From contig RZYB01000003.1 in NCBI GenBank assembly GCA_009930495.1, forward strand, positions 1 through 51,349: 51,349 nt of DNA, given 5' to 3'. This DNA is from Deltaproteobacteria bacterium. Its GTDB lineage: Bacteria; Desulfobacterota; Desulfovibrionia; Desulfovibrionales; Desulfomicrobiaceae. The notes beneath the pieces were generated by a model. That model ran no database searches, was not told the origin of the DNA, and was given only the letters and a program-made list of their open reading frames with translations. The stretch's first letter is position 1, and each line of letters begins with the position of its first letter. This document shows, piece after piece, positions 1 to 51,349 of the stretch. The position numbers and the translations under genes were made by a program.

Positions 1-19
1 ACTGCGCATGGATTCCTAA

Positions 20-547
20 ATGCCGTTGAGCTGGCTGATCCGCGTTTTCCTTGTCGCGCTGCTTGTTCACGTCCCAGCGCCCATTCTGGCCGAGGAGCCC
101 CTGGCCCAGGTGCAGGCAGCCTATTTTTTCAACTTCCTCAAATTCGCCACATGGCCCGCCACGGCCGATCCCACGACCCTGCACGTCCGTATCCTGCGCG
201 ACAAAAAAATTCATGACGCGCTTCTGGACGCGGCCGGGACCTCGATCCACGGCAAAAACCTGGATATTCGTCTCGGCGTCACGCCAGACGATCTGACGGG
301 CGCCAACGCCGTCTTCATCTCCAAGGACAGCGCCCCGGACATCCCACCCCCGACCTGGAAGCAGCTCGGCTCGACGATGCTCGTGGTCAGCGATTGGGAC
401 AGGGCGCTCGATCACGGGGCGACCATCCAACTCCAAACCATGGGCGGCAAACTCCGTTTTGCCGTCAATCTGAACAGCGCGAGACAGTCCGGCCTGGAAA
501 TCAGTTCCAGATTGCTCCGCCTGGCCTCGGAAGTCCGGGGGGAATGA
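20..547 (+). CDS. YfiR-like periplasmic protein
   Basis: A 175-residue exported protein with an N-terminal signal peptide (hydrophobic stretch at about residues 6-24, cleavage likely after ILA). The mature part has the YfiR/HmsC-like pattern: an early AAYFFNFLKFATWP segment, a central VFISKDS strand and a C-terminal region rich in FAVNLNSARQSGLEISSRLL, as expected for the DUF4154 family. In Pseudomonas, YfiR is a periplasmic repressor that binds the CHASE8 domain of the diguanylate cyclase YfiN. Here the next gene is a CHASE8-type hybrid kinase, so this protein probably controls that kinase instead (inference). The start directly follows a TAA at 17-19, suggesting that an upstream gene of the same operon ends there. 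The stop overlaps the start region of the next gene. Confidence 0.8.
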   Translation: MPLSWLIRVFLVALLVHVPAPILAEEPLAQVQAAYFFNFLKFATWPATADPTTLHVRILRDKKIHDALLDAAGTSIHGKNLDIRLGVTPDDLTGANAVFISKDSAPDIPPPTWKQLGSTMLVVSDWDRALDHGATIQLQTMGGKLRFAVNLNSARQSGLEISSRLLRLASEVRGE

Positions 548-549
548 TC

Positions 550-3339
550 ATGAATCTACGCACCAAGTCCATCCTGCTCATGATGCTGACCGGTTTCGCG
601 GCCCTGGCCTTCGCCGTGACCGCGTTCATCGGTCACGAACTGCTCATGTTCCGTGAAAGCGCGGAAAACGAGACTTCGGCCATCGCCCGCATCATCGGCC
701 TGAACAGCATGGCCAGCCTGTCTTTTCAGGACAAGGAAGCGGCCACCGAAACCCTCGAATCCCTAAACGCCGAAAGCAACCTGGTTTCGGCCGCCATTTA
801 CGACAAGCAAGGGCGTCTCTTCGCCGCCATCGCGCGTGGCGAGGAACCAGCCCAGCGCATTGATTTGGAGACCGCGTCCGGCGGCTTCTGGGACGGGCGC
901 GTCCTGACCGTTCACAGCCCCATCATGCTCGAAAAGGAACGCCTTGGCACGGTGACCCTGGTTTCCGCCCAGACGGAACTGATCCGGCGGTTACGCGCCT
1001 ATTTGCTGATCAGCGCGGCCATCATGCTCGCCAGTTCCCTGGTCGCCTATGGTCTGTCGGTCTATTCCCAGCGCTTCATCGCCGCGCCCATCGAGGCCCT
1101 GCAACGGACCATGACCACCGTGGCCGAAACACGCGATTATGGTATTCGGGCGCACGCCGCCGGCACCGACGAACTGGGCGCGCTGGCCACGCGGTTCAAC
1201 GCCATGCTCGATCAAATCGAGCACCAAGACCAGGAACTGCGCCAGCACCGCGAACAACTGGAAAAAAACGTCCGCGCCCGCACCTCCGAACTGCGGGACA
1301 CCATCACCGAACTGCGCGCCGCCAAGGCCCGGGCCGAGGAGGCCAGCCAGGCCAAGATGCAATTCCTGGCCAACATCAGCCACGAAATCCGCACCCCCAT
1401 GAATGGCGTCCTGGGGATCGCCGAAATCCTATCCAAATCCCCCCTGTCCGAACGGCAACGCCAGCTGCTGCTGACCCTGCGCCAATCCGGCTCGGACCTG
1501 ATGGGCATCATCAACGACCTTCTGGATTTTTCCAAGCTGGAGGCCGGAAAATTCGACCTGAACATGTCCACGTTCAACCTGTACACCCTGCTCGACAACT
1601 GTATTGGCGTGTTCAGCGCCAGTGCCCGGGATAAAACCCTGGAAATCGCGACCATCATCCACCCCGAAGTACCCCGCTTCATCCAAAGCGACCCGGACCG
1701 CATCCGCCAGATTCTGCTCAACCTGGTCGCCAACGCGATCAAGTTCACCCCCGGTGGCAGCGTGGTGCTGTCGGCCCGATTGGGTCAGACCAATGGCAAC
1801 CAGGGACGACTCGTGATCGAAGTCCGGGACACGGGCATCGGCATTCTTCCCGAGGCCCAGGCCAGCATCTTTTCGCCGTTTACCCAGGCCGACGACACCA
1901 TGACCCGTCACCACGGCGGCACGGGGTTGGGACTGGCCATCGTCAAGCAGCTGACCGCGCTGCTGGAAGGCGCCATCAACCTGGACAGCCAGCCAGGCCG
2001 GGGCACCGTGTTCACGGTGACCATCCCCTTTGTCTTTCCCGAGGACATGGGACTACGCGACGCGGCCCCGTCCCTGGCCGATCTCCGGGCCGTGACCGTG
2101 GGCCTGAGCCCCCTGTACCGCCAAGCCATGGACAACATCCTGAGCCGGTTCGGCATCCAGGCCGCCCATCACGCGACCACCAAGGAGCTGCTGATCGCCC
2201 CGCCCGCATCCGGGCGCATGCTCTTTCTCATCGACGAGGGACAATTCGCGACCGACGGCAAGCACATCGGTCAGGCCCTGCGCGGCCAAGCCGGTCCGGG
2301 GAGCCGGGTCGTCCTGCTGACGGGCTCCGCGGCCGAACCGGACCCGGACGTGGATTTCGTGCTCACCAAGCCCCCGCGCCAGTCCGAGATGCACAACCTG
2401 CTGCAGGACATTGCCAGCGGCGCGGAGCAGACTCCGGTCGAACCCGAGGGCATGACCGAGTTCTTCGACGCCCGCGTGCTCCTGGTCGAAGACAACGAAG
2501 TCAACCAAAAAGTGGCCGCCAGCGCCCTGGAAATCTTCGGGTTGACCATCGACGTGGCCGCCAATGGGCTCATCGGCCTGGAAAAAGCCACATCGACCCA
2601 TTACGACCTGATTTTCATGGACTGCCAGATGCCCATCATGGACGGGTACACGGCCACGACCAAAATCCGCGAATGGGAACAGGTCAACCGCCCCGGAAGG
2701 CGCGTTCCCATCGTGGCCCTGACCGCCCACGCCCTCAGTCGGGATCGGCTGCTCTGTTTCCAACGCGGCATGGACGATTATGTGGCCAAGCCCTTTTCCT
2801 TGGACGTCCTGCGCCGCTGCCTGCGGCAATGGCTACCGGCCCAGGCCAGGATTCAGGCCCCCGTCGGGCACCAGGAATTCACCCCGCCGCCAGCGGACGC
2901 GACCTCCGACGAGTTTGTCTCGTCCGCCGATCTGGTCATGGCCAAAGCCCTGGCTCGCGCTCCGGAGCCAACGCCCGAGGGCGAGGGCGCGACCCTGGAC
3001 GCAACCATCCTCGAATCCCTCCTGGCACTGCAACGCCAAGGCTCGTCCGACCTCCTGAACCGGCTGTTCATGGCCTACGAATCCTCGACAACGGACCTTC
3101 TGGCCGGCATCGACCAAGCCCTGGTCTCGGACAATCTGGACCTTGTCCGCCAGAACGCCCACACCCTCAAGTCATCCAGCCATAATATCGGCGCGGTGAC
3201 CCTGGGCGGCATGGCCCTGAATCTGGAAAACGCGGCCAGGGAGGGCGCGGCGGACCTAGCCCGGGATATCCACGCCCAAATCAAGGGCGAATACGAACGC
3301 GTCCGGGAAGCCATTGCGGCCCGCCGGGATGCACGGTAA
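550..3339 (+). CDS. Hybrid sensor histidine kinase with CHASE8, HAMP, receiver and HPt domains
   Basis: An inner-membrane hybrid kinase of about 929 residues. It has a first membrane segment at about 8-30, a periplasmic CHASE8-type domain (IIGLNSMASLSFQDKEAA pattern near 48-66), a second membrane segment near 150-172, HAMP, then HisKA with phospho-acceptor His in FLANISHEIRTPM near residue 277. The HATPase follows with the N box NLVANAIKFT and G boxes DTGIGI and GGTGLGLAIV. A degenerate receiver-like segment without an obvious phospho-Asp lies at about 510-625, an intact receiver carries FMDCQMPIMDG near 690, and an HPt domain has NAHTLKSSSHNIG near 871. It is probably a phosphorelay sensor gated by the preceding YfiR-like protein. 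The start at 550 is chosen because GGGGGGA at 537-543 spaces well to it; an in-frame ATG at 544 overlaps the previous stop. The continuing upstream frame inside the YfiR-like gene is not coding. Confidence 0.88.
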   Translation: MNLRTKSILLMMLTGFAALAFAVTAFIGHELLMFRESAENETSAIARIIGLNSMASLSFQDKEAATETLESLNAESNLVSAAIYDKQGRLFAAIARGEEPAQRIDLETASGGFWDGRVLTVHSPIMLEKERLGTVTLVSAQTELIRRLRAYLLISAAIMLASSLVAYGLSVYSQRFIAAPIEALQRTMTTVAETRDYGIRAHAAGTDELGALATRFNAMLDQIEHQDQELRQHREQLEKNVRARTSELRDTITELRAAKARAEEASQAKMQFLANISHEIRTPMNGVLGIAEILSKSPLSERQRQLLLTLRQSGSDLMGIINDLLDFSKLEAGKFDLNMSTFNLYTLLDNCIGVFSASARDKTLEIATIIHPEVPRFIQSDPDRIRQILLNLVANAIKFTPGGSVVLSARLGQTNGNQGRLVIEVRDTGIGILPEAQASIFSPFTQADDTMTRHHGGTGLGLAIVKQLTALLEGAINLDSQPGRGTVFTVTIPFVFPEDMGLRDAAPSLADLRAVTVGLSPLYRQAMDNILSRFGIQAAHHATTKELLIAPPASGRMLFLIDEGQFATDGKHIGQALRGQAGPGSRVVLLTGSAAEPDPDVDFVLTKPPRQSEMHNLLQDIASGAEQTPVEPEGMTEFFDARVLLVEDNEVNQKVAASALEIFGLTIDVAANGLIGLEKATSTHYDLIFMDCQMPIMDGYTATTKIREWEQVNRPGRRVPIVALTAHALSRDRLLCFQRGMDDYVAKPFSLDVLRRCLRQWLPAQARIQAPVGHQEFTPPPADATSDEFVSSADLVMAKALARAPEPTPEGEGATLDATILESLLALQRQGSSDLLNRLFMAYESSTTDLLAGIDQALVSDNLDLVRQNAHTLKSSSHNIGAVTLGGMALNLENAAREGAADLARDIHAQIKGEYERVREAIAARRDAR

Positions 3340-3348
3340 CACAGCGGC

Positions 3349-5913
3349 ATGCCCGAACACGACACTCCCAATGTCCTCATCGTCGACGACGATCTCACCG
3401 TGGGGCTTCTGGCCCAGGAAGCGTTGCAGCAGGCTCATTTCCGCGTCAGCGTGGCCCATGACGCGGCCCATATGCGTCTGATCCTGAGCCGCTTCCGCGC
3501 CGCCATCATCCTCCTGGATGTCCAGCTCCCCGACGGTAATGGCATCGATCTTTGCTCGGAATTACGCCAGACTCCGACCCATTCCGACACGCCCATCCTC
3601 ATGATCACCGGCGCCGAGGATCACGATTCCATCCTGGCCGCCTATGCCGCCGGAGCCACGGATTTCATGCCCAAGCCCCTGAACTGGTATCTCCTGGTCC
3701 AGCGGGTGCGCTACATGTGGCGGGCGAGCCAGACCCTCGGTCGGGCCAGGGAAAACGAACGCCTGCTGGCCCAGGCCCAGATGATGGCCAAAATCGGTAA
3801 CTGGGAAAAAAATTTCAGCACGGGCCGGATCACCACGTCCGAACAATTCCGGTTGTTGTTCAGCAACCCGGAGTGGTCCCCGACGGACAGTTTTTTACCA
3901 TTCCTCGATTCCATCCCCGCCCAGGAACAGGCTCTCGTGCTGCAGATCATGCATCAGGTCGGCACCACGGGGAAAGGCCGCACCTTCGATCACCATGTCG
4001 TCCGCAAAACCGGCGAGCCGCGCAGCGTCCGACACACCCTGGAAATCCGCCGGGACAGAGCCGGGCATCCGATTTCCCTCTGCGGCACCATCCAGGACAT
4101 CACCACGGACCAGCTGCGCTCCCAGCTTCAGCAGGACCGCAACCATATCTTTGAACGCGTGCTGCAAAACGCGGACATGACGGAATTCCATGCCGGGCTC
4201 AAAACCCTGCTCGCCCACCAGATCCCCGGCAGCGATCTGGCCGTGGCCAACCGCGACGCCGATGGCTGGCGATGCACCCGACCCACCCCGACCCAGAACC
4301 CGGCCGGGACATCCTTCATCTTCCCGGCCCCTCTGACCAGGGCCATCGGCAACACCTTGGACGCGGACCCGCGCCAGCCCCTGGAATTCGACATGAGCCT
4401 GATTCCAAACCCCGGCGGCCACGAAACCCTGGTCGTGCTCCCCGTCCTGACCGATGAAGACACGCCGGACACCCTGATCTGCCTGTTTCTTCCCCGGGAC
4501 ACGGTCCGGCCAGAACCCGATCTGTACGACGAAATTCTCCAAACCATCTCCGGAATCTCGGCCATCACGCTCAAAAACCACCGTTTGTCCTCGGCGCTCC
4601 ACTATCAGGCCTTTCACGACAATCTGACCGGCCTGCCCAACCGCTTTTTGTTCATGGACAAACTCGAACACGCCCTGCACGAGGCCAAACTGCTGGGCCA
4701 AAAACGGGCTCTGGTCTATATGGACCTGGACCGTTTCAAAAAAACCAACGACCTGCTGGGGCACACCTTTGGCGACAAGGTCCTGCGCGAGGTGGCCGCC
4801 AGGATCAAAAGCGTGATCCGCCAGACGGACACCCTGGCCCGCATGGGTGGCGATGAATTCATGCTCATCTCCGCCCCGTTGGACGATTACGAGGACATCA
4901 AGGTCATCTGCGAGCGGATTCGCGACATCATGACCCAGCCGTTCGACCTGGAGAGTTACAGCATCAACCTTGGCATCAGCCTGGGTGTCAGCCTCTATCC
5001 CACCGACGGCGAAGACCCGGTCACGCTGCATCAAAACGCGGACATCGCCATTTACCATGCCAAGAAAAGCGGCGGTAATGTCGTCAAATTCCATGACCGG
5101 GGCATCATGAATTTGTTCCTGGAAAAACTGGAACTGGAAAATGACATGGCCAAGGCCTTGGACGACGGGGAGTTCACCCTGGTCTTTCAGCCCCAATTCC
5201 GAACCGACACCGCGTCCGTGGCCGGCTACGAAGCCCTGCTGCGCTGGACCCGGCCGGATGGGACCAACGTGCCGCCGTCCGTGTTTATCCCCATCGCCGA
5301 GGAAAACGGCCACATCGTCCGCCTGGGAACCTGGGTCCTGGAACAGGCCTGCACCCTGTTCCAAGATCTGCGCCGGGCCGGACACACGTCCGTGAAGCTG
5401 GCGGTCAATGTTTCGACCATCCAGTTCGTGCAGGAAAATTTCCCCGACCTGGTCCGCCAGGTCTTGGACGCGACCGGCTTCCCCGCAACCCATCTGGAAT
5501 TGGAAGTCACGGAAAGCGCGGTCATGCACGATATCGAAATTGTCGCCACCCGCCTGAACCAGCTCCGCTCCATGGGCATCTCCATGGCCATCGACGATTT
5601 TGGCACGGGCTATTCCTCGATTTCCTACCTGAAAAGCCTGCCCCTGGATTGCCTAAAAATCGACCGCAGCTTTGTCATGGGCATCGGGCCCGATCAGGCC
5701 GAACACCAAAAGTCAGCGGCCCTGATGGACGCGCTGATCAACCTGGCCGGCAAGCTCGGCCTGTCCATCGTGGCCGAGGGGGTCGAGGACAAATTCCAGC
5801 TCGACTTCCTGCGTCAAAAAGGCTGCACCTATGTGCAGGGCTTTTTCACGGGCCGGCCGACACCCTTCGCGCAACTCCGGCCGGACGAGCCGGGATTCGA
5901 CATCAACGACTGA
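3349..5913 (+). CDS. Receiver-PAS-like-GGDEF-EAL cyclic-di-GMP signalling protein
   Basis: A cytoplasmic response regulator of 854 residues. The N-terminal receiver (about 8-125) has the DDD acidic pocket, phospho-Asp in ILLDVQLPDGNG and the conserved Lys in MPKPLNW. A PAS-like segment at about 135-255 ends in a PAC-like strand (ISLCGTIQDIT), followed by an unrecognised, possibly GAF-like region. The GGDEF domain has an intact ARMGGDEFML motif and an RQTD inhibitory I-site five residues before it. The EAL domain keeps EALLRW, the Asn of NVS, DDFGTGYSS, LKIDRSFV and VAEGVED, so phosphodiesterase activity is plausible and cyclase activity is not excluded. The gene lies 9 bp after the hybrid kinase and is its likely phosphorelay output. 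No strong ribosome site precedes this ATG, so the exact start is less certain than the gene. Confidence 0.9.
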   Translation: MPEHDTPNVLIVDDDLTVGLLAQEALQQAHFRVSVAHDAAHMRLILSRFRAAIILLDVQLPDGNGIDLCSELRQTPTHSDTPILMITGAEDHDSILAAYAAGATDFMPKPLNWYLLVQRVRYMWRASQTLGRARENERLLAQAQMMAKIGNWEKNFSTGRITTSEQFRLLFSNPEWSPTDSFLPFLDSIPAQEQALVLQIMHQVGTTGKGRTFDHHVVRKTGEPRSVRHTLEIRRDRAGHPISLCGTIQDITTDQLRSQLQQDRNHIFERVLQNADMTEFHAGLKTLLAHQIPGSDLAVANRDADGWRCTRPTPTQNPAGTSFIFPAPLTRAIGNTLDADPRQPLEFDMSLIPNPGGHETLVVLPVLTDEDTPDTLICLFLPRDTVRPEPDLYDEILQTISGISAITLKNHRLSSALHYQAFHDNLTGLPNRFLFMDKLEHALHEAKLLGQKRALVYMDLDRFKKTNDLLGHTFGDKVLREVAARIKSVIRQTDTLARMGGDEFMLISAPLDDYEDIKVICERIRDIMTQPFDLESYSINLGISLGVSLYPTDGEDPVTLHQNADIAIYHAKKSGGNVVKFHDRGIMNLFLEKLELENDMAKALDDGEFTLVFQPQFRTDTASVAGYEALLRWTRPDGTNVPPSVFIPIAEENGHIVRLGTWVLEQACTLFQDLRRAGHTSVKLAVNVSTIQFVQENFPDLVRQVLDATGFPATHLELEVTESAVMHDIEIVATRLNQLRSMGISMAIDDFGTGYSSISYLKSLPLDCLKIDRSFVMGIGPDQAEHQKSAALMDALINLAGKLGLSIVAEGVEDKFQLDFLRQKGCTYVQGFFTGRPTPFAQLRPDEPGFDIND

Positions 5914-6043
5914 GCCTTGGCCGTCCACGCCAGGGCCGGAACCAGCGACCAGCGCGGTTCTCCCGCCGTCACATTCCAGCCCGGATTGACTTCGCTTCCG
6001 GGCCGGCGCACAAGCAGGCGGACACTTCGACCATCCAGGCATC

Positions 6044-6802
6044 ATGGCGCGCACTCCCTCACCCCGATCATCCTCTCCGCGACGCGTCGCGCGCCGCTCC
6101 TTGGCCACGCGCGCCGTGACTTGGTCCCGCCGCGCGGCCCGAATGGCCGCGTATGTGGTGCTGGCCACGGCGATACTGATCCTGGCCCTGCGCTGGGCCC
6201 CACCCCCAACCAGCATGTTCATGCTGATCCGCCACGCGGAGCGACTCCTGGCCACCAAGCCCGGCCCCCCGATTCTCTACACCTGGACCGCAAGGACGGA
6301 CATCCCGACGCACGTGGCCCTGGCCGTGGTCGCGGCCGAAGACCAAAATTTTCCCCGCCATTTCGGTTTCGATCTGACCGCCATCGCCAGGGCCGTGAAG
6401 TACAACGAAACCCACGATCGCATGCGGGGGGCCAGCACCATCACCCAGCAAACCGTCAAGAACCTCTTCCTGTGGCCCGGCCGGAGCCTGGTCCGCAAGG
6501 GATTCGAAGCGGTCCTGACCCTGGCCGTCGAGGTCGTCTGGCCCAAGGCACGGATTCTGGAAATCTATCTCAATGTCGCGGAATTCGGAGACGGAACCTA
6601 TGGCGTGGGCGCGGCGGCCAAGCGGTATTTTGGCAAAACGCCACAAAAACTGAGTCGACGCGAGGCGGCCGTCCTGGCCTCGGTCCTGCCCAGCCCCAGA
6701 CGTCTGCACGCAAAACAGCCGTCATCCTATGTGAACAGCCGGGCCAAATGGGTCCAAACCCAAATGCGCCAACTGGGCCAAAAACACATCACCTGGCCCT
6801 AA
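6044..6802 (+). CDS. mtgA: Monofunctional peptidoglycan transglycosylase
   Basis: A 252-residue GT51-family glycosyltransferase that would polymerise lipid II into glycan strands at the periplasmic face of the inner membrane. A basic N-terminus of about 35 residues precedes one membrane anchor (about 35-50). GT51 motifs follow in order: AAEDQNFPRHFGFD with the catalytic Glu, RGASTITQQTVKNLFLW, EIYLNVAEFG and GVGAAAKRYFGK. The size matches MtgA rather than a bifunctional penicillin-binding protein; there is no transpeptidase domain. The 130 bp before it hold no further gene. The unusually Arg/Ser-rich N-terminus means the true start could lie a little downstream. rarD follows after 11 bp and is probably co-transcribed. 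Confidence 0.9.
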   Translation: MARTPSPRSSSPRRVARRSLATRAVTWSRRAARMAAYVVLATAILILALRWAPPPTSMFMLIRHAERLLATKPGPPILYTWTARTDIPTHVALAVVAAEDQNFPRHFGFDLTAIARAVKYNETHDRMRGASTITQQTVKNLFLWPGRSLVRKGFEAVLTLAVEVVWPKARILEIYLNVAEFGDGTYGVGAAAKRYFGKTPQKLSRREAAVLASVLPSPRRLHAKQPSSYVNSRAKWVQTQMRQLGQKHITWP

Positions 6803-6813
6803 GGAATCCATCT

Positions 6814-7692
6814 ATGAACACAGGTATTCTTGCCGCCATCGGCGCCTACGCCAGCTGGGGACTGCTGCCCGTTTACTGGAAACTGCTGGCGCACGTCCCC
6901 ACGCTGCAACTTCTTGGACACCGCATTGTCTGGTCCTTTGTCGTGCTGGCGCTCTTCCTGGCCGTGAAAAAAAGGCTCCGGGCCCTGCGCCACAGCCTGT
7001 CCCCAGCCGTTTGGAGAATCTACATCGCGGCCAGTCTGCTTATCGGCGTGAATTGGTGCGTCTATGTCTGGAGCGTCAACGCCGGCTACATTGTCGAAAC
7101 CAGCCTCGGCTACTTCATCAATCCGCTGCTGTCCGTGCTTCTGGGGATGGTGTTTCTCCGCGAACGACTGCGGCGACTGCAATGGATACCGCTGATGCTG
7201 GCCGCGTCGGGCGTGCTCTATCTCACCTGGTCCCATGGGAAGCCGCCATGGATCGCGCTGTGCCTGGCCGTGACCTTCAGCCTGTACGGTCTGGTCAAGA
7301 AAAAAGCGCCACTGGGCGCTTTTGAAGGGTTAACCCTGGAAACCGGGCTTTTATTGCCGCCGGCCCTGACGTGGCTGGGGCTGTGCGCCGCGCGTGGCAC
7401 GGGTTCTTTTACGCAGGCGGGACTGGAAAGCGATCTGCTCCTCGTGGGCGCGGGACTGGTCACCACCGGCCCCCTGGTCCTGTTCGCCTCGGCGGCCCAG
7501 CGCATCCCGCTGAACATGATCGGCATTCTGCAATACATCGCGCCAAGCATCCAATTTCTGATCGGTGTCCTGGTCTACGGCGAAGCGTTCACGCACACCC
7601 AGATGATTGGTTTTGGCGCGGTCTGGACCGCCATTGTCCTGTTTTTACTGGAACGTTGGTGGGCCGGCCGAAATTCGAGACTGGTGGTCTGA
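6814..7692 (+). CDS. rarD: RarD-type EamA family permease
   Basis: A 292-residue polytopic inner-membrane protein with about ten hydrophobic segments in two EamA-like halves. The opening ILAAIGAYASWGLLPVYWK, the following HRIVWS, and NWCVYVWSVNAG in the first half are typical of RarD. The substrate is not established for this family; chloramphenicol sensitivity gave the name. The start at 6814 follows AAGGAATC at a suitable spacing and gives the usual family length; the longer open frame upstream overlaps mtgA and is not coding. The gene is convergent with the aminotransferase gene, with stop codons abutting at 7692/7693 and no room for a separate terminator. Confidence 0.88.
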   Translation: MNTGILAAIGAYASWGLLPVYWKLLAHVPTLQLLGHRIVWSFVVLALFLAVKKRLRALRHSLSPAVWRIYIAASLLIGVNWCVYVWSVNAGYIVETSLGYFINPLLSVLLGMVFLRERLRRLQWIPLMLAASGVLYLTWSHGKPPWIALCLAVTFSLYGLVKKKAPLGAFEGLTLETGLLLPPALTWLGLCAARGTGSFTQAGLESDLLLVGAGLVTTGPLVLFASAAQRIPLNMIGILQYIAPSIQFLIGVLVYGEAFTHTQMIGFGAVWTAIVLFLLERWWAGRNSRLVV

Positions 7693-8841
7693 TCACCCCA
7701 GAATTTCGGTCACGGCCCGGATGACATCCCCGACGTCCTCGTCCGACAGCTTCGCGGACAAAGGCAGGCTGACGGTTTGCCGGCCAATATCGCGGGCACG
7801 CGGGTATTCGTCCGGGTTCCACCCAAACCGGGTCTGATAGAAGGGATGCTCGGGCAGGGACAGATAATGGACACCCACCCCGATCTTTTGGGCCGTCATG
7901 GCGGTCAGAAAGGCGTCGCGGCTCACGCCGGCCCGCTGTTCATCGACCAGGATATTAAACAAATGAAAGGCGTGACGGGTGTCCGGCTCAACCGGAGCGG
8001 GCAGGGTCAGGGGCAAACCGGCCAGAGCCGTCATGTACCGATCCCAAATTTCCCGCCGCCGTCGCCAGTGGCGCTCCACCTTCTCCAGCTGCCCAAGCCC
8101 CAGGGCGGCCTGCAAATCCATCATATTGTATTTGAAGCCGGCCTCGGTCACGAGGTAATGCCTGTAGCCTTCATCGCCAAAACGCTTCCAGGCGTCGCTG
8201 GACATGCCGTGCAGGGCCAACACCTTGAGCCGGGCGGCATGCTCCGGATTCCGGGCCAGGATCAGGCCGCCTTCCCCGGTGATGACATTCTTTGTCACGT
8301 AAAAGCTGAAACAGCCAAAGTCTCCAAAACACCCTGCCTTGCGGCCATGGTATTCGGTCTCGATGGCATGGGCGCAGTCCTCGACGAGGGCCAGCCCACG
8401 CTCCTCGGCCAAGACGCAAAGGGAGTCCATGTCACAGGCGCGACCAGCGAAATGCACGGGAAGAATAGCCTTGGTACGGGGGCTGATCCGGAGGCGGACC
8501 TGCTCGGGATCAATGTTCATGGTGCGCGGGTTCACATCGGCCAAAACAGGCGTGGCCCCGGCGTGGATGATGGCATTGACCGAGGCGCAAAAGGTCAGGG
8601 GCGTGGTGATGACCTCGTCACCGGGGCCAATCCCGGCGGCCAAAATGCTCAGATGCAAGGCCGCCGTGCAGGAATTGACGGCCACGGCATGCGTGGCGCC
8701 CTTGTACGCGGCAAAACGCCGCTCGAATTCGGCCACGCGCGGGCCGGTGCCGATCCAGCCGCTGCGCAGACAGGCCACGACCTCGTCGATTTCATCTTCC
8801 TCGATCCTGGGTGAGCCAAAAACCAAGAAATTTTCCCGCAT
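7693..8841 (-). CDS. DegT/DnrJ/EryC1 family sugar aminotransferase, ArnB-like
   Basis: A 382-residue PLP-dependent enzyme of the family that transaminates nucleotide-linked keto sugars. The N-terminal LRSGWIGTGPRVAEFE, the SCTAALHL cofactor-phosphate region, EDCAHA with the pyridine-binding Asp, and the Schiff-base Lys in SFYVTKNVITGEGG (near residue 187) are all present. The C-terminal VDEQRAGVSRDAF and SLPLSAKLSDEDV stretches resemble ArnB (UDP-4-amino-4-deoxy-arabinose aminotransferase) in pattern, but PseC-like or perosamine-type substrates cannot be excluded. It stands alone on its strand, with no sugar-nucleotide partner genes beside it. An ArnT-like transferase occurs about 27 kb away in this window. 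Confidence 0.85.
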   Translation of the reverse strand: MRENFLVFGSPRIEEDEIDEVVACLRSGWIGTGPRVAEFERRFAAYKGATHAVAVNSCTAALHLSILAAGIGPGDEVITTPLTFCASVNAIIHAGATPVLADVNPRTMNIDPEQVRLRISPRTKAILPVHFAGRACDMDSLCVLAEERGLALVEDCAHAIETEYHGRKAGCFGDFGCFSFYVTKNVITGEGGLILARNPEHAARLKVLALHGMSSDAWKRFGDEGYRHYLVTEAGFKYNMMDLQAALGLGQLEKVERHWRRRREIWDRYMTALAGLPLTLPAPVEPDTRHAFHLFNILVDEQRAGVSRDAFLTAMTAQKIGVGVHYLSLPEHPFYQTRFGWNPDEYPRARDIGRQTVSLPLSAKLSDEDVGDVIRAVTEILG

Positions 8842-8876
8842 GTTCTTCTCCCTGAAAAAAGCGCTTCGGCCCGGCG

Positions 8877-8905
8877 TGGACGTTGACGTGATTAATCTTT
8901 ATAGA
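8877..8905 (+). promoter_or_regulatory. Possible promoter for the glutaredoxin-FTR operon
   Basis: TGGACG at 8877-8882 and TATAGA at 8900-8905 are separated by 17 bp in the intergenic gap before the glutaredoxin-like gene. The -10 is good and the -35 is mediocre. The 5' leader would be about 55 nt. Read from sequence only. Confidence 0.35.
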
Positions 8906-8967
8906 TTTCCAATCCGCGAGACGGCCCCAGGGCTATCTCAACGCCCCCACCATGACAAGGAGGATTC

Positions 8968-9225
8968 ATGACCGGAAAATCCATCACGCTATACGCCCTG
9001 AGCACGTGTATTCATTGCAAAAAGACCAAGGAATACCTCGACGATTGCGGCGCCAAGTACGACTGTGTTTTCGTGGACAAGCTCGAAGGCGAGGAGCGCA
9101 AGCAAATCATCGAGGCCATCAAGAAGATCAACCCCAAACTGTCCTTCCCGACCCTGCTCGTTAATGAGGAAACCATCGTCGGTTTCAAGCAGGACCAGAT
9201 CAAGGACGCCCTGGAGAGATCATGA
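8968..9225 (+). CDS. Glutaredoxin-like (NrdH-type) redox protein
   Basis: An 85-residue thioredoxin-fold protein. It opens with a beta strand (SITLYAL), then the redox-active pair in STCIHCKKTKEYL (CIHC at about residues 14-17), and has the cis-proline turn in LSFPTLLV. A strong ribosome site (AAGGAGG) precedes the ATG at 8968. Its last four bases overlap the start of the FTR catalytic subunit gene (ATGA), so the two are translationally coupled. This suggests the FTR-like enzyme reduces this protein, or works with it, in place of a classical thioredoxin partner (inference). The cytoplasmic location is inferred from the lack of a signal peptide. Confidence 0.88.
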   Translation: MTGKSITLYALSTCIHCKKTKEYLDDCGAKYDCVFVDKLEGEERKQIIEAIKKINPKLSFPTLLVNEETIVGFKQDQIKDALERS

Positions 9226-9572
9226 CCCCGGAAGAATTATACGGCAAACTACGTCCCCTGCAGGAAGCCAAGGGCTACTATTTCAACAAGGACAAACAAT
9301 TTGTCCTGGATCTGCTGGAAAGTCTGCTCATCAACCGCGATCGCTACGGCTACATGGCCTGTCCCTGTCGGCTGGCCTCGGGCAAGCGCGATCTGGATCA
9401 GGACATCTTTTGCCCATGCACCTACCGCGAGGCGGACGTGCGAGAATTCGGCGCCTGCTATTGCGGCCTGTACGTTTCCAAGGAATGGAACGACGACACA
9501 ATTCCGCACGATGTGGTGCCCGAGCGCCGCGATCCGGAAAAACTTCTGGCCGGTCTTCTTTTCGAAGAATGA
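9222..9572 (+). CDS. Ferredoxin:thioredoxin reductase catalytic (beta) subunit-like protein
   Basis: A 116-residue protein matching the FTR catalytic chain. It has the three Cys clusters that hold the [4Fe-4S] cluster and adjacent active-site disulfide: CPCRLASG, CPCTYRE and CYCGLYV. In the plant enzyme the spacing is CPC-X16-CPC-X8-CHC; here it is CPC-X14-CPC-X12-CYC, so the His next to the active-site Cys is replaced by Tyr. No variable (alpha) subunit gene is present nearby. The enzyme probably takes electrons from ferredoxin and reduces the disulfide of the overlapping glutaredoxin-like protein. Family assignment is firm; the partner is inferred. Confidence 0.88.
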   Translation: MTPEELYGKLRPLQEAKGYYFNKDKQFVLDLLESLLINRDRYGYMACPCRLASGKRDLDQDIFCPCTYREADVREFGACYCGLYVSKEWNDDTIPHDVVPERRDPEKLLAGLLFEE

Positions 9573-9620
9573 TTGACAAGGGCCGACGCGCTTTTCTATG
9601 CGCGAGCCCCGGAGCATGCC

Positions 9621-9842
9621 ATGCGAGAACAGGTGGAAAAAGCCCTGGAATCGGTGCGTCCCATCCTACGCGCCGATGGCGGTGATGTGGAACTGGTGGA
9701 CATTTTAAAAAACGGCATCGTGCAAGTCCGACTGACCGGCGCCTGCCACGGCTGCCCCATGTCCCAGATGACGCTCAAAAGCAGCATCGAACGCGCCGTC
9801 AAACGGATGGTCCCCGGCGTCAAGGCCGTGGAGGCCGTGTAA
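9621..9842 (+). CDS. NifU-like C-terminal domain protein (Nfu-type Fe-S carrier)
   Basis: A 73-residue protein that consists only of the NifU C-terminal domain. The opening VEKALESVRPILRADGGDVE and the cluster-binding CHGC in TGACHGCPMS are diagnostic. Such proteins carry or transfer a [4Fe-4S] cluster between subunits of a dimer. The ATG at 9621 with GGAG at 9611-9614 gives the normal domain boundary. An in-frame TTG at 9573, directly after the previous stop, would add 16 residues without family similarity. Its position behind the FTR gene suggests it helps mature that Fe-S enzyme (inference). Confidence 0.88.
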   Translation: MREQVEKALESVRPILRADGGDVELVDILKNGIVQVRLTGACHGCPMSQMTLKSSIERAVKRMVPGVKAVEAV

Positions 9843-9858
9843 CCTTATCCCGATTTTC

Positions 9859-9886
9859 AGAGCGGCCCGGCCGCTCTCTTCTTTTT
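9859..9886 (+). terminator. Rho-independent terminator after the NifU-like gene
   Basis: AGAGCGGCC and GGCCGCTCT (9859-9877) form a GC-rich hairpin followed by a pyrimidine run ending in TTTTT (9882-9886). It ends the redox operon just before gltX, whose ribosome site lies immediately downstream. Confidence 0.75.
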
Positions 9887-9895
9887 GGAGCAGCA

Positions 9896-11290
9896 ATGAC
9901 CACAATCGTGACCCGTTTTCCTCCAAGCCCGACGGGCTATCTGCACATCGGCGGAGCCCGCACCGCGCTCTTCAACTACCTCTACGCCCGCCAAAACGGC
10001 GGCAAGTTCATCCTGCGCATCGAGGACACGGATCAGGCCCGCTCGACCCAGGACATGACCGACGCCATCATCGACGCCATGCACTGGCTGGGTCTGGATT
10101 TCGACGAAGGCCCGTACTTCCAAAGCGAACGCAACGACCTGTACAACAGTTATGTGGACAAGCTTCTGGAAACGGGCAAGGCCTATTACTGTTCCTGCAC
10201 ACCCGAAGAAGTGGAGGCCATGCGCGAAGCAGCCCGCACGGCCGGCCTCAAGCCCAAATACAACGGCAAGTGCCGCGAGATGGGCCTGGGCCCCGGACCG
10301 GGCCGGGTGGTCCGCTTCAAAACCCCGCTGACCGGAAAAGTGGTCTTTGACGACCTCATCAAGGGCCCCATCGCCTGGGACGTGCAGGAAATGGACGACT
10401 TCGTCATCCGCCGCGCCGACGGCTCGCCCATCTATCAGATGGCCGTGGTCGTGGACGACGCGGTCATGGGCGTGACCCACGTCATCCGGGGCGACGACCA
10501 CCAGAACAACACGCCCAAGCAAATCCTCATTTATGAGGCCCTGGGCTTTCCCCTGCCCAAATTCGGCCACGTGCCCATGATCCTGGGACCGGACAAAAAG
10601 AAAATGAGCAAGCGCCACGGCGCGACTTCGGTCATGATGTACAAGGACATGGGCTACCTGCCCGAGGCCATGCTCAGCTATCTGGTCCGCCTGGGATGGT
10701 CCCACGGCGACGACGAACTTTTCACCATGGCCGAACTCCTGGAAAAATTCTCCTTGTCCGGCCTGGGCAAATCCGCCTCGGTCTTTGACATGGACAAGCT
10801 CAACTGGACCAACAGTCATTTCATCAAAACCGGCGACGTGCCTCGCTTGGCCGCGCTGCTGGAAGAGCTCATCCGATCCGGAACGAATTTCGAGCCGGCG
10901 CGGGACTATCTGGAAGCCATCGTACCCCTGTATCAGCCCCGCGCCAAAACCTTGAAGGAAATGGCCGAGCAGGCCGCTTTTTTCCTGCACGACGCGGCCA
11001 GCCTGCCCTATGACCAGACAGCCGTGGCCAAATTCCTGACGCCCGAAATCAAAGAGCACCTCCGCGTCCTGACAGAACGCATGGCGTCCCTGCCGTCCTT
11101 TGACCAGAAGAGCCTGGAGGACATGGCCGCCGCCTATCTGGAAGAAACCGGACTCAAGTTCAAGGCCCTGGCCCAGCCCATCCGCGTGGCCATCACCGGC
11201 TCGACCATGAGTCCCGGCCTGTTCGAAACCATGGACGTCCTGGGGCGCGAGCGCACCCTGGCCCGCTTCGCGAAAGCGCTGACCCTCTAG
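9896..11290 (+). CDS. gltX: Glutamyl-tRNA synthetase
   Basis: A 464-residue class I aminoacyl-tRNA synthetase that charges tRNA-Glu (possibly also tRNA-Gln if the organism uses the amidotransferase route). The HIGH-type motif is in PTGYLHIGGARTALFN, near the N-terminus, and the KMSKS-type motif in KKKMSKRHG near residue 240. The Cys-rich insertion YYCSCTPEE typical of bacterial GluRS is present. GGAG at 9887-9890 sets the start. Terminator-like hairpins flank the gene on both sides, so it is probably transcribed mainly on its own. Confidence 0.95.
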   Translation: MTTIVTRFPPSPTGYLHIGGARTALFNYLYARQNGGKFILRIEDTDQARSTQDMTDAIIDAMHWLGLDFDEGPYFQSERNDLYNSYVDKLLETGKAYYCSCTPEEVEAMREAARTAGLKPKYNGKCREMGLGPGPGRVVRFKTPLTGKVVFDDLIKGPIAWDVQEMDDFVIRRADGSPIYQMAVVVDDAVMGVTHVIRGDDHQNNTPKQILIYEALGFPLPKFGHVPMILGPDKKKMSKRHGATSVMMYKDMGYLPEAMLSYLVRLGWSHGDDELFTMAELLEKFSLSGLGKSASVFDMDKLNWTNSHFIKTGDVPRLAALLEELIRSGTNFEPARDYLEAIVPLYQPRAKTLKEMAEQAAFFLHDAASLPYDQTAVAKFLTPEIKEHLRVLTERMASLPSFDQKSLEDMAAAYLEETGLKFKALAQPIRVAITGSTMSPGLFETMDVLGRERTLARFAKALTL

Positions 11291-11295
11291 CATCC

Positions 11296-11318
11296 GGCCC
11301 GGCTCGACCGGGCCTTTT
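11296..11318 (+). terminator. Terminator hairpin after gltX
   Basis: GGCCCGG (11296-11302) and CCGGGCC (11308-11314) form a 7-bp GC stem with a 5-nt loop followed by TTTT. It lies directly against the ATG of the next gene and occupies the place where its ribosome site should be. Confidence 0.7.
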
Positions 11319-11319
11319 C

Positions 11320-12450
11320 ATGTACGCCTACCAAAAAGACCATATTTACACAGTCCAGGTTGCCGACGGCCTGGAAGAACTCCTCCAGACCGAACTGGAG
11401 GAACTCGGAGGCACGGACTGCGCCAGAGGCTTTCGCTTCGTGCGCTTCCACGCCGATCATGGCAGCCTGTACCGGGTCGTGCACCGTTCCCGACTGGCCA
11501 CCAGGGTCTTGGCGCCCCTGGCCCACTTCGCGTGCACCTCGGACCAGGCATTGTACGCAAGCGGCCGGGACATCCGTTGGAGCGATTTTCTGCGGCCCGA
11601 CCAAACCTTCGCCATTTTCGCCAATGTCTCGGCCAGCGCCATCGGCCATTCGCAATACGCGGCCCTGAAGCTCAAGGACGCCGTGGCCGACTGGTTCCGC
11701 GACCATGGCGGCCGCAGGCCAAACGTCGATCCCAGAAATCCGGACCTGTGGCTGCACCTGCACATCCACGAAAACAAGGCGACCATCAGCCTGGATGTTT
11801 CCGGCGGTTCGTTGCATCGACGCGGCTACCGGACCCAAAGCGTGGACGCGCCCATGCAGGAGACCGTGGCTGCGGCCATTGTCCGCATGAGCGGTTGGGA
11901 TGGCCAGTCGGCCTTGGTGGACCCCCTGTGCGGATCGGGCACCATCCTGTGCGAGGCCCTCATGGCCGGGGCGGATATTCCGGCCGCGTTTCTGCGCCAG
12001 CGTTTCGGTTTCGAACACCTCCCGGATTTCAGTGCCCAGCTGTGGGCCCGTGTCCGCCAGGAATGCGCACCAAAATCCGACATTCCACCCCTGCGTGGCG
12101 GCGACATCGACCCGCGCGCGGTGGAGGCAACCCGCGTCAACCTGGCCAACCTGCCGGGCGGCGACGAGGTGGTCATCGGACGCCGGGATTTTTTCGACAG
12201 AGACGATCTCGCGGGCACGACCATACTCTGCAACCCACCCTATGGGCTGCGCCTGGGCAAAAATGACGATATGGCGGCCTGGTTCAAACGCTTCGGGGAT
12301 CATCTCAAACGCCGTTGCGCAGGTTCCACGGCCTATGTCTATTTCGGTGACCGTACCTGGCTCAAATCCATCGGGCTGCGACCCGAATGGAAAAAACCAT
12401 TAAAAAACGGAGGGCTGGACGGTCGGCTGGCCAAATTTGGTCTGTATTGA
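11320..12450 (+). CDS. THUMP-domain class I SAM-dependent RNA methyltransferase (RlmL N-half-like)
   Basis: A 376-residue protein of the family that methylates guanine N2 in RNA. The N-terminal about 155 residues fit a ferredoxin-like plus THUMP RNA-binding module. The methyltransferase half has VDPLCGSGTILCEA (SAM-binding motif I), RGGDIDPRAVEATR and the catalytic NPPYGLRLG. It corresponds to the first half of E. coli RlmL (23S rRNA m2G2445) or to the YpsC-type stand-alone enzymes; the exact RNA target is inferred. The ATG is adjacent to the gltX terminator and has no visible ribosome site, yet the following residues (YAYQKDHIYTVQVADGLEEL) look native, so the start is retained. Confidence 0.85.
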   Translation: MYAYQKDHIYTVQVADGLEELLQTELEELGGTDCARGFRFVRFHADHGSLYRVVHRSRLATRVLAPLAHFACTSDQALYASGRDIRWSDFLRPDQTFAIFANVSASAIGHSQYAALKLKDAVADWFRDHGGRRPNVDPRNPDLWLHLHIHENKATISLDVSGGSLHRRGYRTQSVDAPMQETVAAAIVRMSGWDGQSALVDPLCGSGTILCEALMAGADIPAAFLRQRFGFEHLPDFSAQLWARVRQECAPKSDIPPLRGGDIDPRAVEATRVNLANLPGGDEVVIGRRDFFDRDDLAGTTILCNPPYGLRLGKNDDMAAWFKRFGDHLKRRCAGSTAYVYFGDRTWLKSIGLRPEWKKPLKNGGLDGRLAKFGLY

Positions 12451-12605
12451 TTCTTTCAAATCCTCTACGACCCGACTGAGTTCTCCATCCCTGTTGACAG
12501 AGCGCTTTCATTGATTCAGCGTAATGCCAAACCCGCCCATTTCCGCCACCGCCGGCGAGGCGGCGCGGGAATCGGATCAACGTCATATCCATCAAGGAGG
12601 CTTGT

Positions 12606-13202
12606 ATGATCTTCGTGCTCCCGGATCTTCCCTACGCCAAGGATGCCTTAAGCCCGTGTATCAGCGCCAAGACGTTCGATTTCCACCATGGCAAACACCA
12701 CCAGCTCTACATCGACAACACCAACAAGCTGATCGCGGGCACGGACCTTGACGGCAAAACCCTGCGGGACATCATCGCCGCCACGGCCGGCGATCCTGCC
12801 CGAACCGCCATTTTCAACAACGCGGCCCAAAGCTGGAATCACTCTTTTTATTGGCGATGCATGAAACCAGGGGGAGGCGGAGCCCCCACGGGAGCCATCG
12901 CGGAAGCCATTGCCCAGACTTTTGGCAGCCATGAAAATTTTTCCAAAGCCTTCAAGGAAGCGGGTATGACACAGTTTGGCAGCGGTTGGGCCTGGCTGGT
13001 GGAAAAAAACGGCAAGCTGGAAATCATGAAAACCGGAAACGCGGATACGCCCATGGCTCACGGGGCCAAGGCACTTCTCACAGTCGACGTTTGGGAGCAC
13101 GCCTATTATCTGGATTACCAAAACCGCAGGGCCGACTATCTCCAGGATTTCCTGGACCGGTTGGTTAACTGGGAATTCGTCAACCACACCCTAAAAAAAT
13201 AA
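12606..13202 (+). CDS. sodB: Superoxide dismutase, Fe/Mn family, Fe-type
   Basis: A 198-residue cytoplasmic SOD converting superoxide to peroxide and oxygen. Metal ligands are recognisable: His in DFHHGKHHQLYI, His in SWNHSFYW, and Asp and His in VDVWEHAYYLDY. The Gln-bearing AQSWNHSFYW and the GSGWAWLV stretch favour the iron form. A strong ribosome site (AAGGAGGC) precedes the ATG. A TTGACA lies at 12494-12499 in the 155-bp upstream gap, but no good -10 was found at normal spacing. The gene ends in a long hairpin shared with the convergent rpmB. It fits oxygen defence in an anaerobe. Confidence 0.95.
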   Translation: MIFVLPDLPYAKDALSPCISAKTFDFHHGKHHQLYIDNTNKLIAGTDLDGKTLRDIIAATAGDPARTAIFNNAAQSWNHSFYWRCMKPGGGGAPTGAIAEAIAQTFGSHENFSKAFKEAGMTQFGSGWAWLVEKNGKLEIMKTGNADTPMAHGAKALLTVDVWEHAYYLDYQNRRADYLQDFLDRLVNWEFVNHTLKK

Positions 13203-13211
13203 TCCGGCGGA

Positions 13212-13249
13212 CAACAAAAAAGGCGATTCTCGGATCGCCTTTTTTGTTG
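13212..13249. terminator. Bidirectional terminator between sodB and rpmB
   Basis: A near-perfect 16-bp stem with A6 on one side and T6 on the other surrounds GGCGAT/ATCGCC with a 6-nt loop. It gives a U-tract in both directions and serves both convergent genes. Confidence 0.9.
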
Positions 13250-13270
13250 AAAAAAATCAGAACGTGGAAA

Positions 13271-13471
13271 CTAGTTGGCAACCGGCTTGGTCACGGCGCC
13301 AGAACGGATGCACTGGGTGCAAACCTTGAGCCGCTTCACTTCGCCAGACTGGAGCTGAACGCGCACGGACTGCAGATTGGGCATGAAGCGCCGCTTGTTC
13401 TTGTTGTTGGCATGGCTGACATTGTTGCCAACCTGGGGCCCTTTTCCACAAATATCACATACCTTTGACAT
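13271..13471 (-). CDS. rpmB: 50S ribosomal protein L28
   Basis: A 66-residue large-subunit ribosomal protein. It begins [20 protein letters not shown] and keeps both Cys pairs (CDIC and CTQC), so it is the zinc-binding form of L28. [10 protein letters not shown] is also characteristic. The ribosome site AGGAGGA precedes the ATG. A strong promoter lies about 100 nt upstream, leaving a leader of roughly 98 nt that could carry regulatory structure. Confidence 0.95.
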
Positions 13472-13575
13472 AGTGTCCTCCTAAGTAGTGCTAAAATATC
13501 TCAGCTGTCATGGCCTGGCAGCTCCGAGACCTTCCTGCCGGCCATGAGCATGGTTTGCCGCCAGAGGAATTCGCG

Positions 13576-13604
13576 TTTATATAGCTCGCCCCAACTAATG
13601 GCAA
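13576..13604 (-). promoter_or_regulatory. Promoter for rpmB
   Basis: On the minus strand TTGCCA (13604-13599) and TATAAA (13581-13576) are separated by exactly 17 bp, close to the sigma-70 consensus. Transcription would start near 13569. The -35 is about 10 bp from the -35 of the divergent yceD promoter. Confidence 0.75.
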
Positions 13605-13614
13605 GCAAAAATCC

Positions 13615-13642
13615 TTGACAAGGGAAAATCGCCAACTATACA
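13615..13642 (+). promoter_or_regulatory. Promoter for yceD-rpmF-plsX-fab operon
   Basis: TTGACA at 13615-13620 and TATACA at 13637-13642 have a 16-bp spacer. The start of transcription would be near 13649, giving a leader of only about 14 nt before the GAGGTGG ribosome site of yceD. It may drive the whole downstream run. Confidence 0.75.
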
Positions 13643-13662
13643 CATTCGCTTTCGAGGTGGAC

Positions 13663-14190
13663 ATGGTAGAACACTGGATCACGTTAACAAACATCCCGAC
13701 GCTCGGTCGGGAATTTTCTTTTGATGACCAGGAAATGTGGCGCGCCCTGTGGCGGGAGTTCCGTTTTGAGGCGGAAATCCTCGTCCCGTTCGCGGCCGTC
13801 CTGACCATCGTCCCCCAGTCCAGCGGCTTCCTGATTCAGGGACGCTTGACCGGCTCTTTCGTCACGGCCTGCCACCGCTGTTCCGAAGACGCCCGCGTGG
13901 ATCTCGATCACGCTTTCGATCTGTTCGAAGCGCATGAGGACGTCGACAATATCGACGAGGGATCCCACTTGCGCGGCTCCGAGGGGAGCTGGGAACTGAA
14001 CGTCGCGGCCCTGCTCTGGGAGGAATTCCTCCTGGCCGTGCCGGAAAAAATTCTTTGCTCCGAAAATTGTTTGGGGCTATGCCCGCACTGCGGAAAAAAC
14101 AGGAACCTGGACCCGTGTACCTGCGACGCCACGGAGAACCAATCTCCCTTGGCGCAGGCATTGCGGAGCGTTCACATCAAAACCAACTAG
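13663..14190 (+). CDS. yceD: YceD family (DUF177) protein
   Basis: A 175-residue protein of the YceD/DUF177 family, which is almost always encoded beside rpmF and is thought to act in 23S rRNA or L32-related ribosome biogenesis. The family pattern is visible: a GSFVTACHRCSEDARV stretch with a Cys pair, an acidic middle, and a C-terminal CSENCLGLCPHCGKN metal-binding-like cluster. ATG 13663 has GAGGTGG just upstream; an in-frame ATG-like start at 13615 lies in the promoter -35 and is not used. rpmF follows after 26 bp. Confidence 0.88.
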   Translation: MVEHWITLTNIPTLGREFSFDDQEMWRALWREFRFEAEILVPFAAVLTIVPQSSGFLIQGRLTGSFVTACHRCSEDARVDLDHAFDLFEAHEDVDNIDEGSHLRGSEGSWELNVAALLWEEFLLAVPEKILCSENCLGLCPHCGKNRNLDPCTCDATENQSPLAQALRSVHIKTN

Positions 14191-14216
14191 AGTCCTTTTG
14201 CCATAGAGGTATCATC

Positions 14217-14396
14217 ATGCCATTGCCCAAGAAGAAAACATCCAAGTCCAGAAGAAACATGCGCCGGTCCCATGACCACGTCGCCATTCCCAACGTCGTT
14301 TACTGCGAATGCGGCGAAGCCACTCTGTCCCACTGCATCTGCCCCAGTTGCGGCAAATACAAGGGACGTCAGTACACCAAGGGCGCAGATGCCTAA
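14217..14396 (+). CDS. rpmF: 50S ribosomal protein L32
   Basis: A 59-residue ribosomal protein with a basic N-terminus (PLPKKKTSKSRRNMRRSHD) and the zinc ribbon YCECGEATLSHCICPSCG, then YKGRQY. The cysteine set is intact, so this is the C+ form. The start is preceded by AGAGGT. Its 3' end overlaps the start of plsX by 8 bp, which couples ribosome and phospholipid synthesis genes as seen in many bacteria. Confidence 0.95.
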   Translation: MPLPKKKTSKSRRNMRRSHDHVAIPNVVYCECGEATLSHCICPSCGKYKGRQYTKGADA

Positions 14397-15453
14397 AGAC
14401 ATCTGCCTCGCCGTGGACGCCATGGGGGGAGATTTCGGCCCGGAAGTCAACGTTCCGGGCTCTCTCGCAGCGGCCCGCGAGACCGGTGCCAAAATCATCC
14501 TGGTGGGCGACGAGCCATCTCTGCGGTCGGAGCTGAACAAGCATGTCCATCGGGACGTGGAGCTTGAAATCATCCACACGACCCAAATCGCGGGCATGGC
14601 CGAGAAACCTTCCGACATCCTGCGCCGCAAGAAGGACAGTTCGATCCAGGTTGCGTTCCGACTGGTGCGCGAAGGTCGCGCCCATGGCGTCGTGACCGCC
14701 GGAAATTCCGGGGCGGCCCTGGCCTGCGGTATGTTCATTTTGGGCCGCATCAATGGCGTGGACCGCCCTGCCCTGGCTTCCATCCTGCCGACGCTCAAAA
14801 AGCCCGTCGTGCTCATCGATGTCGGCGCCAACGCCGAGTGCAAGCCCTACAACCTAGTCCAGTTTGGCCTCATGGCCGAGGTCCTGGCCCGGCATGTCCT
14901 GGATATTCCCTGCCCCCGGGTAGGGATTTTGAGTATCGGCGAGGAAGAAGGCAAGGGCAACACCCTGACCAAGGAAGCCTACAAGCTGCTGAAAAGTTCG
15001 TCTCTCAATTTCGTTGGCAACGTCGAGGGTCGCGACGTTTTCGCCGGCGAAACCGACGTCATTGTTTGCGACGGGTTCGTTGGCAACGTGGCTCTCAAGC
15101 TCAGCGAAGGTTTGGGGTCCGCCCTGGCCACCATGCTCAAGACGGAACTCAAAAAATCCATCTGGTCCCGCCTGGGCACGCTCATCGCTCTACCCGCGTT
15201 CAAACGTTTCGGAAAAAAAATCGACTACGCCGAATACGGCGGCGCGCCCATCCTTGGCCTGAACGGTATCGCCATCGTCTGCCATGGGGCGTCCAATGCC
15301 CGCGCCATCACCACCGCCCTGGAACAGGCGGCCATCTTTGTTGAAAAAAAGGCCAACGAACAACTGATCGCCGGCCTGCACGCCAACACGGAATTGAGTC
15401 TTTTTTCGCGCACCGGGCAGTCGCCCACGCTCCGGCAGGAGGCTTCGGCCTAG
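14389..15453 (+). CDS. plsX: Phosphate acyltransferase PlsX
   Basis: A 354-residue peripheral membrane enzyme that converts acyl-ACP to acyl-phosphate for phosphatidic acid synthesis. The start region DICLAVDAMGGDFGPEVNV, the HGVVTAGNSGAALACGMF stretch and VIVCDGFVGNVALKLSEG are typical. The ATG at 14389 lies within the end of rpmF; a longer frame further upstream only shadows rpmF. The family length is about 330-350, so the assignment is complete. fabH follows after 41 bp. Confidence 0.95.
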   Translation: MPKDICLAVDAMGGDFGPEVNVPGSLAAARETGAKIILVGDEPSLRSELNKHVHRDVELEIIHTTQIAGMAEKPSDILRRKKDSSIQVAFRLVREGRAHGVVTAGNSGAALACGMFILGRINGVDRPALASILPTLKKPVVLIDVGANAECKPYNLVQFGLMAEVLARHVLDIPCPRVGILSIGEEEGKGNTLTKEAYKLLKSSSLNFVGNVEGRDVFAGETDVIVCDGFVGNVALKLSEGLGSALATMLKTELKKSIWSRLGTLIALPAFKRFGKKIDYAEYGGAPILGLNGIAIVCHGASNARAITTALEQAAIFVEKKANEQLIAGLHANTELSLFSRTGQSPTLRQEASA

Positions 15454-15494
15454 GGTCGAATCCCACCGCGCGTCATTTGCCCACGAGGAATCAC

Positions 15495-16484
15495 ATGTCT
15501 CTACAGTGTCACATCGCCGGCCTGGGTTTGTATTTGCCGCGGACCGTCGTCACCAACGCGGATCTCGAGCGCATGGTCGACACGACCGACGAATGGATCC
15601 GCACCAGATCCGGCATCCTTACCCGACATTTTTCCCAGGATGACGAGCCCTGTTCGATCCTGGCCTTCAAGGCCGCCGAAGCGGCCCTGGCCGACGCGGG
15701 CATGGTGCCCGGGGATCTGACCCATATTTTCGTGGGCACGTTTTCCGGGGACTACAATCTCCCCTCCACGGCCTGTCTGCTGCAAAATCATTTGGGCCTG
15801 CGCGGCATTCCTTCCTTTGATTTGGCCGCGGCCTGCTCCGGCTTTTTGTACGGACTGGAAACAGCACGGGCGTACGCCCAGCTCCACCCGGACTGCAAAA
15901 TTCTTGTCGTCGGCAGCGAAATGACCACGGCCCGCGTCAATTTTCAGGACCGCACCACCTGCGTGCTTTTTGGAGACGGCGCCGGCGCGGCCATTATCAC
16001 CGGGGCCGAACATCCGACTTCGGTCCAGGTGGTTGATTGCCTGCTCAAGGCGGATGGCTCCCTGGGCGACCTGCTCACGGTCCACGGCGGAGGATCGGTC
16101 TGCAAGCCCGTGCTGGGTCAGGCCATCGGCGAGGAATACTTCATCCAGATGAACGGTCGCGACGTGTTCAAACACGCGGTGCGGTTCATGTCCGACATCT
16201 CCTCGACCCTGCTGGAACGCAATGGCCTCGAAACATCCGCCATCGACCTGTTCATCCCCCACCAGGCCAACATCCGCATCATCGAGGCCATCGCCAAGAA
16301 ACTCGATGTCGGCATGGACAGGTTCTACGTCAACGTGGACAGAATCGGCAACACATCCGCGGCATCGGTACCCATTGCCCTGGCCGAGGCACGGGCCACG
16401 GGTCGCATCCAACCGGGGATGAAAGTGCTCCTGGCCGCCTTTGGAGGCGGCTTCACATGGGGCTCGGCCCTGTTGCAATTCTGA
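15495..16484 (+). CDS. fabH: Beta-ketoacyl-ACP synthase III
   Basis: A 329-residue enzyme that condenses acetyl-CoA with malonyl-ACP to start fatty acid synthesis. The catalytic triad is intact: Cys in DLAAACSGFLYG, His in FIPHQANIRI and Asn in RIGNTSAASVP. DTTDEWIRTRSGI near the N-terminus and GAGAA/GGGFTWGSALL at the end are also as expected. An ACGAGGAA ribosome site precedes ATG 15495. It sits between plsX and fabG in one operon. Confidence 0.95.
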   Translation: MSLQCHIAGLGLYLPRTVVTNADLERMVDTTDEWIRTRSGILTRHFSQDDEPCSILAFKAAEAALADAGMVPGDLTHIFVGTFSGDYNLPSTACLLQNHLGLRGIPSFDLAAACSGFLYGLETARAYAQLHPDCKILVVGSEMTTARVNFQDRTTCVLFGDGAGAAIITGAEHPTSVQVVDCLLKADGSLGDLLTVHGGGSVCKPVLGQAIGEEYFIQMNGRDVFKHAVRFMSDISSTLLERNGLETSAIDLFIPHQANIRIIEAIAKKLDVGMDRFYVNVDRIGNTSAASVPIALAEARATGRIQPGMKVLLAAFGGGFTWGSALLQF

Positions 16485-16540
16485 GGGTGATTGCGTAACC
16501 AAGCAGCTCCCATTTTCCAACCATGCATGGCGAGGTGATC

Positions 16541-17284
16541 ATGAGCGAACTGACCAGGACCGCCCTGGTAACCGGCGGCACCAGAGGGATCGGCAAGGCC
16601 ATTGTAAAAAAACTTGCAGGCCTGGGGTACCAGGTTTATTTCACCTTCGTCAGTCGTCCAGAGCTGGCGGAGTCCCTGTGCGCCGACATCGCGGCCACGG
16701 GTGGCCATGCCATGGGCTTCCAACTTGACGCCAGTGACTGGGACGCCGTGGCCCATTTTTTTTCCGAACAGATCAAGGACAAGGTCCATCTCTCGGTGTT
16801 GGTCAACAACGCCGGGATCACCAAGGACGGGCTTTTGGTCCGCATGAAGCGCGAACACTGGGAGCAGGTGCTGACCGTCAACCTGACCGGGGCCTTTGTC
16901 TGTCTGCAACAGGCCGCCAAGATCATGGTCAAGCAGCGGGCCGGTCGCATCGTCAATATCAGCTCCGTGGTTGGACAAACCGGCAATGCCGGCCAGATCA
17001 ACTACTGCGCGTCCAAGGCGGGCATGATCGGCATGACCAAGGCGGCCGCCCAGGAACTGGCCTCGCGTGGCATCACCGTCAACGCCATCGCCCCGGGTTT
17101 CATCGAAACCGACATGACCGAAACACTTCCCCAGGAGGTACGCGCCAAATACCTCGAACGGATCCCCCTGGGCAGCCTCGGTTCGGCCGAAAACATCGCC
17201 GATGCCGTGGCCTATCTCGCATCCGACCAGGCGTCCTACATCACTGGTCAGGTGCTCGGAATCAACGGCGGCCTGTCCATGTAG
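16541..17284 (+). CDS. fabG: 3-oxoacyl-ACP reductase
   Basis: A 247-residue short-chain dehydrogenase/reductase that reduces 3-ketoacyl-ACP with NADPH. It has the cofactor motif TGGTRGIGKA, NNAG in VLVNNAGITKDG, catalytic Ser in NISSVVGQ and the Tyr/Lys pair in INYCASKAGMIG. PGFIETDM is typical of FabG. The ATG at 16541 with GAGGTG is preferred over an ATG at 16523 that would add six residues. Its place between fabH and acpP supports FabG rather than another SDR. Confidence 0.93.
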   Translation: MSELTRTALVTGGTRGIGKAIVKKLAGLGYQVYFTFVSRPELAESLCADIAATGGHAMGFQLDASDWDAVAHFFSEQIKDKVHLSVLVNNAGITKDGLLVRMKREHWEQVLTVNLTGAFVCLQQAAKIMVKQRAGRIVNISSVVGQTGNAGQINYCASKAGMIGMTKAAAQELASRGITVNAIAPGFIETDMTETLPQEVRAKYLERIPLGSLGSAENIADAVAYLASDQASYITGQVLGINGGLSM

Positions 17285-17329
17285 CCGGATTCCATCCCAT
17301 CACGCATACACACACTTTGGAGGAACAAC

Positions 17330-17560
17330 ATGTCTATTGAACAAAAAGTTAAAGAACTGGTGGTCGAACAGCTGGGCGTTTCCCCCGACGAGGTCAAGCC
17401 GGAATCCTCCTTCGTGGAGGCCCTGGGCGCCGACTCCCTGGACCTGACCGAGCTGATCATGGCCATGGAGGAAGAATTCGACATCGAAATCGATGACGAG
17501 GACGCCCAGAAAATCGCCACGGTTCAGGACGCCATCAACTACATCAAGGCGAATTCCTAG
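17330..17560 (+). CDS. acpP: Acyl carrier protein
   Basis: A 76-residue acidic protein. The phosphopantetheine attachment Ser lies in [12 protein letters not shown] near residue 37, followed by the acidic helix [28 protein letters not shown] ribosome site precedes the ATG. A terminator-type hairpin follows, as often seen where ACP must be made in excess over its neighbours. Confidence 0.96.
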
Positions 17561-17583
17561 CCCTGTTTCGCGCGAGTCACAGC

Positions 17584-17617
17584 ACGGTACCTCGCGCAGG
17601 CCAGGTACCGTTTTTTT
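17584..17617 (+). terminator. Terminator or attenuator between acpP and fabF
   Basis: ACGGTACCT (17584-17592) and AGGTACCGT (17603-17611) form a 9-bp stem with a 10-nt loop followed by a run of T to 17617. It lies inside the fatty acid operon, so partial termination would lower expression of fabF and later genes relative to acpP (inference). Confidence 0.8.
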
Positions 17618-17665
17618 CATGCATAGCCGTTCGCATCCCCGCGGACGACATTTCACGGGAAGATC

Positions 17666-18907
17666 ATGATTGGAAAACGCGTTGTCGTGACCGGACTTTC
17701 GGCCCTGACTCCCATTGGCAACACCGTTCAGGAAAGTTGGGACAATCTCGTTGCCGGCGTGTGTGGCATTGGCCCCATCACGCTTTTCGACTGCTCGGCC
17801 TTTGAAACCCGCATCGCCGGCGAACTTAAAAATTTCGACCCAACCGCGTACATGGGCGCCAAGGATGCCAAGCGGATGGATCGCTTTATCCAAATCGCCG
17901 TGGCCGCTGGCAAACAGCTCATGGACAGCTGCGGTCTGGGCATCACCGAGGACAACGCCGCCGACGTGGGTATCATTCTTGGCTGCGGCCTTGGCGGGTT
18001 ATCCACCATCGAGGAGTTCCATTCCAAGCTGCTCCATTCCGGTCCGCGCCGGATTTCGCCATTCTACATTCCCATGCTCATCGCCAACATGTGCGCCGGA
18101 CAGCTCTCCATCCTCACGGGCGCCAAGGGTCCCAACCTGGTCACCACCTCGGCCTGCGCCTCGGCGACCCACGCCATCGGCTACGCCTTTTCCGACATTA
18201 AACTCGGGCGGACAAAGGCGTGCATCACAGGCGGCGTGGAATCGACCATCACGCCCATGGGCGTGTCCGGCTTCAACGCCCTCAAAGCCCTGTCCACGGC
18301 CAACGACACGCCGCAGGCCGCCAGCCGCCCCTTCGACGCGGAGCGGACCGGGTTCATCATTGGCGAGGGCGCGGGGCTGCTCTTGCTCGAGGAGTTGGAG
18401 CACGCCAAGGCGCGCGGCGCGACCATCTACGCCGAGATGATCGGCTATGGGGCTTCGGGGGACGCCTACCACATCACCGCGCCCGAGGACTCCGGCACGG
18501 GCATGTCCCTGGCCATGCGCGGCTCGTTGCGCGATGCCGAATGCGCCCCCACGGACATTGACTTCATCAACGCCCACGGCACGTCGACCAAGCTCAACGA
18601 TAAAACCGAGACCAAGGCCATCAAACTCGTGTTCGGAGACCACGCCTACAAAATGCCCATCACCGCCAACAAAAGCATGATCGGCCACCTACTTGGGGCG
18701 GCAGGCGGCGCCGAAGCGGTATTCACGACCCTGAGCCTGCACACGGGCATCGTGCCTGGAACGATCAACCAGGACAATCCGGATCCGGATTGCGACCTCG
18801 ACTATGTCCCCAACGCCAGCCGCACGGTGAACCCGACGGTCGGCATGAGCAACTCGTTTGGATTTGGCGGCACCAACGCCTCCATCATCCTGCGCCGATT
18901 CGAATAA
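17666..18907 (+). CDS. fabF: Beta-ketoacyl-ACP synthase II
   Basis: A 413-residue elongating condensing enzyme. The catalytic Cys is in [15 protein letters not shown], the two His residues are in [12 protein letters not shown] and [11 protein letters not shown], and the C-terminal [11 protein letters not shown] is present. It starts [15 protein letters not shown], as FabF does. GGGAAG precedes ATG 17666. The gene follows an intra-operon terminator and is 38 bp before glyA. Confidence 0.95.
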
Positions 18908-18945
18908 CCGCCGCGACCAACGCGACGCACTCCCCGGGAGGAACC

Positions 18946-20184
18946 ATGGACGAACTCACTCGTCAGGACCCGCAGATAGCCAAAGCCATTCAGCTGGAAA
19001 CCAACCGCCAGATCACCAAGCTCGAACTCATCGCCTCGGAAAATTTCACGTCCCACGCGGTACGCCTCGCCATGGGCAGCGTCATGACCCACAAATACGC
19101 GGAGGGCTATCCGGGCAAGCGGTACTATGGTGGCTGCGAATTCGTGGACATGGCCGAAAATCTGGCCATGGAACGGGCCCGGCAGCTGTTCAAGGCCGAA
19201 TACGCCAACGTCCAGCCACACTCCGGGTCCCAGGCCAACATGGGCGCCTATTTCGCGGCCATTGAACCAGGGGACACCATTCTCGGCATGAACCTGTCCC
19301 ATGGCGGCCACCTCACCCACGGCAGTCCTGTCAATTTTTCCGGCAAGCTCTACAACGTCGTGTCCTATGGGGTCGAAAAGGAAACCGGGCAGATCAATTA
19401 CGAAGAAGTCGAGTCCCTGGCCAAGGAACACCAGCCCAAGCTGATTATCGCCGGAGCCAGTGCGTATCCACGCATTCTGGATTTCGCCCGTTTTCGTGAA
19501 ATCGCGGACAGCGTTGGCGCCAAACTGCTCGTGGACATGGCCCATATCGCCGGTCTGGTGGCCACGGGACTGCATCCCTCGCCCATCGCCCACGCCCATT
19601 TCACAACCACGACGACGCACAAGACTCTGCGCGGCCCACGCGGCGGCATGATTTTAAGCTCCGAGGAATTCGGCAAGACGCTCAATTCCCAGATTTTTCC
19701 CGGCATCCAGGGCGGACCGCTGATGCATGTCATCGCCGCCAAGGCCGTGGCCTTCGCCGAAGCCCTGAAGCCCGAGTTCAAGGACTATCAGCAACAGGTA
19801 CTGGTCAACGCCCAGACCCTGGCCGAGGAACTGACCGCCGCCGGGTACAGTCTGGTTTCGGGCGGCACGGACAACCATCTCATGCTCATGGACCTGACCC
19901 CCCAGGACATCACCGGCAAGGATGCGGAAATCGCCCTGGACAAGGCCGGCATCACCGTCAACAAAAACACGGTTCCCTTCGAGACGCGCTCGCCCTTCGT
20001 CACCTCCGGTGTGCGGCTCGGCACTCCGGCCCTGACCACGCGGGGCATGAAGGCCGATGACATGCGCAAGGTGGCCAAATGGATCGTGACCGTCTTGCAA
20101 AACCTGGACAACGAGACCACGTTGGGCGAGGTTCGTCGGGAAGTGGAAAAATTCGCGGGACAATTTCCGCTTTTTGCCTGGTAA
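18946..20184 (+). CDS. glyA: Serine hydroxymethyltransferase
   Basis: A 412-residue PLP enzyme that interconverts serine and glycine with transfer of a one-carbon unit to tetrahydrofolate. It has [35 protein letters not shown] and the cofactor Lys in [24 protein letters not shown] precedes the ATG at 18946; the longer upstream frame lies within fabF. Its link to the dCMP deaminase and riboflavin genes is typical of this lineage's gene order. Confidence 0.96.
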
Positions 20185-20210
20185 CATCCACCCTGCATCC
20201 GGATTCCCCC

Positions 20211-20242
20211 AACCACAGGGCCACGTTCGCGGCCCTGTGGTT
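20211..20242 (+). terminator. Strong hairpin after glyA
   Basis: AACCACAGGGCC and GGCCCTGTGGTT form a 12-bp perfect stem with an 8-nt loop. Only a weak T-tract follows, so it may attenuate, pause or protect the mRNA rather than fully terminate before the next gene. Confidence 0.6.
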
Positions 20243-20265
20243 GATTCGTTTCCACCGAGGCGCTC

Positions 20266-20730
20266 ATGGACAACCGTATCCCCTGGCCCGACTACTTCAT
20301 GAACATCGCCTATCTCGTGGCGGAACGTTCGACCTGCCTGCGACGCAAGGTCGGGGCCCTGGCCGTCAAGGACAAACGCATCCTGGCCACGGGCTATAAC
20401 GGCGCTCCGGTCGGGTTGACCCATTGCCTGGAAATCGGTTGTCTCCGGGAAAAGCTCGGCATCCCCTCGGGACAACGCCACGAACTCTGTCGCGCCCTGC
20501 ACGCCGAGCAGAACGTCATCATCCAAGCCGCGGTGCATGGGGTCAGCATCGTCGGAGCGGACATTTTCTGCACCACCCAGCCCTGCATCCTGTGCGCGAA
20601 AATGCTCATCAACTGCCGCATCAACGCCATCTATTTCGCCGAGGGCTACCCGGACGACATGTCCAGGGAAATGCTTGAGGAGGCCAATATCCCCTTTATT
20701 CGCCTGGAACGAGGTTCCCATGACCAATGA
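20266..20730 (+). CDS. Deoxycytidylate (dCMP) deaminase-type zinc deaminase
   Basis: A 154-residue zinc-dependent cytidine/deoxycytidylate deaminase that most likely makes dUMP for thymidylate synthesis. The zinc ligands and catalytic Glu are in ALHAEQNVI, with the second site in [15 protein letters not shown]. The opening [18 protein letters not shown] and [13 protein letters not shown] match ComEB/dCMP deaminase. Its end overlaps ribD by 11 bp. RibD carries a related deaminase domain, but this protein is separate and has the dCMP-type motifs. Confidence 0.9.
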
Positions 20731-21835
20731 CACGCGATTCATGGACAAGGCCATTGCCCTGGCCGAACGAGGACGGGGCAAAACAGCGCCCAACCCCTGT
20801 GTCGGGGCCGTTCTGGTCCGTGACGGCAGGGTCGTGGCCAAAGGCTGGCACACGGCCTGCGGCAAGGCCCACGCCGAAGTCGAGGCACTGCGCGATGCCG
20901 CGACCAAAGGCGTGGATCCGGCCGAATGCACCCTGTACGTGACCTTGGAGCCGTGCAACCACCATGGGAAAACCCCGCCCTGCACTCAGGCCATTCTCGC
21001 TGCCGGCATCAAGACCGTGGTCATTGGTTGTCTGGACCCGAACCAAAGCGTTACCGGTGGCGGCAAGGAATTTCTGGAAGGCCGGGGAGTACATGTGCGT
21101 GCTGGCATCCGCCGTCAGGCCTGTACCGACCTTATCGCCGATTTTCGGATTTGGCAGGACACGGACCGCCCCTTTTCCATCGTCAAGCTGGCCGTCACCC
21201 TGGACGGCAAAATCGCCACCCGCACAGGGCATTCGGCCTGGATTTCTGGTGAAAGATCCCGCGCCGAAGTGCACAAGCTGCGGGCCTGGTGTGGGGCGGT
21301 CATGATCGGCGGTGCCACGTACCGCGCCGACAACCCCCGCCTGACCTGTCGCATGGACGGTCACGTTGGCCCGCAACCCCTGGCGGTTGTTGTTTCCCGG
21401 ACGCTGCCGGATGAACAGCACCAGTCTGCCCTGCTCGCCACCAGACCCGGGGATGTCGTTTTCTGGACCACCGAAGCCGAAAGCCGTTCCCGCCGGGCGA
21501 CCTGTCTGGCCGACCTCGGGGTTTCGGTCTGGGGTTTGCCGGGCCGCGACGACGGGTTGGATCTGACCGAGGGCATGCGCCTGCTCCGCCGGGAAAAAGG
21601 CTGTCTGTATGTTCTGACCGAAGGCGGCGGGCATCTGGCTGCGTCCCTGCGAGCCCAAGGGCTGCTGGATGAACTGCGTCTCTTCCAGGCCATGAAGATC
21701 CTCGGCGACGAACAGGCCAGATCCGGATTCGCCGGCCACGTCGCCATGACCATGGACGACGCCTGGAATTTCCGCCTTGTCGAGCACCGCATGATCGGCC
21801 AGGACCACTATCTCAGGCTGCGGCCCAAGGAGTAA
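20720..21835 (+). CDS. ribD: Bifunctional riboflavin deaminase/reductase
   Basis: A 371-residue enzyme for the second and third steps of riboflavin synthesis. The N-terminal deaminase domain has [12 protein letters not shown], the zinc site HAEVEAL and [12 protein letters not shown]. The C-terminal reductase domain begins near [16 protein letters not shown] and includes [15 protein letters not shown] and [14 protein letters not shown] 20720 with GAGGTTCCC is inside the end of the preceding gene; the longer open frame is a shadow of it. ribE follows after 4 bp. Confidence 0.95.
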
Positions 21836-21839
21836 GGCA

Positions 21840-22496
21840 ATGTTCACCGGCATCATCCAGGGTATCGGACGCGTGGCCGGCATGGACCGACGCGGCGGCG
21901 AAACCCGCTTCACCATCCGACCGGATTTTCCGCTGCGCGACTACCAAACCGGCGAATCCATCGCCGTCAACGGAGTCTGTCTGACCGTGGAAACCTTTGG
22001 CCAGGGCTGGTTCACGGCCTACGCATCGGCCGAAACCCTGTCCGTGACCAACCTCGGCGCCCTGGGGCCTTCATCCCCGGCCAACCTGGAACGGGCCCTG
22101 GCCATGGGCGATCGTCTGGGCGGACACATCGTTTCCGGTCATGTGGACTGTCTGGCCACGGTCGCGTCCATCCAACCGGCCGGGGAGTCACGCATTTACC
22201 GCTTGGTATTCGATCCCGCCTTCGGACGTCAGGTCATCCCCAAGGGCTCGGTGGCCCTGGATGGCATCAGCCTGACGGTCAACGATTGCGGTCCGGACTA
22301 TTTGGAAGTAAACGTCATCCCGGCCACGCAGCAGGAGACAACCATCTCCGGCTGGAGTCCGGGACAGCGGGTCAACATGGAAACCGATGTCATCGGCAAA
22401 TACGTCCAGCGCATGCTCGGTCCCTGGACCGGCGCTTCCACCCCTGCCAAACCATCGGCCATTACCCCGGATTTTCTGAGAGAACACGGATTCTGA
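21840..22496 (+). CDS. ribE: Riboflavin synthase alpha chain
   Basis: A 218-residue enzyme that dismutates two lumazine molecules to riboflavin. It begins [13 protein letters not shown], has two lumazine-binding repeats ([12 protein letters not shown] in the first, [13 protein letters not shown] in the second) and [10 protein letters not shown]. The start is 4 bp after ribD, consistent with translational coupling. Confidence 0.95.
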
Positions 22497-22527
22497 TCTG
22501 TCGGGAATCCGAACACGCGAGGAACTC

Positions 22528-23745
22528 ATGCCCAAATGCACGGCCGAAGAGGCCATCAAGGAAATAAAGGAAGGTCGGATGATCATCCTGGTGGATGACG
22601 AAGACCGCGAGAACGAAGGCGATTTGACCATTGCCGCCGAAAAGGTCACGCCCGAGGCCATCAATTTCATGGCCAAATACGGCCGGGGCCTGATCTGTCT
22701 GGCCCTGGAACCGGCCCTGGTCGACAAGCTCCAACTGCCGCTCATGGCCAAACGCAACACGTCCAAGTTCGGCACCAATTTCACAGTGTCCATCGAGGCC
22801 AAACAAGGCGTGACCACGGGCATATCCGCCCATGACCGGGCCCTGACCATCCAGACAGCCGTGGCCGATGCGACCACGCCCGAGGATATCGCCACGCCCG
22901 GACACATCTTCCCCCTGCGGGCCAAGCCCGGCGGGGTATTGGTCCGCGCCGGACAAACCGAGGGTTCCGTGGATCTGTCCAGGCTGGCGGGTCTCAAGGG
23001 CGCGGCCGTGATTTGCGAAATCATGAACGACGACGGCACCATGTCCCGCATGCCCGAACTGCGCAAATTCGCCGAGGAGCACGACATGAAGATCGCGACC
23101 ATCGCCGATCTCATCGCCTACCGCTCGCGCAAGGATTCCCTGGTTCGACGCGTGGCCGAGGCGCGCATGCCGACCTGCTATGGCGAGTTCACCATCATCG
23201 CCTACGAAAACGACATCGACACCCACACCCACATCGCGCTCGTCAAGGGCGAATTTTCCGAGGACAAACCCGTCCTGGTGCGCGTGCACAGCGAATGCCT
23301 GACCGGCGACGTGTTCGGGTCCATGCGCTGCGACTGCGGCAGCCAGCTGCAGCGGGCCATGCAGATGATCGATCGCGAGGGCGAAGGCGTCATTCTGTAC
23401 ATGCGCCAGGAGGGCCGGGGTATTGGCCTGGGCAACAAAATCAAGGCCTACCATCTTCAGGACGAAGGCCGGGACACGGTGGAGGCCAACCTGGAACTGG
23501 GCTTTGCCCCGGACCTGCGTGACTATGGTCTGGGCGCGCAGATACTGGTTGACCTGGGCGTGAAGCGGATGCGTCTCATGACCAACAATCCCAAAAAAAT
23601 CATTGGTTTGGAAGGCTACGGTCTCAAGGTCGAGGAACGGGTGCCCATCGAAATCCCGGCCTGCGACGAAAACAAATGTTATCTGCACACCAAATTCGCC
23701 AAGCTCGGACATCTGCTGCACCTGGATGCCGAGTCGGACAAATAG
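22528..23745 (+). CDS. ribBA: Fused DHBP synthase and GTP cyclohydrolase II
   Basis: A 405-residue bifunctional enzyme for both entry branches of riboflavin synthesis. The N-terminal RibB half has [14 protein letters not shown] and [15 protein letters not shown]. The C-terminal RibA half (from about residue 205) has the zinc site [18 protein letters not shown] and [13 protein letters not shown] with the catalytic Arg region. Both active sites look complete. GAGGAAC precedes the ATG. Confidence 0.95.
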
Positions 23746-23758
23746 CCGAGGACACGTC

Positions 23759-24229
23759 ATGCCGCACATCAAAACCATCGAAGGCCTCCTTCAGGCCCAG
23801 GATCTGAAATTCACCATCATTGCCAGCCGTTTCAACGACTTTGTCGTGGACCGACTGGTGGGCGGCGCCGTGGACTACCTTGTCCGTCACGGCGCGGACC
23901 GGGCCAACATGACCCTCATCCGCGTGCCCGGGGCCTTTGAACTGCCACTTGTGGCCAGCAAGGTCGCCAAATCCGGCCAGGCCGATGTCATCATCTGTCT
24001 GGGCGCCGTCATTCGCGGAGCCACCCCGCATTTCGACTATGTCTGCGCCGAGGCGACCAAGGGCATTGCCCATGTCTCCCTGGAAACGGGCGTCCCCATC
24101 GGCTTTGGTCTGCTGACCACGGATTCCCTGGAACAAGCCATCGAACGCGCCGGCAGCAAGGGCGGCAACAAGGGTGTCGAGGCGGCCGCCGCTGCCTTGG
24201 AAACCATGCGCGTCCTGCAGCAGATATAG
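23759..24229 (+). CDS. ribH: 6,7-dimethyl-8-ribityllumazine synthase
   Basis: A 156-residue lumazine synthase. The substrate-binding motifs are visible: [40 protein letters not shown] and [10 protein letters not shown], followed by GSKGGNKG. It completes a contiguous ribD-ribE-ribBA-ribH set. The ATG at 23759 comes 13 bp after ribBA, and nusB starts 10 bp downstream of the stop. Confidence 0.96.
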
Positions 24230-24239
24230 AGGCCCGTCC

Positions 24240-24674
24240 GTGAATCAAAATCGCCGGCACCAACGCCGTTTCGCCTTTCAGGTCATTTATTCCCTCAACT
24301 TCACCAAAAGCATGTCGAAGGATCTGTTGGCGACATCCTTCGACAACTTCTGGTCCGAGGAAGAATTCGACGTGGAGCCCAGGGACTCCTTCGCCTGGGC
24401 CCTGGCCGAAGGGGTGTTCAACAACTACGACAACCTCGACGCCATCATCACCAAACACTCCCAACACTGGAAACTGAACCGCATCGCCAAGGTCGAACTG
24501 ACCATTTTGCGGCTATCCCTCTACGAAATGCTTTTTTGCCCGGACATCCCCTTCAAGGTGGCCATGAACGAAGCCATAGAATTAGCCAAGGATTTCGGGG
24601 ACGACAACTCCAAGACCTTTGTCAACGGCGTCCTGGACGCGGCTGCCAAGGACGCGGAACGAAACGAAGCCTAA
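24240..24674 (+). CDS. nusB: Transcription antitermination factor NusB
   Basis: A 144-residue all-helical RNA-binding protein of the antitermination complex that acts with NusE on rRNA operons. It starts with a basic [15 protein letters not shown] helix and has the conserved [19 protein letters not shown] and [15 protein letters not shown] stretches. The start is GTG at 24240 with AGAGGCC upstream; earlier in-frame codons lie in ribH. nusB after ribH is a widespread arrangement. Confidence 0.93.
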
Positions 24675-24709
24675 CCCCCGACATTCCGGGCACACCACGC
24701 GAGGACAGC

Positions 24710-27199
24710 ATGGCGCACTACGATTTCAAGCATATCGAGGAAAAATGGCAACAAGCCTGGGTGGATCAGGCCTGTTTTCGAACCGATCCGGCCAAGGACA
24801 AGGACAAATACTATGTCCTGGAAATGTTTCCGTATCCGTCCGGACGCATCCACATGGGCCACGTGCGAAATTACTCCATCGGCGACGTGGTGGCCCGGTA
24901 CAAACGGATGCGCGGATTCAACGTCTTCCATCCCATGGGCTGGGACGCCTTTGGCCTGCCGGCCGAAAACGCGGCCATCAAGCACAACACCCACCCTGCC
25001 AAATGGACCTATGAAAACATCGCCTACATGCGCAGCCAGCTCAAGCGCCTGGGCTATTCCTACGACTGGGACCGGGAAATCGCGACCTGTCACCCCAAAT
25101 ACTACCGCTTCGAGCAGGAATTTTTCCTCAAATTCCTCAAAAAAGGGCTGGTCTACCGCAAAAAAGCTCCGGTCAACTGGTGCCCAAGCTGTCACACGGT
25201 TCTGGCCAACGAACAGGTCGAGGACGGTCTGTGCTGGCGTTGCGATTCCGAAGTCCAGCAAAAGGAACTGTCCCAGTGGTTCCTGCGCATCACCGACTAC
25301 GCCGAGGAGCTTCTGGCGGATCTGGACAAGCTGTCCGGAGGCTGGCCGGAACGCGTCCTGACCATGCAGCGCAACTGGATTGGCAAGAGCGTGGGCGCGG
25401 AATTGTCCTTCGCCGTCAAGGAGCTGGACGAAAAAATTTCGGTCTTCACCACCCGCCCCGACACCATTTACGGCGCGACCTTCATGAGTCTGGCCCCGGA
25501 ACATCCGCTGGTGTCCACGCTTATCGCCGGTACTGGCCAGGAAACCGAGGTCATGGCCTTTGTCGATCGCATCGCCAAAATGGACCGCATCGTGCGCACG
25601 GCCGAGGACCTGGAAAAGGAAGGCGTGTTCACGGGCCGCTACTGCCTCAACCCGGTCACGGGCCGGGAAATGCCCATCTATGTCGCCAATTTCGTGCTCA
25701 TGGGCTACGGCACGGGCGCGGTCATGGCTGTTCCCGCCCACGACCAGCGCGATTTTGAATTCGCGGCCAAGTACAATCTGCCCAAAATCGTGGTCATCTC
25801 CCCCAAAGAGGGACACCTGGACCCGGCAACCATGACCGAGGCCTACACCCAGGCCGGCGTCATGACCAACTCCGCCGAATTCGACGGCATGGATTCCGAA
25901 CCGGCCAAAAAGGCCATCGTGGACATGCTCGGGACCAAAGGTCTGGGCAAACCCACTGTCAACTACCGCCTGCGGGATTGGAACATTTCCCGCCAGCGGT
26001 ACTGGGGCGCGCCCATCCCGGTCATTTACTGCGACGACTGTGGCATTGTCCCGGTTCCGGAGTCGCAGCTTCCGGTGGAGCTCCCCCTGGACGTCCAGGT
26101 CAATCCGGACGGCCGCTCGCCCCTGCCGGCCTGCGAGTCCTTCGTCAACGTGGCCTGCCCGATCTGCGGCAAGCCGGCCCGGCGCGAGACCGACACCATG
26201 GACACCTTTGTCGAATCGTCCTGGTATTTCTGCCGGTACACCGCGGCACGCAATGAAGACGCGGCCTTTTCCCCCGCGGACACGGACTACTGGATGCCGG
26301 TCGATCAATACATTGGCGGCATCGAACACGCTATTTTGCACCTGTTGTACTCGCGCTTCTTCGTCAAGGCCCTGCGCGACGAAGGCTATCTGGGCTTCGA
26401 CGAACCATTCCAAAACCTGCTGACCCAGGGCATGGTTCTTTTGGACGGCTCCAAAATGTCCAAATCCAAGGGCAACGTGGTCGATCCGGACGAAATGATC
26501 GGCAAATACGGGGCCGACACCGTCCGTCTGTTCTGCCTCTTTGCCGCGCCTCCGGAAAAGGATCTGGAATGGAACGACAAGGGCATCGAGGGGGCCAGCC
26601 GCTTTCTGAACCGCCTCTGGCGTCTGGTGGACGAACTGGAAAACGCATTGCTCCCGGTTGGCCCGTGCGCCACGGTTGAAGGGATCTTGAGCGAGGCCGA
26701 GGCCGACCTGCGGCGCAAGGAACACGACACCGTCCGTCGTGTGGAACGCGACATTGAAAACAAATTCCAGTTCAACACGGCCATCGCGGCCATGATGGAA
26801 TTGGTCAACGCCCTGTACACCGCCAAGGATGACCTGCGCGGCACCGAAAACGGCCGACGGCTCCTGTCCTCGGCCATTTCCTCCCTGCTGGTGGCTCTGT
26901 CCCCCATTGCCCCGCACATCTGCGAGGAACTGTGGGCGCGCATGGGCTATGACCGGAGCCTGGCCACGGAACCCTGGCCGGCCCATGACCCGGAAGCGCT
27001 CAAAACCAGCGAGGTGACGGTGGTCGTGCAGGTCAACGGCAAACTGCGCGGGCAGATCACCGTCGCGGCCGATGCCAGCGCGGAGACAATCCAGGCCAAG
27101 GCCTTGGGAGATCAAAATGTCGAACGGCACATCGAGGGCAAAACCATTGTCAAAGTCATTGTCATCCCCGGCAAGCTGGTCAACGTGGTGGTCCGCTAG
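24710..27199 (+). CDS. leuS: Leucyl-tRNA synthetase
   Basis: An 829-residue class Ia synthetase. The HIGH motif is in [17 protein letters not shown], the CP1 editing domain carries [12 protein letters not shown], a Cys-rich zinc region is at [15 protein letters not shown], and the KMSKS motif is in [24 protein letters not shown] precedes the ATG at 24710; the longer frame upstream lies in nusB. The 3' end may overlap the start of lptE. Confidence 0.96.
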
Positions 27200-27686
27200 G
27201 ATTCTTGGGGCGATCCTTGTGGTCGCCCTCCTTGCCACGGCCTGTGGCTACCACCTCACGGCCCAGGAACCCATTGTCCTGCCCGAGGACAGCACCAGGC
27301 TTTTCCTGACAAACGTGACCAACCCGACCACCGAAAGCTGGATGGATCCCATGTTGCGCACCGCCCTGCGTGACGAATTCACCCGCCGGGGCAAGGTCAC
27401 GTGGGTGGAGCGGGAACACGCCGAGGCCACGGTCACGGTAGCGGTCACGTCCTACAGCTCGTCGACCGCCCTCACCGGTCAGGATGATCAGACCCTCAAA
27501 TCGGCGGCCACCATCAACCTGACGGTCAATTTCTACAACGCCCGCACCAACGTCCTCATCTGGACCTCTGGCCCGGTCGTGGCCAGTGAATCCTTCCGTG
27601 GCGCCAAGACCAAACGCGACGCGACCCAAAAGGCCGTGGAGCTGGCCATGCGCATGGTGGCGGACCGCATGAGCCAAAACTTCTGA
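27117..27686 (+). CDS. lptE: LptE family LPS-assembly lipoprotein
   Basis: An outer-membrane lipoprotein that would plug and assist LptD in LPS insertion. The hydrophobic [19 protein letters not shown] ends in a lipobox-like Cys followed by GYH, as LptE proteins have. The rest (about 150 residues) fits the family. The start is unresolved: ATG 27117 has GGGAG at a good distance but overlaps leuS by 83 bp and gives a long N-region, while near the leuS stop there is no in-frame ATG and only ATT 27201 or GTG 27219. Family identity rests on the lipobox, the neighbours leuS and holA, and length. Confidence 0.75.
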
Positions 27687-27693
27687 CGCGACC

Positions 27694-28650
27694 ATGGCCA
27701 AGCACGGCTTTTCCTTTCTTGTCTGCGCGGACACGGAACTGATCAAGGACCGGGTCGCAGACCTCCTGCACGACTCTGGGGGCTTCGCGGCCAAATTTTT
27801 TTGGGGTGACGAGGAGTTGCCGGCCGAATACTGGCAGGCCTTGACCGTGCCGGCCATGATGGCTCCACCCACCGCCGTGGTCCTGCGCCGGGCCCAGGAG
27901 CAAGGCGAGGAGTTCTGGTCCAAGGTGTCTTCGATCCTGGCCATGGCCCGCTCGTCCATCTGGCCCATGTTTTGCCTGGAAGGCGAGTGGAAGGCGGGCA
28001 AGCCGGCCGTGGCCAAGCACATCACCAAGGGAAAATACTGGGCCGTGGCCCAGTCCAAGGGCTGGATCTGGGAGCATCCGGGCCTGTCCCGCAACACTAT
28101 CGGACAGGAATTGGACCGGTTCGCGGCCAAAAATGGCCGCGCCCTGGCACCGGGGGTCAAAAAACACCTGGGCGAGGTTCTCCCGCTCGCGACCATTGCC
28201 CTGCGCAACGAGCTGGACAAGATCCTTCTTCGGGCCGGCGACGCCACGACCATCACCCTGTCCCACCTGGACGCCCTGACCCAGGAAGAAGCATTCGACA
28301 TCTTCGCCTTCCTGCGCGGCCTGCAACACCCCAATGGTCGCCGCGTCGCCTGGGACCGCGTTCTCAACGACCCGGCCATGGCCAGCGGCGACATGATCTT
28401 TCCCATCTCGGCCCTGCTCGTGCGCGAAGCACGCCAGCTCTGGCATCTGGCCCACGGCGAGGACTCCAAGGTAAGCCTGCCTCCCGGCATGAAAGCGGAC
28501 AAGAAAAAGCTGGCCCAGCGACTGGGTCCGGCCCGCATCGGTCGCTTTTGGGATCTGGCCCTCAAGGCCGACACCGATATCAAAACCGGACGCGTCAAGC
28601 CGTTCCAGGCCATGGAAGCTCTCATCCGCGACGTGCAGCGTCTATGGTGA
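27694..28650 (+). CDS. holA: DNA polymerase III delta subunit
   Basis: A 318-residue clamp-loader subunit that opens the sliding clamp. Sequence similarity in this family is low. The N-terminal FSFLVCADTELIKDRVADLL, the mid LRNELDKILL and ITLSHLDAL, and LTQEEAFDIFAFLRGL fit HolA. Its position after leuS-lptE matches the holA order of many proteobacteria. It overlaps radC by 7 bp. Confidence 0.85.
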   Translation: MAKHGFSFLVCADTELIKDRVADLLHDSGGFAAKFFWGDEELPAEYWQALTVPAMMAPPTAVVLRRAQEQGEEFWSKVSSILAMARSSIWPMFCLEGEWKAGKPAVAKHITKGKYWAVAQSKGWIWEHPGLSRNTIGQELDRFAAKNGRALAPGVKKHLGEVLPLATIALRNELDKILLRAGDATTITLSHLDALTQEEAFDIFAFLRGLQHPNGRRVAWDRVLNDPAMASGDMIFPISALLVREARQLWHLAHGEDSKVSLPPGMKADKKKLAQRLGPARIGRFWDLALKADTDIKTGRVKPFQAMEALIRDVQRLW

Positions 28651-29321
28651 ACCCGCCCGGCAACGATGGCCACCGCGCCCGCCTGCGGACCCGGCTGGCC
28701 AAAAATCCCCAGGACCTGGCCGACTACGAACTCCTTGAACTGTTGCTGGCCCACGCCCTCCCCCGCAAGGACACCAAGCCCATGGCCAAGGCCTTGCTGG
28801 CCCGGTTCGGCTCCATGGACGAGGTTTTGCGGACCGATCCGGACCGCCTGACCGAGGTCCAGGGTCTGGGCCAGGGCGTGGCCATGTTCTGGCGCTTGCT
28901 CCAGGAATGTCACGCCCGCCGCGCCCAGGACTGCGTCCGCGACAAGGTCAAATTTTCCTCTCCCGAACAAGTGCGGAGCATGGTCTGCGCGCGTCTTGGC
29001 CACCTCGCCAAGGAAGAATTCTGGGTCATTCTGGTGGACAACCAAAACCGTTTGATCAATTTCGAACGTGTTTTCAGCGGCACGGTGGACCAAACCGCGG
29101 CCTACCCACGCGAAATCCTCGAATTGACCCTGCGCCACAAGGCCAGCGGCCTGATTTTGGTCCACAACCACCCCGGTGGCGATCCCACGCCCTCCGTTCA
29201 GGATAAAAATCTGACTGAATCTGTTTCCAGGGGCGCCAAAGAGCTTGGAATCCGTCTGCTGGACCATCTTATTGTCACGGGCGAGACCTATTCCAGCTTC
29301 CGAAGCCTGAATTTGCTCTGA
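28644..29321 (+). CDS. radC: RadC-type JAB/MPN domain protein
   Basis: A 225-residue protein. The N-terminal helix-hairpin-helix-like part (TEVQGLGQGVA) and the C-terminal JAB domain with FWVILVDNQNRLI, the catalytic HNHPGGDPTPS and a downstream LLDHLIVTG are all RadC features. The family looks like a zinc metalloprotease or nuclease, but its role in repair is not firmly established. The start ATG at 28644 lies inside the end of holA; GTG 28647 is an alternative. It closes the long operon, followed by a hairpin. Confidence 0.9.
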   Translation: MVNPPGNDGHRARLRTRLAKNPQDLADYELLELLLAHALPRKDTKPMAKALLARFGSMDEVLRTDPDRLTEVQGLGQGVAMFWRLLQECHARRAQDCVRDKVKFSSPEQVRSMVCARLGHLAKEEFWVILVDNQNRLINFERVFSGTVDQTAAYPREILELTLRHKASGLILVHNHPGGDPTPSVQDKNLTESVSRGAKELGIRLLDHLIVTGETYSSFRSLNLL

Positions 29322-29335
29322 TTTTCGCCTCGTCG

Positions 29336-29359
29336 AGGGAAAAAACCGCTTTTTTCCCT
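29336..29359 (+). terminator. Terminator after radC
   Basis: AGGGAAAAAA (29336-29345) and TTTTTTCCCT (29350-29359) form a 10-bp stem with a CCGC loop. It is the likely end of the 16-kb operon and lies immediately upstream of the lon promoter. Confidence 0.7.
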
Positions 29360-29386
29360 TGCCTGCCCCTTGAATCGACTTATACT
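29359..29386 (+). promoter_or_regulatory. Promoter for lon, possibly with an overlapping heat-shock element
   Basis: TTGCCT at 29359-29364 and TATACT at 29381-29386 are 16 bp apart, a good sigma-70-type promoter. Inside it CCTTGAAT (29368-29375) resembles the sigma-32 -35 element, but the matching -10 region (TCTCACTT from about 29389) is only a partial fit. The leader before the lon ATG would be about 50 nt. Confidence 0.5.
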
Positions 29387-29444
29387 TGTCTCACTTTTCG
29401 CGAATCCAGACCATTCGCGCCCCCCCTATCACGAGGAGAAACCC

Positions 29445-31856
29445 ATGAGCGACGAACACACGCCCGCTTCGGAGCAAAATACCCCCCCGACCACCGAACC
29501 GACGGAAAACGCCAGTGCCGAGGGCGCCATGGAGGAAGCGGATATTCCGACCACCCTGCCCTTGCTGGCCGTGCGGGACATTGTCGTTTTCAATTACATG
29601 ATCCTGCCCCTTTTTGTAGGGCGTGAAAAAAGCGTCCAGGCCGTGGATGCGGCCTTGAACAGCAACCGGTATATCCTGATCTGCACCCAAAAAGACGAAA
29701 GCGTCGACGATCCAGGTCCGGACGACCTCTATCAGGTTGGCACGGTGGCCATGATCATGCGCATGCTGAAAATGCCCGATGGCCGTCTCAAAGTTCTGGT
29801 CCAGGGGCTGACCCGGGCCCGGATCACGAACTTCGTCCAGCACGAGCCCTATGACACGGTCGACATCGAACTCATCGACGAGCTGGTCATGGAAAACCCC
29901 GGCCCCCAGGAGGAGGCGTTGTTGCGCACGGTCAAGGAACAGAGTGAAAAAATCCTGAGCCTGCGCGGCATCGACTCCACCGAAATCATGAACGTGCTCA
30001 ATTCCGTCAACGAGCATGGCCGGCTGGCCGATTTGGTGGCCTCCAACCTGCGCATGAAGGCATCCGAGGCCCAACGCATCCTGGAAAGCCACGACCCCAT
30101 CGAACGCCTGAATCTGGTCAACACGCAGCTGGTCAAGGAAGTCGAAGTGGCCTCCATGCAGGCCAAGATCCAGTCCATGGCCAAGGAAGGCATGGACAAG
30201 GCCCAACGCGAGTATTTCCTGCGCGAGCAATTAAAGGCCATCCGTCGCGAACTCGGCGACAAGGGTGGCGAGGGCGAGGAGATGGAGGAACTGCGCTCCA
30301 CCCTCAACTCCCTGGGCCTGCCCAAAAAAGTCAAAAAGGAAGCCGACAAGCAACTGACACGCCTGGAATCCATGCACCCGGACAGTTCCGAGGCCACGGT
30401 CCTGCGCACCTATCTGGACTGGATCATCGACCTGCCCTGGAAAAAAACCTCCAAGGACCGCCTGGACATCAAGGAAGCCGCCAAAATCCTCAACGAGGAC
30501 CACTACAATCTGGAAAAGGTCAAGGAACGCATTCTCGAATACCTGAGCGTGCGCAAGCTGAACCCGTCCATGAAAGGCCCCATTCTGTGTTTTGTCGGCC
30601 CTCCCGGCGTGGGCAAGACATCCCTGGGCAAATCCATCGCCCGCTCCCTGGGGCGCAAATTCGTGCGCATGTCCCTGGGCGGGATGCGTGACGAAGCGGA
30701 AATCCGGGGCCATCGCCGGACCTACATCGGAGCCATGCCCGGTCGCATCATCCAGTCCATGAAGGACGCGGCGACCATCAACCCGGTCATCATGCTCGAC
30801 GAAATCGACAAGCTCGGCAGCGACTTCCGGGGCGATCCGTCCTCGGCCCTCTTGGAGGTGCTTGATCCGGAACAAAACAATTCCTTCACCGACCACTACC
30901 TGAACGTGCCCTATGACCTGTCCAAGGTCATGTTCATCTGCACGGCCAACATGCTCGATACCATCCCCTCGGCCCTGCTGGACCGCATGGAGGTCATCCG
31001 CATCCCCGGCTACACGGAACAGGAAAAAATCACCATTGCCCGACGCTATCTGCTGACCCGTCAAATCAAGGAAAACGGTCTGACCAACGAAAACCTGATC
31101 GTGTCCGACGCGGTCTTGTCCGAAATTATCCGTGGTTACACGCGGGAAGCGGGCCTGCGCAACCTTGAACGTGAAATTGGCTCGGTCTGTCGCAAGTACG
31201 CGCGCAAGGTGGCCGAGGGCAAAAAAGGCCCCTTCCGGGTGACCAGCGCGGCCCTGGTCAAGCTCTTGGGGCAACCCAAGTTCATGGACGAGGAACGTGA
31301 GCAGACCATGCCTCCGGGGGTGGCTCTGGGTCTGGCCTGGACTCCGTACGGCGGGGAAATTCTGCACATCGAGTGCAGCCTGCTGCCGGGCAAGGGCAAA
31401 CTGCTGCTGACCGGCAAGCTCGGCGACGTGATGAAGGAAAGCGCCCAGGCGGCCCTGAGCTTCGCCCGGACCAAAAGCGCGAGCCTGAACATCGCCGACG
31501 ATTTCTTCGACACCCACGACATCCACATCCATGTCCCGGCCGGTGCCACGCCCAAGGATGGGCCGTCGGCTGGCGTGACCCTGTACACGGCCCTGGTCTC
31601 GGCCATCACCAATACGCCCATAGCCTCGGATATTGCCATGACCGGCGAGATTACCCTGCGCGGGCGGGTCATGCCCGTGGGCGGCATCAAGGAAAAAATC
31701 CTGGCCGCGGTCAGCCACGGCGTGAGCAAGGTGCTCATCCCGGCCAAGAACGCCCACGACCTGGACGAAATACCCAAGGACTTGCGCAAGCGCATCGTGG
31801 TCAAAACAGTGGAATGCGTGGACGAAATCTGGCCGGAAGTCCGGGTCCAGAAATAG
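29445..31856 (+). CDS. lon: ATP-dependent Lon protease
   Basis: An 803-residue cytoplasmic AAA+ protease. It has an N-terminal LAN substrate domain from about residue 35 (PLLAVRDIVVFNYMILPLF), a coiled-coil region, the Walker A FVGPPGVGKTS, Walker B VIMLDEIDK, the SPRGD-like sensor region and a Ser/Lys dyad domain with TPKDGPSAGVTLYTAL and the Lys in VGGIKEKILAA. The Ser/Thr/Glu-rich first 35 residues are poorly conserved. ATG 29445 with ACGAGGAGAAA is preferred over an upstream TTG at 29370. Confidence 0.96.
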   Translation: MSDEHTPASEQNTPPTTEPTENASAEGAMEEADIPTTLPLLAVRDIVVFNYMILPLFVGREKSVQAVDAALNSNRYILICTQKDESVDDPGPDDLYQVGTVAMIMRMLKMPDGRLKVLVQGLTRARITNFVQHEPYDTVDIELIDELVMENPGPQEEALLRTVKEQSEKILSLRGIDSTEIMNVLNSVNEHGRLADLVASNLRMKASEAQRILESHDPIERLNLVNTQLVKEVEVASMQAKIQSMAKEGMDKAQREYFLREQLKAIRRELGDKGGEGEEMEELRSTLNSLGLPKKVKKEADKQLTRLESMHPDSSEATVLRTYLDWIIDLPWKKTSKDRLDIKEAAKILNEDHYNLEKVKERILEYLSVRKLNPSMKGPILCFVGPPGVGKTSLGKSIARSLGRKFVRMSLGGMRDEAEIRGHRRTYIGAMPGRIIQSMKDAATINPVIMLDEIDKLGSDFRGDPSSALLEVLDPEQNNSFTDHYLNVPYDLSKVMFICTANMLDTIPSALLDRMEVIRIPGYTEQEKITIARRYLLTRQIKENGLTNENLIVSDAVLSEIIRGYTREAGLRNLEREIGSVCRKYARKVAEGKKGPFRVTSAALVKLLGQPKFMDEEREQTMPPGVALGLAWTPYGGEILHIECSLLPGKGKLLLTGKLGDVMKESAQAALSFARTKSASLNIADDFFDTHDIHIHVPAGATPKDGPSAGVTLYTALVSAITNTPIASDIAMTGEITLRGRVMPVGGIKEKILAAVSHGVSKVLIPAKNAHDLDEIPKDLRKRIVVKTVECVDEIWPEVRVQK

Positions 31857-31878
31857 CGTGGAATGCCTCTAAACGCGA

Positions 31879-31909
31879 AGCCCCGCCATCCAGCAAGGAT
31901 GACGGGGTT
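31879..31909 (+). terminator. Hairpin after lon
   Basis: CCCCG-C-CATCC and GGATG-A-CGGGG form a GC-rich stem with one mismatch and a 5-nt loop, 23 bp after the lon stop. The T-tract downstream is weak, so it is probably a lon terminator but possibly only a transcript-stabilising end. Confidence 0.55.
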
Positions 31910-31973
31910 CAGGCTGCTGCCAAAGTCATCTCAAAACCATCATCAAATGACGGTTGTTTTGCTATGAAAGCGG

Positions 31974-32141
31974 CTACGCAGCACAGGATCCAAACAACTG
32001 AAATACGAATTCGTCTGCATCGAGCGCTTGGTTCCGAAGGATCACCTGCTTCGCAAAATCACCAAATTCGTCGATTTCCGTTTCATCCTCGACAAGGTCA
32101 AAGACCTGTACTGTCCTGACAACGGCCGCCCGGCTCTTGTC
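31974..32141 (+). pseudogene. Remnant of an IS1182-family transposase (N-terminal part only)
   Basis: The plus-strand frame here reads LRSTGSKQLKYEFVCIERL, VPKDHLLRKITKFVDFRF and KVKDLYCPDNGRPAL, which is the characteristic start of IS1182-type DDE transposases. It has no start codon at the expected place (an ATG at 31964 is out of frame), and the similarity stops after about 55 codons where the family continues with a conserved DPVVLFK stretch. No inverted repeats or catalytic domain remain. It is a decayed insertion between lon and the MFS gene. The rest of the 350-bp gap holds only two hairpins. Confidence 0.7.
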
Positions 32142-32151
32142 AGTGGTCTGG

Positions 32152-32174
32152 ACCACGCTTTGCGTGGTTTTTTA
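32152..32174 (+). terminator. Terminator hairpin before the MFS gene
   Basis: ACCACGC (32152-32158) and GCGTGGT (32162-32168) form a 7-bp stem with a TTT loop followed by TTTTTATTTT. Reads on the plus strand and separates the lon/IS remnant region from the MFS gene. Confidence 0.75.
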
Positions 32175-32206
32175 TTTTGGGCCGCCCCCAACCTACGGAG
32201 CATGGC

Positions 32207-33421
32207 ATGGGTTTCTTCCACGATACATTCACGGCGCGCCCTGCCCTGCCCGAGGAGGTCAAACGCCTCGGCTGGGTCAGTTTCTTCACCGATGTGGCCT
32301 CGGAAATGATCTATCCGGTGGTGCCGCTCTTCCTGACCTCGGTGCTTGGCGCGCCGGTGGCCATCCTGGGGACCATCGAGGGTCTGGCCGAGGTCATCGT
32401 CAGTCTGATGAAAGGCCTTTCCGGCTGGCATTGCGACAAACTGGGGCGCCGCGTACCGTATATCCGGTGGGGCTATGGCCTCGGGGCCATGTCCAAACCG
32501 CTCATGGCCATGGCCTTTTCCTGGCCCACAATCCTGCTGGCCCGGGCCGTGGACCGCACCGGCAAAGGATTGCGCACCACGGCCCGGGACGCCCTCATCG
32601 CCGACGCCGTGGACGCATCCCAGGGCGGCCAGGCCTTCGGCTTCCACCGCATGATGGACACGGCCGGGGCCATGCTCGGCGTGCTTCTGGCCACGATCCT
32701 GCTGGCCCTGCTCCCCGGCCACTACCGGATTGTTTTCCTGGTCGCCACGCTGCCCGGACTGGCGGCGGTATGGCTGACCTTCCGGCTGAAGGAAGCCGCA
32801 CAGGCCCCGGCCTGCGCGCAATCCTCGACCCGCGACCTATTCACCGGCCAGGCCTGGGTCAGCCTGCCAAAAGCGTTCTGGATGACCCTGGCCCCGCTCC
32901 TCGTCTTCGCCTTCGCCAACTCCTCGGACACGTTCCTCATTCTGCGGGCCAAGAACCTGGGCCTCTCCGACACCCAGTCCATCATGGCCTACCTGCTCTT
33001 CAACCTTGTCTATGCCCTCAGCGCCTACCCGCTCGGCATCTTGAGCGACCGCGTGGGCCGCTGGCGAATGATCCTTTGCGGCTGGGCGTTGTATGGCTTC
33101 GTCTATCTGGGCGTGGCCTGGGCGGACATGAGCGACGTGTGGTGGCTTTTTGCCGTGTACGGCCTGTTCATGGGGCTGACCGACGGCGTCGACCGCGCCC
33201 TCATCCGCGACCAAATCCCCGAGGACCGCAAGGGCACGGCCATGGGCATCTTCCACATGGGAGTCGGGTTCATGGCCCTGGCCGGAAGCATCGCCGCCGG
33301 ATTGTGCTGGGATCTCATCGGACCTGGAGCGCCCTTCGTGCTCGACGGAGTGGCGGCGTTTCTGGCTGTTCTGGTCGCGGTGACGTTGCGCAAACACATC
33401 ACGGGCGAGGCGGAAAACTGA
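32207..33421 (+). CDS. MFS transporter
   Basis: A 404-residue polytopic inner-membrane protein with about 11-12 hydrophobic segments. The loop between helices 2 and 3 has GWHCDKLGRRVPYIRWGYG, and the following ARAVDRTGKGLRTTARDALIAD is a recurrent signature of one MFS subgroup. The substrate cannot be told from sequence. ACGGAG at 32195-32200 precedes ATG 32207; an in-frame ATG at 32177 would put the start close to a terminator. It has its own transcription unit between the IS remnant and the convergent envelope cluster. Confidence 0.88.
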   Translation: MGFFHDTFTARPALPEEVKRLGWVSFFTDVASEMIYPVVPLFLTSVLGAPVAILGTIEGLAEVIVSLMKGLSGWHCDKLGRRVPYIRWGYGLGAMSKPLMAMAFSWPTILLARAVDRTGKGLRTTARDALIADAVDASQGGQAFGFHRMMDTAGAMLGVLLATILLALLPGHYRIVFLVATLPGLAAVWLTFRLKEAAQAPACAQSSTRDLFTGQAWVSLPKAFWMTLAPLLVFAFANSSDTFLILRAKNLGLSDTQSIMAYLLFNLVYALSAYPLGILSDRVGRWRMILCGWALYGFVYLGVAWADMSDVWWLFAVYGLFMGLTDGVDRALIRDQIPEDRKGTAMGIFHMGVGFMALAGSIAAGLCWDLIGPGAPFVLDGVAAFLAVLVAVTLRKHITGEAEN

Positions 33422-33691
33422 TCCACTTAGCGGGGAAGAAAGGGATGCCGGCCAAACCAGAGACACCGCCTCGATCCGGATATTCGTATCCTTAAACACA
33501 GGGATCGTGTCGCAGACAGTGGAAATGAATGAACCGAGGGCGGGAACCATGAGGAACGCCGCGAGGTCCGCTGCATCATTTCGTGCGTTTATGGACGGAC
33601 TGATCGTGTCCGTTTTCAAACTCAGGGCAAAAGGTGCATATCTGATTCCGCTCGTTCCGAGCTTGTCGGTCCTTGAACGGAAGATAACGCG
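33422..33691. other. Intergenic gap between convergent genes, no gene called
   Basis: A gap of 270 bp separates the stop of the MFS gene from the stop of the phosphatase-like gene. Open frames cross it on both strands, but each runs antisense into a neighbouring real gene, lacks a clear ribosome site and resembles nothing I recognise. No strong hairpin or repeat was seen. Confidence 0.4.
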
Positions 33692-34264
33692 TCAGTGTTT
33701 TTGGGAATTCATGAAGCGCCTGAAACTTTTATCCATGGCGGCGCTCTTTTTCCAGATAAAAAATGGAGCATGGCCACGCCAAAGGGAAAGTTCCAGTTCC
33801 GCACGATGCGGCGCGGCATGTTCCCCCGCGATCATCCACGCGGCCGCGACGAGGCCCGTGCGGTCCGCGCCGCCATCGCAGTGGATCAGGATTGGCTTGG
33901 GAGCGAGCCGGACGAGTTCAATGATCTCCGCGAGATCGAAAGGCGTCACGAACTTCCTGGCGGACAATTTTCGATCATAGTGTTCAACACCAGCAGCTCC
34001 GCACGCTTCGATTTCCTCCGCATACCACCTGGAGGATGATCGACCTCGCAAATTCAATACGCTGCGGATGGCGTAGGTGCGCAGAACATGGTCAAGCCTG
34101 GTCGGGGGCAATTGTCCGGATCGGTAGACCGCGCCCGGAGTGAGCACCGCGAAATTGCCGTTTATCCAGATATTCAGGAACACGGCAAAGGCGATCACCA
34201 GCATCACGACGCCAAGATAGCCGAGCAAAAATTTCAAACCGGCGGTGAAGAAAAATGAGCGCAT
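33692..34264 (-). CDS. Membrane-anchored tyrosine/dual-specificity phosphatase-like protein
   Basis: A 190-residue protein with an N-terminal membrane anchor (about residues 9-32) followed by a Cys-based phosphatase domain. VYRSGQL is typical of the family start, and the P-loop is HCDGGADRTG (HC-X5-R), with catalytic Cys and Arg intact. The general-acid region is not obvious. Related enzymes act on phosphotyrosine, phosphoinositides or phosphatidylglycerophosphate; here the membrane anchor and the envelope genes upstream suggest a lipid or envelope-sugar phosphate (inference). It is the last gene of the minus-strand cluster, 53 bp after the metallophosphoesterase. The ribosome site is weak. 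Confidence 0.8.
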   Translation of the reverse strand: MRSFFFTAGLKFLLGYLGVVMLVIAFAVFLNIWINGNFAVLTPGAVYRSGQLPPTRLDHVLRTYAIRSVLNLRGRSSSRWYAEEIEACGAAGVEHYDRKLSARKFVTPFDLAEIIELVRLAPKPILIHCDGGADRTGLVAAAWMIAGEHAAPHRAELELSLWRGHAPFFIWKKSAAMDKSFRRFMNSQKH

Positions 34265-34317
34265 CGTTGTTTTTCAGAGCGCCGCGTCCCGGGAACAGCT
34301 CCTGGGACGAAGCCGCC

Positions 34318-35184
34318 TCAGCTCCCGCCGGTTCGCTTCCTGAACAATCCAGCCACGGCCAGGGCCATGATCGCGTTGCCCACGGCAAAAAGCACGGGAT
34401 GCGCCAGCATCATCGGCCCAATGCGGACCACGGAATTCAACTCCAGCCAGTCGCCAAAATCGAACCGCGCCGCCACCGGCAGGATGCGCTCCGAGACCAT
34501 GTCCGACCCAACGGTCAGGGCCACGGCGTGGTGAAACTGCTTCCCCATCGATTCGTGCAGGTGCGCCCCGCCGCCACCGGTGACGAGATACTCCACCCCG
34601 CGCAGCCAAGTCTGGTTGTAGCCGTGAAAATCCGCAGCCACGGCGTAGTCAATATGCAGATCCTCGAAAATCCGCGTCAGTTCAGCCTCGTCGGTCGTGT
34701 GCCGTTCCTTGATGTCTGGCGAGACCCAGGGAGGAATGTGCATGAACACGAAACGCCTGCGATACTTTCCAAGGTCCTGGCCCGCCAGGGAGCGCAGATA
34801 ATCCAGGGACTCGCGGTTGGAAAAGCGCCTGTCGAGATGACTGATGAAGGCGAACAGACAATCGCCATGGACAAAGGAAAAATTGCGCGGCCCGTAGTCG
34901 CGCGCGAACGCGTCCAGGTCGTATTTTTTGGGATCGACATCATGATTGCCGGGCGTGAAAAAGACAGGACAGGTAAAGCCGTACTCCGGGCATTCCTGCC
35001 GGTAATAGGCGTGCCAGTCCGTGGACCCCGCATCGACCCAATCTCCGAGAATGACCACGAAATCCGGCTTGGCCGCGTTGATGTCCTCGGCCAGGGCCTC
35101 GAACGTCCCCTTGCTGCGGGGATCGCCGACCACGACGAAAGTGAATGGCGCTCCCGGATCGGAAGCGGGCAGCATCGTTCGCAC
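34318..35184 (-). CDS. Metallophosphoesterase domain, downstream part of an interrupted gene
   Basis: A calcineurin-like phosphoesterase of about 288 residues. Metal-binding motifs are complete: VVGDPRSKG in place of the usual D-x-H, GDWVD, GNHD, MHIPPW and ADFHGYNQ. A C-terminal hydrophobic helix (AHPVLFAVGNAIMALAVAG) suggests a second membrane anchor. GTG 35184 has no ribosome site and sits two codons after an in-frame TAG. The same frame upstream encodes a 50-residue membrane anchor that starts with normal coupling to the glycosyltransferase gene. The original protein was probably one 340-residue chain. Here it is either broken, read through, or reinitiated. Confidence 0.75.
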   Translation of the reverse strand: MRTMLPASDPGAPFTFVVVGDPRSKGTFEALAEDINAAKPDFVVILGDWVDAGSTDWHAYYRQECPEYGFTCPVFFTPGNHDVDPKKYDLDAFARDYGPRNFSFVHGDCLFAFISHLDRRFSNRESLDYLRSLAGQDLGKYRRRFVFMHIPPWVSPDIKERHTTDEAELTRIFEDLHIDYAVAADFHGYNQTWLRGVEYLVTGGGGAHLHESMGKQFHHAVALTVGSDMVSERILPVAARFDFGDWLELNSVVRIGPMMLAHPVLFAVGNAIMALAVAGLFRKRTGGS

Positions 35185-35187
35185 GTG

Positions 35188-35340
35188 CTAGAAATTGCCG
35201 AAATTCTCCGGCAGCACGCTTGATCGGGCCGCACTTGTGGCGACAACGGCGTAAACTTGCACGCCAAGAGCCAGCGCATACAACCCAACCATGCTCCACA
35301 ACAACCGCCGTCCGAGGGCGGCCCACAGGAAATGCTTCAT
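35188..35340 (-). pseudogene. N-terminal membrane-anchor part of the interrupted metallophosphoesterase gene
   Basis: Fifty codons, opening MKHFLWAALGRRLLWSMVGL with a hydrophobic helix at about residues 12-34, end in TAG at 35190-35188. The ATG at 35340 overlaps the stop of the glycosyltransferase gene as ATGA, the usual arrangement for a translationally coupled gene. The frame continues after the TAG with CAC GTG into the phosphoesterase domain, without a shift. The TAG most simply reflects one nonsense substitution of a sense codon. Confidence 0.7.
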
Positions 35341-36965
35341 TTCTTCTCTCCCCGATCCGCTGTCTCGCGCCGCAGCACGGTAAGATGGAGTGTCTTCCCG
35401 GAAAAATTGGACACGTCGAGCCGTTCGCATTCGACATACCCGCGCAACGCGCCCGGAATGACCGGAGGTTCCTCGCGGGACGCGAAGCAAACCCGCGCGG
35501 AGCCCTCCAGAGCGGAAAACGCTTCCAGACGCAGCGGTTTTCCGCCAAGCACCCAAAAATCCTGAAACTTGAGCGACGTGTCGCGCACCACGAGCGCGCC
35601 GGCGGTCAGGGCGCGGATCTTGGCCAGGGGAACGGACATGTCCCCGGCCGGAGGATGGACAAGGGCGGGCAACCCGAAAGTCAGTAGCCCCAGCAGTCGG
35701 AATTGAAATCCGAAAAGCAGACGCCAATCGCCCGCGCGGACCAGACGATACAGCAGCGCCGCGCCCAGCACGCCGGCCAGGAACACCCCGCCCAGGGTCG
35801 GAATGTCCAGGGTGAAGCGGTCGCGCAGCCACCACAACCCCACGGGCGCGGCAAGACAAACCAATCCGAAAACCGCGCCATTGACCCAAACCACGAAACG
35901 GCCCACGCGCCCGCCCGCGTCCGGATCACGCAGCAGGCCGGTCAGGTACACGCCCATGAGCTGGCACAAGGGAATCAGAACCGGCAGCAGGTAGCGGTCC
36001 TTCTTTTCCGGCACAAGCATGAGCAGGCCCACGCAGATCAAGGTCCACAGAGCCGGACGCCAATAGGGCAAAAACGGCTCGACCCGGCTCCGGGCGTGTC
36101 CGGGCCACAGCGCGGCGCAGGCCATGAGCGTCCAGACGCCGGTCATGAGCGGAAACTGGAGATAGAACCAGAACGGCTTGGTGTGTTCCACCATCCACGC
36201 GGCCTGTTCGACGGCCACCATGTCCGAGAACGCGCCCGGCATCACGACCCAGGCCGCCACCGGCCAGACCACGGACAACGCCAGGCCGAGGCCGAGCGCC
36301 AGCCCCAGATCCTTGAGGCGGAGCCGGATGCCCCGCCACCCGCCCGTGGCCAGCATGGCCACGATCCAGGGCGCAAGCAGCGCGTAAAAACTCACCGGTC
36401 CCTTGCTCAGGCCCGACAGCCCGAGGAGCACGCCCGCGACAACGGCCAGCCGCTTTCGGGGCGCGGGCGAGTCCGCGATAACGGCCAGAGCCCAGATCGC
36501 GGCCAGCATGAAGGCGTGGCAATAAATGTCCCAACTGTTGCGGCGGGCCATGAGCACGAACATGTAGCTTGTGGCCAGAAAAGCCGTGGCCCAGGCCGCA
36601 GCTTCCGTGCTCTTGGTCCAAAACCTGGTCAGGCCGAAAAGCGACGCGGCCAGGAGCAATCCAGCCAAGGCCGAGGGGATGCGATTCACGGCCAGATCCG
36701 TGTCCAGTCCGGCGTTGCCGCCCAGCATGGCCATGGCCGTGAGCCAGGTCGGCAAAGGCGGTTTAGCCAGACGTGGTTGGCCGAACATGGTCGGCAGGAA
36801 CCACTGGCCCGTGTCGATCATTTCGCGGGCCGTGATCAGATTGCGGGCCTCCATGATGTCCACGCCAAGCAGGTCGCGATGGGCAAAAATCCCAACGGCA
36901 AGCAGCAACAGAAGTCCGGACATGCCGCCAAGAGCCACGAACGAACGAAGCAAACGGTCAATCAT
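35337..36965 (-). CDS. ArnT-like GT-C family glycosyltransferase
   Basis: A 542-residue polytopic inner-membrane protein with about ten or more membrane segments. The first periplasmic loop has VDIMEARNLITAREM and FGQPRLAKPPLPTWLTAMA, matching the catalytic-loop pattern of ArnT/GT39/GT83 transferases that move a sugar from a polyprenyl-phosphate donor to lipid A or protein. A soluble C-terminal part of about 130 residues follows. The substrate is unknown; Ara4N is only one option. ATG 36965 with GGAGAG is preferred over an in-frame start at 37019 that would nearly touch the preceding gene. It overlaps the next gene by ATGA. Confidence 0.85.
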   Translation of the reverse strand: MIDRLLRSFVALGGMSGLLLLLAVGIFAHRDLLGVDIMEARNLITAREMIDTGQWFLPTMFGQPRLAKPPLPTWLTAMAMLGGNAGLDTDLAVNRIPSALAGLLLAASLFGLTRFWTKSTEAAAWATAFLATSYMFVLMARRNSWDIYCHAFMLAAIWALAVIADSPAPRKRLAVVAGVLLGLSGLSKGPVSFYALLAPWIVAMLATGGWRGIRLRLKDLGLALGLGLALSVVWPVAAWVVMPGAFSDMVAVEQAAWMVEHTKPFWFYLQFPLMTGVWTLMACAALWPGHARSRVEPFLPYWRPALWTLICVGLLMLVPEKKDRYLLPVLIPLCQLMGVYLTGLLRDPDAGGRVGRFVVWVNGAVFGLVCLAAPVGLWWLRDRFTLDIPTLGGVFLAGVLGAALLYRLVRAGDWRLLFGFQFRLLGLLTFGLPALVHPPAGDMSVPLAKIRALTAGALVVRDTSLKFQDFWVLGGKPLRLEAFSALEGSARVCFASREEPPVIPGALRGYVECERLDVSNFSGKTLHLTVLRRETADRGEKK

Positions 36966-37022
36966 GAACTCTCCACATGACGCGGGCATGATTGCGAAGA
37001 CATGTTCCACGACCGACACGCA

Positions 37023-38948
37023 TCATCGCGCACGCCCTGAGGGCCACCGCAACAACCCGTGCCGGAATCCGTGACTCGCACCCTGGTAATAGGCGATATC
37101 GCGCCGCACCAACGGGTCGGAGACACTGGCTGCGGACTCATCGCTCAGGCCCAGAGCGTCGTCGTGGCGGCGAAGGCCCCGCCTGGGGCTCAAAATCGCG
37201 AGACTTTGGCCGTCGAACAGCCCCAGATGCTGATAGTTGCCAATCAAGGCCCGGCCAGGGGCCGCGTCCTCGCGCAACACGTTGCGGCCAAAGAACGTCG
37301 ATTCATAATCCATGTTCAAAAGACCAAGCAGAGTCGGAGCCAAATCAATCTGGCTGGCCAGGATGTCCACGTCCCTGGCCGGGATCAGCCTGGGTGCGTA
37401 CACCAGGAGCGGAATATGGTATTTGGCCACGGGCAGATCGTCCTTGCCGGCGCTGTTGGCGTCATGGTCAGCCACGATGATGAAAATGGTCCGATCAAAC
37501 CAGGGCTTGGTCCGGGCCTGATCCAAAAAACGGCCCAGGGCGAAATCCGTGTATTTGACCGCGCCATCCCGGCCATACCCGGACGGGACATCAATACGGC
37601 CCTCGGGATACGTGAAAGGGCGGTGATTGGAGGTCGTCATCAGATGGAAAAAAAACGGCTTGCCCACGGCGGTGTCGACATCCGCCTGGCGCAAGGTTTG
37701 AGAATAAAGATCCTCGTCGCACATGCCCCAGGCATTCTTGAAAGAAATCTCCTCTTCGGGAACGCTGCTCTGATCGACAATGCGGTACCCGTTGCCACTG
37801 AAAAACGCGTTCATATTATCAAAATAACCACGTCCCCCGTACAAAAACGCACAGTCGTATCCCTTGGCCCCGAGTTGGCGGCCCAGGCTGGCGTAACCGC
37901 TTTCGCGACCCAGGCGTTTGACGATGGAACGCCCCGGTGTCGGCGGCAGGGACAGGGTGATGGCCTCCAGCGCGCGATCGGTGCGCGTGCCGGTGGCGTA
38001 CACGTTGGTGAAGAACAGACTCTCGGCCCGCAGCCGGTCCAGGTTGGGCGTCAGGCCGCAGGTATCCCCGAAGCTGCCCAGATACTTGGCGCTCAGGCTT
38101 TCCACCGTGACCAACACCACATTGAGGGGACTAAATTGTCCGGGATTGTCGATTGAACGACGAATATCCAGAGGGTCCACATTAAGGAACCGCGCGTTGG
38201 GTTCGCCCACTTCCCGGCGCAGCAGCTCGCCCAGCTCCCGCTCCGGCATTGTGGCGTAGAATTGCCCATAATCCAGCTCGTTGTTACGGAAGGCGGCGAA
38301 GAAACGAAACGGCCCGTTCCCGGCCAGCTCCCGTTGGGGGACATCGCCGCCGAGACCGCGCGGAAAATCCTGATCGATCCCGGCCGTGACCAAAAGCGCC
38401 AGGGCGGCGAGCCCAGCCAAAAACGGCCAGGGCCGCCGGACAGGTCCGGCATCCGGAACACGGTCGAGGGTCCGGTGCAGCAGGACGGCCCCGGCCATGG
38501 CCAAAAGCACGAACAGGGCCAGGAGCGGATAGACCGGGTAGGATTCCAGGATGTTGTTGACCACCTCGTGCGAATAGACCAGATAATCGACGGCGATAAA
38601 GTTGAATCGGCTGGAAAATTCATCCCAGAACAACCACTCCGCCGTGGCGGTGAAAAACATCACGAACAGCACCGCCGTGGTCAGAACGCGAAGCGCGACC
38701 TTTCGGCCGGCCCACAGGCGGCGCGGGGCGAGCATCAACAGCGCGGCCAGGAACGCGACCGCGTAGGTCAGAAAACCCAGGTCGAAAATCAGGCCGACGC
38801 CGAAGATGCGGAGCACGTCCAGAAGGCCGGGATCGATCTGGCCGAAATGGCCCACAAGCAAAGCACAACGGGTCAGGAAAAATGCGGCCAGCCAAACCAG
38901 GCCAAGGGCGGTCAGGTAACGGACCAGAACATGACGGAACAGGGACAT
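37023..38948 (-). CDS. LTA synthase/MdoB-type sulfatase-fold phosphotransferase
   Basis: A 641-residue inner-membrane protein: five N-terminal hydrophobic helices (to about residue 200) followed by a periplasmic alkaline-phosphatase-fold domain. The nucleophile Thr is in the YATGTRTDRALEA stretch; VLVTVESLSAKYLGS supplies the first metal ligand and IIVADHDANS the later ones. Relatives transfer glycerophosphate or phosphoethanolamine from phospholipids to envelope glycans or lipid A. In this Gram-negative context a periplasmic-glycan or LPS target is likely (inference). AAGGAGGAACC precedes the ATG. It is the first gene of the minus-strand cluster and diverges from a two-component system. Confidence 0.88.
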   Translation of the reverse strand: MSLFRHVLVRYLTALGLVWLAAFFLTRCALLVGHFGQIDPGLLDVLRIFGVGLIFDLGFLTYAVAFLAALLMLAPRRLWAGRKVALRVLTTAVLFVMFFTATAEWLFWDEFSSRFNFIAVDYLVYSHEVVNNILESYPVYPLLALFVLLAMAGAVLLHRTLDRVPDAGPVRRPWPFLAGLAALALLVTAGIDQDFPRGLGGDVPQRELAGNGPFRFFAAFRNNELDYGQFYATMPERELGELLRREVGEPNARFLNVDPLDIRRSIDNPGQFSPLNVVLVTVESLSAKYLGSFGDTCGLTPNLDRLRAESLFFTNVYATGTRTDRALEAITLSLPPTPGRSIVKRLGRESGYASLGRQLGAKGYDCAFLYGGRGYFDNMNAFFSGNGYRIVDQSSVPEEEISFKNAWGMCDEDLYSQTLRQADVDTAVGKPFFFHLMTTSNHRPFTYPEGRIDVPSGYGRDGAVKYTDFALGRFLDQARTKPWFDRTIFIIVADHDANSAGKDDLPVAKYHIPLLVYAPRLIPARDVDILASQIDLAPTLLGLLNMDYESTFFGRNVLREDAAPGRALIGNYQHLGLFDGQSLAILSPRRGLRRHDDALGLSDESAASVSDPLVRRDIAYYQGASHGFRHGLLRWPSGRAR

Positions 38949-39012
38949 GGGTTCCTCCTTGTGATGAGCCCCCGCTCTAGCCCTCGGTCCGTCAGCCCCG
39001 CGTCATGGGGAT

Positions 39013-39029
39013 GTGAAAATTTCGTGAAA
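39013..39029 (+). promoter_or_regulatory. GTGAAA direct repeat, candidate response-regulator operator
   Basis: GTGAAA occurs at 39013-39018 and again at 39024-39029, exactly 11 bp apart, in the 96-bp gap between the divergent sulfatase-type gene and the response regulator gene. OmpR-family regulators commonly bind direct repeats of one helical turn, so this may be an autoregulatory site acting in both directions (inference). No clear -10/-35 pair was found. Confidence 0.4.
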
Positions 39030-39044
39030 CGCCAAGGAGGCGCC

Positions 39045-39725
39045 GTGCGCATTCTGATCATCGAGGACAATCCGGACATCCTGGCCAACGTGGCCGACTA
39101 TCTGACCCTCAAGGGCCATGTCGTGGACTGCGCCCAGGACGGACTGAGCGGCCTGCACCTGGCCGTGACCGGAAGCCATGACCTCATCGTACTCGACGTC
39201 ATGCTGCCCAGCATCGACGGCTACCAGATCTGCAAACGACTGCGCGAGGACGCGGGCAGTGAGATCCCCATCATCATGCTCACGGCCCGCGACACCCTGG
39301 ACGACCGCTTGCACGGCCTGGACATCGGGGCCGACGACTATCTGGTCAAACCCTTCGCCCTGGCCGAGCTGCACGCCCGCATCCTGGCCGTGCTGCGGCG
39401 CGGCGGAGGGCACGCGCGCGGTCTGCGCGTCAGCGATCTGCACTACGACCTGGACACCCTGCGGGTCACACGGGGCGGCGCGTCCCTCAAGCTCAATCCC
39501 CTGGGCCTCAAATTGCTGGAAATCCTGATGCGCAAGAGTCCGGCCGTGGTCCGCCGCGAAACCCTGGAAGCCGAACTGTGGGGCGAAAACTGCCCGGACA
39601 GCGACAGCCTGCGCACCCACGTCCACCAGTTGCGCCAAGTCCTGGACAAACCCTTTGGCCATCCCCTGCTGCACACCGTGCACGGCATCGGATACCGTCT
39701 GGCCGAGGACGACGATGCTCGCTAA
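39045..39725 (+). CDS. OmpR-family response regulator
   Basis: A 226-residue two-domain regulator. The receiver has IIEDN, phospho-Asp in LIVLDVMLPSIDG and the Lys in LVKPFALAEL. The C-terminal winged helix (from about residue 130) ends SLRTHVHQLRQVLDKPFG and TVHGIGYRL, the recognition helix and wing of the OmpR class. The GTG start at 39045 is preceded by AAGGAGG. The stop overlaps the kinase start by 11 bp. Its likely targets include the divergent envelope-modification genes, as PmrA does in enterobacteria (inference). Confidence 0.92.
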   Translation: MRILIIEDNPDILANVADYLTLKGHVVDCAQDGLSGLHLAVTGSHDLIVLDVMLPSIDGYQICKRLREDAGSEIPIIMLTARDTLDDRLHGLDIGADDYLVKPFALAELHARILAVLRRGGGHARGLRVSDLHYDLDTLRVTRGGASLKLNPLGLKLLEILMRKSPAVVRRETLEAELWGENCPDSDSLRTHVHQLRQVLDKPFGHPLLHTVHGIGYRLAEDDDAR

Positions 39726-40974
39726 GCTGCCCCTGGCCCGCCGCATCGTCCTGGCCTTCGTACTCATGACCGCCCTGGTCAGCGGCCTCTTCTCCTGGGG
39801 CATCTACGGCACGGTGCTCTTCGTGGAGGAGCACTTGGTGTCCAAGGAACTGGAGGGAGAACTCGCCAGCGCGCTGGAGGACATGGCCGCCGGCCGCCCA
39901 CCGCGTCTCGATGCCCGGACCCGCCTCCTGTCCTCCGATTCCACGGACCATCCCATTCCTGACCGTTTCCGTGCACTGCCTGAAGGCTTCACCGAGATCG
40001 CCAACGAGCGCGAGGCGGTCTATGTTTTCCTGCGCGACGTGGGGGAAACCCGCCATGCCCTGATCCAGGAGCAAAGCGAGTTCGAGGCCCGCGAACATGT
40101 ATTGTTCAATGTGGCCCTGGCCGGATTCCTGCTGTGCGTGGCCGGATCGTGGGCGTTGGGTGAATTCATGGCCGCGCGGGTCATGGAGCCGGTCACGCGC
40201 CTGGCCCGCCGCGTACAGGGCGCGGACCGCCGCGCTCCCCTGGCTCCGGAATTCGCCGACGATGAAATCGGCCGCCTGGCCGCGACCTTCGACGCCGCCT
40301 TTGCCCAGCTCCGCCAGGCCCTGGACCGGGAACGCCTCTTCACCAGCGACGTCAGCCACGAACTGCGCACCCCGCTCATGGTCATCGCCTCGTCCTGCGA
40401 ACTGCTGCGGGAATCCTCCCTCACGCCGGACCAGCAAACCCAGATTCGCCGCATCGAAAGCGCGACCGGCGACATGCGCACCCTGATCCAGGCCTTCCTG
40501 CTCCTGGCCCGATCCCAAGTACGCGAAAACGCGGCCGAGGAACGGATCACCCTGCTCCAGGCCGCGCGCGACCAGGCCCTGCATTGGAAAACGCGCTTCC
40601 GGGACAAGGGCCTGGAGTTTTCCATCATCGAGGAAGAGACCGACACGGGCCGCTACAACCAGACCTTCCTGAACACGGTCCTTTCCAACCTGCTCCGCAA
40701 CGCCTGGCACTACACGGACCGTGGCCAGGTCCGCTTGGTGCTGGGACGCGACGGATTCCGCGTCGAGGACAGCGGTCCCGGCATCCCGGACGAAGACCGG
40801 GAGCGGATCTTCGACCCCTTCGTGCGCGGTTCCCACACACGGGGCGAAGGTCTGGGCCTGGGCCTGTCCCTGGTGCAACGCATCTGCGCCCACCAAGGCT
40901 GGACCATCACGGCCACGGCCATGACGCCGCGCGGAAGCTGCTTCAAAATCGCCTTGCAACAACGCCACCCCTGA
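39715..40974 (+). CDS. Two-component sensor histidine kinase
   Basis: A 419-residue membrane kinase. Two membrane helices (about 10-32 and 142-160) flank a periplasmic loop of about 105 residues rich in acidic residues. HAMP follows, then HisKA with SDVSHELRTPLMVI, N box NTVLSNLLRNAWHY, G1 VEDSGPGIPD and G2 GEGLGLGLSLV. All catalytic motifs are intact. The ATG at 39715 is within the end of the regulator gene, so the pair is translationally coupled. The sensed signal is unknown; the layout resembles PmrB/QseC-type kinases. Confidence 0.92.
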   Translation: MLAKLPLARRIVLAFVLMTALVSGLFSWGIYGTVLFVEEHLVSKELEGELASALEDMAAGRPPRLDARTRLLSSDSTDHPIPDRFRALPEGFTEIANEREAVYVFLRDVGETRHALIQEQSEFEAREHVLFNVALAGFLLCVAGSWALGEFMAARVMEPVTRLARRVQGADRRAPLAPEFADDEIGRLAATFDAAFAQLRQALDRERLFTSDVSHELRTPLMVIASSCELLRESSLTPDQQTQIRRIESATGDMRTLIQAFLLLARSQVRENAAEERITLLQAARDQALHWKTRFRDKGLEFSIIEEETDTGRYNQTFLNTVLSNLLRNAWHYTDRGQVRLVLGRDGFRVEDSGPGIPDEDRERIFDPFVRGSHTRGEGLGLGLSLVQRICAHQGWTITATAMTPRGSCFKIALQQRHP

Positions 40975-40997
40975 TTCGGTGTCAAATCATGATGGAA

Positions 40998-41023
40998 ATC
41001 GGAGCCCTGGCCAGGGCTCCGAT
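40998..41023. terminator. Perfect palindrome between convergent genes
   Basis: A 26-bp perfect palindrome centred on TGGCCA (ATCGGAGCCC ... GGGCTCCGAT) lies between the kinase stop and the CBS-domain gene stop. It can form a hairpin in both transcripts but has no T-tract, so it may act as a rho-assisted or mRNA-end structure. Confidence 0.55.
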
Positions 41024-41029
41024 CACAAC

Positions 41030-41506
41030 CTAGGCATCAAGCGAGCCGGCGATCTCCTTGAACAAATCGGCCAGAGTGACCACGCCGATGACGCGGCCGC
41101 CTTCCTCGACCACGGCCCGTCCCCGCCGGTAATCAAGAAAAACCTCCAGAACCCGGGCCAGGGGATCGTTGGGCTTGAGCACCGGCACATCGGTTTGCAG
41201 ACATTCCGAAATCCGGACCTGGGCGCAGTTACGGCAGGCCAGACCAAAGGCCTTGTCCCAGTCAACATCGGGACCATCCCCAAGAGCACCCTTGAGCAGG
41301 CATGGGCCCATGCCCTGAACAAGGTTCCACATGGACAGGATTCCCAAAAAATGGTCGCTTTTGGAAAAAACCAGCACAAACGAACTGTCTGGCTGCTTTT
41401 CCCGGCTGGCGCTCAAGGCGCGGATGGCCTCGGACAGGCTCGCGTCTTCACGCACCGCAGCGAAATCCTCGCGCATGATATCCCAGGCTCGTTTACGTAA
41501 CAGCAT
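41030..41506 (-). CDS. CBS-domain protein
   Basis: A 158-residue cytoplasmic protein with a pair of CBS motifs. The first begins WDIMREDFAAVREDASLSEAI, the second DVPVLKPNDPLARVLEVF and ends VVEEGGRVIGVVTLADLF. Such pairs bind adenosine nucleotides or SAM and regulate partners. A stretch of about 35 residues between the halves (PDVDWDKAFGLACRNCAQVR) contains two Cys and is not standard. AAGGAGGAAAGC precedes ATG 41506. It lies 49 bp after the HD-domain gene on the same strand and probably shares its transcript. Confidence 0.85.
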   Translation of the reverse strand: MLLRKRAWDIMREDFAAVREDASLSEAIRALSASREKQPDSSFVLVFSKSDHFLGILSMWNLVQGMGPCLLKGALGDGPDVDWDKAFGLACRNCAQVRISECLQTDVPVLKPNDPLARVLEVFLDYRRGRAVVEEGGRVIGVVTLADLFKEIAGSLDA

Positions 41507-41555
41507 GCTTTCCTCCTTCGTAAAAAAAAACGGACAGGATGTCCGAGGTCGCGCG

Positions 41556-42806
41556 TCAATCAAAATCCGCGAGCAGGGCGCCAATATGCAGGTCCTCGGT
41601 CAGGGATTCGTTCTGGTATTTGGTCCGAATCCGCCACAGCGCCTGTTGGAGCTGATCGTTGGTGATACCGTTGGACAGGGCCGTGTATGCCTCCAGAAAC
41701 GCGGCCAAATGATCGCAAATCTTGAGCATCCGTCCATCCTTGGGACAGAATTCGTCTTTGTTGTACGCGCCTTGGAGCTGATCCCAGCTGACAATACGCG
41801 CAACGCCATCCCGCAAGATCGTGGATTCGAACTCCGAGCCCACGGCAATGCCCAAAAAATAGCTCAATCGCTCGATGAGGCTGGTATACACGGAGCGGTC
41901 CAGGATGGAAAAAAGACGTCGCTCCACTTCCTGGGCCTCGTATTCACGAATCAAATCCCCGATGCCCTGGACCGAACTCTTGACCGGGGAAATGATATCC
42001 CGCGTCAACAGTTCCGGAATATCATGAAAGAGCCCGGCAAAAAAATTGTTGTGACGCCGCACCGGGCAGGCTCCGGCCGCGAGGCTGAAAAAATAAGCCA
42101 GACAGGCCACGATGAACATGTGCCCCAGAACCGAGGTCTCCGGAATGCGCGGCGTCTGGGACCAACGCTTCTGAAAACGCAACTGGCCGCACATATAGGC
42201 GAATTTTCCCAGACGGGTGGTTGGCCCCTCCAAAAGCTGGGACACCCCGATCAAGTCAAGATGCGCTTCCAGGCCATGCCGGAAATTGGCCTCGATGTCG
42301 TCCATCTCCTCGTCCCAGGTATTCATGCCCCGGATAAGATGAAACTCCCAACGCGAGGCGAACAGATGGGCCGCGTCCAGAATCCGGGTGGCCAACCGCT
42401 GCTCCCGACGGGCCTGAAGTTCGAAATGACGACACATTCCATCCCAAAAATCCTTGCCCAGGGGTTGTACCCGGGGCTGGAGCTGCTCAAGCACCCAGGC
42501 CGTGAGCTTTTGATAATGAGCGGGATTGGCCTTGATCTGATAAAAAATGGGCGGCTTGATATCCGTGATGACCAGGCGATAGAGATAATCGAAAATTCCT
42601 CCCCGGACGATCTCCTCGCCCAGGCTGGATTTATCCCGCGGCGACAAGTCGCGGGAATTGAGCTCGAAAAGAAGCCACGCAGCGATCATCTTGTGCGCCT
42701 GCTTGTCCACCTCCACAAGCTCCATGGGGCGCATCTTGTCGTTCCAACGCTTCATGAAGCTTCCCGAAAAAACTAGCTGCAACAGCCCCTTGCGAATACT
42801 GGCCAC
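41556..42806 (-). CDS. HD-domain protein, YfbR-like
   Basis: A protein of about 416 residues. An N-terminal region of about 215 residues is unrecognised. The following HD module has SVLGHMFIVACLAYFF, the metal-binding doublet in FFAGLFHDIPELLTRDI, VKSSVQG and a distal Asp in KICDHLAAFLEAY, fitting the YfbR-type phosphohydrolase fold (nucleotide 5'-phosphatase or related). The substrate is unknown. GTG 42806 is chosen because GGGGAGG spaces well to it; GTG 42812 is too close to that site and ATG 42755 is also possible. The 238 bp to rplM hold only upstream regulatory DNA. Confidence 0.82.
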   Translation of the reverse strand: MASIRKGLLQLVFSGSFMKRWNDKMRPMELVEVDKQAHKMIAAWLLFELNSRDLSPRDKSSLGEEIVRGGIFDYLYRLVITDIKPPIFYQIKANPAHYQKLTAWVLEQLQPRVQPLGKDFWDGMCRHFELQARREQRLATRILDAAHLFASRWEFHLIRGMNTWDEEMDDIEANFRHGLEAHLDLIGVSQLLEGPTTRLGKFAYMCGQLRFQKRWSQTPRIPETSVLGHMFIVACLAYFFSLAAGACPVRRHNNFFAGLFHDIPELLTRDIISPVKSSVQGIGDLIREYEAQEVERRLFSILDRSVYTSLIERLSYFLGIAVGSEFESTILRDGVARIVSWDQLQGAYNKDEFCPKDGRMLKICDHLAAFLEAYTALSNGITNDQLQQALWRIRTKYQNESLTEDLHIGALLADFD

Positions 42807-43050
42807 GAACACCTCCCCATCAATGCCAGCAGCGCGCGCGGCCGGTCATGTTTTTTCCGAAAATTCCAGAAAAAAACTTTACAAGCAAAGCAAGGACGGA
42901 TAGCTCTTTCGTTCCTTATCCCACTAGTATTGTTTCGTTACGTTGTAGCGGTTCCGGCGAAAAAGCGCAACCATCATTGGGCCTTATCGCCGATTTCAAC
43001 GTTGAGAGCGCCCGCGACGACACGGGTTTTATCAGGCAGGAGCCACAAAA

Positions 43051-43479
43051 ATGAAGACGTACAGTCCCAAAGCAAGTGAATTGACCCATAAATGGTATCT
43101 TGTCGACGCCAAGGACAAGGTCCTGGGACGGCTTGCCACGGAAATTGCTTCCCGCCTTCGCGGCAAGCACAAAGCAGAATTTGCCCCGCACATGGACAAT
43201 GGTGACTTCATCATTGTAATCAACGCGGACAAAATCAAGGTGACTGGCAACAAACTCGCCCAGAAGGTCTATTACCGGCATACGCACCATATCGGCGGCC
43301 TCAAGGAAACCACCCTGCAGGAAATGCTGAACAAGAAACCCTCGGACGTCATCACCAAGGCTGTTCGCGGCATGCTGCCCAAAAGCGCCCTGGGCTACCA
43401 GCTGATCACGAAACTGAAGGTTTACCCCGGCGCGGAACACCCCCATCAGGCGCAGCAGCCTGAAGTGCTGGACATCTAA
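43051..43479 (+). CDS. rplM: 50S ribosomal protein L13
   Basis: A 142-residue ribosomal protein: [20 protein letters not shown] at the start, then [27 protein letters not shown] and [24 protein letters not shown] precedes the ATG. The 238-bp upstream gap includes TTTACA near 42880 but no convincing -10 at normal spacing. rpsI follows after 18 bp, the normal pairing. Confidence 0.96.
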
Positions 43480-43497
43480 TCAGGGATGGAGAGGATT

Positions 43498-43890
43498 ATG
43501 AGTCAAGATTTCTTCTATGGTACCGGCAAAAGAAAGACGTCCGTTTCCCGGACCAGATTGTACAAAGGCACGGGGAGCATCACCATCAACGGCCGTGAAC
43601 TGGGTGATTATTTTCCCCGGGCCACGTTGCAGATGATCATCCGCCAGCCGCTCAAGCTGACAAAAACACTGGAAAAACTGAACATCGCCTGTCGGGTCAC
43701 CGGCGGCGGCTTGTCCGGCCAGGCCCAGGCCGTGCGGCACGGCATCAGCCGCGCCCTGCTGGAATTCGATCCGGAACTGCGTGGCGTGCTCAAACGCGCC
43801 GGCTTCCTGACCCGTGATTCCCGCGTCAAGGAAAGAAAGAAGTACGGCCAGCGCGCCGCCCGCGCCCGCTACCAGTACTCCAAGCGTTAA
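43498..43890 (+). CDS. rpsI: 30S ribosomal protein S9
   Basis: A 130-residue ribosomal protein. [19 protein letters not shown] at the start, [19 protein letters not shown] in the middle and the C-terminal [20 protein letters not shown] with YSKR at the end that contacts the P-site tRNA are all intact. GGAGAGG upstream sets ATG 43498 rather than an ATG at 43486. Confidence 0.96.
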
Positions 43891-43914
43891 TCCGCTGGTC
43901 ACGACGATTCATCG

Positions 43915-43952
43915 AAGGCAGGGGTGCGAGTGCATCCCTGCCTTGCTTTTTT
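43915..43952 (+). terminator. Terminator after rpsI
   Basis: AAGGCAGGG (43915-43923) and CCCTGCCTT (43936-43944) form a 9-bp stem with a 12-nt loop followed by GC and TTTTTT. It lies 13 bp before the next start. Confidence 0.85.
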
Positions 43953-43964
43953 AGGGAGAACCCC

Positions 43965-45245
43965 ATGGCCGCCAAAAAAATTCATCCTTATCTCGTTTTC
44001 GCGGACGAAAGCGGCAATATCTACGACCATCCGGAGCTGTTGATGCTCGTCCGACGAGGCCACGAACTGACCCAGCCCCGGCCGGACGAACTCATCCCCT
44101 TGCCCGAAGGCAGCGATCTCTATCTCCTGCCTGGACGACACGCCCTGGGACTGGACGCGCAAACCGGATCGGTCGAAGCCATGGAGGAGCAGGCCGTGGC
44201 CGCCTTTGTCTGCCCGGCCTACACCCTGTCCGCCACCGCCGCCTACCTGACCAGCGAGGGCGCGCCAGCCCTGCCGCTGTTCGCCTATGGGGCTGTTGGT
44301 TTTGCCCAGGACCGCTTCTGGGTCGCGGCCAGGCAGGTCGACAAAGACCGCCGCCAAGTCTTCACGCACATCACGCCGGAGCGCATCACCAAGGGCGCCC
44401 ACGATCTGCTCAAGCGCTACCCTGGAAACCGTCTCATTCAACACTTAAGCCGCTGCGCCCTGACCTTCTGCTGCCCCGCGGCCAAAAACCTGGCCCTGGG
44501 CCGCTACGAGGGTCCCCTGCCCACGGCCAGAACCTGCAATGCCCGCTGTCTGGGCTGCATTTCACACCAACCCGCCGACTCAGGCTTTCCGGCCTCCCAA
44601 AACCGGATCGATTTCACCCCCACGCCCGAAGAAATCACCGAGGTCATGCTCCTCCACGCCAGGCGGGCCAAGAATCCCGTTCTGTCCTTTGGCCAGGGCT
44701 GCGAAGGCGAGCCCCTGACCGAAGCCCTTCTCATCGGCACGGCCATCCGCCAATTCCGTGCCGCCGGCGGGCAAGGCACGATCAACATCAATACCAACGC
44801 CAGCCTTCCGACTGTCATCCCCGGGCTGGCCGAGGCCGGCCTGGACTCCATCCGCGTCAGCCTGAACAGCGCCCGCGCCGCTGTGTATGCCGCATATTAT
44901 CGTCCGCATGGATACTGCTTCGACGATGTCCTCGAAACAATCCGCACGGCCAAGGCCCATGGTCTGTTTGTTTCCCTGAACTATCTCTTCGCTCCGGGCG
45001 TGAGCGATGTCGAAAGCGAACTTGGAGCCCTGACCGCGCTGGTCGAAACGACCAGGCCAGACTTCATCCAAATGCGCAACCTGAGCCTGGACCCGGAAAT
45101 TTACCTGCGCTGCGTGGGCACCCCCCTGGAACCCTCCATGGGTTTGCACAACTTCATGAAGCGCCTCAAAAAAGCCTGCCCATGGATTGAGTACGGATAC
45201 TTCAACCCCTATCTGGACAACGGCAGCCCCGTGTTGTGGGGCTAG
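43965..45245 (+). CDS. Radical SAM protein with long N-terminal region
   Basis: A 426-residue protein. The radical SAM cluster motif CNARCLGC lies near residues 191-198, unusually far from the N-terminus; LSFGQGCEGEPLTEALLI, INTNASLP and IRVSLNSA are consistent with the core fold. The first 185 residues are unrecognised; they include a Cys segment RCALTFCCPAAKN just before the core. A later CVGTPLEPSMGLHNF stretch is also of unclear function. GGGAG precedes the ATG. No partner gene identifies the substrate. I do not assign a reaction. Confidence 0.82.
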   Translation: MAAKKIHPYLVFADESGNIYDHPELLMLVRRGHELTQPRPDELIPLPEGSDLYLLPGRHALGLDAQTGSVEAMEEQAVAAFVCPAYTLSATAAYLTSEGAPALPLFAYGAVGFAQDRFWVAARQVDKDRRQVFTHITPERITKGAHDLLKRYPGNRLIQHLSRCALTFCCPAAKNLALGRYEGPLPTARTCNARCLGCISHQPADSGFPASQNRIDFTPTPEEITEVMLLHARRAKNPVLSFGQGCEGEPLTEALLIGTAIRQFRAAGGQGTININTNASLPTVIPGLAEAGLDSIRVSLNSARAAVYAAYYRPHGYCFDDVLETIRTAKAHGLFVSLNYLFAPGVSDVESELGALTALVETTRPDFIQMRNLSLDPEIYLRCVGTPLEPSMGLHNFMKRLKKACPWIEYGYFNPYLDNGSPVLWG

Positions 45246-45327
45246 CCAGCCAAACGACCCGACCGGGCGTTGACGGGACAACGCCCTTTCAACCCACAAC
45301 ACGCCGTGCTTCACGTTGGAGGCATGC

Positions 45328-45921
45328 ATGCTTATCCACTTTGTCGTTCTGGCTTGGAGCGCCCTGATTCTTATCTGGGGGACATGCGCCCTGGCCCGGC
45401 ATGGACGCGGCGCATGGCGTTTTTTCGTGATCGGTCTGGCCCATGCAGCCGCGATGCTTGGCGTGATCGGAACCACCTGGGGTATCAACTTCTTCCCGGC
45501 GGTGACCAGCGACCCAGGACGCGCCGTCCTTCAAGCCCTGCCGCCGGCCCTGGCCTTGGCCGTGCCCTCGGCCTTTGCCTCGATCTGGATGCAACGGCGA
45601 ACCAATCCGCTGGGCACGATCAATCCGTTCCTACCCAGCGCGATATTGGCCCTGCTCCTCGGCGGGGGCACCGTGGCCGGTGTCGGCTGGCATCACTTCG
45701 GCAATGGCTGGCTGGACACGTCGGAGGGCCGTCTCCGCGAGGCAGTGATACTTCGGGACGGCACGATCATGCCCAAAACACAAGAAACCGAAGAGCAAAG
45801 CAGACCGCGCGACCTTGACCCGATCCTCGCCGTGCCCGGCAGCAGGGTCACGATCCGGATCAAGTCGGGCTATTATGGAGTGAAATGGATCGCGGGGATC
45901 GAAAGGACACGCACCCAATAA
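45328..45921 (+). CDS. Small membrane protein of unknown function
   Basis: A 197-residue protein with hydrophobic segments at about 3-20, 31-52, 64-86 and 103-122, then a soluble C-terminal part of about 70 residues containing a short basic/acidic linker (TQETEEQSRPRD). I recognise no family; the first half resembles MotA/TolQ/ExbB proton-channel proteins only loosely (GVIGTTWGINFF and a following helix). GGAGG at 45318-45322 fixes ATG 45328; the in-frame TTG at 45316 overlaps that site. It is followed by the terminator of the convergent purM. Confidence 0.65.
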   Translation: MLIHFVVLAWSALILIWGTCALARHGRGAWRFFVIGLAHAAAMLGVIGTTWGINFFPAVTSDPGRAVLQALPPALALAVPSAFASIWMQRRTNPLGTINPFLPSAILALLLGGGTVAGVGWHHFGNGWLDTSEGRLREAVILRDGTIMPKTQETEEQSRPRDLDPILAVPGSRVTIRIKSGYYGVKWIAGIERTRTQ

Positions 45922-45941
45922 AAAAGGCGGCCGTGGCCGCC
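45918..45941 (-). terminator. Terminator of purM
   Basis: On the minus strand GGCGGCC-AC-GGCCGCC is followed by TTTTTATT. It lies 17 bp after the purM stop. Confidence 0.75.
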
Positions 45942-45957
45942 CATGATCTCTGGATCA

Positions 45958-47004
45958 TTAAAAACTGATCCGAACCTGTTCTTCGTCACCGTTTCGCTCC
46001 GCGATCTCGCCGATGATCCAGGCGTCCTGTTTCAGGGCCCCCAACCGGTGGACCACATCCTTGGCGACGTTCTTCTTGACCACCATGATATAGCCGATAC
46101 CGCTGTTGAAGATCTGCAGCATCTCCTCCCAGGACAAATCGCCCTGCTCACGGAGCCATTCAAAGACCGGCGGAACGGTCCAGGTCCCGAACGTGATCGT
46201 GGCGGTCACGCCCTTGGGCAGGATGCGCACGATGTTGTCGTAAAAACCGCCGCCAGTGACATGAACCATGCCGTGGATTTCCCAGTCGCGCATGATATTG
46301 CGCACGGCCTCCACATAAATACGGGTCGGCGTCAACAACACCTCGGCCACGGTTTGTTGCGTACCGGGAAAAATATCATCGGGCTTAAGGCCGGATTGGG
46401 CATACAGCTTGCGAACCAGGGAATACCCATTGGAATGGATACCGGATGAAGCCAAGCCAATGACCAGGTCGCCCACGCCGATACTGGAGCCGTCGACAAT
46501 TTTATCATTATCGACCATGCCAACGCAAAATCCGGACAGATCGTATTCCCCGTCGGCGTAAAAATCTGGCATCTCGGCGGTTTCGCCGCCGATCAAGGCA
46601 CATTGCGCTTCCTTGCACCCGTCCGCGATGCCCTTGATGACCGCCTCGGCCTTGTCGATATCCAGCTTGCCCGTGGCGAAATAATCGAGAAAAAACAGGG
46701 GGCGCGCTCCCTGAACGATAATATCGTTGACGCTCATGGCCACAAGATCGATCCCCACGGAATCATGCTTGTCAAACAGAAACGCCAGTTTCAGTTTCGT
46801 GCCCACGCCATCGGTGGAGGCCACCAGTACCGGCTCGTTAACCATGGTCATGGACGGCTTGAACAGGCCGCCGAATCCACCGATATCGTTGACCACGCCC
46901 TTGGTATAGGTGGAGGCCACCAGGGATTTGATGCGGGACACGAACGCATTCCCGGCTTCAATATCCACTCCGGCTTCCTTGTATGCCTTATCTCTCTCGG
47001 ACAC
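45958..47004 (-). CDS. purM: Phosphoribosylformylglycinamidine cyclo-ligase
   Basis: A 348-residue ATP-dependent enzyme of purine synthesis (AIR synthetase). It has YKEAGVDIEAGNAFV near the start, STDGVGTKLKLA, DLVAMSVNDIIVQGA, IGGETAEMPDFY and VTGGGFYDNIVRI. The start is GTG 47004 with AAGGAGATG upstream; an ATG at 47011 is out of frame. The gene stands alone between convergent and divergent neighbours. Confidence 0.95.
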   Translation of the reverse strand: MSERDKAYKEAGVDIEAGNAFVSRIKSLVASTYTKGVVNDIGGFGGLFKPSMTMVNEPVLVASTDGVGTKLKLAFLFDKHDSVGIDLVAMSVNDIIVQGARPLFFLDYFATGKLDIDKAEAVIKGIADGCKEAQCALIGGETAEMPDFYADGEYDLSGFCVGMVDNDKIVDGSSIGVGDLVIGLASSGIHSNGYSLVRKLYAQSGLKPDDIFPGTQQTVAEVLLTPTRIYVEAVRNIMRDWEIHGMVHVTGGGFYDNIVRILPKGVTATITFGTWTVPPVFEWLREQGDLSWEEMLQIFNSGIGYIMVVKKNVAKDVVHRLGALKQDAWIIGEIAERNGDEEQVRISF

Positions 47005-47079
47005 GATCCATCTCCTTGTTTCTTACGCGCCAACCATGTAACAGATCAAAAAAAGAACTTTCCCCTTTGGGAGGCCCAT

Positions 47080-47418
47080 TTGAATAATCACAACCCCAAC
47101 CCAAGTAAAGTGAAATCCCTGGGCACGGCGTGCCTGGCGTGGATTGTCGCCACGTTCTTGGGGAGCGCGGCCTGGGGCGGAGAAATCCGGATCGAGTCCG
47201 GCGAGGAAAAAGACACCATCATCTCCGTGAACCCGAACGCACCATCCACCAATCCGGGGTCTGTCATCATCGAGTCCGGCGAAAATCAGGACACCGTCAT
47301 GGAAGCTCATCCACAGGCTCCGCCAGAAACCTGGACCGAGCCGATCATCATAACCCCGGAAATCCGGGTACGGGAGCATGCACCATGTCCACCCCAGCAC
47401 TCCTTTGGAAAGCCCTAA
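47080..47418 (+). CDS. Small exported protein with two internal repeats, TTG start
   Basis: A 112-residue protein, not recognised. A basic N-region then a signal peptide (SLGTACLAWIVATFLGSAAW, cleavage near WGG) lead into two similar units: EIRIESGEEKDTIISVNPNA with APSTNPG, and SVIIESGENQDTVMEAHPQA with PPETW. The frame is defined by TTG 47080 with GGGAGG at 47069-47074, the correct spacing. The continuing frame upstream lies antisense to purM. The end overlaps amrS by 34 bp in another frame, so the pair is probably co-translated. Periplasmic location is inferred. Confidence 0.6.
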   Translation: MNNHNPNPSKVKSLGTACLAWIVATFLGSAAWGGEIRIESGEEKDTIISVNPNAPSTNPGSVIIESGENQDTVMEAHPQAPPETWTEPIIITPEIRVREHAPCPPQHSFGKP

Positions 47419-48416
47419 CCGATCATGACGTACAATGCCAGCTCTGCGCGCATTTTTGTGTCATCAAGCCCGGCCAGCGAGGCCGATGCGGGGTACGCGA
47501 AAATCGCGATGGCGAGCTTTTCACGTTGGTACACGACGCCGTGGCGGCCCTCAACCTGGATCCGGTGGAAAAAAAGCCACTCTTCCATTTCCTGCCCGGC
47601 ACCACCGCCTTGTCGCTGGGCACGCCGGGCTGCAACCTGGCCTGCGCTTTTTGCCAGAACGCCAGTCTGTCCCAAACCCCTCGCGAAAGCGGACGTATCG
47701 AGGGGGAACGCATCCCTCCCCAAGATCTCGTCCGCACGGCCCTGCGCCAAAAAGCCGCATCCATGGCCTACACCTATTCCGAACCCACGATTTTTTTCGA
47801 GTTGATGCGTGAAACGGCCGAACTAGCGCAAAAAGAAGGGCTGCAAAACATCATGGTCAGCAACGGCTTTCAGAGTCCGGCCTGTCTGGACGCCCTGGAT
47901 GGACTGATCCAGGCCGCCAATATCGACATCAAGGCCTTCACGGAACATTTTTATCGTGACGTTTGCTCGGCCCGTCTGGCGCCCGTGCTCAAAAACCTGA
48001 GCCACATCCGCCGCCTGGGCTGGCATCTGGAAGTCACCACCTTGATCATTCCGGAACTCAACGATTCCGATCAGGAACTGACGGACATCGCCCGCTTCGT
48101 GGTCCGCGAACTGGGCGCGGACGTGCCCTGGCATGTCTCGCGGTTTCATGGCTGCTACCGCATGGCCGACCATCCCTCGACACCACTCGACACCTTGAAA
48201 CGGGCCTATGACATCGGCCGGGCCGAGGGCCTGCACTATGTCTTCGTGGGCAATGTGCCCGGATCGGATCTGGAAAACACGATCTGTCCGGGCTGCGGGC
48301 ACGTCGTGATCGAACGCGCGGGCTTCACCATCCGCCGCACCCGCCTGACCGATGGATGCTGCAACTCCTGCGGCAGGGTCATCATCAAGCCGGAGCATCT
48401 GGGGCGCAATCTCTAA
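47385..48416 (+). CDS. amrS: AmmeMemoRadiSam system radical SAM enzyme
   Basis: A 343-residue radical SAM enzyme of the AmrS family. An N-terminal CQLCAHFCVIKPGQRGRCGV segment is characteristic, the cluster motif is in GCNLACAFCQN near residue 84, and the pattern continues YTYSEPTIFFELM and LEVTTLIIPELND. A C-terminal zinc-ribbon-like pair (CPGCGHVVIER and CCNSCGRV) is also typical. AmrS is usually paired with the AmrA (AMMECR1) and AmrB (Memo) proteins, which are absent here. Its substrate is unknown. GGGAG at 47372-47376 precedes ATG 47385. Confidence 0.88.
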   Translation: MSTPALLWKALTDHDVQCQLCAHFCVIKPGQRGRCGVRENRDGELFTLVHDAVAALNLDPVEKKPLFHFLPGTTALSLGTPGCNLACAFCQNASLSQTPRESGRIEGERIPPQDLVRTALRQKAASMAYTYSEPTIFFELMRETAELAQKEGLQNIMVSNGFQSPACLDALDGLIQAANIDIKAFTEHFYRDVCSARLAPVLKNLSHIRRLGWHLEVTTLIIPELNDSDQELTDIARFVVRELGADVPWHVSRFHGCYRMADHPSTPLDTLKRAYDIGRAEGLHYVFVGNVPGSDLENTICPGCGHVVIERAGFTIRRTRLTDGCCNSCGRVIIKPEHLGRNL

Positions 48417-48428
48417 AGCAGCAATCGT

Positions 48429-48467
48429 GGCCGGGCCGATCAAAACTCGATACCCGGCCGGGCTTTT
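48429..48467 (+). terminator. Terminator-like hairpin after amrS
   Basis: GGCCGGG (48429-48435) and CCCGGCC (48453-48459) form a stem with a 17-nt loop, with GGGCTTTT following. The right part lies inside the 3' end of the convergent cobO-type gene. Confidence 0.5.
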
Positions 48468-48946
48468 CCCCCCTGGGCGAAAACATGTTTGACCTCGACG
48501 ATCTCGGACACGATATCCGCCCGGTCCACCAGCCAGCCTGGAGCGCCCCGACCGGAAAGAACCAAATGGCAATTCCGGGCCGCGCAGAGCTGGATCATCT
48601 CCATCATTTCCTCCGCCGTGAGCAGTCCGGCGCCCAACGCATAGACAGCCTCGTCCAGGACCAGCAGATCCAGTCCATCGGCCAGCCGGGTCCGGACCCA
48701 GCCAAGCAGCTCTTCCACCCTGGAGCGATGCCGCTGGTAATCAGCCGGATCGCGATAAAAACCCGCGCCGCACGCAAAAAAAGCCGCGCCCAGAAGCTGG
48801 GCCAGAATCTTTTGCTCGCCGGCCTGATCCGGGCGTTTCATGAACTGACCAAAGGCCACCCTGAATCCCCGACCCAGGGCGCGCACGGCCTGCCCCACGC
48901 AGGCGGAGGTCTTGCCCTTGCCGTTTCCGGTATAAATCAGGAGCAC
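48440..48946 (-). CDS. cobO: Cob(I)alamin adenosyltransferase, CobA/CobO type
   Basis: A 168-residue P-loop enzyme that adenosylates corrinoids. It opens LLIYTGNGKGKTSACVGQAV (P-loop GNGKGKT), then GQFMKRPDQAGE, LLVLDEAVYALGAGLL and CHLVLSGRGAPGWLVD, as in CobA/CobO; it is shorter than E. coli BtuR because the N-terminal arm is missing. GTG 48946 has GGAGG at a good distance and lies within the end of the preceding deaminase gene. Adenosylcobalamin use fits a sulfate-reducer-like lifestyle but no other corrinoid gene is visible here. Confidence 0.88.
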   Translation of the reverse strand: MLLIYTGNGKGKTSACVGQAVRALGRGFRVAFGQFMKRPDQAGEQKILAQLLGAAFFACGAGFYRDPADYQRHRSRVEELLGWVRTRLADGLDLLVLDEAVYALGAGLLTAEEMMEMIQLCAARNCHLVLSGRGAPGWLVDRADIVSEIVEVKHVFAQGGKARPGIEF

Positions 48947-50214
48947 GCATCTGCCTCCGGTTGCCGTCCGGTCAGACGGGCCACGCAGGCCCTGACCCGC
49001 TCCAGGATTTCCTCCTCGCCCTCGACCTTGCCATCCCGCATGAGCACGCGACCATTGCAGATGGTTGTATTCACACATCCACCATCCGCGCCGTAGACCA
49101 TGTCCGAGACCAGATTGAACCCCGGCACCAGGCGGACATCGTTCAGATCGACCAAAATGCAGTCGGCCAACAGGCCGGTGGCGATACGCCCGCCCTCCAG
49201 GCCGAACATGCGCGCCCCGTTGACCGTGGCCAAATCAAAGGTATCACGGGCCGGCAGCGCGGTCGGATCCATGGTCCCCAATTTGGCCAACAAGGACGCG
49301 AATTTCATCTCCTCGAACATATCCAAATTGTTATTGGAGGCACAGCCGTCCGTGCCCAGAGCCACGGTCACGCCCTGACGGATCATGGCCGCGTGGTCGA
49401 ATCGGCCCGAGGCCAGCTTCATGTTCGAGACTGGACAATGCACCACTGGCACACCGTGTGAGGCCAACAGGGCCATCTCGGCATCCGTCATCCAGATGGC
49501 GTGCGCCAGGCTCAAATTCGGCCCCAAACAACCCAAATCGTGCAGATACTCCACGGGTCGCTTGCCATGAGCGGCCAAACAATCCTCCACTTCCTTTTGC
49601 GTCTCGGAAAGGTGGGTATGGATCAGCAGGTCATGACGAGCGGCATAGTCCCACAGCCAGCGCAGGGAATCGGACGAAACGGTATAAATGGCGTGAGGCC
49701 CCAGAATAAACTGGATGCGGTCGGAATAGGCCGAGCTGGCCGCATGCAGGTCCATGACCTGGCGCTTCATGGACTCAGCCCGGGCGGCATCTCCGAAATC
49801 GAAAAACGCCGCCGAAAGGGCCGCGCGCATGCCCATTTCCTCCACGGCACGGGCCGTGCCACGCCAATGCCAGTACATGTCCGTGAAAAAGGTGGTTCCG
49901 GATTTGATCATCTCCAGGCAAGCCAGCTTGGCCCCCCAGTAGATGTCGTCCTCGGTCAGCTTGGCCTCGAAAGGCCAGATATGATCGGCCAGCCAGGTAT
50001 GCAGACTCATGTCGTCGGCATAGCCGCGCATGAGCGTCATGGCCGCGTGGGTGTGGCAGTTGTGAAGCGAGGGCAGGATGGCCTTGCCCGTGCCGTCGAT
50101 GACGACATCGGCCGGCGCGTCCACGCCAGGGCCGATGGAATCGAAGCGATTGCCGCGAATGAGGACATCCACGGGTTCGCCCTTCAAGCGCACGTTCTTG
50201 ATCAGAATAGTCAC
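48937..50214 (-). CDS. mtaD: 5-methylthioadenosine/S-adenosylhomocysteine deaminase-like amidohydrolase
   Basis: A 425-residue metal-dependent amidohydrolase. It has LPSLHNCHTHAAMTLMRG (first metal His pair), GPHAIYTVS, LLIHTHLSETQKEVE, SLAHAIWM and VALGTDGCASNNNLDM (catalytic Asp region). These are the MTA/SAH deaminase (MtaD) signatures, though guanine or chlorohydrolase-type relatives look similar. It would recycle SAH or methylthioadenosine by deamination. The GTG start has GGAGGTACC upstream, which forms a perfect inverted repeat with a sequence 18 nt further upstream. The gene overlaps cobO by 10 bp. Confidence 0.85.
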   Translation of the reverse strand: MTILIKNVRLKGEPVDVLIRGNRFDSIGPGVDAPADVVIDGTGKAILPSLHNCHTHAAMTLMRGYADDMSLHTWLADHIWPFEAKLTEDDIYWGAKLACLEMIKSGTTFFTDMYWHWRGTARAVEEMGMRAALSAAFFDFGDAARAESMKRQVMDLHAASSAYSDRIQFILGPHAIYTVSSDSLRWLWDYAARHDLLIHTHLSETQKEVEDCLAAHGKRPVEYLHDLGCLGPNLSLAHAIWMTDAEMALLASHGVPVVHCPVSNMKLASGRFDHAAMIRQGVTVALGTDGCASNNNLDMFEEMKFASLLAKLGTMDPTALPARDTFDLATVNGARMFGLEGGRIATGLLADCILVDLNDVRLVPGFNLVSDMVYGADGGCVNTTICNGRVLMRDGKVEGEEEILERVRACVARLTGRQPEADACS

Positions 50215-50215
50215 G

Positions 50216-50251
50216 GGTACCTCCGGTTGCGCCGTAATGAATGGAGGTACC
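50216..50251 (-). promoter_or_regulatory. Inverted repeat covering the ribosome site of the deaminase gene
   Basis: GGTACCTCC (minus-strand 50251-50243) is the exact complement of GGAGGTACC (50224-50216), the presumed ribosome site just before the GTG at 50214. The loop is 18 nt. In RNA the hairpin would hide the ribosome site. A second hairpin (AACGGG/CCCGTT) lies just upstream. No riboswitch family was recognised. Confidence 0.55.
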
Positions 50252-50300
50252 TGATAACGGGATCAACGCCCCGTTGTCCATCAAGGCCTGACAGCGCCCG

Positions 50301-50876
50301 TCATTGCTGGCCAGCGCAAAGGCCCACAAAAAAGACATGCAGGCGGACATCGTCGGTCAATTCCGGATGAAAGGCCGTGGCCATGAGCCGCCCCTGACGC
50401 ACGGCCACGGGTTCACCCCGATACCTGGCCAGAATCGTCACGTTCACACCCGTCGCGACAATGCGCGGCGCGCGGATGAACACGGCCGGAAACGGACGCT
50501 CCGAATCGGAAATACCCGCCATGGCCACCGTGGCCACGAAGCTGTCCCTTTGCCGGCCGTAGGCATTGCGGGCCACGCCAATATCGAGGCCATCGAGCAG
50601 CGACGGCTCGCCGGCCACATCCCTGGCCAGCAGGACAAGTCCGGCGCACACTCCCCAGACCGGGAGGCGCGCGGCAAACCCGCGCAAGTCCCCGGTCAGG
50701 GCGAAATCCTGGGCCAAGAGGCGCATGCTCGTACTTTCGCCGCCGGGCAGGATCAGTCCGTCCAATCCGTCAAGATGTTCGGGCAGGCGGACCAGCACGG
50801 TCCGCGCGCCCAAGGTGTCAAGCATGGCGACATGCTCGGCGAAAGCGCCCTGCAGGGCCAAAACGCCGATGCGCAT
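50301..50876 (-). CDS. pdxT: Pyridoxal 5'-phosphate synthase glutaminase subunit
   Basis: A protein of about 191 residues that releases ammonia for PLP synthesis and works in a complex with PdxS. It begins [15 protein letters not shown], carries LPGGESTSMRLL, the nucleophile Cys in PVWGVCAGLVLLA, RNAYGRQRDSF and the His-Glu pair in ATAFHPEL. ATG 50876 overlaps the pdxS stop (TGATG), with GTG 50879 as an alternative, so the pair is coupled. It completes the DXP-independent vitamin B6 route. Confidence 0.94.
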   Translation of the reverse strand: MRIGVLALQGAFAEHVAMLDTLGARTVLVRLPEHLDGLDGLILPGGESTSMRLLAQDFALTGDLRGFAARLPVWGVCAGLVLLARDVAGEPSLLDGLDIGVARNAYGRQRDSFVATVAMAGISDSERPFPAVFIRAPRIVATGVNVTILARYRGEPVAVRQGRLMATAFHPELTDDVRLHVFFVGLCAGQQ

Positions 50877-51349
50877 CACCAGCCCCGTCCGGCCAACTTC
50901 TCCGCGTTGTCCAGGCTGCGCACGGCCACGCCGGACATGGCCTCACCCAGATTTTCACTGATGCGGGCCAGGATGTCCGCGTCGTCGTAATGGGTCACGG
51001 CCTGGACAATGGCCCGCGCCCGTTTGGCCGGATCGCCGCTCTTGAAGATGCCCGAACCGACGAACACGCCGTCCATGCCGAGCTGCATCATAAGGGCCGC
51101 GTCGGCCGGCGTGGCCACGCCTCCGGCCGCGAAATTGACCACGGGCAAACGGCCCAGCTCGCGCACCTGGCGCAACAGCTCCACGGGCGCGCCAATGACC
51201 TTGGCGAAAGTCATGAGTTCCTCGGCCGGCATGAGTTGGACCCGGCGGATCTCACCCTGCACGGTCCGGGCATGGCGCACGGCCTCGACCACGTCGCCGG
51301 TGCCGGCCTCGCCCTTGGTCCGGATCATGGCCGCGCCCTCGCCGACGCG
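50876..51349 (-). CDS. pdxS: Pyridoxal 5'-phosphate synthase synthase subunit (cut by window end)
   Basis: The C-terminal 157 codons of PdxS; the 5' part lies beyond the window. It contains [16 protein letters not shown] with the second active-site Lys, [48 protein letters not shown] and the C-terminal LAGRGW. PdxS makes PLP from ribose phosphate, glyceraldehyde phosphate and ammonia from PdxT. The reading frame is intact to the last base of the window. Confidence 0.95.

Follow-up and report, generated by a model that had tools for sequence, protein, structure and literature searches.

The window analysed here is one whole contig (C3) of 51,349 nucleotides, which belongs to a 3.2 Mb draft assembly of a Desulfomicrobium-like bacterium with 493 contigs and a completeness of 97.55%. 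On its minus strand, a short membrane-anchor frame is separated from a metallophosphoesterase frame by a single in-frame TAG, raising the question of whether this codon is a lesion, an error in the assembled bases, a codon that is translated through, or the boundary between two chains. The results below indicate that, very probably, either the codon arose very recently by nonsense mutation or a single base is wrong through sequencing or assembly; the gene concerned is dispensable.

Layout of the Interrupted Gene and Its Metal Motifs

The 5′ part of the interrupted gene (35188..35340, minus strand) spans 50 codons and encodes a single membrane segment (about residues 17–35). Its start codon, ATG at 35340-35338, overlaps the TGA (35339-35337) of a PMT_2-family gene as ATGA, and it ends in the TAG at 35190-35188, which was placed as codon 51 by direct sequence and by codon alignment with relatives. 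The base after the TAG is C, and the same frame continues without a frameshift for 289 codons to a TGA at 34320-34318. This 3′ part (34318..35187, minus strand) contains the PF00149 domain and a C-terminal hydrophobic membrane segment located by hydropathy at about residues 315–333 of the read-through frame. The coupled ATGA start, the 50-codon anchor frame, the position of the TAG and the unshifted continuation described in the first-pass annotation were all borne out by the sequence.

The PF00149 profile matched 174 residues of the 3′ part with an E-value of 4.7e-16 and 60.2 bits, against a curated cut-off of 21.5; no relative with a solved structure was found by sequence search. The GD(P/T)R, GDW(V)(D/N) and GNHD motifs and the histidine of HIPP are present, but the first claim that all metal motifs are kept proved slightly too strong, as the GHxH position (read-through residues about 248–254) reads ADFH. 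This reading is found in all eight sequences, namely the window copy and seven relatives, and because the variant is common to all of them, ADFH is best taken as a family trait, a conserved variant of the metal site, rather than as decay.

Continuous Frame in Relatives and Constraint after the TAG

A search among 41 genomes revealed that the gene occurs mainly in the genus, where near-full-length matches were obtained from 8 of 16 genomes, its own included. In the seven relatives from the genus Desulfomicrobium it forms one uninterrupted frame from the anchor through the C-terminal membrane segment with no internal stop, and both halves of the window copy taken together share 56–68% identity with these relatives over 304–333 residues. 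The relatives conserve the N-terminal anchor as well as an NFGNF motif directly ahead of the TAG, so the anchor part and the phosphoesterase part belong to a single protein. Since each of seven relatives has one continuous frame to which both halves align, the TAG-split arrangement is, judged from the alignments, not a product of chance.

The comparison of codon 51 with relatives that had been proposed at first yielded a sense codon in all seven and a TAG in none. The codons are GAA, GAG, GCG, GAG, GAG, GAA and ATA, encoding Glu in five relatives, Ala in one and Ile in one, and the five Glu codons lie one or two bases from TAG, GAG being one base away. The position is thus variable rather than a functional residue needing a special amino acid.

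Downstream of the TAG, the 289 codons contain no further stop and no frameshift. The window copy departs from an otherwise invariant residue at 9 of 127 alignment columns, within the range of 0–16 for the intact relatives, in agreement with the earlier statement that the catalytic domain shows no further decay. The post-TAG part has a pN of 0.20 vs a pS of 0.73 to the nearest relative (G012), and the GC3 is 0.76 downstream of the TAG vs 0.79 in the PMT_2 gene. As pN is far below pS, any loss of constraint would be recent; lineage-specific dN/dS does not yield a date for the change, given the saturation of synonymous sites between species. No decay signature extends beyond this one codon, which speaks against the favoured reading in that inactivation of the gene is a prediction.

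Readthrough, Recoding and a Two-Chain Split

Readthrough of the TAG could be dedicated or leaky. Some sulfate-reducing deltaproteobacteria use pyrrolysine, and the codon here is UAG, so that a residue could in principle be inserted by pyrrolysine or by an amber suppressor tRNA; PMC13188914 cites a paper whose title reports pyrrolysine use in a worm symbiont. We consider such recoding extremely improbable at this locus. A profile search of the genus genomes, in which Methanosarcina acetivorans was detected as positive control, found no PylS above the cut-off of 178, only weak matches of 20–22 bits, and no PylS N-terminal domain was found in the own genome (draft, 97.55% complete). None of the 47 tRNA matches in the own genome (by ARAGORN or alignment, within what tRNA models detect) has a CTA anticodon, the single weak match reading TCG, and the search for pylS or suppressor tRNA genes that the first-pass annotation had suggested therefore came out negative. 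The Glu, Ala or Ile found at codon 51 in relatives also stands against recoding. Stop usage was judged from the window's own genes and from 81 ABC-transporter domain matches in other parts of the genome. TAG is a normal stop in the window, ending fabG (17284), plsX (15453), yceD (14190), ribH (24229), leuS (27199) and lon (31856), all of which would be read through too; the frame beyond the fabG TAG stays open through acpP, so efficient suppression would fuse the fabG and acpP products. None of the 81 ABC-transporter matches contains an in-frame stop, which argues against general recoding and against a highly error-prone assembly, while a single wrong base here is still compatible with it. The missing PylS, the missing CTA tRNA and the TAG ends of ordinary genes together contradict pyrrolysine or dedicated suppression, and the open literature yielded no report of Desulfomicrobium using pyrrolysine. 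Leaky readthrough, whereby the TAG is kept and near-cognate tRNAs read it at a low level to give a little full-length enzyme, is very unlikely. The downstream part shows no further decay, a C follows the stop, and in-frame stops under purifying selection are reported as widespread in bacteria (PMC7918605). However, the same survey finds such stops short-lived and expects a substantial share of raw cases to be artefacts, an undecayed downstream part would be expected just as much after a recent mutation, and the stop occurs in one genome only, being conserved in none of the seven relatives. The form in which the TAG would act as an expression-lowering leaky stop, yielding mainly the 50-residue anchor peptide with a trace of full envelope phosphoesterase, is highly unlikely. 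Of the readthrough option raised at first, the dedicated part is thus contradicted, and the leaky part is left without pointers in its favour.

In a true split, the membrane part would be a 50-residue peptide of its own and translation of the phosphoesterase would restart, by termination-reinitiation at GTG 35184 or at the next ATG, about 12 bases past the TAG (about 35175). The order TAG CAC GTG does place a start codon three bases past the stop, but neither GTG 35184 nor the next ATG is preceded by a Shine-Dalgarno match; the anti-SD duplex energies are -1.7 kcal/mol before the GTG and about 0 at the ATG, vs -8.1 kcal/mol at ATG 35340 and -11.4 kcal/mol at the start of the sulfatase-family gene at the head of the run. 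These weak energies support the earlier observation that the phosphoesterase part has no ribosome site of its own. The GTG aligns with a Val of the relatives (GTG/GTA/GTT), and because they have the same residue it is an inherited codon rather than an evolved start. Restarting would cost the catalytic chain its N-terminal membrane segment, so that it would probably remain cytoplasmic. With two separate genes in none of the seven relatives and no ribosome site, the proposed split into two chains is contradicted, and we regard it as highly improbable. Neighbouring pairs within the window that lie in the same frame and are separated by one stop were also checked as further interrupted genes; fabG/acpP (17284), yceD/plsX (14190), ribH/leuS (24229) and rplM/rpsI (43479) were all rejected, being ordinary adjacent genes of distinct families.

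A separate observation concerns the weak tRNA-like match, on the minus strand of L067 at 89-159 (G000:C94:89-159), which scored 30.3 bits, has TCG at the anticodon position and is ARAGORN-negative; it is possibly a tRNA remnant.

Operon Context and Gene Loss

The phosphoesterase gene is the last of its operon. The run begins with a membrane sulfatase-family (PF00884) phosphoglycerol/phosphoethanolamine-transferase-like protein (37023..38948, minus strand), followed by the PMT_2-family membrane glycosyltransferase (weakly ArnT-like; 35337..37019, minus strand), which lies upstream of the interrupted gene and overlaps it. Divergent from these on the plus strand are an OmpR-type response regulator (38988..39725) and its partner sensor histidine kinase (39655..40974), both with approximate starts. 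This order is kept in relatives, with the two-component system on the plus strand facing the sulfatase-like transferase, the PMT_2 gene and the phosphoesterase on the minus strand. Among named models, the best matches are PmrAB-like, ArnT-like and phosphoglycerol/LTA-transferase-like, and because all of them fall far below the curated cut-offs, envelope or lipid A modification is a guessed class for this genus-conserved operon rather than an assigned function. The literature was also searched for operons that combine a phosphoethanolamine transferase with ArnT and a metallophosphoesterase, and nothing was found.

In one genome of the genus (G015), a deletion joins codon ~70 of the PMT_2 gene, out of frame, to codon ~201 of the phosphoesterase gene, which represents an independent loss of this pair. 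The fused remnant lies at L073 about 6592-7140 (G015:C1 near 2226591-2227171), and the sulfatase gene there is intact. Another genome (G006) has the sulfatase and PMT_2 genes with no phosphoesterase match. As the gene is a mere remnant in G015, is absent from G006 and is near-full-length in just half of the genus genomes, it is, from its distribution, dispensable, and this dispensability is consistent with a tolerated nonsense mutation. The window would add one case of loss of a distal operon gene in Desulfomicrobium, beside the deletion in G015 and the absence in G006.

A dual-specificity/tyrosine-phosphatase-like gene (33692-34264, minus strand) follows just downstream of the interrupted gene and is matched by nothing in the other 15 genomes of the genus. 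It is situated between the phosphoesterase gene and the gene at 32177-33421, the latter being close to the phosphoesterase in the relative L015. Because the flanking genes lie close together there and no match exists in the genus, the phosphatase-like gene looks like a recent insertion.

A Probable Recent Nonsense Mutation or Base Error

The earlier suggestion of a recent nonsense mutation or a sequencing error is therefore the favoured one, given the sense codon in all seven relatives and the single lesion. Both forms fit all the evidence; we lean somewhat towards a real mutation over a base error, as a matter of judgement and not of measurement. The most simple change at codon 51 would be GAG to TAG, with GAG as the presumed ancestral codon. 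If the TAG is real, translation would end once the 50-residue anchor has been made, leaving little or no catalytic domain. In the read-through protein, the N-terminal membrane segment should place the phosphoesterase domain outside the cytoplasm; the loss of function and the membrane topology are both predictions. An annotator should accordingly flag the gene as interrupted, by possible pseudogene formation or base error, and neither as two genes nor as recoded.

Comparison with Known Systems

The interrupted gene resembles the pyrrolysine-containing UAG genes in its in-frame UAG only, and differs from them in having no synthetase, no CTA tRNA and no conservation of the site. With the known calcineurin-like metallophosphoesterases (PF00149), the window protein has the GD, GDW(V)(D/N) and GNHD motifs in common, but it differs in carrying ADFH for GHxH and membrane segments at both ends. 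With the nonsense-interrupted bacterial genes surveyed in PMC7918605 (recent pseudogenes or polymorphic in-frame stops), it shares a single in-frame stop in one genome, an intact downstream frame and a sense codon in relatives. According to that survey, in-frame stops are common in bacterial genes but persist only briefly, for about as long as population polymorphisms do; a substantial share of the raw cases is expected to be artefactual, and some are perhaps read through. The interrupted phosphoesterase fits this class of in-frame stops, which is ordinary and already known.
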